A stretch of 46,702 bases of DNA from an uncultured Bacteroidales bacterium (GTDB lineage Bacteria > Bacteroidota > Bacteroidia > Bacteroidales > Paludibacteraceae), in the NCBI GenBank assembly GCA_902784425.1, contig CACZUS010000012.1, positions 1 to 46,702 on the forward strand, read 5' to 3'. Below the pieces are notes generated by a model. That model had not been told where the DNA came from and made no database searches. It saw nothing but the letters and a program-made list of their open reading frames with translations. Below, piece by piece: positions 1 to 46,702 of this stretch; position 1 is the stretch's first letter, and the number at the start of each line of letters is the position of its first letter. The position numbers were made by a program, and so were the translations under genes.

Positions 1-246
1 CATATTGGCGCTTCCATAAAGGATTTAGGAAAGAAGTGGTTCGCCTTTTGTAAAATGGAGCTACAAGCTAACGAAATTTTGGAAAAACTATCGCAGATAA
101 CTTTCTTACTCTTGATTTTAATTTTATCTAATTTCTTTTTTATTTGCTTTTCAATGGTTTATGAAATTTTTATTTTTATTTTATTTGCTTTAATTTCACA
201 TTTATTTGCTAATTTTGTTTCTCAGTTGTTCCTTCAAACAAAATGA
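1..246 (+). CDS. Possible 3' end of a host gene extended by the element
   Basis: The frame is open from base 1 to a TGA at 244-246 (81 codons, no start needed inside the window). The first ~33 codons look like ordinary protein; the remainder is almost entirely F, L, I, S, that is, a hydrophobic tail. The candidate att repeat (84-99) falls at the junction. Joined to the right-hand copy of the repeat, the same frame would stop at once (ATA-TAA). This suggests a host gene ending at the att site whose last codons are replaced by element sequence on integration. A chance open frame in T-rich DNA is a real alternative. Confidence 0.3.
   Translation, partial: HIGASIKDLGKKWFAFCKMELQANEILEKLSQITFLLLILILSNFFFICFSMVYEIFIFILFALISHLFANFVSQLFLQTK
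84..99 (+). repeat. Candidate attL core
   Basis: AAAACTATCGCAGATA here and AAAATTATCGCAGATA at 46599-46614 match at 15 of 16 bases in direct orientation, 46,515 bp apart and 84-88 bp from the window edges. The adjacent integrase supports an att role. The core is short and the DNA is AT-rich, so chance is not excluded. Confidence 0.45.
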
Positions 247-273
247 AATTGAGAAAAACGGAATAATGATTAA

Positions 274-1341
274 ATGAATTTCACTATGCCACGTTATCAG
301 ACAAAAGCTCCAGTGCAACTTAGAAGAAAAAAATTAAAGAATGGAGGAGAATCTCTTTATTTGGATATTTATTATGATGGGAAACGAATGTATGAATATC
401 TGAAACTATATCTGAATCCTGAACGGACAGCAAAAGACAGACAGCAAAATAGAGAGATAATGAACATTGCACAAGAAATCTGCAATAAACGAATAGTAGA
501 GATACAGACAAAAGGACTTTTGATTGTTAGTCAAGACAAACTGATTGACTTGGTTGATAAATACGAAAAGAACGCAGTTTATCAAAGTGCGATACGAAGA
601 ATCATAAAACTTGTGAATGATAGAGCGGATGCAAGCGACGTAAACAAACGATTTGTGTTAGAGGTTCATTCGTGCATAGAGCAACTTGATGTTGCAATAA
701 ATACAAAGCATCTATATTTCCAGATGTTTTGTGTGTTTGTGCGAAAACTCATAAAAAAAGAGGTTATTCGTGAATTTACATTGCCTAAAAATGATTTCAA
801 ATTAGAGGAAACTCGTAGAATGTTCCTTACATTAGACGAAATCAAGAAATTTGCTGAGGTTAAAACCAACTACGATACTGAGGAAGAGGTAAAACGACTA
901 TTTATGTTCTGTTGCCTTACTGGTATTAGATATGTAGATGCTCACAAAATCAAATATGGAGATTTTGAAGAGATAAATGGTCGAATACGACTTAATTTCA
1001 GGCAGCAGAAAACATCTGGTTTGGAATACTATGATCTTACTGACAATGTTCGAAGATGGATAGAAACTGGTAAAGATGATGAACTTGTATTCAAAATAGA
1101 ACGTAAAAATCATCGCACTTATGAATGTTTGCAACGTCTTGTCGAACGTGCAGGTATCAACAAGCACATCACCTTTCACTGCGCACGTCACTCATTCGCC
1201 ATACTGATGATTGAATTGGGAGTGGATATATTTACAACATCTAAGCTGCTCGGTCATAGATCCGTTGCGACTACTCAAATCTATGCTAAGGTGCTGGATA
1301 AGAAGAAACAGAGTGCGGTGGATCTGATACCAGAGATTTGA
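274..1341 (+). CDS. int: Tyrosine-type site-specific integrase
   Basis: Catalyses integration and excision through a covalent 3'-phosphotyrosine intermediate. The 355-residue length is normal for Bacteroidetes phage and transposon integrases. The N-terminal ~90 residues resemble an arm-type DNA-binding domain, followed by a core-binding helical domain. The catalytic domain shows R219 in CLTGIRY, the H302-x-x-R305 box (HCARH), H328 in LGHRS and nucleophile Y337 (TTQIYAKV). The first ATG (274) is used; a second in-frame ATG (286) is possible. It is the leftmost complete gene, next to the candidate att site. The stop codon lies within the first of three tandem 13-bp repeats. Family assignment is secure; the att site is inferred. 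Confidence 0.95.
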   Translation: MNFTMPRYQTKAPVQLRRKKLKNGGESLYLDIYYDGKRMYEYLKLYLNPERTAKDRQQNREIMNIAQEICNKRIVEIQTKGLLIVSQDKLIDLVDKYEKNAVYQSAIRRIIKLVNDRADASDVNKRFVLEVHSCIEQLDVAINTKHLYFQMFCVFVRKLIKKEVIREFTLPKNDFKLEETRRMFLTLDEIKKFAEVKTNYDTEEEVKRLFMFCCLTGIRYVDAHKIKYGDFEEINGRIRLNFRQQKTSGLEYYDLTDNVRRWIETGKDDELVFKIERKNHRTYECLQRLVERAGINKHITFHCARHSFAILMIELGVDIFTTSKLLGHRSVATTQIYAKVLDKKKQSAVDLIPEI

Positions 1342-1375
1342 CCACCTTATTTGACCACCTTATTTGACCACCTTT
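1337..1375 (+). repeat. Three tandem 13-bp repeats after int
   Basis: TTTGACCACCTTA is repeated at 1337-1349, 1350-1362 and 1363-1375 (last base differs). A related TGACCACCTTT occurs at 2039-2049 inside a terminator hairpin. Tandem sites beside an integrase may be arm-type or accessory-factor binding sites. Each unit also holds a TGA. Confidence 0.6.
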
Positions 1376-1385
1376 AAAATTATAT

Positions 1386-1393
1386 TATATTTG
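1386..1393 (+). promoter_or_regulatory. Bacteroidetes -7 promoter element
   Basis: TATATTTG matches TAnnTTTG and is followed by C, about 20 nt before the ATG at 1413. No good TTTG -33 box is visible. Confidence 0.55.
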
Positions 1394-1412
1394 CACAGAA
1401 AAATGCAAATTT

Positions 1413-1643
1413 ATGTCAAGAAGTCGTAAAAAAGTCTGTGCAGGTATGTTCGCCTGTGGTTGCAAGTCTCGCAAGATGGGTAAAAAACAATGTCATGGAA
1501 AATTCCGTGCTGCTGTCAGATCCGGAAAGCTCGTATATCGTATGCGTGAGGTGATGAATACCTGGGATATGGGTGGAGACGGAAAGGGTGTCTATACCTG
1601 GGACAAGAACCATCCATATTATGAGAAATACACAAGGAAATAA
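1413..1643 (+). CDS. Small basic cysteine-containing protein
   Basis: 76 residues. The basic N-terminus (SRSRKK) is followed by C9, C15, C17 and C26 among lysines, a possible metal-binding knuckle. The C-terminal half carries RMREVMNTWDMGGDGK, which I recall from small unassigned proteins of Bacteroidetes phages. It has its own promoter (1386) and terminator (1655-1679), so it is a single-gene unit that could be expressed in the lysogen. No function can be assigned; DNA or RNA binding is a guess from composition. Confidence 0.7.
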   Translation: MSRSRKKVCAGMFACGCKSRKMGKKQCHGKFRAAVRSGKLVYRMREVMNTWDMGGDGKGVYTWDKNHPYYEKYTRK

Positions 1644-1654
1644 ATCAACAAACG

Positions 1655-1679
1655 GCAGACTATACAGTCTGCTTTTTTT
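1655..1679 (+). terminator. Rho-independent terminator
   Basis: Stem GCAGAC / GTCTGC with a 6-nt loop, then seven T residues; 12 nt after the stop at 1643. Confidence 0.85.
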
Positions 1680-1693
1680 ATCCATATTATCCC

Positions 1694-1763
1694 AACAACA
1701 TAAAAAATTATGTTATATTTGCATCGAGAAGAACTTTAAAATTTACTGCTATGGCAACAACGA
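1694..1763 (+). repeat. Duplicated promoter-leader segment, copy 1
   Basis: Nearly identical to 2076-2146. The shared block covers operator, -7 element, 5' leader and the first codons (ATG GCA ACA A). Confidence 0.85.
1697..1721 (+). promoter_or_regulatory. Promoter with overlapping inverted-repeat operator (copy 1)
   Basis: A perfect inverted repeat AACATAAAAAATTATGTT (1697-1714) abuts and overlaps by one base the -7 element TATATTTG (1714-1721). The identical arrangement recurs at 2079-2103, so both units are probably bound by the same regulator; the downstream antitoxin is a candidate. Confidence 0.6.
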
Positions 1764-1960
1764 ATGACTTGCAACAACTTAAATTTCCTTTGAATGATGC
1801 TCAACTTGAATTACTAAAAACATTCGCTTTTGGGTTGAAAAAGACGGAATTGAAAGAGTTATGTGGAATCCTTAAAAAATTCACCGATGAGGTCTTACAA
1901 AGAAGAGTGGATGAAGAGGTGGAAAAAGGTAACTGGGTTAAATTGCAGAAAGCAAAATAA
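1751..1960 (+). CDS. Small helical protein, antitoxin-like context
   Basis: 69 residues, predicted mostly helical: a hydrophobic/amphipathic segment (residues 10-45, QLKFPLNDAQLELLKTFAFGL) then a charged C-terminus. I recall similar short proteins in Bacteroidetes mobile elements but know no function. Its promoter, operator, leader and first four codons duplicate those of the toxin-antitoxin operon 385 bp downstream, implying co-regulation. A terminator follows at 2023-2056. Confidence 0.65.
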   Translation: MATTNDLQQLKFPLNDAQLELLKTFAFGLKKTELKELCGILKKFTDEVLQRRVDEEVEKGNWVKLQKAK

Positions 1961-2022
1961 TGGGAAAACTCCTCCTTTGGTTGTTTTAAAAAAATAAACG
2001 AATATCATAATTATTTAATACA

Positions 2023-2056
2023 AAAAAGGTAGTCTGTATGACCACCTTTCTTTTTA
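2023..2056 (+). terminator. Rho-independent terminator
   Basis: Stem AAAGGT-a-GTC / GAC-c-ACCTTT with one mismatch, flanked by A- and T-rich tracts, downstream of the 69-residue gene. Confidence 0.6.
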
Positions 2057-2075
2057 TATTTTTTATTCATATTGT

Positions 2076-2146
2076 CCCAACATAAAAAATTATGTTATAT
2101 TTGCAACGAGAAGAACTTTAAAATTTACTGCTATGGCAACAATAAC
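2076..2146 (+). repeat. Duplicated promoter-leader segment, copy 2
   Basis: Direct repeat of 1694-1763 including operator, -7 box, leader and start of the coding sequence. Confidence 0.85.
2079..2103 (+). promoter_or_regulatory. Promoter with overlapping inverted-repeat operator (copy 2)
   Basis: The 18-bp inverted repeat (2079-2096) overlaps TATATTTG (2096-2103), as at 1697-1721. It drives the toxin-antitoxin pair. Confidence 0.6.
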
Positions 2147-2330
2147 ATTAACTTACAATACAAGAAATCTGGTAGCAATGAGTATGATTGATGCTATTAG
2201 AAAATCAGGAGCTTTCAAGGTGGAAGAGAAAAAAATAAAAAGTCCTTATGACCCTAAATTCGTTGAAAAAATAAAACGTAGTGCAAAAAGTAAGGGTAAG
2301 GAGATAAAAATAAAAGATTTATGGAAGTAA
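2133..2330 (+). CDS. Putative antitoxin of a YoeB-type pair
   Basis: 65 residues. The N-terminus (ATITLTYNTRNLVA) is a short beta-strand plus helix typical of small antitoxins; the C-terminus is lysine-rich and probably disordered until bound by toxin. It overlaps the toxin ORF by 10 nt, the usual translational coupling. The role rests on context and size rather than a clear antitoxin motif. It may bind the 18-bp inverted repeats at 1697 and 2079. Confidence 0.75.
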   Translation: MATITLTYNTRNLVAMSMIDAIRKSGAFKVEEKKIKSPYDPKFVEKIKRSAKSKGKEIKIKDLWK

Positions 2331-2578
2331 TATATAAAGATGAAGCTTTAAAAGATATTGAATATTGGAAAAGAGTAAAAAACAAACGAGTTCAGAATAA
2401 GATTTCTGAACTCATTTGTGATATATGTGAACATCCTTTTTCAGGAAAAGGAAAGCCTGAACCTTTAAAACACGAATTATCTGGTTATTGGAGTCGTAGA
2501 ATAACACAAGAGGATAGAATTATATATGAAGTTGTTGATGGACAAATTAATATTTTATCATTAAGAGGTCACTATTAA
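2321..2578 (+). CDS. yoeB-like: YoeB/Txe-family mRNA interferase toxin
   Basis: 85 residues, normal length for YoeB/Txe (RelE superfamily), which cleave mRNA on the ribosome. Family hallmarks: the GKGKPEPLKHELSGYWSRRI block (residues ~43-62), EDRIIYEV, and the C-terminal GHY ending (83-85) whose His and Tyr belong to the active site. It lies in an accessory position between integrase and repressor, where prophages often keep stabilising or defence toxins. A terminator follows directly. Confidence 0.9.
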   Translation: MEVIYKDEALKDIEYWKRVKNKRVQNKISELICDICEHPFSGKGKPEPLKHELSGYWSRRITQEDRIIYEVVDGQINILSLRGHY

Positions 2579-2604
2579 GAGAGTTTTAAACCTCTCTTTT
2601 TCAT
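2578..2604 (+). terminator. Rho-independent terminator after the toxin
   Basis: AGAGAG and CTCTCT pair around GTTTTAAAC, followed by a T tract. Confidence 0.7.
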
Positions 2605-2635
2605 CATAATATTACACCAACACAAAAATTTCCAC

Positions 2636-2643
2636 TATCTTTG
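2636..2643 (+). promoter_or_regulatory. -7 element for a small RNA
   Basis: TATCTTTG followed by C matches TAnnTTTG. No ORF of useful size follows before a strong hairpin, so it probably drives a short RNA. Confidence 0.5.
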
Positions 2644-2649
2644 CACCGT

Positions 2650-2715
2650 CTCATCCATAGTTGGAAGGAGCTTCGAGGTTCGAACGTCTAAGATACGTTT
2701 CGAACCTTGCTTTTT
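2650..2715 (+). ncRNA. Putative ~65-nt small RNA with terminator hairpin
   Basis: It lies between a -7 element (2636-2643) and a long hairpin at 2676-2707 (AGGTTCGAACGT pairing with ACGTTTCGAACCT, one bulge) followed by a T tract. It runs toward the end of the repressor gene (3' end at 2728) on the opposite strand, so it could be antisense to the repressor 3' end or simply a bidirectional terminator unit. Confidence 0.45.
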
Positions 2716-2727
2716 ATATATTCCTAC

Positions 2728-3567
2728 TCATACCGACGCTTTCCCCACCAGCCTTTCAATCAGTTTCCTTTGCGCTGAAAGTTCATCTATCAGTTTGTCG
2801 TTTTGTGTGATTACCGAGTTGTTTGCATCAATCAGTTTATCCACCTTATCATCTTCGTTCTCATCAATGTTTGGTATGCTGAATTTCAGTGTTGCCACGA
2901 TGTTGAAGATGTCGTATATATCGTCGAGCGCAAAGGTCTTGACGGGTAGTTTCTTTTTTAGTGAGTAGCAGGTGAGTTTATTATCATTGACGAATATGCG
3001 TTTAATCACTATACCATTCATTTTTGTGTCCATGAAATAAATGTGACCGTTCACGATGCTGTCTGTTGTAAGTTCCAGGTGTTCAAGAAAAAGAATGTCA
3101 CCTTTATCTATTGCAGGTTGCAGCACGTCACTACGCACAATGTGTATAAGGTTGAAGTTTGGCATCAACTTGTCTGGTATCGTGTCGTATAGATCCTTGT
3201 GCCGCTGAACGAAGTCCCAGATTCTTACATTCTGTTGCCTGGTTACGTCTATCGGAATTAATGGAGCTATCTTCATCTGCCCGGATAGATTGATTATTTC
3301 GCACTGCTTGTCTCCTATCTCATCTGTCATTAAGTCTTTTCTTAAATCTTCTTTAAGCATGGGTTCTTCATTAAACATTAACCAATTTACATTTAGACCT
3401 AACTTATTAGACCATTCTAAGGCTGTTTCTTTACCAAAATTATCTTTACCATTAAGAAGCTGATTAACACAAGCAGTTGATTTTCCTATTTCTTTTGCTA
3501 TTTTAGTCTGGGTTAGTCCGTTCTCTTTAAGCCATTTCTTTAATTTTTCTAAATTTTCTTTGTTCAT
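2728..3567 (-). CDS. XRE-family / S24-like phage repressor
   Basis: 279 residues. The N-terminal HTH (residues ~7-60; TQTKIAKEIGKSTACVNQLLNG) binds operators; the C-terminal S24/LexA-like domain (~100-235) mediates dimerisation and, in canonical members, self-cleavage. The canonical GDSMxP box reads R145-SDVLQP here: the catalytic Ser position is V148. The probable general-base Lys is K189 (GIVIKRI). Autocleavage is therefore doubtful. The C-terminus (240-279) is a coiled coil. It is transcribed away from the early operon, and two palindromes (3623-3660) lie in the divergent gap. The role as lysogeny repressor is a confident inference. Confidence 0.9.
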   Translation of the reverse strand: MNKENLEKLKKWLKENGLTQTKIAKEIGKSTACVNQLLNGKDNFGKETALEWSNKLGLNVNWLMFNEEPMLKEDLRKDLMTDEIGDKQCEIINLSGQMKIAPLIPIDVTRQQNVRIWDFVQRHKDLYDTIPDKLMPNFNLIHIVRSDVLQPAIDKGDILFLEHLELTTDSIVNGHIYFMDTKMNGIVIKRIFVNDNKLTCYSLKKKLPVKTFALDDIYDIFNIVATLKFSIPNIDENEDDKVDKLIDANNSVITQNDKLIDELSAQRKLIERLVGKASV

Positions 3568-3622
3568 AATTATTTGGTTTTTAGTATTTTATATAAATAG
3601 CCTTAAAATTTGTATAAAATAT

Positions 3623-3660
3623 TTAAGAAATTTCTTGTTTGTTATTAAGATATTTCTTAA
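3623..3660. promoter_or_regulatory. Paired operator palindromes of the lysogeny switch
   Basis: AAGAAATTTCTT (3625-3636, perfect palindrome within TTAAGAAATTTCTTG) and TTAAGATATTTCTTAA (3645-3660, near-palindrome) have centres 22 bp apart, two helical turns. They lie between the divergent repressor and early genes and overlap a weak rightward -7 match (TAATATTG, ~3657-3664). Confidence 0.65.
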
Positions 3661-3727
3661 TATTGCAGTGTGTTTAACAATTCACCTTTCGATATGAAAT
3701 TGAAAAGTGAATGCAAAATTAGATAAA

Positions 3728-3919
3728 ATGAAACAGATGTGCAAATTATTATTAAGGTTAGCGATGTGTGTGTCGCTATTCCTAATCTTCGGAGAACCTG
3801 CCGAAGATAGTTCTTTGGCTTCGGTTATTATGGTTAAGGCTATTGCAATAGGAATAATATTCCTTGATTATAAAATCAATTATCAGTATGAAGAAAAAAT
3901 ACAAAGTTCTCAAAGTTAG
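3728..3919 (+). CDS. Small two-segment membrane protein
   Basis: 63 residues from the ATG at 3728; a GTG seven codons upstream (3707) is possible. Two hydrophobic stretches (LLLRLAMCVSLFLIF and VIMVKAIAIGIIFL) suggest a helical hairpin in the inner membrane. It is the first gene of the rightward early operon opposite the repressor and overlaps the next gene. No family is recognised; superinfection exclusion is a common role for such early membrane proteins, but nothing here proves it. Confidence 0.55.
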   Translation: MKQMCKLLLRLAMCVSLFLIFGEPAEDSSLASVIMVKAIAIGIIFLDYKINYQYEEKIQSSQS

Positions 3920-4121
3920 GCTCGATGAAAAGGCTATTATAAGATTTGATAGAGCTTCTTATGCTCTTGACTATTTTATTAGTCAAGGAATACCAGACAA
4001 TATTGGTGGTATAAAGGTGGAGAAAGCATATAGGAAACATCTTGAATGGTTTGACAAAATCGTATATGAGGCAAGAGCGAGTATAACAGATTATGAAATA
4101 GAACGTCAAAATAATAAATAA
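3888..4121 (+). CDS. Hypothetical early protein
   Basis: 77 residues from the ATG at 3888 (MKKKYKVLKVRLDEKAI); an upstream TTG at 3864 would add eight codons. A charged beta-type start is followed by helices. It overlaps the preceding gene by 32 nt. No family is recognised. Confidence 0.55.
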   Translation: MKKKYKVLKVRLDEKAIIRFDRASYALDYFISQGIPDNIGGIKVEKAYRKHLEWFDKIVYEARASITDYEIERQNNK

Positions 4122-4139
4122 CCTTTTAAATAAAATATT

Positions 4140-4574
4140 ATGAATTTATTTGAATGCAAAGTTAGTCATGTAGATAAATCTACATCCAAGAAAATCACAG
4201 AAACATATATAGTTGATGCAATGTCTTTCGTGGAAGCTGAGACAATTCTAAACAAAGAGATTGGAGAATATTACAAAGAGGCCGACTTTAAGGTATCTTC
4301 TGTCCGCACTGTTCATATTGCAGATGTCGTTGGTAAAGATAAAGATGCGGAGAAGTGGTATAAGGCAAAAGTTTGTTTCGTGTATGTGAACGAAGTGACA
4401 GGTAAAGAAGAGAAGTCTAACAGTATGATCTTAGTCCATTCGGATGATATTGAAGAGGCATTAAAGGATCTTGTTAAATTTTTGAATGATAGTATTTCTG
4501 ATAACGAAATTTTATCTGTTACAAACACTCCTATCGTTGATATTATCAATTTCTCTGATAGTGATGTAATATAA
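4140..4574 (+). CDS. DUF4494 family protein
   Basis: 144 residues. It matches the Bacteroidetes DUF4494 pattern as I know it: an N-terminal strand, TETYIVDAMSFVEAETIL (residues ~22-39), WYKAKVCFVYVNEVTGKEEKS (~76-96) and a C-terminal block ending in TPIVDIINF. DUF4494 proteins are common in Bacteroidetes chromosomes and phages and have no established function. Its place ahead of the replication genes suggests an early regulatory or replication role. Confidence 0.8.
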   Translation: MNLFECKVSHVDKSTSKKITETYIVDAMSFVEAETILNKEIGEYYKEADFKVSSVRTVHIADVVGKDKDAEKWYKAKVCFVYVNEVTGKEEKSNSMILVHSDDIEEALKDLVKFLNDSISDNEILSVTNTPIVDIINFSDSDVI

Positions 4575-4583
4575 TTTTCGCTT

Positions 4584-4862
4584 ATGCCAGTAACAAATGC
4601 AGAAATACTTAGAAAGATTTGGATCGAGGAGACTCCAAATTCAAAGAAACGGAGACTTGTCCCATTGCTATCAAAAGCATTGGGGATAACCGACCAGGCA
4701 GTCAGTCTAAGACTGACAGGCAAGATCGGATCAAATGATGCAGAGTTCCTTTTTATGATGGCAGTTATAAAACGCCATGGAATCAACACTGAAATGTTCG
4801 AAAGTAATTTATCACAAATACGATCACAATATGGAATATTCGAAGAATATGAGCTTCAATGA
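4584..4862 (+). CDS. Small helix-turn-helix protein
   Basis: 92 residues. A Cro/XRE-like HTH is visible at ~28-48 (LSKALGITDQAVSLRLTG). The short length and position in the first rightward operon, opposite the repressor, fit a Cro-like or early regulator. Its end overlaps the next gene by 14 nt, suggesting coupled translation. Confidence 0.65.
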   Translation: MPVTNAEILRKIWIEETPNSKKRRLVPLLSKALGITDQAVSLRLTGKIGSNDAEFLFMMAVIKRHGINTEMFESNLSQIRSQYGIFEEYELQ

Positions 4863-5265
4863 TGAAATGAGGCTTGCAAGAGAGGAATATGAGAGATCCA
4901 TCGCAAAGTTGGATGATATGCGAAAGGAAACGGAGGATGCGTTTGTGACTCGCATCTTACAACTGAAAGAACTCTCAGTGCGCAAAGAATTAGGCGCACA
5001 AGTGCAACGAAACCAATTCAAGAATGAGGATGATGATACACTCCTCACGATGAACGAGGCGGCTCAGTTCCTCAATTTATCTAAGTCGTACATCTATCAG
5101 TTGGTGTACCAGAAAAAGATCACGGCTTACAAAGGTCACGGCCGTAAGCTGAATTTCAATCTGGGAGAGTTGAGAAAGTTTAAGACAGGTGCCTGGATAG
5201 GTAGTGCGCAACAGATAGCGGACGAGTATTGCAGAACTCACGCAATAGGAGGTAAGAAGAAGTAG
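4849..5265 (+). CDS. Excisionase/MerR-like HTH_17 DNA-binding protein
   Basis: 138 residues from the ATG at 4849, chosen because GAAGAA lies just upstream; ATGs at 4831 and 4777 would overlap the previous gene more. Residues 1-55 form a charged coiled coil (MRLAREEYERSIAKLDDMRKE). A winged HTH follows at ~62-110: LLTMNEAAQFLNLSKSYIYQL, then KKITAYKGHGRKLNFNLGEL, the usual HTH_17 pattern of excisionases and plasmid regulators. It could be the excisionase, although it is 3.5 kb from int. Confidence 0.7.
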   Translation: MSFNDEMRLAREEYERSIAKLDDMRKETEDAFVTRILQLKELSVRKELGAQVQRNQFKNEDDDTLLTMNEAAQFLNLSKSYIYQLVYQKKITAYKGHGRKLNFNLGELRKFKTGAWIGSAQQIADEYCRTHAIGGKKK

Positions 5266-5285
5266 AACTATTTACATGAGAAGAA

Positions 5286-6212
5286 ATGATTACAAATGGT
5301 TATATAAAAATATACAGAAAACTATTGCAGTGGGAGTGGTGGGATGATCCAATTATGCTAAAAGCATGGATTTACATACTACTAACCGCAACGCACAAGG
5401 ATATACGATGGATGGGCGTAATCATTCCAAGGGGGTGTTTCGTTACAACTCAACGCAAATTAGCGAATGAGTTAGGAGTATCAAGGAGAACAGTTCAAAA
5501 GACTATAAAGAGGTTAGAAAAATGCGGCAATATTTCTACAAAAGTGAACCACGATCACACTATTATAATTGTTTGTAATTATGATAGTTACCAATCGGAA
5601 GATTTTGAAAGTGAACCGCTAAGTAGTCCACAAGATAATCCGCTAAGTAGTCCACAAGATAGTCCACTTAGTAGTCCATCAAATAGTCCGCTAAGTAATC
5701 CGAAAAGTACTCCACAAGATAGTCCGAAGGATAGTCCAGAGAGTAGTCCAGAATGTAACCCACAAAGTACTCCACAAGGTAGTCCACAAAGTAGTCCATA
5801 TAACAAGAATATAAGAATAAAAGAAAATAATACTACTACGACTACCACGCCCGTGCGTGCGTGTGCGTGCGAGGAAGTGGATGTGAATGATTTAGCAGAA
5901 TGGCTCAGAACAGAATCAGGAGAGATTTGGAGAGAAAATGTCATGATGCAACTCGGAATAAGAAGCAAAGAATCACTCGAAAGCGCATTCGAAGAATACC
6001 AGCGAGAATGTATCGCACAAGGAATGCAATATCAGGAAACAAAGAAAATTCCGGCGCACTTTGTGAATATGATGAGAATAGCAATATCAAAACAAAAACA
6101 GAATAAAAATGGAAATACAAGAGGCAATATCCAACATACCGACACAAGAGACCTCGTTGCAGTTGCAAAGGGGATGCTCGAATACGAAAAGGGAATGGAA
6201 GGTGGAGAGTGA
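5286..6212 (+). CDS. Replication initiator-like protein with repeat linker
   Basis: 308 residues. Residues 1-100 form a winged helix like phage replisome organisers (GYIKIYRKLLQWEWWDDP, then TTQRKLANELGVSRRTVQKTIKRLE). Residues ~105-172 are a low-complexity linker of S-S-P-Q-D type repeats whose DNA is a tandem array (5619-5799). A C-terminal helical domain (~190-300; AEWLRTESGEIWRENVMMQLG) is DnaD-like in position. The order wHTH, repeat linker, C-domain, with the origin inside the gene, parallels lambda O. The next ORF overlaps its 3' end by about 100 nt. Initiator function is inferred. Confidence 0.75.
   Translation: MITNGYIKIYRKLLQWEWWDDPIMLKAWIYILLTATHKDIRWMGVIIPRGCFVTTQRKLANELGVSRRTVQKTIKRLEKCGNISTKVNHDHTIIIVCNYDSYQSEDFESEPLSSPQDNPLSSPQDSPLSSPSNSPLSNPKSTPQDSPKDSPESSPECNPQSTPQGSPQSSPYNKNIRIKENNTTTTTTPVRACACEEVDVNDLAEWLRTESGEIWRENVMMQLGIRSKESLESAFEEYQRECIAQGMQYQETKKIPAHFVNMMRIAISKQKQNKNGNTRGNIQHTDTRDLVAVAKGMLEYEKGMEGGE
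5619..5799 (+). repeat. Iteron-like tandem repeats inside the initiator gene
   Basis: About a dozen imperfect units based on AGTAGTCCACAAGAT occur in tandem, with AGTCC or ATCCG recurring roughly every 12 bp. They encode the SSPQD linker. In lambda-type phages, initiator-binding iterons lie within the initiator gene, so this is the best origin candidate in the window. Confidence 0.6.
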
Positions 6213-6672
6213 CGGAGTGCGCTCGCTCTCTTGCTACCGCAAAGACACACCTGCGACAGAGCAAAAACTTGCTCTATGGGCAGCTCACCTCAAAAACGCA
6301 TTTCCGCAAACCGCAACAGACGGAATGTGCGTTGAGCTGATCCGACTCGCCATAAAGCAGGGTATGAGTGAGGAGCAGTTTCAGGATGCGGTGGAGCATT
6401 TCATCTCTCACCACCACTTTCCAACATTCACGGTGGCCGACGTTCTCGACTATGATGTTAGGCTACGTCTATACACTGGTGCGGAAGTTTACAAGATATG
6501 CGGTTGCATCGGTTCAGAATACGACTTGCTTGTCTTTCCAAAGTTCAAGAAGATAGACGGAGTTCTATACAGAGTCAAGATGGCAGAGGTGGAGCAACTA
6601 CCCGGACAGATTCAGTTGAAAGTTCGACAACAGATTGAGAAGATGAAGATGGAGTGTAACGAAAAGAAGTAG
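6109..6672 (+). CDS. Putative replication partner protein
   Basis: 187 residues if started at the ATG at 6109, which overlaps the initiator by 104 nt; a GTG at ~6202 would shorten it by 31 residues. The core (~50-110; EQKLALWAAHLKNAFP, GMSEEQFQDAVEHFISHH) is helical and resembles replication-associated phage proteins. By position just after an O-like initiator it could be a helicase loader, but no P-loop is present, so that is only contextual. Confidence 0.6.
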   Translation: MEIQEAISNIPTQETSLQLQRGCSNTKREWKVESDGVRSLSCYRKDTPATEQKLALWAAHLKNAFPQTATDGMCVELIRLAIKQGMSEEQFQDAVEHFISHHHFPTFTVADVLDYDVRLRLYTGAEVYKICGCIGSEYDLLVFPKFKKIDGVLYRVKMAEVEQLPGQIQLKVRQQIEKMKMECNEKK

Positions 6673-6757
6673 CCGATTTGCCCAAAAATTTGACATCTGA
6701 CGGAGTTTTATTCAAAAGATGAATAATTAATCATTAAACAAAAAAAAGTGTCTAAGA

Positions 6758-6892
6758 ATGAAAAATTTTAACACACAAGATGATTTCCTACGCATGGCAT
6801 TCTCTTACGAGAGGATGAGAGCCAAAGAGGTAGAGTATTGCGAGGCGGATTGCTCGACGTGCCGGGTGGAGGATTGTATGTATAAGACATAA
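6758..6892 (+). CDS. Small cysteine-rich protein
   Basis: 44 residues. The C-terminal half holds four cysteines in CEADCSTCRVEDC, a likely zinc knuckle or metal-binding site. An A-rich leader precedes the ATG. It ends the early operon; a terminator follows at 6963. No family is recognised. Confidence 0.55.
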   Translation: MKNFNTQDDFLRMAFSYERMRAKEVEYCEADCSTCRVEDCMYKT

Positions 6893-6962
6893 TAAGATAC
6901 AAAATACACAAAACATTCATAATTGCGTTGTTATACTTCATTAAAAATTGAAGGATGGCAGG

Positions 6963-7003
6963 AAAAAGGCGAGTGCCTGCGATGGGTCGTTAAGCCTTTT
7001 TTT
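6963..7003 (+). terminator. Terminator closing the early operon
   Basis: AAAAAGGC (6963-6970) pairs with GCCTTTTT (6994-7001) around a 23-nt loop, with a seven-T tract. Confidence 0.65.
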
Positions 7004-7083
7004 GAAAAGCAATTAACAAACAACCCACATAGTTTTGGATTTATGTTTACGCAATTAGTTAAGTTAAACACAGGGCGAGTCCT

Positions 7084-7273
7084 CTGTGAAGCGGACAGAC
7101 CCAAAACGGAGTGGATCGGTCGCAAGCGAGCAACCGAATGTCGGAAAAAGGTTTGGTATCGTTGCAAATTTTCCCTTAGAAATGTCTTTAAGTTCTTATT
7201 TCAGCGAAAACTCACCAGAAAAAATCACCTACGATGCCGACAAGAGAGGGTTCGACTCCCTTACACTCCACCC
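7084..7273 (+). ncRNA. tRNA-like structured RNA with 92-nt anticodon-loop insertion (copy 1)
   Basis: Cloverleaf pairs: acceptor GGAGTGG (7108-7114) / ACACTCC (7263-7269), six of seven; D-stem CGGT (7117-7120) / ACCG (7133-7136); anticodon-type stem TGTCGG (7139-7144) / CCGACA (7237-7242); T-stem GAGGG / CCCTT around a perfect TTCGACT T-loop (7251-7257). The anticodon loop is replaced by 92 nt (7145-7236). The D-loop lacks the GG pair. A paralogue at 8233-8457 shares TCTGTGAAG upstream, GCAAGCGAG in the D-loop, GGAAAAAGG and CGAAA(A)CTCAC in the insert, while its stems change compensatorily. No group I intron core is visible. Function unknown. Confidence 0.6.
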
Positions 7274-7304
7274 GTGAGATGCCCGATACAGATAAGTTAT
7301 CGGA

Positions 7305-7378
7305 GGTTACGAAAAGCAGAATAAAGGTGGTTCTGCAACCTCGAATGCCAAGCAAGGTTCGATACCTTGTCGTAACCC
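7305..7378 (+). ncRNA. Degenerate tRNA-like element
   Basis: Acceptor GGTTACGA (7305-7312) pairs fully with TCGTAACC (7370-7377). T-stem CAAGG / CCTTG encloses TTCGATA (7358-7364). A D-type stem GCAG (7316-7319) / CTGC (7333-7336) leaves only ~16 nt for the anticodon region, too short for a normal arm. Total length (73 nt) is tRNA-like. It could be a decayed tRNA or a processing signal. A CCGATA/TATCGG hairpin (7283-7303) precedes it. Confidence 0.45.
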
Positions 7379-7404
7379 AAAAGTTAAATTTTAAAAAAAA
7401 GAGT

Positions 7405-7587
7405 ATGGCGAAATTTTTTATTCAAAAGGTTCACAACAGAAAGGCGGAGATGATCGTTAAGCCTACCACACTCGGAGAGTGCATGAAGTGGATAGCGGCC
7501 AACACGACGGAGCATCCTGACAATGAGGATATTCGTGTGGATCCAAGAGATAAGGAAGTAATATATCACATCATAAGAATTGATTAA
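7405..7587 (+). CDS. Small hypothetical protein
   Basis: 60 residues from the ATG at 7405, with an A-rich tract upstream; longer readings would run into the tRNA-like element. It begins MAKFFIQKVHNRKAE, beta-strand then helix, and ends IRVDPRDKEVIYHIIRID. No family is recognised. The next gene starts 1 nt after its stop. Confidence 0.6.
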   Translation: MAKFFIQKVHNRKAEMIVKPTTLGECMKWIAANTTEHPDNEDIRVDPRDKEVIYHIIRID

Positions 7588-7588
7588 C

Positions 7589-7999
7589 ATGAGAAAGACA
7601 GCGACATTCATCATTCTGGCTCTACTGCTATCGGTTGTGGCAGTGGTGAGCTGCAAAACGATAAGGTACATAGAAGTACCACAAGTGACACACGATACGA
7701 TCCAAATCTACAATACCAAAGTAGATTCAATCAGGTTCTACGACTCAATAAGTGTGAAGGGTCTGAACGATACCATCTTTATTGAGAAGTACAGATACAG
7801 AGACAGGTATCACTTTGTAAGGGACTCCATCTACTTATCGAAGGTTGATACAGTAACAAAGGTTCAGATTGAGCAGATCGAAAAGAAACTGACTAAGTGG
7901 CAGAGTTTCAAAATGCGTTTCGGAGGATATTCTTTCGGATTCCTATTGGCACTGATAGTAGGTTGTGCGGTCTATTTATTCATGAAGTTCAAATTTTAA
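7589..7999 (+). CDS. Spanin-like lipoprotein with C-terminal membrane segment
   Basis: 136 residues. A signal peptide ends in a lipobox (VVSC, Cys22), and a C-terminal hydrophobic segment (~residues 113-131, FGFLLALIVGCAVYLFM) follows a periplasmic stretch rich in short charged/polar repeats (DTIQIYNTKVDSIRF, DRYHFVRDSIYL). An outer-membrane lipoprotein end joined to an inner-membrane anchor is the architecture of a unimolecular spanin, which fuses the membranes in the last lysis step. Similar proteins recur in Bacteroidales prophages. The holin and muralytic genes lie far away in the late region. Spanin function is inferred from topology. Confidence 0.6.
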   Translation: MRKTATFIILALLLSVVAVVSCKTIRYIEVPQVTHDTIQIYNTKVDSIRFYDSISVKGLNDTIFIEKYRYRDRYHFVRDSIYLSKVDTVTKVQIEQIEKKLTKWQSFKMRFGGYSFGFLLALIVGCAVYLFMKFKF

Positions 8000-8011
8000 A
8001 TTAATACAGAT

Positions 8012-8173
8012 ATGGGATATTTAAGAGCAAAAGCAATTACCACTCAAAAGTGGAATAATGAGTTACAAAACAAGATTATGAAGAATTTTCTAATCAAGAA
8101 AAGAGGATGGAGAAACATCGGAACGATGCCATTCCGAAAATTCTTTAAGTTGTTCAAAAAAGAGAGTCTATAA
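8012..8173 (+). CDS. Small basic hypothetical protein
   Basis: 53 residues, strongly basic (MGYLRAKAITTQKW... FRKFFKLFKKESL) with an amphipathic C-terminus. It starts 12 nt after the previous stop. It could bind nucleic acid or membranes; no family is recognised. Confidence 0.5.
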   Translation: MGYLRAKAITTQKWNNELQNKIMKNFLIKKRGWRNIGTMPFRKFFKLFKKESL

Positions 8174-8232
8174 TCATTTCAAATACCATTACCAATAGTT
8201 TTAAAATTGATTTTGTATGGCGGCGGAGAAGG

Positions 8233-8457
8233 TCTGTGAAGATCGGTATCCGCAACACGGAACGGACTACTGCAAGCGAGTGGTAGAGAGGGAAAAAGGG
8301 CGGAGAGATTTTCTAAGTTTGTTCATTATTAGGTATTAATTTTATTTTCCAAAAGGCAAACCGAAACTCACGTTGTGAAAATTTCCGTCTGTTAGTTCGT
8401 ATTGAAATGCTATGTTTCTGCGCTCCTGAGTGGGTTCGACTCCCACACGTTCCTCAC
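8233..8457 (+). ncRNA. tRNA-like structured RNA with ~130-nt insertion (copy 2)
   Basis: Paralogue of 7084-7273. Acceptor GGAACGG (8259-8265) / ACGTTCC (8447-8453), same terminal G·A mismatch as copy 1; D-stem TACT / GGTA around GCAAGCGAGT; T-stem GTGGG (8430-8434) / CCCAC (8442-8446) with T-loop TTCGACT. The anticodon-type stem is weaker (five pairs with a bulged A between 8287-8292 and 8423-8427). The insert contains GGAAAAAGG (8291-8299). Changes from copy 1 in acceptor, D- and T-stems are compensatory, the strongest sign that the fold is real. Confidence 0.55.
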
Positions 8458-8541
8458 GGTACATATGTTGTTACAATTTCATAAAATTAATAATTATGAT
8501 TAAGCCATCAATGGTTTGTGAAAATAGTTGGTGGCAAATTT

Positions 8542-8612
8542 GGGAGGTAAGTCCGAAAGGGTAGCGGAATGTAAAATTGCTGTCGTTCAGAGTTCGAATC
8601 TCTGTCCTCTCA
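8542..8612 (+). ncRNA. Degenerate tRNA-like element ahead of the methyltransferase
   Basis: Acceptor GGGAGGT (8542-8548) / TCCTCTC (8605-8611), six of seven with one wobble; D-stem TCCG / CGGA around AAAGGGTAG, which has the canonical GG; T-stem CAGAG / CTCTG with TTCGAAT T-loop. The anticodon region (18 nt) is about 4 nt too short and has no good stem. It ends 12 nt before the next ATG. It may be a decayed tRNA or a leader processing signal. Confidence 0.5.
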
Positions 8613-8623
8613 CTAATAAAAAA

Positions 8624-9424
8624 ATGAAACAGAATATGGATAAACTAAGAGTATTCACAACATTCAGCGGCTACGATAGCCAGTGTCTGGCATTAGAAAG
8701 ACTGAAACGAAACTATCCGCAATTCGACTACGAGTTGGTAGGATGGAGCGAGATAGATAAGTATGCCATCAAGGCGCACGATGCACTATTTCCTGGCACA
8801 ACGAACTACGGAGACATCACACAGATAGATTGGGAGAACGTACCAGACTTCGACTTGTTCACATATTCGAGTCCGTGCCAAGATTTCTCACAGGCAGGCA
8901 AGCAGAGAGGAGGTGAGAAAGGCAGTGGCACACGTTCATCCCTCTTGTGGCAGTGCGAGCGAGCAATCGAGGCGAAGCGGCCAAAGTTCTGCTTGATGGA
9001 GAATGTTGCCGCACTGGTAAGTCAGAAATTTGTCAAGTTATTCAATCAGTGGCAGCTCACGTTAGAAAAGTTGGGTTATAGAAACTACGCCAAAGTACTC
9101 AATGCTAAGGACTACGGTGTACCACAGAATCGGGAGAGAATCTTTCTGGTATCTATCCGAAAGGACATTGATATGACGTATTATTTTCCTCAGCCGTTCA
9201 GACTCGAACATAGACTGAAAGATTTGTTGGAGACGGAGGTGGATGAGAGGTATTATGTAAAAGAAGAGGTAGTATCTTCAATAGTTCAATCATCTTTCTT
9301 ACAGAGAAGGAAATTAATTCACGATAAGAAGTACGATGAAGAGAGTGGAGGAATTATGAGAACATTAGAAGCAAGAGACCACAAAGAACCTCACATGATA
9401 ACGGAAGATGTACAAAAGGACTAA
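8624..9424 (+). CDS. dcm-like: C5-cytosine DNA methyltransferase, N-terminal (catalytic) part
   Basis: 266 residues from the ATG at 8624; readings from 8528 would overlap the tRNA-like element. Transfers methyl from SAM to cytosine C5. Motif I TFSGYDS, motif IV PC (Cys85, SSPCQDFS), motif VI ENV (Glu126) and motif VIII QNRERIFLV are all present. Motifs IX and X are missing; they lie in the next ORF, which overlaps by 17 nt in another frame. A natural two-subunit enzyme (as in M.AquI) or a frameshift are both possible. Confidence 0.85.
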   Translation: MKQNMDKLRVFTTFSGYDSQCLALERLKRNYPQFDYELVGWSEIDKYAIKAHDALFPGTTNYGDITQIDWENVPDFDLFTYSSPCQDFSQAGKQRGGEKGSGTRSSLLWQCERAIEAKRPKFCLMENVAALVSQKFVKLFNQWQLTLEKLGYRNYAKVLNAKDYGVPQNRERIFLVSIRKDIDMTYYFPQPFRLEHRLKDLLETEVDERYYVKEEVVSSIVQSSFLQRRKLIHDKKYDEESGGIMRTLEARDHKEPHMITEDVQKD

Positions 9425-10496
9425 GAAATCATTGATTAACAACCCACCTACGAGGGCGATGGTAATGGTAAAGGCTCAATTCGATAAAGCTGAGTATAGC
9501 GACATAGCCTTTGCAATACCAACAAGAATAGATGCAAGCGGAACTTATTATATAATCGAAGATATGAATAACGAGAACATAACAACGGAAGTGGTCGGCT
9601 CACTAAACGAAGGCAAGTGGGCGAATATGCACGAACAAAGCCGGAGAGTGTATGGAACGGAAGGTGTTGCACCAACCATCCACACCTGCGGAGGTGGAAA
9701 TCTTGAACCGAAAGTGCTTGTCTGTGCAATGAGAGGCAGAGGAGACCAAAACGAGCAGACCTTGGAAGAGAAACAAGAGGAATGCACAAATGCAATCACA
9801 ACGGTGCAGAAGGACAATCTTGTGATAGAGAGAGAGGTGCTTGGTTGGTCGAGAGATGAGAAGGGAAACGTAATAGACCGTCACCCGGTCGAAGTGGCAA
9901 ACTGCGTTACGGCAGGAAAGCGAGAAAACACACAAAACTACGTCAAAGAGATAGAACTGATAAACGGAACGTCTGACGGACTCGCATCAACCCTAACAAC
10001 AGGTCACGATAACGCAAAACACATCACAGAACCGAAAGGAGGTCACAAGCAGATGGGAGTTAAGGAAACGATTATTTACAAAGGCAAGGAAATAAAAGAA
10101 GGTGATGGCTTATACACTGATACTACCGATGCTTTTTTCAGAGGAGGATTAGACGGATTAAGTAGAGGACTAAAAGCCAATATGCACGATGCTGGAGTAT
10201 GTGTAGAAGATGATGATTATTCAGATCTCTTCAAAAGAGAACTCTATAAGGGGGTAAATATAAACATCAAATTTCCTCGTCGCTATCGCATAAGAAAACT
10301 AACCGAAAGAGAGTGTTTTCGACTGATGGGAGTTGAAGATGCCGACATTGATAAGATACAAGCTGCGAATATCAGTAAGACACAGCAGTACAAAATGGCT
10401 GGCAACTCGATTGTTGTAGATGTTCTCTATCACATATTCAGAAAAATGTTCGTCGATACGAAAGCGGATGGTGGAGTGCAACTGGAAATGTTTTAA
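9408..10496 (+). CDS. C5-methyltransferase, target-recognition and C-terminal part
   Basis: 362 residues. The C-terminus carries motif IX (RKLTERECFRLMGV, ~residues 298-311) and motif X (KMAGNSIVVDVLYHIF). The first ~250 residues are a long repeat-like stretch with recurring A-x-T-I/L-T elements (GVAPTIHTCGGG, NAITTVQKDN, LASTLTTGHDN, RGLKANMHDAG), typical of expanded target-recognition regions in phage enzymes. It should assemble with the upstream ORF. The ATG overlaps the upstream stop, consistent with coupled translation. Confidence 0.75.
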   Translation: MYKRTKKSLINNPPTRAMVMVKAQFDKAEYSDIAFAIPTRIDASGTYYIIEDMNNENITTEVVGSLNEGKWANMHEQSRRVYGTEGVAPTIHTCGGGNLEPKVLVCAMRGRGDQNEQTLEEKQEECTNAITTVQKDNLVIEREVLGWSRDEKGNVIDRHPVEVANCVTAGKRENTQNYVKEIELINGTSDGLASTLTTGHDNAKHITEPKGGHKQMGVKETIIYKGKEIKEGDGLYTDTTDAFFRGGLDGLSRGLKANMHDAGVCVEDDDYSDLFKRELYKGVNINIKFPRRYRIRKLTERECFRLMGVEDADIDKIQAANISKTQQYKMAGNSIVVDVLYHIFRKMFVDTKADGGVQLEMF

Positions 10497-10509
10497 AAGA
10501 AAATACTTT

Positions 10510-11352
10510 ATGGACTTGAAAGATAAAATAGATAATGCGATAAGAATATTACACTTAGCAGAACAAGCTGCAAAACAGTTTGATCAGCCGGTTGAATTGT
10601 GCTATTCAGGCGGAAAAGATTCAGATGTAATATTGCATTTAGCAATTCAATCTGGTATCAACTTTCGTGCAATATACAAGAACACGACGATCGATCCTCC
10701 TGGAACTATTGCGCACGTTAAAGAGAATAACGTAGAGATAGTTCAACCTAAAAAGACATTTCACGAATTAATTGCAAAGAAAGGTTTACCATCCTTTACA
10801 AGAAGATTTTGTTGTGATTATCTGAAAGAGTACAAGATACTTGAAGTGCAAGTATTAGGAGTAAGAAGAGATGAATCAAATAAAAGAAAGACTCTCTATA
10901 AGAGTTTCGAAGGATGTAGATTGTATAAAAACAGTAAGAAAAACCATGTTCATCAGTTTTATCCGATTGTGGATTGGAGTGATAAAGATGTTGAGAATTA
11001 TATAAAAATGAATGACTTGAAATTAGCGAAACATTATTATAAACAGGATGGAACGATAGACTTTCATAGAAGATTAGGCTGCATCGGTTGTCCCCTTAAA
11101 AGTGACAGAGGATTAGCCGAACTAAAAATATACCCTAATTTTTTAAAAAAAAGGTTAGAGATAGTAAAGGAATATTATAAAACTCACCAGAAACAGAAAC
11201 TAAAAAATGAATATGATGCAATGATTTGTATATTGTTTTTCAAAGATTATGAATCATTTGCATTAGCTCAAACAGGAGGTTTCTTCGGAAAAAATTTTGG
11301 ATTTGATAGTAAGAAAAAATTAGAGGAGATTTTTAATATAAAATTTGATTGA
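10510..11352 (+). CDS. PAPS-reductase-like PP-loop ATPase
   Basis: 280 residues from the ATG at 10510. The PP-loop SGGKDS (33-38) binds ATP or PAPS. Cysteines in RRFCCDYLKE and in CIGCPLKSD suggest an Fe-S or thiol site, and GVRRDES resembles the PAPS reductase/DndC group. Phage members of this superfamily are often linked to nucleotide or DNA modification rather than sulfur assimilation. Its position after a DNA methyltransferase favours a modification role, but the substrate cannot be read from sequence. Confidence 0.75.
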   Translation: MDLKDKIDNAIRILHLAEQAAKQFDQPVELCYSGGKDSDVILHLAIQSGINFRAIYKNTTIDPPGTIAHVKENNVEIVQPKKTFHELIAKKGLPSFTRRFCCDYLKEYKILEVQVLGVRRDESNKRKTLYKSFEGCRLYKNSKKNHVHQFYPIVDWSDKDVENYIKMNDLKLAKHYYKQDGTIDFHRRLGCIGCPLKSDRGLAELKIYPNFLKKRLEIVKEYYKTHQKQKLKNEYDAMICILFFKDYESFALAQTGGFFGKNFGFDSKKKLEEIFNIKFD

Positions 11353-11378
11353 TTATTAACTAAATACATGAGAAGATT

Positions 11379-11777
11379 ATGGAGATAAAAAGCAAATTCG
11401 ACAAAGGAGATGTAGTAGTTGCATTCTGCGGATCAGATGAAAAATTACATTCATATTTGATTAAAGATATTGCTGGATACGATCCAGAAACAAATGAATT
11501 TAAGTACGAGTGTTTAAGAATCAATAACACGGTTAAAGCTCATAGCAGAGAAGTTAAATATAATGATTTAATAAATACAAAAGATTCGAGAATCAGTCTC
11601 TGTTTTTATGATCACGAACTTTATTCAGATCCATTCGACTTCATAAGAGATATGGTAAAGAAAATAGCCAAAGAAGTTCCAGATTTTGATGCTGACAAAA
11701 AATTCATATCAGATTATAAACTTGGAATAGTTAATAACACAGCATTCAAACAAGCAATAAGTAAAGACATTGAATAA
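11379..11777 (+). CDS. Hypothetical protein
   Basis: 132 residues. The N-terminal ~70 residues look beta-rich (FDKGDVVVAFCG, EFKYECLRI), like a small SH3/tudor-type barrel; the C-terminus is helical. First of a series of short, closely packed genes of unknown function. Confidence 0.6.
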   Translation: MEIKSKFDKGDVVVAFCGSDEKLHSYLIKDIAGYDPETNEFKYECLRINNTVKAHSREVKYNDLINTKDSRISLCFYDHELYSDPFDFIRDMVKKIAKEVPDFDADKKFISDYKLGIVNNTAFKQAISKDIE

Positions 11778-11796
11778 GTATAAAAAGTAGGTAGAT

Positions 11797-12027
11797 ATGA
11801 CAACAGAAACAATATACATGGTTTCGTTTTTCATCATGCTTATATGTGGATTTTTAAGTTATCTGAGCTTTATAATAGATGTATTTTTTTATGCATACAC
11901 AGGTGAATTTATCGAAGATAAACTATCGGAGAAAGCATGTAAAAGAATCAATCAGATTCACGCAACTGTAACAATTCTTTTTATCGTCTCTATTGTCGTT
12001 TTTATAGTGATGTCATTTTTAAATTAA
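11797..12027 (+). CDS. Small membrane protein, two TM segments
   Basis: 76 residues with hydrophobic helices at ~7-30 and ~52-74 separated by a charged loop (GEFIEDKLSEKACKR). No family is recognised. Confidence 0.55.
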   Translation: MTTETIYMVSFFIMLICGFLSYLSFIIDVFFYAYTGEFIEDKLSEKACKRINQIHATVTILFIVSIVVFIVMSFLN

Positions 12028-12037
12028 AGGAGGTAGT

Positions 12038-12466
12038 ATGAAACCAGGACTAACAATATCGGAAATACAACATCTACTCAACATCACTTTTCTCAACGAA
12101 TCGAAAGAAAGATACGAGCAAGTGAGGATGGAAATATTCGAGCATCTTAAAAAGGAGAAACGATTGATAGTTTTCCATTTGAAAGAGAAATGGTTTAGGA
12201 TGTACCAGAACGGAGAAAAAACGGAGGAGTACAGAGAACCGATAGAAAAGTGGATATTGCACATAGCGAAACACGGATACCAACTACGACTGCAAGATGG
12301 CATAGTGGCAGAGTTGGATCTTGCCTATCCGAAAAAGGATGATTTCAGTAGAAAATTATTCTTTCAGATAGAGAACTTCACGGTAGGTTTCGGAGATATG
12401 CGACTTGGTGCAGAACCAGGTAAGGTATATTACATAACTAAGATGGGAAGGAGGTTGTTAGTATGA
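12038..12466 (+). CDS. ASCH-like domain protein
   Basis: 142 residues. A strong Shine-Dalgarno-type AAAGGAGG precedes the ATG, unusual here. After an N-terminal helical extension (1-45), VFHLKEKWFRMYQNGEKTEEYRE (~46-68) and the ending GFGDMRLGAEPGKVYYITKMG match the ASCH-type fold common in phages, thought to bind RNA or modified nucleotides. It overlaps the next gene at ATGA. A nucleotide/RNA-binding role is inferred. Confidence 0.6.
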   Translation: MKPGLTISEIQHLLNITFLNESKERYEQVRMEIFEHLKKEKRLIVFHLKEKWFRMYQNGEKTEEYREPIEKWILHIAKHGYQLRLQDGIVAELDLAYPKKDDFSRKLFFQIENFTVGFGDMRLGAEPGKVYYITKMGRRLLV

Positions 12467-12693
12467 TTGTAACGATAAGAAACAAACAGTCGAATAAGTA
12501 TAAGGCTTTTATTGATGTATCGGCTACTGTACCATTAGAAATGTATCTAACAGATTTTAAACCAGAATGTTTCTATGGAGATTACAGCCTAATGAACAAT
12601 AAAACACACCTTACGGTAGCATATTCGTCTGGTGGCGAATCAATGAGAGAGTATTTAGAAACACAGAAAAGATATAATAACATAATACTATAA
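12463..12693 (+). CDS. Hypothetical protein
   Basis: 76 residues, beta-rich, coupled to the upstream gene by ATGA overlap. It resembles the equally long 15174-15404 product only at the first residues (MIVTIR / MIMTIR). No family is recognised. Confidence 0.5.
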   Translation: MIVTIRNKQSNKYKAFIDVSATVPLEMYLTDFKPECFYGDYSLMNNKTHLTVAYSSGGESMREYLETQKRYNNIIL

Positions 12694-12695
12694 TC

Positions 12696-12881
12696 ATGTA
12701 CATAGACATTAATCAATTTTTGGTTGTTGCTTTTTGGATAACCTTCACACCACCATTCATCTGGTGCGTGGATGATTTAATCAGAGAGAGGAATAGGACA
12801 TGGAGAATAATACAAGTTTCACTTTTCCTTATTGCGTTAATGATTGCAATTCAAATGTCTGTCCAATTGATATGTATATAA
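12696..12881 (+). CDS. Small membrane protein, two TM segments
   Basis: 61 residues; hydrophobic stretches at ~8-24 (LVVAFWITFTPPFIWCV) and ~40-60, separated by a basic loop. Starts 2 nt after the previous stop. Function unknown. Confidence 0.5.
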   Translation: MYIDINQFLVVAFWITFTPPFIWCVDDLIRERNRTWRIIQVSLFLIALMIAIQMSVQLICI

Positions 12882-12928
12882 AAAGAATAAAATAATAAAA
12901 GTTATGACAATTTAAATTTTTAGTAACA

Positions 12929-13273
12929 ATGAAACAGATAGCAATTTACAGACACAGAGAAAATGGTATTGTGACACACTTGCAGATCATACCAGAAAGT
13001 AAAACAGAAGAAGAAATAAAAGAGGCGATAGAAAAATACAATAGCGAATATAGAACGGTTGTAGTTGAAGAGGTAAGCGACTCTGTTTACGAAGCTTTCA
13101 AATTCTGTCTCGGAGAGTCAGACTATAAAAAAATGAAAACGGTTGAGAATTTATGCGTCACCATGGAAGATTTACAAAAACAACTCAATATAATATCAGA
13201 GTCGGTTGATAGTCTAAGTTCAGATGTAGATTTTACTTTAAGGAATGTAAAGAAATTTTTAAAGGAGAAATAG
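12929..13273 (+). CDS. Hypothetical protein with C-terminal coiled coil
   Basis: 114 residues. A beta/alpha N-terminus (IAIYRHRENGIVTHLQIIPE) is followed from ~78 by a heptad-like coiled coil (MEDLQKQLNIISESVDSLSSD). Starts with a fresh ATG after a 47-nt gap. Function unknown. Confidence 0.55.
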   Translation: MKQIAIYRHRENGIVTHLQIIPESKTEEEIKEAIEKYNSEYRTVVVEEVSDSVYEAFKFCLGESDYKKMKTVENLCVTMEDLQKQLNIISESVDSLSSDVDFTLRNVKKFLKEK

Positions 13274-13275
13274 TT

Positions 13276-13590
13276 ATGAATAATTCTTATTCGGATATTA
13301 AGATCTCAGAAAAGGCAATGAAATATATAAAAGATTTTACATTGCAATGCAGTAATGAATGCGTATCAGTAATAGATAAAGACAAAAAGAATATTATATC
13401 ATACAAATACTGGTTGTCTCCAATCCATGCTGAGACAGCTTGTATGATTGAGAGAGAGGAACTTATCAATCAATTCAAGGAACTGATAGAGTCGAAAATT
13501 AAAGAATGGCATTATGGAGATTCATGCGAAGCTAAGTATCGAAGAGAAATGCTGAAAGATTTATTGGAAGAATTAAAAAAGGAGGAATAA
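13276..13590 (+). CDS. Hypothetical protein
   Basis: 104 residues, mostly helical in its second half. The preceding ORF ends 2 nt upstream; its TAATG stop/start overlaps the next gene. No family is recognised. Confidence 0.5.
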   Translation: MNNSYSDIKISEKAMKYIKDFTLQCSNECVSVIDKDKKNIISYKYWLSPIHAETACMIEREELINQFKELIESKIKEWHYGDSCEAKYRREMLKDLLEELKKEE

Positions 13591-13808
13591 TGTGGGTAGC
13601 AAGAGATAAATATGGAAATCTAAATCTTTTTCCTTATGAGAAACCAATAAGGTCAACAATAATATGGAAGGTTGATACTCGTGATTCATTATTGCGAGAT
13701 GATGACTATATAGAGATATACAGTGATTTGTTCCCCGACCTCAAATGGGAGGACGAACCAATCGAAGTTGAATTAATAAAGAAAAAAAACAATGAAACAG
13801 GAAGATAA
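13590..13808 (+). CDS. Hypothetical protein
   Basis: 72 residues, beta-rich start (WVARDKYGNLNLFPYEKP), as in small phage proteins of unknown role. Start overlaps the upstream stop (TAATG) and its end overlaps the next gene by 17 nt. Confidence 0.55.
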   Translation: MWVARDKYGNLNLFPYEKPIRSTIIWKVDTRDSLLRDDDYIEIYSDLFPDLKWEDEPIEVELIKKKNNETGR

Positions 13809-14322
13809 GAAATTTTTAGCAGAACTTGCACATGAATTGAATACGCAAGACAACTGTGATACGAGAAATCCGATATGGTGCATCATGGATAAGCATTGGG
13901 TTAGAGTAGCAGAAGGATGCGGTGATGAATATCGAGTCGTATGTGATGAGGTTGATTATTCCCTTTGTGGTTTTGCAATGAATGTTGTCGATGATTGGGA
14001 GCTAAAAGAAGAGGACAATTCTCTACTATTAGATGAAATAGGATCATGTACGACAACTGACGAATTGGAGAATATATTAGAAGAGTATTGTGTTGATTAT
14101 AGAAGAGGAAGTGTATTTCTATATGAAGCAACTCTCGAAGATTTCATCAGTCATGATGCAACAGGCTTTCTTACGAAAAAATCAGCAGAAGAACATCTAC
14201 GACTCAATGCACACCACTACCACAAAGAGGCAAGAGCCTACGCACTCAGTGCATGGAGAAATCCGGTTTTTGAGAAACTGATTAATATAATTAAAGAAAC
14301 TAAATGGGAGGAAGAAATATGA
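13792..14322 (+). CDS. Conserved phage hypothetical protein
   Basis: 176 residues. The C-terminal block FLTKKSAEEHLRLNAHHYH then ARAYALSAWRNPVFEKL (~130-170) recurs in unassigned phage and prophage proteins as I know them. The N-terminal ELAHELNTQDNCDTRNPIWCI also looks conserved. No enzymatic motif is seen. Coupled at both ends to neighbours. Confidence 0.6.
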   Translation: MKQEDKKFLAELAHELNTQDNCDTRNPIWCIMDKHWVRVAEGCGDEYRVVCDEVDYSLCGFAMNVVDDWELKEEDNSLLLDEIGSCTTTDELENILEEYCVDYRRGSVFLYEATLEDFISHDATGFLTKKSAEEHLRLNAHHYHKEARAYALSAWRNPVFEKLINIIKETKWEEEI

Positions 14323-14747
14323 CACAACTAACAGAAGAAAATCTTATAGAGAATGGGTTTGAATTTAGTCCAAACATATTAGCATACACAAAGGATGACA
14401 TTGAGATAGGATGGGATCACATTAAATCAGAAGGAAAGCATAAATTGTGTATATGGATAGGCAGTATTTGGGTTGAACAAAAAACAGTCGAACAGCTTCA
14501 CGATGTATTTAGACTAATAGGAAGAAATGATTTAGTAGATAATTGGAAGATTGGAAACCGTCGGTTTTATCCTGATAGAGTTTATACCGTGCGAGTGAAG
14601 GACAGAAACTTCTATGAATGTTACCATTCATTAACAGATGCGCTATACGTCGCACAAACATTCGGGATCAAATGCAGTCTTAATTTGGATCATGCGTATC
14701 TAAACGATGGAAGAGCTGCAACTAATATTTCAGTAACATTAAATTAG
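14319..14747 (+). CDS. Hypothetical protein
   Basis: 142 residues from the ATG at 14319, preceded by GGAGGAAG and overlapping the upstream stop (ATGA); the ORF's upstream ATG (14304) is less likely. Mixed alpha/beta; no family recognised. Confidence 0.55.
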   Translation: MTQLTEENLIENGFEFSPNILAYTKDDIEIGWDHIKSEGKHKLCIWIGSIWVEQKTVEQLHDVFRLIGRNDLVDNWKIGNRRFYPDRVYTVRVKDRNFYECYHSLTDALYVAQTFGIKCSLNLDHAYLNDGRAATNISVTLN

Positions 14748-14754
14748 GAATAAT

Positions 14755-15177
14755 ATGAAAGCACTTACCCCACAAGAATTAATGATCGGTGACTTTGTAA
14801 AGTTCAAGCCACAAGACAACCCAGAACTCGGATGCGATGAGGAAAAGATTGAAAGCGGAGAAGAGATTGATTTTGCGAAAGAAGGATGTTTTTTCCCACG
14901 AAAGATAACCAAAGAGACTTTGAAAATAATAGGATTCAGAGAATCTGATGGAGACTCTTATGCACTGACAAAAAAAACAGGAATGCTATCCCACTTTTCT
15001 ATTCTTTTATACCAGGATCTTACATCTACGAGTTTCTCTGTCAGTATTTTTAATAAAAACGTAACAAAGAAGAATGGCTACGACTACCAATATCATGGTA
15101 GTAAGATTCGATATTATCACGAATTGCAGCAAGCAATGCGTGTTTGTAAAATTGACGCTAAATTTATTGGCTTATGA
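14755..15177 (+). CDS. Hypothetical protein
   Basis: 140 residues. The N-terminus (TPQELMIGDFVKFKPQDNPE) resembles small beta-barrel openings seen in phage hypotheticals. Overlaps the next gene at ATGA. Confidence 0.5.
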   Translation: MKALTPQELMIGDFVKFKPQDNPELGCDEEKIESGEEIDFAKEGCFFPRKITKETLKIIGFRESDGDSYALTKKTGMLSHFSILLYQDLTSTSFSVSIFNKNVTKKNGYDYQYHGSKIRYYHELQQAMRVCKIDAKFIGL

Positions 15178-15404
15178 TAATGACGATAAGATATAAATCA
15201 TCAGGTGCATACAGAGTAATAGAAACCTCAGATTCTAATTTTCATATAGATTCCGACCATTATGTTGATTGTGTTATGGCTGTAAACGCAACACAATATC
15301 GACAGACAGAAAAAATGATATTAGCAGGAAAAACGAAGAATATATTTAATGCTCCAACAGTGTGTTTTCCTAAAACTTGGAGTAGAGTTTATGAAGAATT
15401 TTAA
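15174..15404 (+). CDS. Hypothetical protein
   Basis: 76 residues, coupled to the upstream gene by ATGA overlap. Begins MIMTIR like the product at 12463-12693. No family is recognised. Confidence 0.45.
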   Translation: MIMTIRYKSSGAYRVIETSDSNFHIDSDHYVDCVMAVNATQYRQTEKMILAGKTKNIFNAPTVCFPKTWSRVYEEF

Positions 15405-15420
15405 TAAAAAAATTATAGTC

Positions 15421-15744
15421 ATGAATAAATTACAACAAGCAATAAAGTTACTCTCAGAATGGGTAGAAGAAGATGAGGACAACAGATCAATACTTATGAT
15501 TTCCTCCGAAAAATATGATGGTGTCCGTTATAATATTGGCGAGGGTCTGTATGGTAACGACTATAATCTGATAAGCGGTGTTATGGCAACACTTGTCAGA
15601 TCTACGAACAAAGAATTGGAAGGTAAGGCAGGAGAGATTATAATACGTTCCATAGATATGCTTTCAGACGATAGGACAAACATAAAACCAGAAACGATAA
15701 TCGAGCAATACCCAGATACGAAAGGAGGTCAATATGAAGCTTAA
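15421..15744 (+). CDS. Hypothetical protein
   Basis: 107 residues from the ATG at 15421; an alternative start at 15349 overlaps the previous gene. Helical start (LQQAIKLLSEWVEEDED). Overlaps the next gene by 11 nt; an AAAGGAGG site inside its end serves that gene. Confidence 0.5.
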   Translation: MNKLQQAIKLLSEWVEEDEDNRSILMISSEKYDGVRYNIGEGLYGNDYNLISGVMATLVRSTNKELEGKAGEIIIRSIDMLSDDRTNIKPETIIEQYPDTKGGQYEA

Positions 15745-16045
15745 CAATATGCACAAAATAGAAATACACACACACTACAAGATTGGAGACAAGTTTATAC
15801 TAACAGACAAGTATAATAACGGAAGGTCGGCTGTATATGAGATAAGAGGAATAAAGTATCATCAATTTGCCCCAGATGGAAATATTATAGACGAAACAGA
15901 GTATAATTTAATTAATATTTCTAATGATTTCGTATTTCCTCCTATTCTTAGAATATCAGATGAAGGATTGTATCTGACAATAGAAGAGAAAAGCTCCTTT
16001 AATGTAAGAGGCTACGACTACACAATCGAAAAATTAGACAAATGA
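15734..16045 (+). CDS. Hypothetical protein
   Basis: 103 residues, beta-rich (YKIGDKFILTDKYNNGRSAVYEI). A strong Shine-Dalgarno sequence (AAAGGAGG) lies upstream, one of few in the window. Ends in an ATGA overlap with the methyltransferase gene. Confidence 0.55.
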   Translation: MKLNNMHKIEIHTHYKIGDKFILTDKYNNGRSAVYEIRGIKYHQFAPDGNIIDETEYNLINISNDFVFPPILRISDEGLYLTIEEKSSFNVRGYDYTIEKLDK

Positions 16046-16434
16046 AACACGATAAAACATTCATTACAATAGGCGCACACGCAAAATGCGAGCGAGAAAA
16101 GCACGATTTCTACTCGACAGATCCGAGAGCAGCGGAACAACTATTGGCTAATGTGAAGTTTCACGGAGGCATCTACGAGCCTTGCTGTGGAAAAGGTTGC
16201 TTATCAATACCTCTTGCAAAGGCAGGTTACAATGTGCTGAGTGCTGATAAGTTCGACCATGGATTCGGAATGTCAGGTGTAGATTTCTTTCAAACAAAGA
16301 AAATGCCAGATGGGTATGCAAACATAGTCACAAACCCACCATACAACCGAACGACTGACTTCATTTGTCACGCACTTGATATTTTGCAAGATGGGGGGGG
16401 GTATTGGCATTATTTCTCAAAACGCAATATTTAG
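16042..16434 (+). pseudogene. N6-adenine methyltransferase, frame broken at a G9 tract
   Basis: Motif I YEPCCGKGCLS (~residues 46-56) and catalytic motif IV TNPPYN (~98-103) identify an amino-methyltransferase of the phage Dam-like group. The frame runs into nine G residues (16393-16401) and stops at 16432-16434. One added G would continue into VLALFLKTQYLEGIERYE... IKWVRL (to 16628), which reads as the natural C-terminal half. As sequenced, the protein is truncated; the tract length suggests slipped-strand ON/OFF switching, although a sequencing error must be excluded. Confidence 0.75.
16393..16401 (+). repeat. Poly-G tract G9 in methyltransferase gene
   Basis: Nine consecutive G in a region otherwise AT-rich. 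G10 (or G7) gives the full-length reading frame of 16042-16628. Confidence 0.9.
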
Positions 16435-16628
16435 AAGGCATTGAGAGATACGAACGAATATACTCAAAGAACCCACCTACGATGATTCTTCAATACATCA
16501 ACCGTGTGAGCTGCTTACGCAATGCAGGTGTAAATGATGATTTCGGTGTGTCGGCAGTGGCTTATGCCTGGTATGTTTGGGTGAAAGGAGTGAGAGATGA
16601 AACGAAAATTAAATGGGTAAGGTTATGA
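16404..16628 (+). pseudogene. C-terminal half of the N6-adenine methyltransferase
   Basis: The frame after the G tract encodes LFLKTQYLEGIERYERIYSK, then VSAVAYAWYVWVKG and a final IKWV, matching the second half of phage N6-adenine methyltransferases. It has no ribosome-binding site or ATG of its own (only a TTG), so it is expressed only if the G tract restores the frame. Confidence 0.7.
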
Positions 16629-16852
16629 ACGTATTCGACCTAATACAATTCGATGAAGAGACTAAAACCCTACACGTCAAGCAAGCGACCACAAAAGGAT
16701 ACATTGAATGCGAGAATCACGGAGTGTTTGATGGCAGCTATCCAGGTAGCGAGCTAAGACGTGGCAGAGTTCAGAATGGGGGGGGGGATTTCTCCAACTC
16801 TGACGTGCGGATGCGAGACACAACTGTTTGTGTTCGAGGTGGTGGATGGTAA
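16613..16852 (+). pseudogene. C5-methyltransferase-like fragment, frame altered at a G10 tract
   Basis: The start is either ATG 16613 or 16625. The product matches small Bacteroidales phage proteins related to C5-methyltransferase recognition regions: TTKGYIECENHGVFDGSYPGSE then RRGRVQNGG. In the sequenced frame it then reads DFSNSDVRM and ends at 16852. Removing one G gives ISPTLTCGCETQLFVFE and a stop at 16862, which is the expected continuation (SPTLT is a typical motif). Like the upstream gene, it is one base off. Confidence 0.65.
16778..16787 (+). repeat. Poly-G tract G10 in C5-methyltransferase-like fragment
   Basis: Ten consecutive G. G9 (or G12) restores the conserved frame ending at 16862. 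Confidence 0.9.
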
Positions 16853-16862
16853 CGAAGAATAA

Positions 16863-17166
16863 TCAGATATTTTGCAGAAATTTTTTATCATTTTTTAAAT
16901 TCTGTGTTTTGCAAAGGGTGCGGTTCGGGAGAATAGCACTCTTTTTGTTTTTAGTTTGCAATAAAAAAAGCAAATTGAGATAAAACTAAATGAAATTAAA
17001 ATAAAATTCAAAAATCAATGAAAATCAGCACGATATAAAAAGGCTAAAAAGTGATTTCATATATTTTTTAGGTTGTTTTTTTTCTGATTTTTTTTATATT
17101 AATTTGCATCAACCATAATAATTTGATTGTAAGTCGGATTATATAGGCAACACAATTTTTTAAAGC
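16863..17166. other. Gene-free AT-rich stretch before the late operon
   Basis: No convincing ORF. It includes T-rich tracts (17061-17095) and a probable late promoter near 17099-17106 (TTAATTTG then C, one mismatch to TAnnTTTG). A weak stem near 16927-16945 (GAG / CTC then T5) may end the upstream operon. Confidence 0.5.
17099..17106 (+). promoter_or_regulatory. Probable late-operon promoter
   Basis: TTAATTTG followed by CATC resembles the Bacteroidetes -7 element with one mismatch. The predicted 5' leader (~75 nt) would contain the Cas12a-type hairpin directly before the first late ATG. Confidence 0.4.
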
Positions 17167-17185
17167 AATTTCTACTATTGTAGAT
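17167..17185 (+). CRISPR. Solitary Cas12a (type V-A) direct-repeat core
   Basis: AATTTCTACTATTGTAGAT is identical to the conserved 19-nt 3' end of Cas12a crRNA repeats, including the TCTAC / GTAGA stem and a known ATT-type loop. It is a single copy with no array, spacer set or cas gene in the window. It lies in the probable 5' leader of the late operon, ending 2 nt before the ATG at 17188. Solitary repeats encoded by phages can act as RNA anti-CRISPRs by occupying Cas proteins; this is the leading hypothesis. A translation-control hairpin is the alternative. Confidence 0.8.
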
Positions 17186-17187
17186 TA

Positions 17188-18267
17188 ATGAAAAAGGGTA
17201 TCAAAATATTGTTAGGTGCGCTCGGCCTCGGAGGTTTAGGTTTACTCATCTGGGGCAAGATTGGACAGACTAAGCGGATGATTAATAATCTGCAAGTCTT
17301 TCCAATGCTGTATGGTGGCATCAACGATATGAAGATAGATCTGCAAAAGGGTATCAAACTCCCTCTTGCGATAGACCTCATGAATCGCAGTGATGCGAGC
17401 TGCAAGATAAGAATCAACAGCCTTAACTTAGCAAACGGAAGCGGAGAGGTGTTCGCATACTCATCCTCAGGAAACTACGTCGTAGAGCTGAAACCATATC
17501 AGACATCAAGACTGACAAACATAGACGTTTGGATCAATGCTATAACAGTCTACAAGCTGCTCGGAACATCAATCATGACCCTTGTAAGCGGAGGAGACAC
17601 AACAACAATCAAGCAGAAAGCATTGAACATTGTTGAAAATTGCACAATCCAACTAAGTCTAAGTGTAAACGAGGCAATAACTGTTTCATTGAATATACCA
17701 TTTGGCGAGTCCGCAGAAGTGAGCGACGATAGTTCTCTTCACGGACTCGGCTTGGTTTGTGCGGCAGACCGCAAAATTCGTCCGCTATCAGACTACAACT
17801 ACCTGATTCCGGACAAGTCAAATCTAAAATACGACGATCGCATCATACTGACGGACGTAGAGCCTGAGGACACGGCTAAGTTCATTCGGAAGATTGCACG
17901 TCAATACAAGAGCGACACAAGCGCACTTGCAAAAAGTTTGAAAGGAGAAACTGTAAAACATACTACTGAAAACATCTGGAACTTCGTCGCTGATCATATT
18001 CAATATGTTCAAGACGCATCTGACAAGGAGCAGGTTCGCAGACCTCTACGAACCCTGTACGATCAAAAAGGTGATTGCGACTGCTACACTACACTGATAG
18101 CGAGTATGTGCGAGAACCTCGGACTCGACTATGTTGTGCGCATAGCCGAATACGACAACAAAGGCTACTTTCAGCACGTCTACTGCATCATCGAGGGCTA
18201 TGTGTGCGACCCTGTTGTGGACAGATGTTTCTACGAGAAGAAACCAACGAGAGTAAAGGATTTTTAA
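17188..18267 (+). CDS. Membrane-anchored transglutaminase-like protein
   Basis: 359 residues. N-terminal TM helix rich in Gly/Leu (residues ~4-24, GIKILLGALGLGGLGLLIWG). Residues ~30-170 form a beta-sandwich reminiscent of LEA-type domains (NLQVFPMLYGGINDMKIDLQ). The C-terminus (~255-350) is transglutaminase-like: KGDCDCYTT with C297 and C299, H330 (FQHVY) and an Asp in DPVVD. Such domains act as cysteine peptidases or acyltransferases. First gene of the late operon and first of many single-TM proteins; probably a virion protein or peptidoglycan-active entry enzyme. Confidence 0.7.
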   Translation: MKKGIKILLGALGLGGLGLLIWGKIGQTKRMINNLQVFPMLYGGINDMKIDLQKGIKLPLAIDLMNRSDASCKIRINSLNLANGSGEVFAYSSSGNYVVELKPYQTSRLTNIDVWINAITVYKLLGTSIMTLVSGGDTTTIKQKALNIVENCTIQLSLSVNEAITVSLNIPFGESAEVSDDSSLHGLGLVCAADRKIRPLSDYNYLIPDKSNLKYDDRIILTDVEPEDTAKFIRKIARQYKSDTSALAKSLKGETVKHTTENIWNFVADHIQYVQDASDKEQVRRPLRTLYDQKGDCDCYTTLIASMCENLGLDYVVRIAEYDNKGYFQHVYCIIEGYVCDPVVDRCFYEKKPTRVKDF

Positions 18268-18278
18268 ACTGAAAAAAG

Positions 18279-18563
18279 ATGGCAGATTTCAATTTGCAAT
18301 TCCTAAACGGAGTAGGCGAGAGCTACGACAAGCCTGTTCGCTCATATCAGGAGCGAGAGGTGGTTAGTCCGCTTACAAGAGGTGACTACGGAGACGGAAT
18401 GATGGTGGATGAGAACGGAAGTGCCGCATTCGACAACACTTCCGATGCGTTGATCTACGATCACCATTGTCACTGTCACACTTCACGTTTGGGAAGAATC
18501 ATTTTTTGGATGGCAGTAGGCGCAGTAGGCGCACAAATGCTGAAAAAATTATTTAAAGAGTAG
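18279..18563 (+). CDS. Small virion protein candidate with C-terminal TM
   Basis: 94 residues. A His/Cys patch (DHHCHCHTSR, ~63-72), possibly metal-binding, precedes a TM helix at ~74-88 (IIFWMAVGAVGAQML) and a basic tail. Lies 11 nt after the upstream stop. Confidence 0.6.
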   Translation: MADFNLQFLNGVGESYDKPVRSYQEREVVSPLTRGDYGDGMMVDENGSAAFDNTSDALIYDHHCHCHTSRLGRIIFWMAVGAVGAQMLKKLFKE

Positions 18564-18567
18564 TAGT

Positions 18568-18948
18568 ATGTATTACAAAGTTACCACATCGGAAAGCGGA
18601 TCGGCAGGTGCATTGAGAATGCACTCAACGCCAGACACGGACGAATCTTCCATTATCTCTTCCGTTCCTCACGGAGGAGTTGTACAAGGTTATTCGGTCA
18701 CTCCCGACCAGAACGGAATGCGCTACGTCTCATACAACGGCATCAGCGGATGGGTTTCAACCCTCTATCTGACTGCTTGTGACGAGAAGGGCAACACAAC
18801 GACAACCACAACGGTAGACCGACAGACAAACGTTTTACCACCTACTACTGACTCATCATCGGAAAGCACCTCCAACAAAGGTAAGACATGGCTTATCATC
18901 GGAGGAGTGGCAATGGCCGCAGGAGCCTTGATGAATGCGTTTATGTAA
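18568..18948 (+). CDS. SH3-like domain protein with C-terminal TM
   Basis: 126 residues. Residues 1-70 are a bacterial SH3 fold (YYKVTTSESG... LRMHSTPDTDESSIISSVPHG... GISGWVSTLYL), a domain that commonly binds cell wall. A Thr/Ser-rich linker follows, then a TM helix (~108-124, TWLIIGGVAMAAGALMNAF). Likely a virion-anchored wall-binding protein. Confidence 0.7.
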   Translation: MYYKVTTSESGSAGALRMHSTPDTDESSIISSVPHGGVVQGYSVTPDQNGMRYVSYNGISGWVSTLYLTACDEKGNTTTTTTVDRQTNVLPPTTDSSSESTSNKGKTWLIIGGVAMAAGALMNAFM

Positions 18949-18980
18949 AATTTTATTAACAACTTAAAAATATTACAAAA

Positions 18981-19199
18981 ATGGTAGGAGCAACAACAGA
19001 CGACAACAAGACGTTCGGTATGACAGGCAAGACTGCCACATACGTCGGAATCGGTCTCTTAGTTGGTGGTATCGCACTCGGTGCATACGCATTGACAAAG
19101 AAAAACAAGAGCAAAAAGGCAGGCAAGAGCTTGTCAGGTTGTGGCAAGAAGAAAAGTCACAAAAAAGGCTCAAAGAGACGCAAAGCAATTAGTTATTAA
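18981..19199 (+). CDS. Small single-TM basic protein
   Basis: 72 residues. TM helix at ~15-35 (TYVGIGLLVGGIALGAYAL) followed by a lysine-rich tail (KKNKSKKAGK... KKKSHKKGSKRRK), an inside-positive anchor that could contact nucleic acid. Virion membrane protein candidate. Confidence 0.65.
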   Translation: MVGATTDDNKTFGMTGKTATYVGIGLLVGGIALGAYALTKKNKSKKAGKSLSGCGKKKSHKKGSKRRKAISY

Positions 19200-19219
19200 T
19201 AACTAAAAGATTGAAACTT

Positions 19220-19669
19220 ATGAAATTCAGAAACATTAATTGGAAAGAGACAGCAACGCAGATTGCAGGTACTTTCGCAGGTATCGTGGCAGGTTCTTTC
19301 GTTGATAAGCAAATATCAGAGAATCAAGCCGTGGAAGGTTTGGCAGGAGAGGCAAAAGACTACCTCGTTCCTGGTATCGTCGCAGTAGGTGGTGCGTTGG
19401 TTAGCGCAGCAAGCGACAACAAGTTGGCTAAATCATTCGGATTTGGCGTAACAGCAGTAGGTTCAGCTAAGATCCTCAATCGTGCGGCAGGTAAGACAGT
19501 CGTATCATTGGGTGGTGTAGGTTCAGTTCGTCGTATGCCTCGCCGCATTCCTCAAAGAATGCGTGGAGTGGGAGAAGTCGAAATGAAGATGATCCCAGGC
19601 GTAGGCCGCACTTACAACTCTGGCTTCAAGGCTATGCCGGGTATGAGTGGACAGACTGGCTGTTTCTAA
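19220..19669 (+). CDS. Gly/Ala-rich membrane protein
   Basis: 149 residues from the ATG at 19220. Several hydrophobic Gly/Ala stretches (ATQIAGTFAGIVAGSFV, LVPGIVAVGGALVSAA, FGFGVTAVGSAKIL) suggest two or three membrane-inserted helices, then a basic and Met-rich C-terminus (RRMPRRIPQRMRG). Immediately precedes the capsid-protein candidate; possibly a major virion membrane protein. Confidence 0.6.
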   Translation: MKFRNINWKETATQIAGTFAGIVAGSFVDKQISENQAVEGLAGEAKDYLVPGIVAVGGALVSAASDNKLAKSFGFGVTAVGSAKILNRAAGKTVVSLGGVGSVRRMPRRIPQRMRGVGEVEMKMIPGVGRTYNSGFKAMPGMSGQTGCF

Positions 19670-19720
19670 GGAAATAGAGAGAATAAACATAATTAGGTTA
19701 AACAATAAAAAAGAAAATTT

Positions 19721-20320
19721 ATGAAGACAGATGCACTTGCACAATCTAAGATCGAGACATCTCAGATGGCATTTTGGGAGAAGTTCAAATATCTTCCAGA
19801 AGACATTCAAAAAGGATTGAATAACCAATCTTTGAAAGTAGTAGACTTCGTTGCCTACTCTTCCAAGAATTTGGCTGGCGCAACCATCAAGGAATTGATG
19901 GAGGCTTCCGATAACCAGCTTGAAGGTATCACAAACGTGAACAACCGTAAAATGGAAGCTTTGCAATACTTCCTTGTTAAGGGTGTCCGCTTGACTTCCG
20001 CAGTGATCGCAGGAGAGGATGCAATCACAGACACAACCATTGCAACGGCAGCTTTCACAACTCCAAGCGCAAACGTGTTGAACGGTGAGTTGGACATTTT
20101 GGTTTCTGGCAAAACCGCACTTCCTCGTATCTCTTGTGCTGTTTTCGGCAAGAGCGACGCAGCGACAGAAGGTTTGAAAGGCTATTATGAATTGGATTGT
20201 CCGTTCATGATCGCTCCATTGTCAGACATTGTTCCGACTTTGCGTTTGAACAGCAACGCAACAACAACAAGAGAGGTTGTTCGTTTTGAGTTGTTTGGCT
20301 GCAAAATCATTCCTGCATAA
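19721..20320 (+). CDS. Candidate major capsid protein
   Basis: 199 residues, no TM. A helical N-terminus (1-80) is followed by strands typical of a small beta-sandwich (VKGVRLTSAVI, LDILVSGKTALPRISCAVFG, CPFMIAPLSDIVPTLRLN, REVVRFELFGC). I recognise no capsid family; the case is contextual: a freestanding start with A-rich leader, high-abundance-type codon use, and two hairpins plus a strong terminator immediately downstream that would boost and stabilise its own message. Single-jelly-roll pairs such as in sphaerolipovirus-like phages are a possible analogy (with 20441-21214). Confidence 0.45.
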   Translation: MKTDALAQSKIETSQMAFWEKFKYLPEDIQKGLNNQSLKVVDFVAYSSKNLAGATIKELMEASDNQLEGITNVNNRKMEALQYFLVKGVRLTSAVIAGEDAITDTTIATAAFTTPSANVLNGELDILVSGKTALPRISCAVFGKSDAATEGLKGYYELDCPFMIAPLSDIVPTLRLNSNATTTREVVRFELFGCKIIPA

Positions 20321-20357
20321 TCAGTATGCGGAATGATTCATAGCACAAGACTTCTCA

Positions 20358-20421
20358 TGTAGTGTGTTCTACATCGAGGCAAAGGCTGCTATGATTTGGT
20401 AGTAGTCTTTGCCTTTTTTTT
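20358..20421 (+). terminator. Twin hairpins and terminator after the capsid candidate
   Basis: First stem ATGTAG / CTACAT (within 20358-20375). Second: AGGCAAAGGCT (20377-20387) pairs with AGTCTTTGCCT (20404-20414), one wobble, followed by eight T. Partial termination here would raise the upstream transcript above distal genes. Confidence 0.85.
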
Positions 20422-20440
20422 ATCTTAAACCCAAGGTATC

Positions 20441-21214
20441 ATGTATTTCTCTATTCCAGTATCATCGCACGAAATCATCTTCGACACTCCCGTAGATGCA
20501 AAGTCAATCAGATCCTTCCACTTTGTGGATCGGAATGGTGGATGTTGTAACCTTCCAGACTTCAAGCTTACAACAGTCACAATTTCGATTGACGGACAAG
20601 ACATTTGCAGGGATTTGTTCGTACTTCCTTTCACAACTCAGGCAACATTTGCAGAGAGAATGTTTGTATCACCTTTTGATTCAAGAAATGTTTCGATCAT
20701 GTGTCTGAAAAATGTGAACATGAGCGAGGTAAAGATTTCTGCTTGTGGAATGCTCGATTTTGAGGTTGTGTTTGAATACGATGATGTGGAGGTTGAGACT
20801 GAAAAGGTTGAGTTTTTCGAATGTTTTCAAATCTTTGAAGATAGGTTTACATCAGAGATTCAACTATTCACGGAACAGGAGAGTGAGAGGATTTTCATCT
20901 ACTCTGGTTCGTACAACGGAGCGAAGGTAATCAATAACAATGTTCCCGGATATGACGGAACATATTACTCACACTCTGCCAACTGGTGGTCAGATACGAA
21001 TTTCACAATCAGTACCTACGAAGAGGTGTTCCCGAATAATATGCCTATCTCAATGCTATCTCCAGCATTGAACGTATCATGGAAAGAGTGCCAATACACC
21101 CTCGACAATAAGTTGAGCAAGCAACCTCGTTTCAAATTCAACGAGAGAGACGTAATGCCATGGCCTCAGGACTTTTTCATGGTAATCATGCTTTCTTACG
21201 ACAAACCATTTTAA
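20441..21214 (+). CDS. Beta-rich virion protein candidate
   Basis: 257 residues, no TM or signal peptide. Predominantly strand-like sequence (SSHEIIFDTPVDAKSIRSFHFVD, LDFEVVFEYDDVEVE, RIFIYSGSYNG) with aromatic loops. Follows the terminator after the capsid candidate and begins a run of four small beta-rich proteins. It could be a second coat or vertex protein. No family is recognised. Confidence 0.55.
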   Translation: MYFSIPVSSHEIIFDTPVDAKSIRSFHFVDRNGGCCNLPDFKLTTVTISIDGQDICRDLFVLPFTTQATFAERMFVSPFDSRNVSIMCLKNVNMSEVKISACGMLDFEVVFEYDDVEVETEKVEFFECFQIFEDRFTSEIQLFTEQESERIFIYSGSYNGAKVINNNVPGYDGTYYSHSANWWSDTNFTISTYEEVFPNNMPISMLSPALNVSWKECQYTLDNKLSKQPRFKFNERDVMPWPQDFFMVIMLSYDKPF

Positions 21215-21225
21215 TCTAAATAGAT

Positions 21226-21639
21226 ATGAACTCAAAGCAATATCAAAAATTCACGTTCGATGAGATTCCAGCCGCACAAATCTTATCCGATGGAACGAAA
21301 ATAAACGGAACAAAAACCTATTCGTTTCAAATCCGCAACGGATACACATTCGCAACAGGTCTGTTCTTATATTGTGTCAATTCGATAGCAAACCTTTTGG
21401 TCTCAATTAAGATTGACGGAAACGAGATTCTTCCAGTAGGAACTGATGCAACCATTTTCCGTTGGACGGAGGGAATTTCGAGAAACGAAGCACTCTGGGA
21501 CTTCTCTAAGGAGGCCATCAAGTGCGAGGGTAAGAGAGTTGAAATAACATTCGAGAACGAGTCCACTTCCGATTTCGATGGTGAAATGTTGGATTTGTAC
21601 TTGTTACTTCAAAATCAAGTAGAAGAATTTGTCGCATGA
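21226..21639 (+). CDS. Small beta-rich virion protein candidate
   Basis: 137 residues, strand-like throughout (KTYSFQIRNGYTFATGLFLYCVN, LLVSIKIDGNEILPV, RVEITFENE), size and pattern of a single jelly roll. Ends in an ATGA overlap with the next gene. Confidence 0.55.
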   Translation: MNSKQYQKFTFDEIPAAQILSDGTKINGTKTYSFQIRNGYTFATGLFLYCVNSIANLLVSIKIDGNEILPVGTDATIFRWTEGISRNEALWDFSKEAIKCEGKRVEITFENESTSDFDGEMLDLYLLLQNQVEEFVA

Positions 21640-22091
21640 TTAGACTGTTCAAAATAAAAGTACCACGCCACACCTACGGAAGAGGTTACTCTTTCGATTT
21701 GGCGAACAGCTATGCAAACGAGTTCTGCACAGGAGCATTCGCATTCATCAAGGATGGATTGATAACTGAGCAAGAACAGACTGAAAGGACAAGAGCAATT
21801 CAACTGCCTTGGATTCCATTCTTTCAGAACCGAAACATAGCTAAGGTCTCCATCTCGACAGATGGCGAAAAGGTGGTGCATCCTATTCTGCCTCTTGCAA
21901 GCAAGCTGCCGATTAAGGCAACTGCTAACAAGATGATGCAACCAGTTGATTTCGTGCAGTTAGGCAACAAAATAACGGTTGTTATCGAAGAGTTTCAGGA
22001 GGCGCATTTGATTGGAAAACAAGTTGAGTACACGTTAAGTGTTTACATTAAGACAACTAAAAGGAGGAAAGAGTTATGTTGCAGACGTTAA
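21636..22091 (+). CDS. Small beta-rich virion protein candidate
   Basis: 151 residues. Basic start (MIRLFKIKVPRHTYGRG), then strands ending with EYTLSVYIKTTKRRKEL. Overlaps both neighbours (ATGA and 16 nt). Unknown family. Confidence 0.5.
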   Translation: MIRLFKIKVPRHTYGRGYSFDLANSYANEFCTGAFAFIKDGLITEQEQTERTRAIQLPWIPFFQNRNIAKVSISTDGEKVVHPILPLASKLPIKATANKMMQPVDFVQLGNKITVVIEEFQEAHLIGKQVEYTLSVYIKTTKRRKELCCRR

Positions 22092-22447
22092 TTGAACAGG
22101 AAAAAAGAAGATTGGCGCAACGAGGCTACGACTCGGTTGTGAATACGGAGGAGCTAACCATCTTTCAAAACCATTGTGTCGTTCCGTTAGGAAACGACTC
22201 AATCATCATAACAAAGTTGGTTTACGACGAGGATGCAGTGTTCGGTGACAATCCACGCATCAGTCTTTGCTGCCCGACAACGGAGCTTACAGGCACTGTC
22301 CGCAATCTTTCAGCCTACGGAGCAGGTCTGTTCAAGGTTATGCGCAACTATATGACCGTGAACCGTTGGAGTCAGTCCACTGGCGACACAACGAACATTC
22401 CGATGCAGATCCAGATAGTGAGAATAACACCGAAAAAACACAATTAA
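22076..22447 (+). CDS. Small beta-rich virion protein candidate
   Basis: 123 residues. Short helix (LIEQEKRRLAQRG) then strands (FQNHCVVPLGNDSIIITKLVYDED, PMQIQIVRITPK). Unknown family; part of the same packed structural group. Confidence 0.5.
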   Translation: MLQTLIEQEKRRLAQRGYDSVVNTEELTIFQNHCVVPLGNDSIIITKLVYDEDAVFGDNPRISLCCPTTELTGTVRNLSAYGAGLFKVMRNYMTVNRWSQSTGDTTNIPMQIQIVRITPKKHN

Positions 22448-22462
22448 AAAATATGTAGAGAC

Positions 22463-23413
22463 ATGGAAACAAGAGAAGAAGCAATTGAGAGAACCATCCG
22501 ACAAGTCCGCAGACTTGGCGAGGATCAATGTTCGTTTTCGTACCACCTCGAACTGAGGGACAAGTTTGGGAATATGCTCGATACCATCATGGGATCGACA
22601 AAGGACTACAAGGGAGACGACAACGCAGTGGCAAAGGTATTGGACGCAATGGAGGTGAAACTGAAATCCTCTATGAACGACAATCCGAATACCTATCTGG
22701 TAGTAGGCTACGTTGGTGCGGCAAACTCGAAAAAGAAAGTTCAAATCAACAACCCTATCCCGGTCGAGAATGAGGATGAGGAGTATGAGCAGATGATTAT
22801 CTCACAACCTGCATTCGTAAGACAAGGGAACAATCCGCAACCTAAGCAAGAATCTGTCAAAACAGAAGAGAATCGCAAAGACAGCCTTTCGGAAGTGTTT
22901 GAAACCCTAAACGTGATGGGTGAGGCATTCGGAGTGAAAGGACTCGGAAACATTGACTCGCTCGAAAACAAGAAACTCGCATTTGTGATGCAGATGCGAG
23001 AAAATCAGTTGAAAGCGGAGGCAACGGAAAGAGAACACTTAGGAACAATCGAAACGCAAAAATCAGAAATCACCGAATTGAAAGCACAGATGAAGGTGCT
23101 TAAAGAGGAGATGGACAAGATGAAAGCGGAGAACGAGAAACAAAAGAAGTACATCGAGAGAGTCAGACCAGACTTGAAGGAGTACAGCAAGCTGAAAAGC
23201 AAGAATGCAAGAATAGCGGCAGTGGCAGGAGAGAGTTTAGGACACATTCTTAGCGGAGTTCTGTCACATACAAAATATGGCGCACTGCTCGGAATTACAG
23301 AAGAGGTGCAACAACCAGAGGAGGACGAGTATGGATACTTGGAAGAGGAGCAACAACCTCAGCAAGTTCAGCAGGAGCAACCGCAAAAAGCAACAGTAGA
23401 ACAGATTGATTAA
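22463..23413 (+). CDS. Coiled-coil protein, possible scaffold
   Basis: 316 residues. A folded N-terminus (1-100), an acidic linker, then a long coiled coil (~165-255; LGTIETQKSEITELKAQMKVL... MDKMKAENEKQKKYIERV), and a Gln/Glu-rich tail. Length and form resemble scaffolding or internal virion proteins. Soluble, unlike its neighbours. A scaffold role is a guess. Confidence 0.55.
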   Translation: METREEAIERTIRQVRRLGEDQCSFSYHLELRDKFGNMLDTIMGSTKDYKGDDNAVAKVLDAMEVKLKSSMNDNPNTYLVVGYVGAANSKKKVQINNPIPVENEDEEYEQMIISQPAFVRQGNNPQPKQESVKTEENRKDSLSEVFETLNVMGEAFGVKGLGNIDSLENKKLAFVMQMRENQLKAEATEREHLGTIETQKSEITELKAQMKVLKEEMDKMKAENEKQKKYIERVRPDLKEYSKLKSKNARIAAVAGESLGHILSGVLSHTKYGALLGITEEVQQPEEDEYGYLEEEQQPQQVQQEQPQKATVEQID

Positions 23414-23432
23414 CAAATAAACACATGAGAAG

Positions 23433-23609
23433 ATGGCAAAGTTTAAAATTAACATGACTATCGAGGCGAAGGACGAAGCACAAGCAACGGAGATTGCTAA
23501 CGGTTTTCAATCGGCACTAAACAAAGTGGATGGCAACACATTGGCGAAGATGCTTCAAAAACTCGCAAAGAATCCGCAATGGATCTCGTTGGCAAAAAAA
23601 TTCTGTTAG
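23433..23609 (+). CDS. Small helical protein
   Basis: 58 residues with an AEIANGFQSALNKV-type helix and C-terminal basic end (LAKKFC). Starts 19 nt after the upstream stop; the next ATG follows 1 nt after its stop. Unknown function. Confidence 0.5.
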   Translation: MAKFKINMTIEAKDEAQATEIANGFQSALNKVDGNTLAKMLQKLAKNPQWISLAKKFC

Positions 23610-23610
23610 T

Positions 23611-24114
23611 ATGAATCAGAAATTGAAAAAATTAACTCAGGTTAAGGACAAACGTAAGATTGTCGCCCTTGTAGCAGCAGGAAGTGTAATTCTCGGTGTT
23701 GGTACATGGGTGATTATTCGTGCAATCAACAAGCATAAGGCTGAACGTGACGCAGAAAAACGTCTCGAACAGAGAACTGAGAATGCGGAGATCAACGCAG
23801 TGACTCGCAGCATCACAGATGATAAGGCCAAATCAATAGCCGAAGCCCTATTTAACGCAATGGACGGAATGGGAACGGATGAAACGGAGATTTACAACAT
23901 TCTTGTTGTAAACAACAAACTTTCTTCATTGGATTTAGTAGCCGTTTATAACGCATTCGGAACGCATGAATACGGAACATTCGGAACACCATGGTGGGGA
24001 AGTGGAAAGAGTCTCGACCTTATCGGATGGATAAAGGAGGAAATGAGCAACTCATCTACGGAATACAAGCTTGTAAGAGCAATGTTCAATCAAGCCGGGT
24101 TAAATTTCGATTAA
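23611..24114 (+). CDS. TM protein with annexin-like repeat
   Basis: 167 residues from the ATG at 23611. TM helix ~16-36 (IVALVAAGSVILGVGTWVIIRAI), basic linker, then ~70-165 helical: DGMGTDETEIYNIL (GTDE at 88-91), AVYNAFGTHEYGT and SLDLIGWIKEEMSN match the annexin repeat order of GTDE helix, Y-x-x-x-Y/G turn and D-L final helices. Annexin repeats bind membranes with Ca2+; GTDE modules also occur in phage and bacterial cell-surface proteins. Probably a virion membrane protein. Confidence 0.6.
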   Translation: MNQKLKKLTQVKDKRKIVALVAAGSVILGVGTWVIIRAINKHKAERDAEKRLEQRTENAEINAVTRSITDDKAKSIAEALFNAMDGMGTDETEIYNILVVNNKLSSLDLVAVYNAFGTHEYGTFGTPWWGSGKSLDLIGWIKEEMSNSSTEYKLVRAMFNQAGLNFD

Positions 24115-24139
24115 TATTAACAACTTAAAAAATACAATT

Positions 24140-24361
24140 ATGACTAAAACAGGAAAACTTATCGCAGCAGGCGCAATGCTCATCGGTGGAGTTTATTTGT
24201 GCCGCAAGAACAAGGAGGATATGCCTCATTTGTTCAAAAAGAAAGATGATACTGATACAAACGACACTACAACTACAACGGAAGGTGTCGCAGGTATGTA
24301 CAATACAGACCAGATCATCAAAGAAGAGATGAATGCGGTGTACAATCGCAGAACATTCTAA
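24140..24361 (+). CDS. Small N-terminal TM protein
   Basis: 73 residues; TM helix ~4-20 (GKLIAAGAMLIGGVYLC), then a charged, Thr-rich soluble part. Typical of the virion membrane set here. Confidence 0.6.
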   Translation: MTKTGKLIAAGAMLIGGVYLCRKNKEDMPHLFKKKDDTDTNDTTTTTEGVAGMYNTDQIIKEEMNAVYNRRTF

Positions 24362-24382
24362 ACCATCTAAAAACGAAACGTC

Positions 24383-25792
24383 ATGATACAGGAAGTAATG
24401 TCAGCAGTCTCAGCCGCAGCAGGCATCTACATTCTTGCAAAGAACAAAGGCAAGAACGAAAGCAAGAAAACCTTCGACCAACAAGTTGAGGAGAAGGCTT
24501 CTGAGATGTTTGCGGAGAAGATTGCGGAGCAACAAGCGGAGGAGGCGGCAAAAGATCCACGATACAGAGCAATGTACTTTGGAGACAAGGAAGAGGAATA
24601 CGATCCTTTCTACGACTACGCAAGTGATCCAGTCTACTTCAACGAAGAAATGCTGGAAAAGGCTAACTCATACGCAGACCGAATGTGCCATGCGTTTCGT
24701 GCGAGATTCGTTGCACCTATTCTGATTGAAACGGATGCTAAGACTCCTTATTCTGGATGGTGGACGGATGCGAGAGAGGGATTCGTAGAGTTGAACGTAG
24801 CCAACAAGTTCACAATGGCTCGTGACTTCTTCGGAGGCTCGCTTCGCTACTATGTTACGATGTTGGAGGTATTCAACCCGATCAATGCGAATGCACCATT
24901 GAATAAGATTTGTTTCAAGGATATTCAGGTGAATGGTAAGGATTGCCAGGTGTGGAACGTCGGAGGATGCTGGAATGAGGCATCAGCCTACCAGATGAGC
25001 TGCATGAACCGCAAATGGTACAACGATACCAAATCGACATTGAACAGCGGAATGGCTAACGCAGTTTCGCTAACATACATTCCAAAGGTGTACGAATATC
25101 AGTGCGACATCACCATCCCTGCACGATCTTCCGTCTATGTATGCGTCATGCTTCCGTTAGGATGCCAGCCAAAGTCTACAAACGTAAGACTCTACGCATT
25201 GAAGAGTGTGCAAGACCTAATCGACTTCGCACAGAACAACCCACCTATCCGCAATTTGTTTGATCCAGTCGGAGCAGACTTCAACGAGGGAGGAGCAGCA
25301 AGATACAACGCATACAACTTCTTAGAAGAGAGTCTTGGAGATCCAAACTTCGCATGGCAACTGAAAAGCAGTCCGGCAAGCGAGTTCAAAGAGAAGCTTA
25401 TCCGCAGATTGTGGGATGGTTCGATGGGATGCAGAGCTGCAATCTTGAACACTTTCGAAGCACCAGATTCACTTGCAAAAGGTGGTTTGAGCGCAAAGGT
25501 TTTCGTTTGCTCGGCAGATGATAACTTCGTGCAGGAGGGTGATCCGGACGGAAGAGATCCAAAATCCGATTGTCCGTCATTCGACCTCAAATATATGCAC
25601 GGTTCGAGACCTACGACAGGTTCAAACCAATACGACTGGCAAAATACCTACTTCGGAGAGTGGGAGGGAGAGTTGCCACGAAAGATGGAGTATTCAATAG
25701 ATGTAAAGAATGGCATTCAATCTTTGGCAGACGTTCTTTTGGATGGTATGAAGATTGAATACTACGATTTCAACAAACAAAATTTAGGATGA
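24383..25792 (+). CDS. Large beta-rich membrane-anchored virion protein
   Basis: 469 residues. N-terminal TM helix (~4-19, VMSAVSAAAGIYILAK), a charged coiled-coil (~24-55), then a ~400-residue soluble region with strand and loop character, many aromatics and several paired cysteines (VWNVGGCWNEASAYQMSCMNRKW). Size and topology suit a vertex, penton or membrane-linked coat protein. Largest structural protein besides the spike. No family is recognised. Confidence 0.55.
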   Translation: MIQEVMSAVSAAAGIYILAKNKGKNESKKTFDQQVEEKASEMFAEKIAEQQAEEAAKDPRYRAMYFGDKEEEYDPFYDYASDPVYFNEEMLEKANSYADRMCHAFRARFVAPILIETDAKTPYSGWWTDAREGFVELNVANKFTMARDFFGGSLRYYVTMLEVFNPINANAPLNKICFKDIQVNGKDCQVWNVGGCWNEASAYQMSCMNRKWYNDTKSTLNSGMANAVSLTYIPKVYEYQCDITIPARSSVYVCVMLPLGCQPKSTNVRLYALKSVQDLIDFAQNNPPIRNLFDPVGADFNEGGAARYNAYNFLEESLGDPNFAWQLKSSPASEFKEKLIRRLWDGSMGCRAAILNTFEAPDSLAKGGLSAKVFVCSADDNFVQEGDPDGRDPKSDCPSFDLKYMHGSRPTTGSNQYDWQNTYFGEWEGELPRKMEYSIDVKNGIQSLADVLLDGMKIEYYDFNKQNLG

Positions 25793-25793
25793 T

Positions 25794-26288
25794 ATGATAC
25801 CACAAATGAAAACCGAAATACACGAAATTCTCTACGGCACATCATATCCGATGCGCCAGTTGTGGGGAATGGGAGAGATTCAAACATCTGATAGTTCTTT
25901 TGATTGGAGTTCTTATCTGAATAACCTTGACAAAGAGGAGAAAGGAACGAACGATAGAACGGCAGACATCAATCAGATTGCCTCTTCCGTAGAGAAAGGT
26001 GCGGCAGATCTCACAACGACTCTTCTTCAACTTCGTGAGATGAAGAATGCGAGCGAGAATGCCAGACAGAACTACCAACTCGCACTTCAATCAAGTCAGA
26101 ATGCTTTGGAGATACAACGTCTCAACCTCTTGCTAAAACAAGAGGACGTGAACATCGAAGAGATTAAACGTGTGACAGACCTTGCAGAGATAGCAAGAAA
26201 GGAGAAAACGACCAAGTATCTTGTGATCGGTGGCGTAGCAGTGGCTGGTGTGATAACACTTGCAATGTTCATGAGCAAACGTAAGTAA
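25794..26288 (+). CDS. Coiled-coil protein with C-terminal TM
   Basis: 164 residues. Coiled coil ~55-135 (LREMKNASENARQNYQLALQ), TM helix ~143-160 (YLVIGGVAVAGVITLAMF), basic tip. Starts 1 nt after the previous stop. Confidence 0.6.
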   Translation: MIPQMKTEIHEILYGTSYPMRQLWGMGEIQTSDSSFDWSSYLNNLDKEEKGTNDRTADINQIASSVEKGAADLTTTLLQLREMKNASENARQNYQLALQSSQNALEIQRLNLLLKQEDVNIEEIKRVTDLAEIARKEKTTKYLVIGGVAVAGVITLAMFMSKRK

Positions 26289-26289
26289 G

Positions 26290-26655
26290 ATGGCAGACTA
26301 CTCTTCACTATACAACAACGGAAACGCAACGAAAGCGGACGTAGCGAGTGCGGCAATAGATGCGGCAGCCACGATCACCGAAAACATCTTGTCGGTAAAG
26401 GCTTTCAAAAAGCAGATGCAGGCTTCGCTCGACGAGATACGAGCAAAAAGAGTGCAGGCCGTGACGGATGCGCTGATGCGAAAGTATGATGAGGAGATAG
26501 CCTACTATGAATACATCGAAAGCATTCTGGACGAATTGCAGAGAGATTTGGAACTGATGCAGAAGAGACAGCAACGGAAGAGACTGATAGTCTACTCTTC
26601 GTGCGCTCTTCTAACTTTATTAGCAGTCGGAGTACTTTACAGCAAAGACAGATAG
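26290..26655 (+). CDS. Helical protein with C-terminal TM
   Basis: 121 residues. Helical domain (~20-95; KKQMQASLDEIRAKRVQAV), TM helix ~101-116 (VYSSCALLTLLAVGVLY). Starts 1 nt after the previous stop, so a tightly coupled set of tail-anchored proteins. Confidence 0.6.
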   Translation: MADYSSLYNNGNATKADVASAAIDAAATITENILSVKAFKKQMQASLDEIRAKRVQAVTDALMRKYDEEIAYYEYIESILDELQRDLELMQKRQQRKRLIVYSSCALLTLLAVGVLYSKDR

Positions 26656-26689
26656 ATATGAAAAAATATTGGTATTAAAATTATGAAAT

Positions 26690-27805
26690 ATGAAAAGAGG
26701 TTTATTGGGAAACACACAAGTGGACACGGCCAACTACTGGACGGATGGCAAAGGCTCGCAATCGTTGAAATGCAACGAAACGAACCTTTATGCTCTTATA
26801 GACCTCTGTCAGGAGTCGGCAGAATTGGCGAAGAACGCATCAGAAAGACAAATGCAGTACTCACTTATGGACAAGTATTTTCTTTGTCTGAAAGCAATCG
26901 AATTAGCGGGAGCTGACGATAACCTACTGAAATTCTACGGCCAGGTGATCGCCAATATGGATGATAACGGCTCATTCAACATCATCTTCGCATCTTTGGA
27001 TGAGGAGAACATCTTTGTAGACAACCTTGTCTCACAACTTGCAGCGGCAGACTATGCGGAAGAGACCCTTAACGAGGAGTTTCTGGATTGGTATAAAGAG
27101 GTTGTCTTGGACTACAACTACTACCAGAATGCAGACGGAACACGAACCAAAACAGCACCTAAACTAAGCGGACTCGGAGCAACCTACACAGACGACTACT
27201 ATTCTAAGAAAGCGAAGGAAAGCGGAATGGCTCTGCTTTACATTGCTTGTGACAAGAATAAGGTGTTGGACGGATGCACCGACAGAAACGAGATGATGAA
27301 CAAACTGCTTTATCAAGGTCAGACATGGAACTGGCTCGGAAATTGCGGCACGAACATGACGAAAATATCTGTCATGGCGAACATCCAGGCAGGTATCAAA
27401 GCGGATTCCGGCAAGGAAACGGCAGACGAGACCCTGAGGGCATTCAAAGAGGAGAGTGAAGCACAAGGAAAGCAAACAAAAGGATTGGGATTCGATCCAG
27501 GAACCCTCGCAATCGTGATTATAACGGCAGTCACTGTCATTGTCACACTTATCACTTCTATCATTAAGATGAGAGAGGCTGAGGCAACAGCGAGAGTGGC
27601 AGAACAACTTGCAAATGCGCCAAACACGGATTTGGTTGAGCAATACTCACCTCAATACCAGGACTATTCAGATTATGTTGCTGAAATGCAAAGAATGCTC
27701 GATGATGCGGACGATATGAGCGCACTCGACATACTTCCGATAGTCGGAATGGGTGCTATTGCAGTACTCGCATTGATCTTAGCAAAACGAAAGGATAAAT
27801 CATGA
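26690..27805 (+). CDS. Virion protein with two C-terminal TM segments
   Basis: 371 residues. A soluble, helical N-terminal ~250 residues is followed by TM1 (~267-287, AIVIITAVTVIVTLITSII) and TM2 (~350-366, IVGMGAIAVLALILA) with basic end. Overlaps the lysozyme gene at ATGA. Probably a virion membrane or entry-pore protein. Confidence 0.55.
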   Translation: MKRGLLGNTQVDTANYWTDGKGSQSLKCNETNLYALIDLCQESAELAKNASERQMQYSLMDKYFLCLKAIELAGADDNLLKFYGQVIANMDDNGSFNIIFASLDEENIFVDNLVSQLAAADYAEETLNEEFLDWYKEVVLDYNYYQNADGTRTKTAPKLSGLGATYTDDYYSKKAKESGMALLYIACDKNKVLDGCTDRNEMMNKLLYQGQTWNWLGNCGTNMTKISVMANIQAGIKADSGKETADETLRAFKEESEAQGKQTKGLGFDPGTLAIVIITAVTVIVTLITSIIKMREAEATARVAEQLANAPNTDLVEQYSPQYQDYSDYVAEMQRMLDDADDMSALDILPIVGMGAIAVLALILAKRKDKS

Positions 27806-28332
27806 ACAAGAAGCCAATAATGATAGCAATTTCGGCAGCCTCGATTGGTTTAGTCGGGTTTGCTATCTACTGGCTTCGGAAGAAGAATGGAGGACAGAAT
27901 ATGAACATATCAGACAACGGACTAAACGCAATCAAAAAGTATGAGGGTTGCAGACTAACGGCCTATCAGGACGTAAAGGGAGTGTGGACGATTGGATACG
28001 GACACACTGGCGACGTTTACTATGGCGAGACCATCACACAAGCGGAGGCTGACGCATTGTTTCGAAACGACATTCAGAAGTTCGTGAAAGGTGTGAACAG
28101 TCTGTTGGGATCTACCAGAGTGAATCAAAACCAATTCGATGCACTCGTTTCGTTCGCCTACAACTGCGGACTGACCGCATTGAAAAATTCAACATTACTA
28201 AGGAAAGTAAAAGCAGACCCTAACGACCCAACCATCGAAACTGAGTTTAAAAAATGGGTCTATTCAGGAGGAAAATACATACAAGGACTTGCCAATAGGC
28301 GAGCATCCGAAAGCAAACTATATTTCGCATAA
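27802..28332 (+). CDS. Membrane-anchored GH24 lysozyme
   Basis: 176 residues. TM helix ~5-24 (MIAISAASIGLVGFAIYWLR), then a GH24 (T4-type) domain from ~35: E48, D57 and T63 have the E-x8-D-x5-T spacing, followed by IGYGHT. Cleaves peptidoglycan glycan strands. A signal-anchor lysozyme among virion membrane proteins may help entry, as muralytic virion enzymes do in membrane phages, or serve lysis as a SAR-type endolysin. Coupled by ATGA to the upstream structural gene. Confidence 0.9.
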   Translation: MNKKPIMIAISAASIGLVGFAIYWLRKKNGGQNMNISDNGLNAIKKYEGCRLTAYQDVKGVWTIGYGHTGDVYYGETITQAEADALFRNDIQKFVKGVNSLLGSTRVNQNQFDALVSFAYNCGLTALKNSTLLRKVKADPNDPTIETEFKKWVYSGGKYIQGLANRRASESKLYFA

Positions 28333-28356
28333 AAACACACTTTAAAAAAATAGAAT

Positions 28357-28662
28357 ATGGGAGAACAAGACATTAACAAGATTGCTGAGTATCAACTCAG
28401 ACCAAACATCATCGACAGAGTATCAAAGGATTTGATCTATTTCGGTTTTCCGTTACCAACCTGCACAGGCGAGGATGATCCGAAGTGGCTCATTCAAGTG
28501 TATCATAGAGATAGCAATGGTATAGAGCGAACTGGTTTCGTGAACGGAAGGCGAAACTTCAACTCGGCATGGTCGGACAGATATTCTCTCACATACAAGA
28601 TGGGAGCAGTATTCACCGACATCATCCCAATCAATCCAAATTCATCATCACAAACAAAATAG
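28357..28662 (+). CDS. Small structural protein candidate
   Basis: 101 residues, beta-rich, with DPKWLIQVYHR and FNSAWSDRYSLTYKMG, a pattern I associate with Bacteroidales phage structural/fibre modules. Located between lysozyme and fibre genes. Confidence 0.5.
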   Translation: MGEQDINKIAEYQLRPNIIDRVSKDLIYFGFPLPTCTGEDDPKWLIQVYHRDSNGIERTGFVNGRRNFNSAWSDRYSLTYKMGAVFTDIIPINPNSSSQTK

Positions 28663-28668
28663 GAAACC

Positions 28669-29493
28669 ATGGGAGCAGAGACGAACATAGATATTAGGAG
28701 GTTTCAAGAGGGAGGGGACACACCATCCTCGGTTGATATATACTCATCCGATCAGAGTGTGGATGTTACCGAAGTGAATGAAGGAGAGTATGACTTAAAG
28801 GTATCACAAGATATTATTGATGCACTCAATTCCAAACAAGACATACCTATTGCAGGAGGCTTACAGACCAGCGGAATCGAGGCAAGATATATGGGAGTGA
28901 ACCTTGGAGGCTATCCCAACATCATGATAAGTGCGCCGGTTGGAAGTTATGTTCCTTTGTTTGAAATAGATGCATACAACAATGGTAAATCGCAACTTTC
29001 TTTTGAGGTTATCAGTAGAGAGGATTCAGCTGGTTATTATTCCAAATTCATATTTGTCAGCCGTGCAAGTTCTCACCTTTTTATGCGAATGGATTTTTAC
29101 AACAAAGACTTGGGAGGAACGCAAGGAGCGTTCGATCAGAATGCAATAGTATTAGTTGTAAGCGGAAGTAAGTATCTTATCTGCAAGAAGGTTCTTACAT
29201 CTAATTTTGATTGTTGTGTAATCAATGACATATACCGAGATCAGGATGTTTATTGCCATATAAACAAATATCAGTCCGTCATTGTTCAATCGACAGATCC
29301 ATATCTAAGAAGAGCGGAGGCTATGACGACATGGAGGGGTTTGGATATTGACACAAAGGGAGAACAGCCTGTTGATTTACAAAGACTTTCAGAAAACACA
29401 ATATATGACGATTCAACAACACAAGTAGGTGTTACAAACGTGCAGGATGCATTGGAAAACATATTCACAAGGCTATCTGCTGCTAACATTTGA
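28669..29493 (+). CDS. Fibre-like protein
   Basis: 274 residues. N-terminus with VSQDIIDALNSKQDIP, often seen in phage fibre trimers, then beta-rich region and a final helical trimerisation-like segment (TQVGVTNVQDALENIFTRLSAANI). Starts 6 nt after the previous stop. Likely a receptor-binding accessory. Confidence 0.6.
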   Translation: MGAETNIDIRRFQEGGDTPSSVDIYSSDQSVDVTEVNEGEYDLKVSQDIIDALNSKQDIPIAGGLQTSGIEARYMGVNLGGYPNIMISAPVGSYVPLFEIDAYNNGKSQLSFEVISREDSAGYYSKFIFVSRASSHLFMRMDFYNKDLGGTQGAFDQNAIVLVVSGSKYLICKKVLTSNFDCCVINDIYRDQDVYCHINKYQSVIVQSTDPYLRRAEAMTTWRGLDIDTKGEQPVDLQRLSENTIYDDSTTQVGVTNVQDALENIFTRLSAANI

Positions 29494-29519
29494 TTTAATA
29501 ACTTTAAAAACATAAGAAT

Positions 29520-29864
29520 ATGGAAAATTTTGAATTGACAATCACAATAGGGGAGAGAATCAGACAATCAGAGAAACTCCCGATAAGAGGAACTGTCGAA
29601 GAAATGTTAATCGTAAAATCAATTAAGAATGCTCTTGTTGGTTTTGCAGAGGCTCAAAAGGATGCTTATCGTATCGTCGAGAATGGAGCAAGCATAATAT
29701 CAGGAAAGCCTGGAACTTCAACAATCGTAAGACTCACAGAGGAACAAGTTGTTGCCTGGGCGAAATTCATCAGAACACGTTCAAGTGAAAATAAAATCGA
29801 CATGGAAGAAGCGGATGTACTGCAAGCGGTATTGAATGCGGCAGATAGTTATCAAAATCAATAA
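29520..29864 (+). CDS. Hypothetical protein beside the spike
   Basis: 114 residues. Begins with strands (FELTITIGERI), then helical (AKFIRTRSSENKIDMEEADVLQ). Unknown family; context suggests fibre/spike assembly. Confidence 0.5.
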   Translation: MENFELTITIGERIRQSEKLPIRGTVEEMLIVKSIKNALVGFAEAQKDAYRIVENGASIISGKPGTSTIVRLTEEQVVAWAKFIRTRSSENKIDMEEADVLQAVLNAADSYQNQ

Positions 29865-29925
29865 ATATCCGAACGCAACAGTCGAAGATGCGAGTAACGA
29901 AAACCAAGACGGAGAACGAAAATAA

Positions 29926-29955
29926 ATAGTGTCTTTGAAAGCAGGCACTTTATTT
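29926..29955 (+). terminator. Hairpin before the spike gene
   Basis: AGTGTCT and AGGCACT pair around TTGAAAGC, followed by TTATTTA. A weak terminator or attenuator. Confidence 0.45.
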
Positions 29956-29977
29956 ACAAATAAAAAAACTCACAACC

Positions 29978-32638
29978 ATGATAACAAACTTTCACATAAT
30001 TGCAGAAGGTGATTTTAGGCACCAGTATGCTAAATATGCAGGTAACGGTCAGCCAGAAAATGGTGACGATCTTGTTACAAACAACATATATGGAATCGGA
30101 GACACATACATCGACGAGGACACGGAGACATTGTATTGCAAAACTCAGAATAATGGCAATGCGGATGATTGGTCTCCAATCTTAGATCAGCTCGGTGGAG
30201 GTGGCGAGGTGATTGAATGTACTTGTAACGAACTTCGTGGACTCAGATATAACGGAAATTTGAAACCTGGATGTTATTACAGAATCACAGACTACATTGC
30301 AGATGCAGGACATGCATTCGATATAATTGTCCTTGCACTAACAAACACTGCACTCAGTGAAACTGCAAAGGCCGTTCAACACGAAGGAGACACTTATTTC
30401 AACGGACAACACCTTGAAAAGTGGAATCTAAGATACACTCTTGATTCTGGAACATACGGCACAATAACATATATGCGTGATGACAAAAACAACTCAGCAT
30501 ACTATGACTTTAAAAACTATTTGTTTGTAAAAACGATAAATGACGAACAGGTTTCTTGCTACACGTTTTGCGGCTACGGAAACGACGGATTTGAGGATTT
30601 ATCACTGAATAGTTATTTCCAAAACAATCACATAGGATATAATTCAATAGCAAACGTGTTGTTTGAGTCAAGCAGTTATGCTAATAAGGTTGGCATGAAC
30701 ATCGGTGACAATTCAAGCGGAAACCTTATCCAAAGCAATGCTTCCGATTATAACGGATCTTATTGTTCGATAGGAAACAATTCAAACGGAAACACAATTT
30801 CTGCTGGTTCGTACAATTGTTCGATAGGAAACAATTCAAACGGAAACACAATTACTTCTGGTTCGTACAACAATAAAATCGGAAACTTCAACTCAGGTGT
30901 AACAATCAGCAACGGATCTTATAATAACATTGTCGGTAATTATGCTTCATCAGGTTCTTTGATTTCTAACGGAAGTCACGACAACCAAATCGGTAACTAT
31001 GCTCATTTTACGTTGTATGCTACATCTTCATACAATGTTATTGAAGATTATGCAACACTTGTGTGCGATTCAATGAGTGCAGGTGGAAACAATAATCGTG
31101 TAGGTAGAATGAGTAATGTTACACTTAATGGGACAGGTGCTAACTTCAATGAGATATATGATCAATGCATAGGCGTTAAACTTTCTTCTGGATGCCAGAG
31201 AAACAAAATCTATTCAAGTTATGTTGAATTGGATGGTGGTTGTCAGGATAATGTTATCGAATCTCCTTGCAAGATGTGGGGCGGATGTTGCAGTAATAAA
31301 ATTAAACAAGGATCAGACTCTTATCATGAGCAAGGAGGTAACTTCCTAATTGAATTAGGAAGTGGAGCTTCTGGCAATGTTGTTGGTATGAGGTGCTATT
31401 CTACGATATACATAAAAGGATACAGTAATGTTGTCGGTGATAATTGCTCGTCAATATCAATAGGTACAACAGGTGACAATGGAGGTGGTAATGGAAATAT
31501 TATTGGCTCTTATTGCTCATCTGTTTCAATAGCTGCCGCATCTGGACAATGGAGTAACAAAAACGAGATTGGTTTGAGTGCAAGCAACATTACGATTGGA
31601 AATAATTCTGAGTCAAATAAAATCGGTGACAGGTGTTCTGGAATAACAATAGATGGGAATTCCAAATCAAATGTTGTCGGAGATGATTGTTCTGGAATAA
31701 CAATAGATGGAAATGCCAAATCAAATGTTGTCGGAGACAATTGCAGCACAGTTCATATTTATGACTATGCAGAGTCAAATAAAATCGGTGATAAGTGTTC
31801 TGGAATAACAATTTATTCTTCACACGATCAATATGTCACAAGAGAGTCCATCGGGAACAAAATTGGATATGGTTGTTCTGGTATCACACTTGGAGAGAAT
31901 TACGAAGTGGATGAGAATGAATATACACTCATTGGATGCAGTAGCAATGAAATAGGTTCTGAATGCAACACAATACTTGTTAAATCAAATTCAGAAAGAA
32001 ACAAAATAGGAGACGGATGTGACACAATCACGATCGGAAGTCAAGGAAATGACAATAGATTCGGTAACGGATGCTCTTCAATCACACTTGCAGATGGTGC
32101 TTCAGAAAACAAATTTGGAGAAGGATGCCATGACATAACATTCCAGAGTGGTGGACAAAAGAATAACTCTTTGGGTGACGGATGTTATTCCATCGTTTTG
32201 GGTGGTGGAGAACAGCATAATTCTTTCGGTGATGGATGTTATTCGATAACACTAAGAAATGGAGGAAGTTCAAACAATAGATTTGGAAATGCTTGCCACG
32301 ACATTAATTTTCAAGGATCGTACAACACAATCGGAGATAATTGCTCTAATATAGAGAGTAATGCTGTTGCAACTCCTTCAATCATTAATCGGAATTCGTT
32401 AGGTGTTGGTTGCAGTGACATTATATTTAATGGAGACGATAATCATTTTGGAAACGGAGTGAAATATTGGGAAGTATACCAAAACAAATGCGTTTGGTAT
32501 GACAATACAATATTTGACGGATCAAGTGCAAGTTCCAAAAAATATGTATACAACCAGGATGGAACTACTTATTGCAAGAGTGGATCTATTGTCTACAAGT
32601 GGTATCCATCTACACTAACTCCATCACAATTAAGTTGA
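29978..32638 (+). CDS. Repeat-rich beta-helical spike / receptor-binding protein
   Basis: 886 residues. After a ~150-residue N-terminal domain, from ~230 to ~800 it consists of ~18-22-residue repeats rich in N, G, S and C (units like CSIGNNSNGNTI, NKIGDRCSGITIDGNS), the layout of right-handed beta-helices in phage spikes. The unit type changes midway: SYN-type units first, then DGCYSI / GDNCS-type Cys-containing units. The C-terminus (~810-886) is Trp/Tyr-rich, perhaps a trimerisation or tip domain. Some adjacent units are almost identical in DNA. Most likely the host-recognition spike. Confidence 0.75.
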   Translation: MITNFHIIAEGDFRHQYAKYAGNGQPENGDDLVTNNIYGIGDTYIDEDTETLYCKTQNNGNADDWSPILDQLGGGGEVIECTCNELRGLRYNGNLKPGCYYRITDYIADAGHAFDIIVLALTNTALSETAKAVQHEGDTYFNGQHLEKWNLRYTLDSGTYGTITYMRDDKNNSAYYDFKNYLFVKTINDEQVSCYTFCGYGNDGFEDLSLNSYFQNNHIGYNSIANVLFESSSYANKVGMNIGDNSSGNLIQSNASDYNGSYCSIGNNSNGNTISAGSYNCSIGNNSNGNTITSGSYNNKIGNFNSGVTISNGSYNNIVGNYASSGSLISNGSHDNQIGNYAHFTLYATSSYNVIEDYATLVCDSMSAGGNNNRVGRMSNVTLNGTGANFNEIYDQCIGVKLSSGCQRNKIYSSYVELDGGCQDNVIESPCKMWGGCCSNKIKQGSDSYHEQGGNFLIELGSGASGNVVGMRCYSTIYIKGYSNVVGDNCSSISIGTTGDNGGGNGNIIGSYCSSVSIAAASGQWSNKNEIGLSASNITIGNNSESNKIGDRCSGITIDGNSKSNVVGDDCSGITIDGNAKSNVVGDNCSTVHIYDYAESNKIGDKCSGITIYSSHDQYVTRESIGNKIGYGCSGITLGENYEVDENEYTLIGCSSNEIGSECNTILVKSNSERNKIGDGCDTITIGSQGNDNRFGNGCSSITLADGASENKFGEGCHDITFQSGGQKNNSLGDGCYSIVLGGGEQHNSFGDGCYSITLRNGGSSNNRFGNACHDINFQGSYNTIGDNCSNIESNAVATPSIINRNSLGVGCSDIIFNGDDNHFGNGVKYWEVYQNKCVWYDNTIFDGSSASSKKYVYNQDGTTYCKSGSIVYKWYPSTLTPSQLS
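30764..30871 (+). repeat. 54-bp tandem duplication in spike gene
   Basis: Two copies (30764-30817, 30818-30871) begin TGTTCGATAGGAAACAATTC and encode an 18-residue unit. Confidence 0.8.
31634..31744 (+). repeat. ~60-bp tandem duplication in spike gene
   Basis: Two near-identical units reading TCTGGAATAACAATAGATGG at 31637 and ~31691 encode SGITIDGN-x-KSNVVGD. Recent expansion of the repeat array. Confidence 0.75.
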
Positions 32639-32648
32639 TGATTTAAAT

Positions 32649-32676
32649 TCACCCATCCACTATTTCGGATGGGTGA
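32649..32676 (+). terminator. Hairpin after the spike gene
   Basis: TCACCCATCC (32649-32658) pairs perfectly with GGATGGGTGA (32667-32676); only a weak T tract follows, so it may stabilise the 3' end as much as terminate. Confidence 0.65.
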
Positions 32677-32709
32677 TGTTTCGCTTAATCACTTTAACAA
32701 CACAACACA

Positions 32710-33057
32710 ATGAACACATATTTTGAGAATATCGACACAGAAGAAGAGATCCACGCAAGATACAAGGAACTCGTCAAAGAAATGCACCCGGACAGGGGAG
32801 GAACTACGGAAGATTTTCAGCATCTTCAAGAGGAATACGAAGAGGCATTGGAGGAAGTTCGCTATCGTAGTCCGTTTCTAAATGAGGAATACATCAACCT
32901 TGCAAAAGGTATTGCCGGAGTGTTCAAGGCAAAGAAACCTACTACTTACAACAAGGTAGCCAAGGTAGCTGCTGCTGCTCCAATCTTTTTGGAAATGATC
33001 GGTGGAAACAGAACCACTAAAAATATTTCAAAATTCATTGAAAAATTAAATCTATAA
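32710..33057 (+). CDS. J-domain protein
   Basis: 115 residues. The J-domain core has the invariant HPD at 26-28 (KEMHPDRGG) flanked by amphipathic helices II and III (LQEEYEEALEEV). It can recruit and stimulate host DnaK. The C-terminal half (~70-115) is unrelated to DnaJ. Phages use J proteins in virion assembly or disassembly; it may be carried with the polyvalent proteins. Spaced 70 nt from the spike stop, beyond a hairpin. Confidence 0.8.
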   Translation: MNTYFENIDTEEEIHARYKELVKEMHPDRGGTTEDFQHLQEEYEEALEEVRYRSPFLNEEYINLAKGIAGVFKAKKPTTYNKVAKVAAAAPIFLEMIGGNRTTKNISKFIEKLNL

Positions 33058-33064
33058 GAAGAAC

Positions 33065-33508
33065 ATGAAATACAAACAAAGAATCATACCAGAAGTTAAT
33101 ATACCAAAAGAATGGGATTGTATTAGTTCAAACAAATTGCGGAATATCATGTTGAATATAGCAAGGTCTTATAAGGGTACTTCCGTTAAGAACAAACATA
33201 TAGGAATAAATGTATCATTCACGGTTGCTAATTCAAAAAAAGTCAGTAAGGGTGGTGCTGTCTATAAGAAAAAGGCTGCATTGCTTTTTGTATTACCTCA
33301 ACTGATTGAAAATGCCGAATATTCTAATTGGGGAACAAGAAAACCAACAGATCCTTCTGATGTTGTCGGATTCTTAAATTTTAAAGCAAAGTGTAAGATC
33401 GATGGAAAGATTGATAATTGTAGAATAGCAATTCAATTTAGAGTTGGAGGTAAATTTTTTTATAACATAGAGGTAAACAAAAAACCATCCACCAAAAGGA
33501 CTATATAA
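33065..33508 (+). CDS. LPD3/PBECR-like polyvalent-type domain protein
   Basis: 147 residues. NKHIGINVSFTVANSKKV then GGAVYKKKAALLFVLPQLIENAEY follows the pattern of the small domains (LPD3/PBECR class) found in polyvalent proteins of phages and conjugative elements, some of which are nuclease-like. It ends with RIAIQFRVGGKFFYNIEVN. Coupled to the J-domain gene (7 nt gap). Assignment by recollection of the family pattern; function unproven. Confidence 0.5.
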   Translation: MKYKQRIIPEVNIPKEWDCISSNKLRNIMLNIARSYKGTSVKNKHIGINVSFTVANSKKVSKGGAVYKKKAALLFVLPQLIENAEYSNWGTRKPTDPSDVVGFLNFKAKCKIDGKIDNCRIAIQFRVGGKFFYNIEVNKKPSTKRTI

Positions 33509-33512
33509 GTTG

Positions 33513-33695
33513 CCTTAATCGCATGGATGGTTATAAAAGAATTATTATGCGCCAACGACCGCTAAGCTTTCGCTCTTATTGGCATCCTTGCACTACCTCA
33601 AAAATCTCTGTACCGCTCTTTGAAAAATAAAGGTAGTATCTCAAAGAGAAGCGGATGAGGCATAACAATTCTTTGCAAATATAAAAAAAATACGT
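33513..33695 (+). other. Gene-free stretch with interleaved stems
   Basis: CGCAT / ATGCG pair near 33524-33552. ACTACCT (33592-33598), CTCTTTGA (33616-33623), AGGTAGT (33631-33637) and TCAAAGAG (33641-33648) are two perfect complementary pairs in A-B-A'-B' order, an H-type pseudoknot or switch topology. It may be a leader for the M15 peptidase gene or a small RNA. Confidence 0.5.
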
Positions 33696-34223
33696 ATGCA
33701 AACAAAAACAAAAAAAATACTGAAACGTAGCGCATTCGCTACTCTGGCAGTAGGCACTCTTGTATTCGTTTTCCTTACCTTCAAACGCAACGTAAAGGAA
33801 GAGGATGCTGAAAAGTACCTTAGTCCGTATTTCACAGTTAATGATATGTTCAGAAGCTCAACGGCCACAAAATTAGGCATTGACAATACAACGACCGACA
33901 AAAACATTCTACTGAACATAAAGACACTCTTCATGAAAGTCTTAGACCCTCTCAGAAAAGCCTACGGAAAGCCGTTCTCAATCACAAGCGGATACAGAAC
34001 AAAAGCAGTGAACGATGCGGTGGGTGGATCATACACCAGCCAACACACAAAAGGCGAGGCGGCAGACATAGATGCAGGCAACAAATCGGAAAATCAGAAA
34101 CTATACAACCTAATCAAACAGATGGGAGAATACGACCAACTCATCAACGAGAATGATTTCAGTTGGGTTCACGTCTCTTACAAGCGAGTAGGCTACAATC
34201 GTGGCCAGGCATTCAAACAATAG
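33696..34223 (+). CDS. Membrane-anchored M15-family DD-/LD-peptidase
   Basis: 175 residues. Basic N-terminus then TM helix (~15-33, FATLAVGTLVFVFLTF). The M15_3 zinc peptidase domain shows SQHTKGEAADID with H117 and D124, and W-V-H159-V-S, the usual metal ligands. Cleaves peptide crosslinks, complementing the lysozyme. The anchored form again fits entry or controlled lysis. Last rightward gene; a bidirectional terminator follows. Confidence 0.9.
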   Translation: MQTKTKKILKRSAFATLAVGTLVFVFLTFKRNVKEEDAEKYLSPYFTVNDMFRSSTATKLGIDNTTTDKNILLNIKTLFMKVLDPLRKAYGKPFSITSGYRTKAVNDAVGGSYTSQHTKGEAADIDAGNKSENQKLYNLIKQMGEYDQLINENDFSWVHVSYKRVGYNRGQAFKQ

Positions 34224-34252
34224 ATTCTTCTCTATTCTAATTCTTTATACAG

Positions 34253-34291
34253 AAAAGGCGTACTTCTCATAATCGAGAGTGCGCCTTTTTG
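34253..34291. terminator. Bidirectional terminator between convergent operons
   Basis: AAAAGGCGTACTTCTC pairs with GAGAGTGCGCCTTTT with one wobble and one unpaired base; A tract before, T tract after. Confidence 0.85.
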
Positions 34292-34302
34292 TGTGCAGGC
34301 TT

Positions 34303-34971
34303 TTATCCTTTCCATTTAACCGAAAGGTTTTCACGAAACCTCAGTCTCTTTTCTAATGCGTCGAGCGAGTCCAGACGTGTCTTGTCAAAACCTCCTCGCA
34401 ACTTCACCTTGTCCGAGAGCGAAGCGGTGAGCGAGAGGTGATAGGCGAGATCTCCCAGAGATGTATCCTCAATGCCCCATTCAGACTGCAAAGAGGTATT
34501 GAACAGTTCTCCGTCCTGATACTCCTGAATTGCATTTATCGCATTTCTGCGAAAGAATATGCCGCACGAAAAGAAACCATTGTCCATCTTTCCGTAGTTC
34601 TCCTGAAAATCGGCCGTGCGCCTGGTATCAAAGAACACCTTCAAGCAGAGTATATCCGTTTCGCACGACTCAATGGCATTAAGCAGACTGCCAGAGACAG
34701 GGTAGCGATCTCCGTCAAGAAACAACACGTCGCTATCCGGGTGACAGCGAGACAGACCGAGGTTTCTGCAAAAACTCGTCTGTCTGCCAGTCAGTCCCAT
34801 ATCGGTAGTGTCCACCAAATCTATCTTGTCATAGATGGACAGACAGTCCTGCGTTCCGTCCGTGCAACGATCGGCTATATAGTGGATAGGCCACGAAGGT
34901 ATCGAGCCGATCATCTTCAATGCGTACTCTCCTTCGTTGTGCGCTATGATAACAACTTCAATTCTTCTCAT
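34303..34971 (-). CDS. GT-A (family 2-like) glycosyltransferase
   Basis: 222 residues. N-terminal IEVVIIAHNEGEY (~4-16) and DGD at 86-88 (VLFLDGDRYP) are the nucleotide-sugar and metal-binding elements of GT-A folds. No TM. It may glycosylate virion proteins or modify host surface glycan (superinfection immunity). Last gene of the leftward operon, 21 nt after the holin. Confidence 0.75.
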   Translation of the reverse strand: MRRIEVVIIAHNEGEYALKMIGSIPSWPIHYIADRCTDGTQDCLSIYDKIDLVDTTDMGLTGRQTSFCRNLGLSRCHPDSDVLFLDGDRYPVSGSLLNAIESCETDILCLKVFFDTRRTADFQENYGKMDNGFFSCGIFFRRNAINAIQEYQDGELFNTSLQSEWGIEDTSLGDLAYHLSLTASLSDKVKLRGGFDKTRLDSLDALEKRLRFRENLSVKWKG

Positions 34972-34991
34972 ATTGCATTCTGTTTTTTTTA

Positions 34992-35480
34992 TTATTGCTT
35001 ATCCTTGTTGTTATCCTCGTCCATGATGCGTTCCACCTCATCCTTGTCAATGCCAAGTTTGTTCGCCATTTCAGAAGAGAGATATTTTTTCAGCAGCTTG
35101 CCAAGTATGAATTTAGGGTATATTATAGTGACGTTGGCAAGAACAGACCACATTTCGCACACAACTATCAGTGCGGTTGTGGCTCGCATACACACAAGAT
35201 CGAGAGTAAGCACCTTGTCGAGAATGATTGCGGCTATCTGCAACCCGAAGTAAACGAGAAACTTTGCGGCCGTTTCCCTAAGTCTGCGACTCTCAAAACC
35301 TTTCCCTTGTGCGATACTTACCCAAGTGCCGAAAACTGCGTCCATCAGAACCAAAACGAGCATGGCGAGCAACAAATTCACTCCATCCCCAAGAAAGGAT
35401 AGAAAGAATGTCGCAAAAGCGCACACCCAACCCCAGATGGAGTCGAGAGGCTTTAAAATCTTACAAATAGTATGTACCAT
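34992..35480 (-). CDS. Phage holin (holin_4-like)
   Basis: 162 residues from the ATG at 35480; the ORF opens at 35510, overlapping the upstream gene. Hydrophobic segments: FATFFLSFLGDGVNLLLAMLVLVLMDAVFG, VYFGLQIAAIILDKVL, ATTALIVVCEMWSVLANVTIIY. The D-G-x-N-L and DAVFGTW pattern and the charged C-terminal tail agree with toxin-secretion/holin_4 proteins. Forms inner-membrane lesions to time lysis. Holin, lysozyme, M15 peptidase and spanin-like genes are scattered over three operons. Confidence 0.75.
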   Translation of the reverse strand: MVHTICKILKPLDSIWGWVCAFATFFLSFLGDGVNLLLAMLVLVLMDAVFGTWVSIAQGKGFESRRLRETAAKFLVYFGLQIAAIILDKVLTLDLVCMRATTALIVVCEMWSVLANVTIIYPKFILGKLLKKYLSSEMANKLGIDKDEVERIMDEDNNKDKQ

Positions 35481-35491
35481 ATCAACAAAGA

Positions 35492-36022
35492 TTAGATGAT
35501 GAACCACCATTGTTTTTTATAACAGAGCAACTCGCATCCGTTGCGGTCGGACAGATTCAAAATGGATTGCCCTCCGTTATTGTTCGCCACATCAGTGTAT
35601 ATATGTCTTGACAACTGATATTCCTCCTCATCCTCCTCTCCATGAGGTGGGCGAAGTGTGACAGTTCCGAAGATGCGAAGTCTTGTTCCATCCGCATAGT
35701 CTCCATCCATCGGCATAATGTTGTGAATGTTGCGTCTCTTGCTTGTCTTTACAAGAATGTTCGATACTCCGTCAGGCACATAGAGAATCTTGCCAACGTA
35801 GGTTTCGTTCTCATGATCCTTGATATACTCGCTTTCGTTCGTGTCGTCGATTACCAGGCATCCCTCGCTCGCTCCCGGAGAAGAGATGAAAAGATTGTTA
35901 CTGATGTCTTTGAACTTACCTTTGATCCAAAGGTAGGCTAAGAGACCTGCACCAAGCACTGCCATCAATCGTCCAGTGTGAAACCTCTTGCTGTTTTTTC
36001 TTTCTTCTGAAATATTTTCCAT
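35492..36022 (-). CDS. Membrane protein with beta-rich domain
   Basis: 176 residues. TM helix ~18-33 (LMAVLGAGLLAYLWIKG), then beta-rich domain (VGKILYVPDGVSNILVKTS... LRIFGTVTLRP) and Asp/Glu-rich loop. Same topology as the late-region virion proteins although on the other strand, so possibly also in the virion membrane. Confidence 0.55.
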   Translation of the reverse strand: MENISEERKNSKRFHTGRLMAVLGAGLLAYLWIKGKFKDISNNLFISSPGASEGCLVIDDTNESEYIKDHENETYVGKILYVPDGVSNILVKTSKRRNIHNIMPMDGDYADGTRLRIFGTVTLRPPHGEEDEEEYQLSRHIYTDVANNNGGQSILNLSDRNGCELLCYKKQWWFII

Positions 36023-36085
36023 GATTGTGTTGTTTTATATGGAGTAGGTGCGTTTTGCACCTACTCTGGTTAGACTTATTGTTTA

Positions 36086-38620
36086 TTATCTCACTGCGAA
36101 TTGCGCTCCGACTGCACCTCCGAATCGGTTCTTTCCGTCGATGGTTGCCACCATGTTCTCAACTTTGATTACTACGTCAGCATCGTGCTTGAACTCCGAG
36201 CCACCACGGTAGTCTCCATCCTTAGTGCATTGGAAGATAGCCACAGATGCAATTCCCTCTGTTATCTCGTTCAACTCGTCAGGTTCGATACCAAGGTCAT
36301 TGACAGAATCAAAGAATACCACGTCATACTCTCCAAGATCCAACGGAATGCGATCTGCGATATAGAAGTTGTCGTTTGCCACGTTCAGACGTTTGATCTT
36401 CTCTTGTAACGTGTAGCCGAATTTCTCTTCCGATGCGATGTAGAGAACTTTCTTGCCAAGGTTCTGAGACAGGTACTTAGCGAATAGCAGACAGAATGTT
36501 GATTTTCCGTTACCTGCGCTTCCGTACACCATCATCTTGAAGTTCTCGCAAGGATCACCGATGAGTGACAACCAACGGCCAGTGAAACCCATTTTGTTAA
36601 AACGAGCATTGACAAAATCTGTGGTTGATACAACGCCCTGATGGTCTGCGTTGAGATCGTCCACACCTTGCAGCTTGCCACGTTGCTGATTGTTTAGGAT
36701 TCCGTAGAGTCCACGCAACTGTCTCTCCGTTGCTTCAATCTTTTCTGTCTTGCCATCAATGTAGGCTTTCAGTGCTTTTTTCATCTCTGCGAACTCGTCT
36801 TTGCGGTCGTCAGGAATGACAGCCTTATCCATACGTTTCAGTAGGTTCTCTGCCTCCTTTTTCTTGTTGACCTTCTCCTGGTTTTTGATGTATGCGTTAG
36901 AAATCTTCGTATCTTCTCCAACTCTGTAAGAATCAACGATTGCTTTCAGTGCCTCGTAGTTCTGGCTCTCGAACTTGTCCGATGCGCCATAAAGTCCGTC
37001 AATGATTCCGTTACACATCTTGACAAGAGATTTCTGAATTTGCATAATCTCATCAGCATATTTTGAAGTCTTACGAATGCGCTTCTCCGTTATAGCCTTC
37101 TGCACGGCATTCAGCAACGTGTTAGGGTTGTTGCTCTTGTGGTTCTTAATCTCGCTCATCTTACGTCCTTGCATCCAGATGTATCGTTTGATTAACTTAA
37201 CCTCTTCTGGGAGTGTAGGGAGGGTTTCGCCTTTGAAAGGTACTTGGTCTTTCTTTTGCTTTGTTTCTTTCTTTTGCTTTGGCTCTTTCTTTACCTTCTC
37301 TTCCTCCTTTTTCTCCTCTTTTGCCTTCTCCGTCGTCTTGTGGTTGATCTTATCCACCTCTTCCTTAGTAGAGAGAACAAGAATTGACTCCATCACTCCG
37401 TTAGTGACAACATCTTTCCCATTTTTGTCAGGGTACTTGATCGAATACTCGTATTTCTTACCTTTTACAGGTGTAACCTCTACGACCTCACCACCTGCAT
37501 TGGCAATTTTGTACTTAACGAAGTGACCGATTTTGAACTTAGGTTCTGTCACCTTTTGAACGATTGAATCTTCGAAGAAGTCGTAGTCTCCACCATCAGC
37601 AGTATAGACAATGCGACCATCTGGTGTCTCATTCCATTCAGAAATTAGGATCGGTGTAGTGTTTTCCTTACCTGATGAATCTTTTGTCGTCACCCAGTCA
37701 CCGACCTTGTATTTTGGAATTGGGAACTTCTCCCATTTTGCATCTTTCTTCTCTTCTTTCTTCCCATTCTTTGAAATCTGCTCGTTCACCATATCAACAA
37801 TAGAATCTACTGCTTTGGTGATGTCTGCATCTTCTCCATAGAACTCTGAGATCTCGATTGCATCCTTTACCTTGTTACGCATCTCATCGTCTTTCAAGTA
37901 CATCTTATAGTTTTCGTACTCGCTTGCTAAATTGTCTTTTGTTATTCTCATATCGTTTGATTTTTTAAATTTATCTTGCATTTCTATTTCTGTAGCTTTT
38001 CTTTTGTAATATTGAGATGGGTACAAATCAATACCAAGAACTTCACGCAAAACTGTTAAAGGAATGATGTCACTAATTCCTACATTATAGGTCTTACAAT
38101 ACCACTCAAATGTTTTTGTCCCCTCTTTTTCCCCAAGTTCATCCACAAGTTTATTCAAGATGTAACGCATTGTATCCATCTCGTTGTTTGGATCAGGAGT
38201 GGGAGTTTTGTTTCCTTTCCTCTCTTTTGATTTCCTTTCTCTGAAATTCGGTATGAATATTTTTAATGCTTCCAAATCATCTGGGAAAAGTTCTTTGAAA
38301 TAATCCTCCAACTCTACTCTGACTGCTTTTTGATCGCTTATAGCGAATGCTACATTTTCATCAGTCCATACCATTGGCCTTTTGTCTGTTTTAGAGACAG
38401 TAGCAGGTATTATATCACCTTTTAGGTAATAAATCATACTTACAAGTTTTTTTGCCTTTAATCTGTTCCATTCAGGATCATTTCCAGGATATAAAGCGTT
38501 CCATTTTGAATTGAGTTTATTAACTAACTCAATTCCTGCATTGTCAATATCATCCTCATCTATGAACCCTTCATTAGCATACTTGTATTCGTACTGTTTA
38601 CTATTATTCTCCTTGCTCAT
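36086..38620 (-). CDS. RadA/KaiC-like ATPase fused to a long polyvalent-type N-terminus
   Basis: 844-846 residues (ATG at 38620 or 38626). C-terminal ATPase: Walker A GSAGNGKST (~702-710), Walker B VVFFDS (~769-774) and KNRFG (~832-836), the signature of RadA/Sms. Residues ~300-400 contain two small SH3-like barrels (KYKVGDWVTTKDSSG, KFKIGHFVKYKI). A charged linker (KKEEEKVKKEPKQKKETKQ) precedes a helical region. RadA catalyses branch migration in recombination. Domain-rich build and neighbours suggest a polyvalent protein delivered or expressed with viral DNA; a packaging role cannot be excluded since no terminase is found. Confidence 0.7.
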   Translation of the reverse strand: MSKENNSKQYEYKYANEGFIDEDDIDNAGIELVNKLNSKWNALYPGNDPEWNRLKAKKLVSMIYYLKGDIIPATVSKTDKRPMVWTDENVAFAISDQKAVRVELEDYFKELFPDDLEALKIFIPNFRERKSKERKGNKTPTPDPNNEMDTMRYILNKLVDELGEKEGTKTFEWYCKTYNVGISDIIPLTVLREVLGIDLYPSQYYKRKATEIEMQDKFKKSNDMRITKDNLASEYENYKMYLKDDEMRNKVKDAIEISEFYGEDADITKAVDSIVDMVNEQISKNGKKEEKKDAKWEKFPIPKYKVGDWVTTKDSSGKENTTPILISEWNETPDGRIVYTADGGDYDFFEDSIVQKVTEPKFKIGHFVKYKIANAGGEVVEVTPVKGKKYEYSIKYPDKNGKDVVTNGVMESILVLSTKEEVDKINHKTTEKAKEEKKEEEKVKKEPKQKKETKQKKDQVPFKGETLPTLPEEVKLIKRYIWMQGRKMSEIKNHKSNNPNTLLNAVQKAITEKRIRKTSKYADEIMQIQKSLVKMCNGIIDGLYGASDKFESQNYEALKAIVDSYRVGEDTKISNAYIKNQEKVNKKKEAENLLKRMDKAVIPDDRKDEFAEMKKALKAYIDGKTEKIEATERQLRGLYGILNNQQRGKLQGVDDLNADHQGVVSTTDFVNARFNKMGFTGRWLSLIGDPCENFKMMVYGSAGNGKSTFCLLFAKYLSQNLGKKVLYIASEEKFGYTLQEKIKRLNVANDNFYIADRIPLDLGEYDVVFFDSVNDLGIEPDELNEITEGIASVAIFQCTKDGDYRGGSEFKHDADVVIKVENMVATIDGKNRFGGAVGAQFAVR

Positions 38621-38632
38621 AACCATATCGTT

Positions 38633-41600
38633 TTATTTGTTTTTCTGTGCATAAGCATACAATAACAAAGCTTTCGCCTTCGCCTTAGCCAAACGAAGTT
38701 TTCTCGCTTTATCATCATCTGTCTTTTTCGATGATGTAGGAATATTTGCTTTATCAACCGAAACTTTTTTCCAATTACCTACTTTCATCTTCTTTCCCTG
38801 ATCTGGAAAGTATGCTGAAACTTGACTTGGCAGCAATTCAACTCCGAATGTCATAGAGTCTAACAAGTTAATTAGCTTGTCCAGATTCTTTTCAGGAACG
38901 TTTAGCGCATACCATTTGTTAGATCCAGAACCCCATTCGTCAAAACCTCTTCCATTGTCTGAAAGTGCCTTGAAGTCATCTTGTTTATTTTTTAATAAAG
39001 TTTTATATGTCTGTCCGTTTGTAATGACAAATGCAATAGGCTCTCTTATTGTATATGAATCTTTGTTCTTGTTGATTTGTAGTTCTGTACCTCTGTTCAT
39101 AGAGTATTTCTGAACATCACCATCTTTAAGATTCTTTTTTATGATCGGAGCAAATTTTTGCAAAGAGTAACGAGACAGAACCATCTTGTCACCACTCTTT
39201 CCTGATGTTGCTTTCTTAGGCACTAACAAACCTTTCAAAACTTCTCCTTCATGCGTTGTGAATGAAATAAGTTTTGCTCCTTCTGGCTTGTTCTTGTAAG
39301 AACGTAGAGTGTTTCCTACTATGATTTGTCGAACCTCACGATCAGCCACACTTTCTTTGATGTATTCGTGCCAATTAGTGAGATATTTTTCATCCGTGTC
39401 CACATAGTAGCTGTCAATGCTCTTTGTGTAAGTTTGAATGTTTAACAATTCCTTGTAGTCCTCTTCTTGTAAGTCGAGTTCTAACAACCTCATAGAATTG
39501 CATACTGCAAATGATATTACAACATTTGATGGTGAATAAGGATTCTTTGTCTTAGTTCCTATGTTCACTCCTAAGCATATTGCTTTCGTGTTATTGCTAT
39601 CCAAGATACAAGCACGTCCTGCATAGAAGAATTTCAATAAGTTATTCTTGTATTCTTCTACTCTTATCCTTTCTCTCTGCTTTCTTTTTATATCTTCGTA
39701 ATTCTCCTTAATAATGGCGACCGAAACATCTGCATCTGATGCAACTCCACCTTTTGCAATTACACGTTCTATGGCTTCCTCTATCTTTTTCTTGCATCTT
39801 TCGTCCTGAGTTTCTTCCATGTAGTGTAATTGATCATCGTAGTAGGCTTTCATCTCTCCTGCTATCTTAGCCGCTTTCGCTTTCGATTCTTCTTTGTTGT
39901 AAGATCCTCCCATATAGTTTGCCAACATCACACGCACTTCATCCTCTGAGTATGGTTTGCGAAGTACCTTACAGTCGTATGTTCCTACATAAACAGCATC
40001 TGCGAACTTGCTTTCTCCCGAAGATGCTCCGACCAACAGACTCAAATCACCTATCTGTCTTGCATCCAAATCCATTGCTTCAACCTCCAAATCATACTCA
40101 CCTTTCTCTATTAGAGAGTGAACAAGTTTATCGTATCTGTCTTGTATTGATGTATAGAAATTGTCTTGTTCTGTACAAGTAAGTACAGGGACGTGTCCTG
40201 TAACCTTATGGATGCTAACTTCCTTGTCTCCATCATCACCGATAGGGTTGTTCAATTTTTCGTTTATATCTTCATTTTCCATCAGATATTCACGACAAAC
40301 CTTATCTCCATACTTGTTCATAAAGTCCGATGTGTCGATGATGCCTGTACTTTGTTTCTGATTAGATGTAGAGTTTGCATCCAAAGATTTCAACTTTTTC
40401 TGCATCATCATCATTAATCTTTTTTCGGCAGGAATTGCAGAAATAAGATAGTCGTATGATGGAGGCAACTCCTTTATTTGCCCTGTTCTGTTGATTCTAC
40501 CTCGTTTCTGAACCTCTTTGTTCACATCAAGCTCCATCTGTGCGATAATCATCACTCTTGGCTTTACCTGATCTGGCGTAAGATTAGTGTTTTTGGTGGT
40601 TGCGTGTGCGCTTGCTCCTGTCGCACCAGATGCGTTGATGATTAGCACGTCAGATTTGTTGTTTTGAAACTCTCCGAAAGCAACATTTCTTGTTACATAC
40701 TTTCGTGGCACGATAGTACCTTTAGTTCCTTGCTCGTTTGAAAATATAATTTTTCGTTTTCGCCCTGTCACTTCCGATACCTTGAAGCCTGCTGCCTCGA
40801 TTTTTTGCGAAATTAGATCGATAGGAGATAGGGAGATACCAGACGAACCTTCTTTTATTTTCTGCTGAATGGAGAAATACATATCTTGTCCTTCTGGTGA
40901 CAAGTCTGAGATGTCAATATATCCAAATTCAGAAGCTCCTCCTCCCTCTTTATCTCTTGTTCTATATTTCAATGTAGAACGCAACGCACGTTCCAATACA
41001 GAAGTGAAGTCGCAATTTATTTCACCATCATCTGTAACAAACTCGTCCAAGAAACTTTCCATTGTAGAGGATAAACCGATAACAACCTTTTTGCCCTCCA
41101 TCAATCTGCGAACCGCATGGTTTGCTACCGCTTCCGCTTTAATGGAGAATAGCATCTGATTTACAATCATAAATAGTTTAGAAAAGATAGGATCATGCGC
41201 AACTCCCAATTTGTTAGATGTCTTGCTTGTTTCCATATTGTACATGGATGCATTTTCAGCCATCTCCTCTATGATAGGCACAATGTGATCCTTTTCAAAC
41301 TGATTGATTAGATTGATGATTCCTGTAATATAGTCACAAGTGGCACGATGTTGTTTCTCCAAGTCTGGTGTTCCGAATTGCTCATGTCCGTTTTTGTCGA
41401 GGTAGATATAATTTACCTCTATTCCCTCATAGATGCTTTCTCGACGTATCATCTGACCCTCATGCACAATGTCGGAAGAAATTACCTCCTGCAAGGCTTC
41501 TCCACCTTCTTGAATTGCTTGTATCAATTCTGTATCTTTCAATCCGGATTCCGATATACAAGTTCTGTTTGCATAGACAACCAAATTTTCAGGCCTCTTT

Positions 41601-42643
41601 GCAAATGTAGCAGAAAGAAATACCACTCCGCTTGCCATCTTTGATAACTGATTGAAACAATAGAACTGGTTTGAACCTCCCAACTCAACATCTGCATTTG
41701 AGTCCCACCATTTTGTGACGACTGCTTTTGATCCACTGATATTGTGTGACTCATCGAAGATGAAAAATGATTTTGGGGCAATTTTTTTCAGGAAGTTAAA
41801 CTTACTAAAATCTGCTCCTGGTGCATCTCCATCTTTCGTCTTTTTCAATGCGCTACTTAACTGAGAATAAGTAGTAAGAACATAATCAAAACCTTTTGGG
41901 AGATCGTTTCCTGCAAAGATTTTCTCCCTCTGTTTTTTGTCTGTGACAGGAGAATGAACAACAACAAACTCATCATTCTCATTCAGAACCTTTATTCGTG
42001 CGTCTGTCTGTCCGCTTGTTGATTGGTTTATAATGAATGGCTTTAACTCTCCGCAACCTATATCAACCAAATCTCGATAATTGTCTGAGAATAGTCCTGC
42101 GTTCTCTGTGCAATAGACAGGGATCATCTTATGCACGATTGCATAACGTATCATTGAAGAGGCAACACGACCTTTGCCTATACCTGTTTGGTCTCCGATA
42201 ATCATTGCTTGTCCTCTTGCCTCATGATTATAGATAGCCAAAGCGACCGCATCCACTTGTTCCGCAAAAAGCCGATCTTCTATCTCCGCACGACTCCATT
42301 GCAAACGTTCGCAAACATAGTCTGTCACGTTACCTCCAACAGCTTCTGTAAGTTTTTTTAGAGCTTCATGGATATCGTAACCCATCGAATCTGGTGTCTG
42401 TGTGTTTAATCTGCGTACATCAGATGCTGGCATATAAGCCATACCCAATGTGACGTGTTCTGGTACGACGTTTTCAATGGCTTGTCCACGCAACAACATT
42501 TCATTCCCTTCTATATTGTCTGCCTGCGTGTAGTGAATCACTTTCACGTTTAGTGACATATCTGTGTCTGCTTTTGTACAGTAGTATCTGTGCTTGTCAC
42601 CCTTAATTGTGAAGTAGTGTCTTTGAATATCTATTAGTTTCAT
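38633..42643 (-). CDS. Strawberry-notch-type SF2 helicase
   Basis: 1336 residues. Walker A GDQTGIGKGR (~150-159), DESH at ~297-300 (FFIFDESHNIS), and motif VI QKRGRINRTGQ near the middle are SF2/SNF2-like; the Walker-A context and large size match the strawberry-notch family common in phages and conjugative elements. After the helicase core (~680) come beta-rich domains of unknown role. It sits next to an N6 methyltransferase, as in phage P1 DarB (one protein), which protects injected DNA from type I restriction. The last ~25 residues (RKLRLAKAKAKALLLYAYAQ) are also near the end of the methyltransferase. Confidence 0.85.
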   Translation of the reverse strand: MKLIDIQRHYFTIKGDKHRYYCTKADTDMSLNVKVIHYTQADNIEGNEMLLRGQAIENVVPEHVTLGMAYMPASDVRRLNTQTPDSMGYDIHEALKKLTEAVGGNVTDYVCERLQWSRAEIEDRLFAEQVDAVALAIYNHEARGQAMIIGDQTGIGKGRVASSMIRYAIVHKMIPVYCTENAGLFSDNYRDLVDIGCGELKPFIINQSTSGQTDARIKVLNENDEFVVVHSPVTDKKQREKIFAGNDLPKGFDYVLTTYSQLSSALKKTKDGDAPGADFSKFNFLKKIAPKSFFIFDESHNISGSKAVVTKWWDSNADVELGGSNQFYCFNQLSKMASGVVFLSATFAKRPENLVVYANRTCISESGLKDTELIQAIQEGGEALQEVISSDIVHEGQMIRRESIYEGIEVNYIYLDKNGHEQFGTPDLEKQHRATCDYITGIINLINQFEKDHIVPIIEEMAENASMYNMETSKTSNKLGVAHDPIFSKLFMIVNQMLFSIKAEAVANHAVRRLMEGKKVVIGLSSTMESFLDEFVTDDGEINCDFTSVLERALRSTLKYRTRDKEGGGASEFGYIDISDLSPEGQDMYFSIQQKIKEGSSGISLSPIDLISQKIEAAGFKVSEVTGRKRKIIFSNEQGTKGTIVPRKYVTRNVAFGEFQNNKSDVLIINASGATGASAHATTKNTNLTPDQVKPRVMIIAQMELDVNKEVQKRGRINRTGQIKELPPSYDYLISAIPAEKRLMMMMQKKLKSLDANSTSNQKQSTGIIDTSDFMNKYGDKVCREYLMENEDINEKLNNPIGDDGDKEVSIHKVTGHVPVLTCTEQDNFYTSIQDRYDKLVHSLIEKGEYDLEVEAMDLDARQIGDLSLLVGASSGESKFADAVYVGTYDCKVLRKPYSEDEVRVMLANYMGGSYNKEESKAKAAKIAGEMKAYYDDQLHYMEETQDERCKKKIEEAIERVIAKGGVASDADVSVAIIKENYEDIKRKQRERIRVEEYKNNLLKFFYAGRACILDSNNTKAICLGVNIGTKTKNPYSPSNVVISFAVCNSMRLLELDLQEEDYKELLNIQTYTKSIDSYYVDTDEKYLTNWHEYIKESVADREVRQIIVGNTLRSYKNKPEGAKLISFTTHEGEVLKGLLVPKKATSGKSGDKMVLSRYSLQKFAPIIKKNLKDGDVQKYSMNRGTELQINKNKDSYTIREPIAFVITNGQTYKTLLKNKQDDFKALSDNGRGFDEWGSGSNKWYALNVPEKNLDKLINLLDSMTFGVELLPSQVSAYFPDQGKKMKVGNWKKVSVDKANIPTSSKKTDDDKARKLRLAKAKAKALLLYAYAQKNK
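38636..38713 (-). repeat. Shared C-terminal tail segment, copy in helicase gene
   Basis: 78 bp matching 42801-42878 at 75 of 78 positions; encodes the RKLRLAKAKAKALLLYAYAQ tail. Confidence 0.95.
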
Positions 42644-42665
42644 ACTGTTTTATTTGTTTGGTTCG

Positions 42666-45245
42666 TTATTTGTCGTATAATTGTCTCTCAGCCTCTTGTA
42701 ACAGTTTTTCTCCTTCTCCATTATCTTGTTTTAATCTCTCTCTCAATTCATCTGCATTGATTGAATCTAACCAATCTGGCTCTTCCTCTTTCTTGCTTTC
42801 TTTGTTTTTCTGTGCATAAGCATACAATAACAAAGATTTCGCCTTAGCCTTAGCCAAACGAAGTTTTCTCTCTTTATCCTCTTCGCTTGTAGCTTGTGTT
42901 TGCTGTTCTTCAATATACGGATAGATGCGATTGAAATATTCAGTGAAACTCATTATCTCCTTATCTTTTTCTGGATCGTATTTTCGCCAGACACATTCTG
43001 TTCTGGAATCCCACTTCTTACGTCCATCTATCAAAATCATTATGATAGGGTATGTTGTCCCTTGCTTTGCATAAAGATTACCACTGATGTACAGAATATC
43101 GACAATATTGTATTGTCTGTGCAGGTATGCAATGAATATAGCATACTCTCCAAACAACCTATCCATTCTATTCCAATATGAGTTTCTTAACCCATACATC
43201 TTTGCTCCAAGTTTACCTCCGACTATGATTGCAGCACGTCCATTGTCAGCCATTTTGTCGAGTGCCATAATTGCCAACTTGTGATCTAATTTAGAAAAAG
43301 TATATTCAATTTCCCTTTCTCCTTTTTCCCCTATTTTGGTTAGATACTCATTCTTTTCAAGGTCTGCAAATGGAGGATTTGTTATAATTCCTGTGAAATT
43401 GGTTCCTATTTCATTTGTAAATTCTTCTGATGCTGCATCATAATTTTTTACATTGATATAATGAAGTTTTACGAGATTATTGTATCTTATTTTGTCTATT
43501 TCGTTTACTGTCGTTTTGAGAGGATCTAATGCAATCGTAAGCATTCCATTTCCAGCCGATGGTTCTAAATAAGAACTACCGTATTTATCTACATTTTTAT
43601 TTGCTTTAACGAACTCTCCTGCCATGAACGCCAAAGGTGCAGGAGTAGAGAACTGTTGCAAGAAACGGCTTTCTCCATCCTTTGGTGCTATTGTTGGCTG
43701 ATTATCGTACAAATCTCTTATCTGCTCATATTTTGCTCTGATTGTATCGCCTGTTGATGCAATTCTTCGAGCTGCCATTACAACAGCCATTTCGCAAGCT
43801 TGTATAAGTTCTTGACGAGATGCTTTCACGTTCATTTCGCTTGCAAATTTTTGCGCATCAACCCATGTCACTTTCTCATTCTCTATCTTTTTGGATAGTT
43901 GGAATGCGAAATCAAATGATGATGATTCGTCACCACTTGGCGTGTTGATTTCTTCAACAGCAGATGTTTCTTCGATAATACCTTTTTCTTCTTTGACTTC
44001 AATTTCATTCTCCTTTTTAATTTCATCTGGGAAAAATTTCCTTGCAAAATCGAGTGCTTGTCTGCGTCCTTCTGGTGTGTTTTGTCGTTGCCATGCCATA
44101 TTAGATGGAGACCAACGGAAACCATGTTGTTTCAAATATGATATTATTTCACCTGATGGTTTGCCTGGAAATGAAATTTGTACACGGCTTAGTTCTATAT
44201 TGTCCTCAACTGTGCATCCGTCTGCTTCGTATATCACTCCGCTTTCTGGATTATCTTGTTTTACAACATCATCATCTTTAAGATACCTCCATATCCATGA
44301 ATCAGATGGGAATAAATTCAACTCTTCCTTTTCTTGCTTTTCTTTCAATGCCTTTACAACAACTTGCAAACTTCTAACTCTGTTCTCAGTTGCCAACTTA
44401 TTTATATTACGATCGATCGCCCATTTTAGATTATCTTTGTCAATAGTCATATTTTGTTTTAGTCCGTCGATGATTTTCATAGCCATCTTAAACTCTGGAG
44501 ATGGATATAAATCTTCCATTGGAGTGTTCTTGTGTCTTTCCCATATTGAATTGGTTTTAGAAAATATGACTCCTGCTTCTTTTATCTTGTCGAGTGCAAG
44601 ATTGAACGTGTCGTAATCTCTGTTTCTCCAAAGAGTTTCCAATCGTCCTGTCACTCTTCCGTTCATATTCTGACGCATATATGATGGAACGGATCCCTTC
44701 GGTTGTTGCGCAAATACTTGTGCAGTCTTTATTTGCTTATCTATAAAAGATAAAACTTCTTTCTGAGATGAAGTTAGATTATCTTCCGTGTTTCCAACTG
44801 ACTCGTTTAATTCTTCAATCCTTTCTTCATTGAGAAAATAATATTTATCTCCGTATTCTAACAAATATCCTATATCACCAAAAACACATATACTCGCTAT
44901 TTTATAATCTTTTATTTTGTCGCCAACCTTGTATTTCATTGTATCCAACTTTTCTATATCTTCATATCTCCACATCACATCAGTTTTAGGATTTATACAA
45001 GCTTTGATAAATTCTGCCTTAGTTTTCCCATGAAAAATAATATATGTTGATGTCTCCCAATCCTCTTCCTGTTTATCTATCTTGTCTATTATTCCACCTG
45101 ACAATTCTATATCATCTTTATCAATTTCTGTGTCCGATCTATAAATTACTATATGTATTCCAGTGTATTCTGATGCATTAAATGTTTTATCTGTACTGAA
45201 AGTGCTGAAATATTCCAATTTTTTTATATTTGATTCTTTACTCAT
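42666..45245 (-). CDS. N6 DNA methyltransferase-containing polyvalent protein
   Basis: 859 residues. N-terminal part (1-330) of mixed domains. Around 350-400 a small domain reading FPGKPSGEIISYLKQHGFRW is a pattern of polyvalent-associated domains. Methyltransferase core from ~440: motif I YLEPSAGNGML and motif IV NPPF (~623-626). The C-terminus contains the tail shared with the helicase, followed by ~45 more residues. With the downstream helicase (22 nt apart) it resembles phage P1 DarB split in two. Proposed role: protection of incoming DNA from restriction; target unknown. Confidence 0.85.
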   Translation of the reverse strand: MSKESNIKKLEYFSTFSTDKTFNASEYTGIHIVIYRSDTEIDKDDIELSGGIIDKIDKQEEDWETSTYIIFHGKTKAEFIKACINPKTDVMWRYEDIEKLDTMKYKVGDKIKDYKIASICVFGDIGYLLEYGDKYYFLNEERIEELNESVGNTEDNLTSSQKEVLSFIDKQIKTAQVFAQQPKGSVPSYMRQNMNGRVTGRLETLWRNRDYDTFNLALDKIKEAGVIFSKTNSIWERHKNTPMEDLYPSPEFKMAMKIIDGLKQNMTIDKDNLKWAIDRNINKLATENRVRSLQVVVKALKEKQEKEELNLFPSDSWIWRYLKDDDVVKQDNPESGVIYEADGCTVEDNIELSRVQISFPGKPSGEIISYLKQHGFRWSPSNMAWQRQNTPEGRRQALDFARKFFPDEIKKENEIEVKEEKGIIEETSAVEEINTPSGDESSSFDFAFQLSKKIENEKVTWVDAQKFASEMNVKASRQELIQACEMAVVMAARRIASTGDTIRAKYEQIRDLYDNQPTIAPKDGESRFLQQFSTPAPLAFMAGEFVKANKNVDKYGSSYLEPSAGNGMLTIALDPLKTTVNEIDKIRYNNLVKLHYINVKNYDAASEEFTNEIGTNFTGIITNPPFADLEKNEYLTKIGEKGEREIEYTFSKLDHKLAIMALDKMADNGRAAIIVGGKLGAKMYGLRNSYWNRMDRLFGEYAIFIAYLHRQYNIVDILYISGNLYAKQGTTYPIIMILIDGRKKWDSRTECVWRKYDPEKDKEIMSFTEYFNRIYPYIEEQQTQATSEEDKERKLRLAKAKAKSLLLYAYAQKNKESKKEEEPDWLDSINADELRERLKQDNGEGEKLLQEAERQLYDK
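42801..42878 (-). repeat. Shared C-terminal tail segment, copy in methyltransferase gene
   Basis: Direct repeat of 38636-38713 (three mismatches), same frame, encoding RKLRLAKAKAKSLLLYAYAQ. Confidence 0.95.
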
Positions 45246-45247
45246 AT

Positions 45248-45279
45248 CTTGTTTCGTTTTATCTTATTTATTATATTTG
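45248..45279 (+). promoter_or_regulatory. Promoter for a rightward small RNA
   Basis: CTTG (45248-45251), 20-nt gap, TATATTTG (45272-45279) then C: close match to TTTG-N19-21-TAnnTTTG, on the strand opposite to the flanking genes. Confidence 0.6.
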
Positions 45280-45285
45280 CATCAC

Positions 45286-45384
45286 GTTTGATAGGGAACA
45301 GGCCTATCAGTAAAACCGAACTCACGCATAACCTTAGATCGGTATCGTAGAAATAACCTATCATTTATTTGGTAGGTTTTTTTA
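45286..45384 (+). ncRNA. Putative ~95-nt small RNA
   Basis: It starts ~7 nt after the -7 element and ends in a clean terminator: AACCTATCA pairs with TGGTAGGTT (one wobble) around TTTATT, followed by T6. Internal hairpin GATAGG / CCTATC near its 5' end. No ORF. It lies in the only gap of the leftward operon, antisense to the leader of the methyltransferase gene, so it may control that mRNA. Confidence 0.55.
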
Positions 45385-45396
45385 TTTTATTTCCCA

Positions 45397-45771
45397 TCAT
45401 TTCATTAAAAAATAAAACATTGTCATTATAGCAACCGATCCAATTACGAACCTCTCTGTCTGTCTTGATCTGCAATAACCTATAAATCCGTTCGCAAAAT
45501 CCTCACAGTTATTGTCTATCGCATGATATGCACCGTTTCTACACTGATACTGATAGAAGTATTCCTCAATATCTCTGTCACTATTAAAGTCAAAGCTGCT
45601 CATAATCTCATCCGTTTTTAACATCTCATCCAACGGCTCGCAAACATAACCTCTTCGCCCTGTGCTATGGTAGCACAACCCTGTCTCATTGTCGAGTATC
45701 ACGCAATGCTCACAGAAGTACCTTGTGATATAGGTTCTGTCTTTGACTCTTAGAAACGTGTATTGGCGCAT
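45397..45771 (-). CDS. H-NC (LRAT/NlpC-P60-like) hydrolase with C-terminal TM
   Basis: 124 residues. H22 (YFCEHCVIL) and N88-C89 (NNCEDFANGF) follow the His ... NCE pattern of permuted papain-like proteins (LRAT/H-REV107 group and relatives), which are thiol acyltransferases, phospholipases or peptidases. TM helix ~108-122 (FVIGSVAIMTMFYFL). Membrane topology resembles HRAS-like suppressor proteins. Phage use could be membrane remodelling during entry. A moderate-confidence family call based on the motif only. Confidence 0.45.
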   Translation of the reverse strand: MRQYTFLRVKDRTYITRYFCEHCVILDNETGLCYHSTGRRGYVCEPLDEMLKTDEIMSSFDFNSDRDIEEYFYQYQCRNGAYHAIDNNCEDFANGFIGYCRSRQTERFVIGSVAIMTMFYFLMK

Positions 45772-45869
45772 AGTAGTCTGATATATATATTCGAGAGCCC
45801 AGTGCTTTTTCTCACCGATTTAATGGACTTACTCAAAGGTTATATAGCAGCCAACTCTCTGGAATATAA

Positions 45870-46154
45870 TTATTTTGAGGCAAGACCTTTCTTTTTCAAT
45901 CTTGTCTTAGTTCGATTGATGGTTTTTGTTGCTTCTTTCTGAACTCGTTTGCGAGCCGAAGAAACGATTTTAGACGTTTTCTTACGAATTGAGGTCGAAG
46001 CCTTTTTCAACTCTTTACGAACCTCCTCTTTTGCTTTTTTGCGCTCTTTTGCCAATTTTTCACGACCTGCCTTCAATGCAGCAAGTTGTTTTGCAGTTGG
46101 TTTTGTACTTTTCTTTGTGCTTTTTTTAGCACTTTTCTTTTTTAATATTCCCAT
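45870..46154 (-). CDS. Lysine-rich histone-like DNA-binding protein
   Basis: 94 residues from the ATG at 46154 (MGILKKKSAKKSTKKS); the longer ORF start at 46244 adds a hydrophobic stretch overlapping the promoter and is unlikely. About one-third Lys/Arg with Ala/Thr/Ser, H1-like low complexity plus a central helix. It probably compacts viral DNA in the virion or acts as a nucleoid modulator. First gene of the leftward operon with its own promoter. Confidence 0.7.
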   Translation of the reverse strand: MGILKKKSAKKSTKKSTKPTAKQLAALKAGREKLAKERKKAKEEVRKELKKASTSIRKKTSKIVSSARKRVQKEATKTINRTKTRLKKKGLASK

Positions 46155-46189
46155 GATCTTTGTAATTAAATTGTTGTTGTTTGGAGTCA

Positions 46190-46221
46190 CAAACTTATAA
46201 AAAAACATAATGAGAAACAAA
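46190..46221 (-). promoter_or_regulatory. Promoter of the leftward operon
   Basis: On the minus strand, TTTG (46221-46218), 20-nt gap, TAAGTTTG (46197-46190) match the Bacteroidetes consensus; about 35 nt upstream of the ATG at 46154. Confidence 0.7.
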
Positions 46222-46249
46222 ATAAATAGGTCTTTATTTGTCACACAAT

Positions 46250-46598
46250 CAGAAAGTTATATATAAAAAATTATTATGTTTTATAATCCATTATGTCGGG
46301 GCAAAATTCCTTATATTCCAATATATACAACCTTATAGGTTGGATTTTGCTATAATTCACTATTTGGGTGGCTTTTCGCTGAAAAGTGAAATAAAACTTA
46401 AATGGTTATGCTTTAATGTAATATTTTACTTTTATCTTTATAAGTGAAATTAAAAAGTTAATAAAAAGTGAATCGAAAAATCGGCAAAAAAATGGCATTT
46501 TGTTTCTCCGTTGTTTCTCGGAATTTTTTAAAAGTGTTTTTTAATGGCTGATTTACAAATAAATAGATAGTAAAAAATAAGTAGAATATTAAAGAGGT
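46250..46598. other. AT-rich right end without genes
   Basis: No convincing ORF. A long imperfect inverted repeat (GCAAAATTCC near 46303 with GGATTTTGC near 46345, enclosing AACC/GGTT and TCCAA/TTGGA) and three AAGTGAA-type direct repeats (~46382, ~46443, ~46464) lie here. Such sites beside an att suggest integrase or excisionase binding. Confidence 0.45.
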
Positions 46599-46614
46599 AA
46601 AATTATCGCAGATA
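46599..46614 (+). repeat. Candidate attR core
   Basis: 15/16 match to 84-99 in direct orientation. See 84-99. Confidence 0.45.
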
Positions 46615-46702
46615 TAAATAACTAATCTTTGTTTGACTGAGGCAAAACCGCTGTTGTTGTTTGCTCGGTGAATTGTCCGTTTCATATCGTGTTATCCAAA
46701 TA

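Follow-up and report, generated by a model that had tools for sequence, protein, structure and literature searches.

Introduction

RNA anti-CRISPRs (Racrs) directed at type V-A systems are already known, with three of them, RacrVA1-3, having been shown to inhibit the Moraxella V-A system (Camara-Wilpert et al., 2023, PMC10651486), so the first-pass annotation of the locus discussed here was right to treat such inhibitors as established. In the portion of that paper on which we draw, the Racrs are small non-coding RNAs, each a solitary V-A repeat-like hairpin in a viral genome, outside genes and without cas genes, and are proposed to act by occupying Cas proteins; the words “structural” and “late” are absent from its main text. 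The viral solitary repeat units (SRUs) of Faure et al. (2019; as cited in the consulted parts of PMC10651486 and PMC8616872) are likewise orphan repeats on mobile elements, and the thresholds given for their detection with SRUFinder are coverage of at least 90% of the full repeat and a score of 41.1 bits (PMC10651486, same portion). A Cas12a handle in a 5' UTR is otherwise familiar from engineered Cas12a-responsive mRNAs (PMC9943656, PMC10115826), which the sections consulted describe as synthetic, eukaryotic and made to silence the mRNA. In the open-licence PMC literature we found no report of a handle placed in the mRNA leader of a phage.

Here we analyze a window of 46,702 nt, an entire contig, which carries one such solitary V-A hairpin in a viral genome, outside genes. 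Unlike the Racrs, the window copies the 19-nt handle alone, in the leader of a protein-coding mRNA 2 nt from the ATG, without a strong promoter directly upstream and with no acr gene recognized in its vicinity. Unlike the published repeat units, it is handle-only and likely lies below the coverage and score cut-offs as these are stated in the part of the source consulted. We propose that the window handle works like a Racr, yet it falls short of the published coverage threshold. A described virus that the prophage in the window resembles, Salisaeta icosahedral phage 1 (SSIP-1), is a tailless, membrane-containing phage with a PRD1-adenovirus type architecture and two types of capsid protein (PMC6356626, in the part consulted).

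Results

An Exact Cas12a Handle Directly Before a Start Codon

The pattern search recovers an exact copy of the handle, AATTTCTACTATTGTAGAT, in the window (Table 1). The first-pass annotation had described this core and its stem, TCTAC/GTAGA, and the description holds at 19 of 19 nt, with the stem present in both the minimum-energy and the centroid folds predicted for the leader; the leader stretch as a whole is no more stable than its shuffles by fold prediction (z of −0.39). The handle stands outside coding sequence, in the gap between two called genes with a weak methyltransferase family match on one side and a transglutaminase-like domain on the other. It is followed by TA and then by the ATG at 17188, which is the first ATG of a 367-codon plus-strand open frame spanning the handle and, as had been claimed, begins the first gene of the apparent structural operon.

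Table 1. Features of the window that bear on the handle and its surroundings.
Feature	Position	Strand	Basis or remark
Tyrosine integrase (prophage)	274..1341	+	
HTH_3 protein, likely lysogeny repressor	2728..3567	-	
AT-rich gap between genes (24% GC), presumed to hold the structural operon's promoter and 5' leader	16853..17187	+	Gene calls
Weak candidate promoter TTAATTTG	17099..17106	+	Inference; about 60 nt 5' of the handle, one mismatch from TAnnTTTG
Separate predicted 11-pair leader hairpin, 5' of the handle	17118..17142	+	Fold prediction; stretch not above shuffles
Exact 19-nt Cas12a (type V-A) crRNA handle AATTTCTACTATTGTAGAT	17167..17185	+	Pattern search; stem 17171-17175/17180-17184, loop TATT
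359-aa protein with transglutaminase-like domain, SSIP-1 gp34 homologue, first operon gene	17188..18267	+	
Conserved following genes	18279..20320	+	
199-aa predicted beta-sandwich protein	19721-20320	+	Best matches are capsid proteins of tailless viruses
Endolysin	27802..28332	+	
846-aa ATPase-domain protein	36086..38626	-	Resembles part of SSIP-1 (24634-25314)

A chance origin of the match had been judged very unlikely, and the numbers bear this out: the expected count of exact copies in the window, on both strands and under a first-order Markov model, is 1.3 × 10−6, or 6.5 × 10−6 if any base is allowed at the variable loop position. With up to 3 mismatches allowed, the window yields no other match, and 100 shuffles contained 0.04 matches on average (matches in 4 of the 100). 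There is no second handle hairpin in the window, the minus-strand match being the same palindrome, and a search of the 3.32 Mb assembly that left the variable loop position free matched only 17167-17185. Since this match is single and the Cas12a model TIGR04330 has none in the assembly, the earlier statement that the locus lacks an array and cas genes also stands. The reversed handle pattern gave 0 matches in 300 family genomes.

Neither a canonical promoter directly 5' of the handle nor a terminator was found by the promoter and leader scans of the window, and the sigma-70 scan returned 4 sites against 2.5 in shuffles, which is near chance. The sequence TTAATTTG comes within one mismatch of TAnnTTTG, which we take to be the consensus of the Bacteroidota −7 element. 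Among 74 viral handle sites (one of 75 was dropped as too close to a contig end), 9 have a TAnnTTTG box 0–15 nt before the handle, compared with a mean of 1.0 and a maximum of 5 in shuffles. Upstream of the intergenic region the window also contains two poly-G tracts of 9 and 10 G (16391-16405 and 16776-16790), which lie in similar context inside small ORFs, the second of them within a methyltransferase-like fragment, and are possible phase-variation tracts.

The Copied Segment Stops at the Handle

In the family, a V-A repeat has a variable 5' half followed by the handle, about 36 nt in all, of which the window has only the 19-nt handle; the 5' half is missing. When the 17 nt 5' of the handle are compared with 57 array halves, the best agreement is 7 of 17 positions, a value equaled by 483 of 500 shuffles, and among the 75 distinct viral sites described below the corresponding 17 nt reach 12/17 in only 6. 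Copying that stops at the handle is expected from selection on the part that Cas12a binds, unlike the capture of a repeat, and an array remnant is ruled out since the window has neither a second handle nor a repeat 5' half. At 19 of about 36 nt, coverage is about 53%, below the SRUFinder cut-off, and 19 exact bases correspond to about 38 bits by our own estimate, which is not SRUFinder output. Handle-only sites should therefore escape the Racr survey, probably on both coverage and score. What had been called a solitary repeat is thus solitary and an exact handle, but being a 19-nt handle and not a 36-nt repeat, it is not one in the published sense.

A Probable Structural Operon of a Prophage Resembling SSIP-1

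Besides its integrase, HTH_3 repressor-like gene and endolysin, the window encodes methyltransferases. The 359-aa protein whose gene follows the handle matches SSIP-1 gp34 at 24% identity (E of 8 × 10−6, with 35% of the query aligned), and a second stretch of SSIP-1 is matched by the 846-aa ATPase-domain protein. The 199-aa protein, encoded by the third called gene after the 359-aa gene, yields an all-beta model with a pLDDT of 85 when built from 12 sequences, superseding a poor first model (pLDDT 54); two PDB entries match it at E ≤ 0.001, the FLiP penton and SPV1, at low TM-scores of 0.25–0.43. Most of the window's structural genes had no match in PHROGs. Because of the gp34 and ATPase matches to SSIP-1 and the capsid-like all-beta model, together with gene order, the operon after the handle is very probably structural. 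The first-pass annotation had placed the handle in a late-operon leader; homology and gene order do fit a structural operon, and its lateness is read from these same two lines of evidence.

Judged by its genes, the prophage resembles SSIP-1 (JN880423) and appears to be a temperate, SSIP-1-like virus, having the gp34-like structural protein and the similar ATPase region in common with it. It differs in being an integrase-bearing prophage of an intestinal-type Bacteroidales lineage and in having the handle hairpin, which is not present in the SSIP-1 record. One genome of the same genus contains two prophages with the operon, whose first genes encode products 47% and 43% identical to that of the window. 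The SSIP-1-like operon is also seen in many Bacteroidota genomes and some metagenome-assembled genomes (L146-L174), which suggests that tailless proviruses of this kind are widespread in Bacteroidota.

The Handle Is Absent From Related Leaders

Alignment identified 30 loci with relatives of the 359-aa protein (29 plus L100), exact peptide patterns of one protein having given none; one locus is without a leader and 29 are readable. None of the 29 readable leaders carries the handle, with at least 6 mismatches everywhere in the 130 nt before the chosen start, in a set where some records duplicate others and the starts of distant relatives are uncertain. Because it is absent from all of these leaders, the handle is, on this comparison, a recent gain in this lineage and not ancestral. 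Conservation of the hairpin in related prophages, which had been put forward as a check, accordingly fails in its simple form, and an ancestral regulatory hairpin is ruled out as far as the sequence is concerned.

Hairpins of another kind do occur in these leaders. When 12 relatives were folded, 6 showed a leader hairpin signal with z ≤ −2 at one or more of the tested lengths, two of the six being near copies, and the hairpins (for example that of L149, directly before the ATG) are unrelated in sequence to the handle. As a separate feature, direct repeats with a period of 9–10 nt, about one helical turn, lie 5' of the 359-aa homologue, and in 9 of 11 relatives (L100, L102, L148-L152, L154 and L155) they score above every one of 60 shuffles; they are probably the sites of an operon activator. 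In the window, the best direct repeat at 16970-17024 has a period of 11 and merely equals the shuffles.

Cas12a and Matching Repeats in Potential Hosts

The window's own assembly, which is 95.8% complete, has no match to TIGR04330 in a search where 14 control genomes also gave none and relatives scored up to 1632 bits. In the family, Cas12a exceeds the cut-off of this model in 12 of 358 genomes, and in the genus in 1 of 16 (G143), where it adjoins an array of 42 repeats; 40 of these have the loop TATC and the last two are identical to the window handle. More generally, the window handle agrees at 19 of 19 nt with V-A handles of the genus and the family, and the exact handle is found in 20 of 300 family genomes and in 4 of 16 genus genomes, the window's own included. 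As to the proposed check on whether hosts have a Cas12a with the matching loop, the assembly itself shows none, and V-A systems with the identical handle occur elsewhere in the genus and family.

From the family arrays we collected V-A spacers, 160 initially and 202 distinct ones once the repeat pattern was relaxed; G143 supplied 41 of the 202. None of the 202 matches the window over 19 or 20 identical bases. Weak partial matches of V-A spacers were seen to the viral contigs L194, L046, L206 and L214.

Handles Recur in Viral Contigs and Beside a Relaxase Gene

A search of IMG/VR gives 103 stretches with the handle, 55 with the exact sequence and 48 in which the variable loop position is C, G or T; a hairpin permuted to keep the composition is found in 1. 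The 103 stretches hold 105 sites, reduced to 75 by removal of near-duplicates, of which a simple ORF caller places 63 between genes. At 29 of the 63 sites a same-strand gene starts within 100 nt of the handle, where 16.8 would be expected (P = 0.00025), and at 16 the distance is at most 40 nt (9.6 expected, P = 0.02); the counts within 20 nt (10, with 6.2 expected, P = 0.08) and within 6 nt (2, with 3.3 expected) show no significant excess. Leaders in general are thus enriched for handles, and extreme closeness to the start is not. The distance from the handle to the next start varies widely among these contigs, and at 33 of the 63 intergenic sites there is no gene within 150 nt.

We scanned 28 proteins encoded 3' of viral handles against PHROGs, one gene being counted twice at different lengths and one site lying within a coding frame. 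Labels of virion genes were obtained for a major head gene 14 nt after the handle (L080), a portal gene at 32 nt (L061), a head-tail adaptor gene at 6 nt (L084) and a head scaffold gene at 16 nt (L067, where a spurious-looking minus-strand ORF overlaps the site), with weak tail or tape-measure labels in L202 and L206; the gene after the L060 handle has an adaptor match in Pfam. The portal gene of L178 was left out because a terminator-like hairpin lies between handle and gene. Other downstream labels are an Erf-like annealing protein (L205), an HTH protein (L180), a methyltransferase (L034) and a marginal spanin (L064), while most of the 28 proteins have no function label in this tally, which ignores kinship among contigs. 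The earlier remark that an example built into a late mRNA leader would be unusual was too strong, given that handles precede virion genes in other viral contigs.

We also looked for the arrangement as such in bacterial genomes. A handle with an ATG within 8 nt is matched in 14 of 393 genomes of the order, and of the 29 loci inspected (30 of 35 places) 3 are solitary; the arrangement is rare in bacterial genomes, because only the window's solitary site opens an ORF of more than 27 aa. One contig (C160) of a genome of the same genus (G159) has two solitary handles, L225:8763-8781 (-) and L226:4442-4460 (-), one of which directly abuts, at 0 nt, the ATG of a relaxase gene (PF03432) with a TraG-like coupling protein next to it.

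Several other arrangements were seen in the course of these searches. A composite pattern, in which a hairpin ending in GTGGATTGAAAC is joined within 30 nt by a V-A handle and then by a terminator-like hairpin, matches 7 IMG/VR stretches, 6 of them of this form (L037:2633-2677, L045:5677-5721, L058:3517-3563, L199, L257 and L258); the handles of L257 and L258 are loop variants, and several units are preceded by a TTTGCA-type promoter. Taking the GTGGATTGAAAC-ending hairpin to be a type I-C-like repeat tail, these units look like single small RNAs that mimic two CRISPR types. A solitary handle with a GTT loop (L227:5818-5836 (-), contig C15 of G085, a family genome without a Cas12a match) directly follows a promoter-like stretch, TACTTTTGTGG, and precedes a terminator-like hairpin. 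Exact handles also occur in pairs about 40 nt apart (L035:4613-4673 (-) and L042:4628-4686 (+)), too close for repeat-spacer units.

Discussion

The reading that we favor, with moderate confidence, is that the window handle is a handle-only mimic of a V-A repeat, which serves as an RNA anti-CRISPR by presenting a Cas12a decoy in the leader of a structural mRNA. Transcription of the operon, if it runs through the handle, would put a Cas12a-binding element on every structural mRNA, and in a host that has this common type of repeat, Cas12a may be expected to bind it. Cas12a processes pre-crRNA just 5' of the handle, and it would probably cut the leader there and stay loaded with the start of the phage mRNA as a useless guide. 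The DNA flanking this pseudo-guide reads AGAT. With no TTTV PAM there, the pseudo-guide is useless and the phage is spared self-targeting; a self-targeting crRNA is ruled out on the same ground. Cas12a would in this way be titrated away from genuine crRNAs, to the presumed benefit of the phage. In favor of this reading are the improbability of a chance match, the end of the copied segment at the mature-crRNA handle, the V-A systems with the same handle in genus and family, and the recurrence of handles in viral leaders; against it count the handle-free leaders of relatives, the want of Cas12a and array in the window's own assembly, the failure of the 202 spacers to match the window, the lack of a canonical promoter directly 5' of the handle, and the non-significant enrichment of viral handles at the shortest distances from a start. 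A decoy made late could guard a replicating or induced phage, while a purely late transcript comes after the incoming DNA has been exposed and gives no guard at entry unless the promoter is active early, a point that the first-pass annotation had left aside.

Binding of Cas12a to the leader would also be expected to cost the phage something by lowering expression, as it does in engineered eukaryotic mRNAs, and this leaves room for the handle to be a switch acting in cis. In that case the first structural gene would be tuned by host Cas12a that binds or cleaves its leader, phage or host would regulate morphogenesis according to whether Cas12a is present, and titration would be a by-product. The closeness of the handle to the ATG, both here and before the G159 relaxase, fits such a switch. 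Engineered mRNAs that carry the handle in their 5' UTR are repressed up to 81-fold in yeast (PMC9943656, in the part consulted), and processing-dead AsCas12a still represses by 81% in human cells (PMC10115826, likewise in part). We nevertheless think it quite unlikely, because elsewhere the distance to the next start varies so widely, 33 of 63 intergenic viral handles have no gene within 150 nt, and some viral handles stand in promoter-handle-terminator units. That the handle is a functionless piece of a host V-A repeat captured by recombination is unlikely too: its absence from relatives implies a recent gain, and V-A arrays in the family are common enough to act as donors, but a captured piece should have brought the repeat 5' half or remnants of spacers, neither of which was found, and handle-only sites recur before genes and after promoters in other viral contigs.

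An ordinary leader hairpin, concerned with mRNA stability or control of translation and similar to a handle by chance, is distinctly improbable. The hairpin signals in half of the folded relatives, such as L149, speak for it, but they have no sequence in common with the handle, the exact match is not to be expected by chance at 1.3 × 10−6, and the leader already contains a separate predicted hairpin. It is barely credible that the handle and the coding sequence after it form a minimal crRNA gene, with a guide against competing elements. Viral mini-arrays are indeed known (PMC8616872, in the part consulted), but here the stretch that would serve as spacer opens a coding sequence, no second repeat follows it, and no TTTV PAM accompanies its only near copies in the window, which differ at 4 and 5 of 20 nt.

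Returning to the decoy, a broader and more tentative idea, which we hold to be possible though on balance doubtful, is that viruses and conjugative elements equip the transcripts of their own virion or transfer genes with such handles as a Cas12a sponge, and perhaps a sensor, with no dedicated small RNA. Such a class would span unrelated elements and would have escaped notice because the full repeat is what searches look for. If a bare handle in a structural mRNA does work, an inhibitor costs 19 nt and is dosed by the virus's own expression, searches for full repeats miss inhibitors of this kind, and counter-defence against V-A systems would be commoner than reported. A handle in a phage leader would then be the natural counterpart of the engineered Cas12a-controlled mRNAs, and makes it possible to test clearly whether, in bacteria, mRNA leaders are read by Cas12a.
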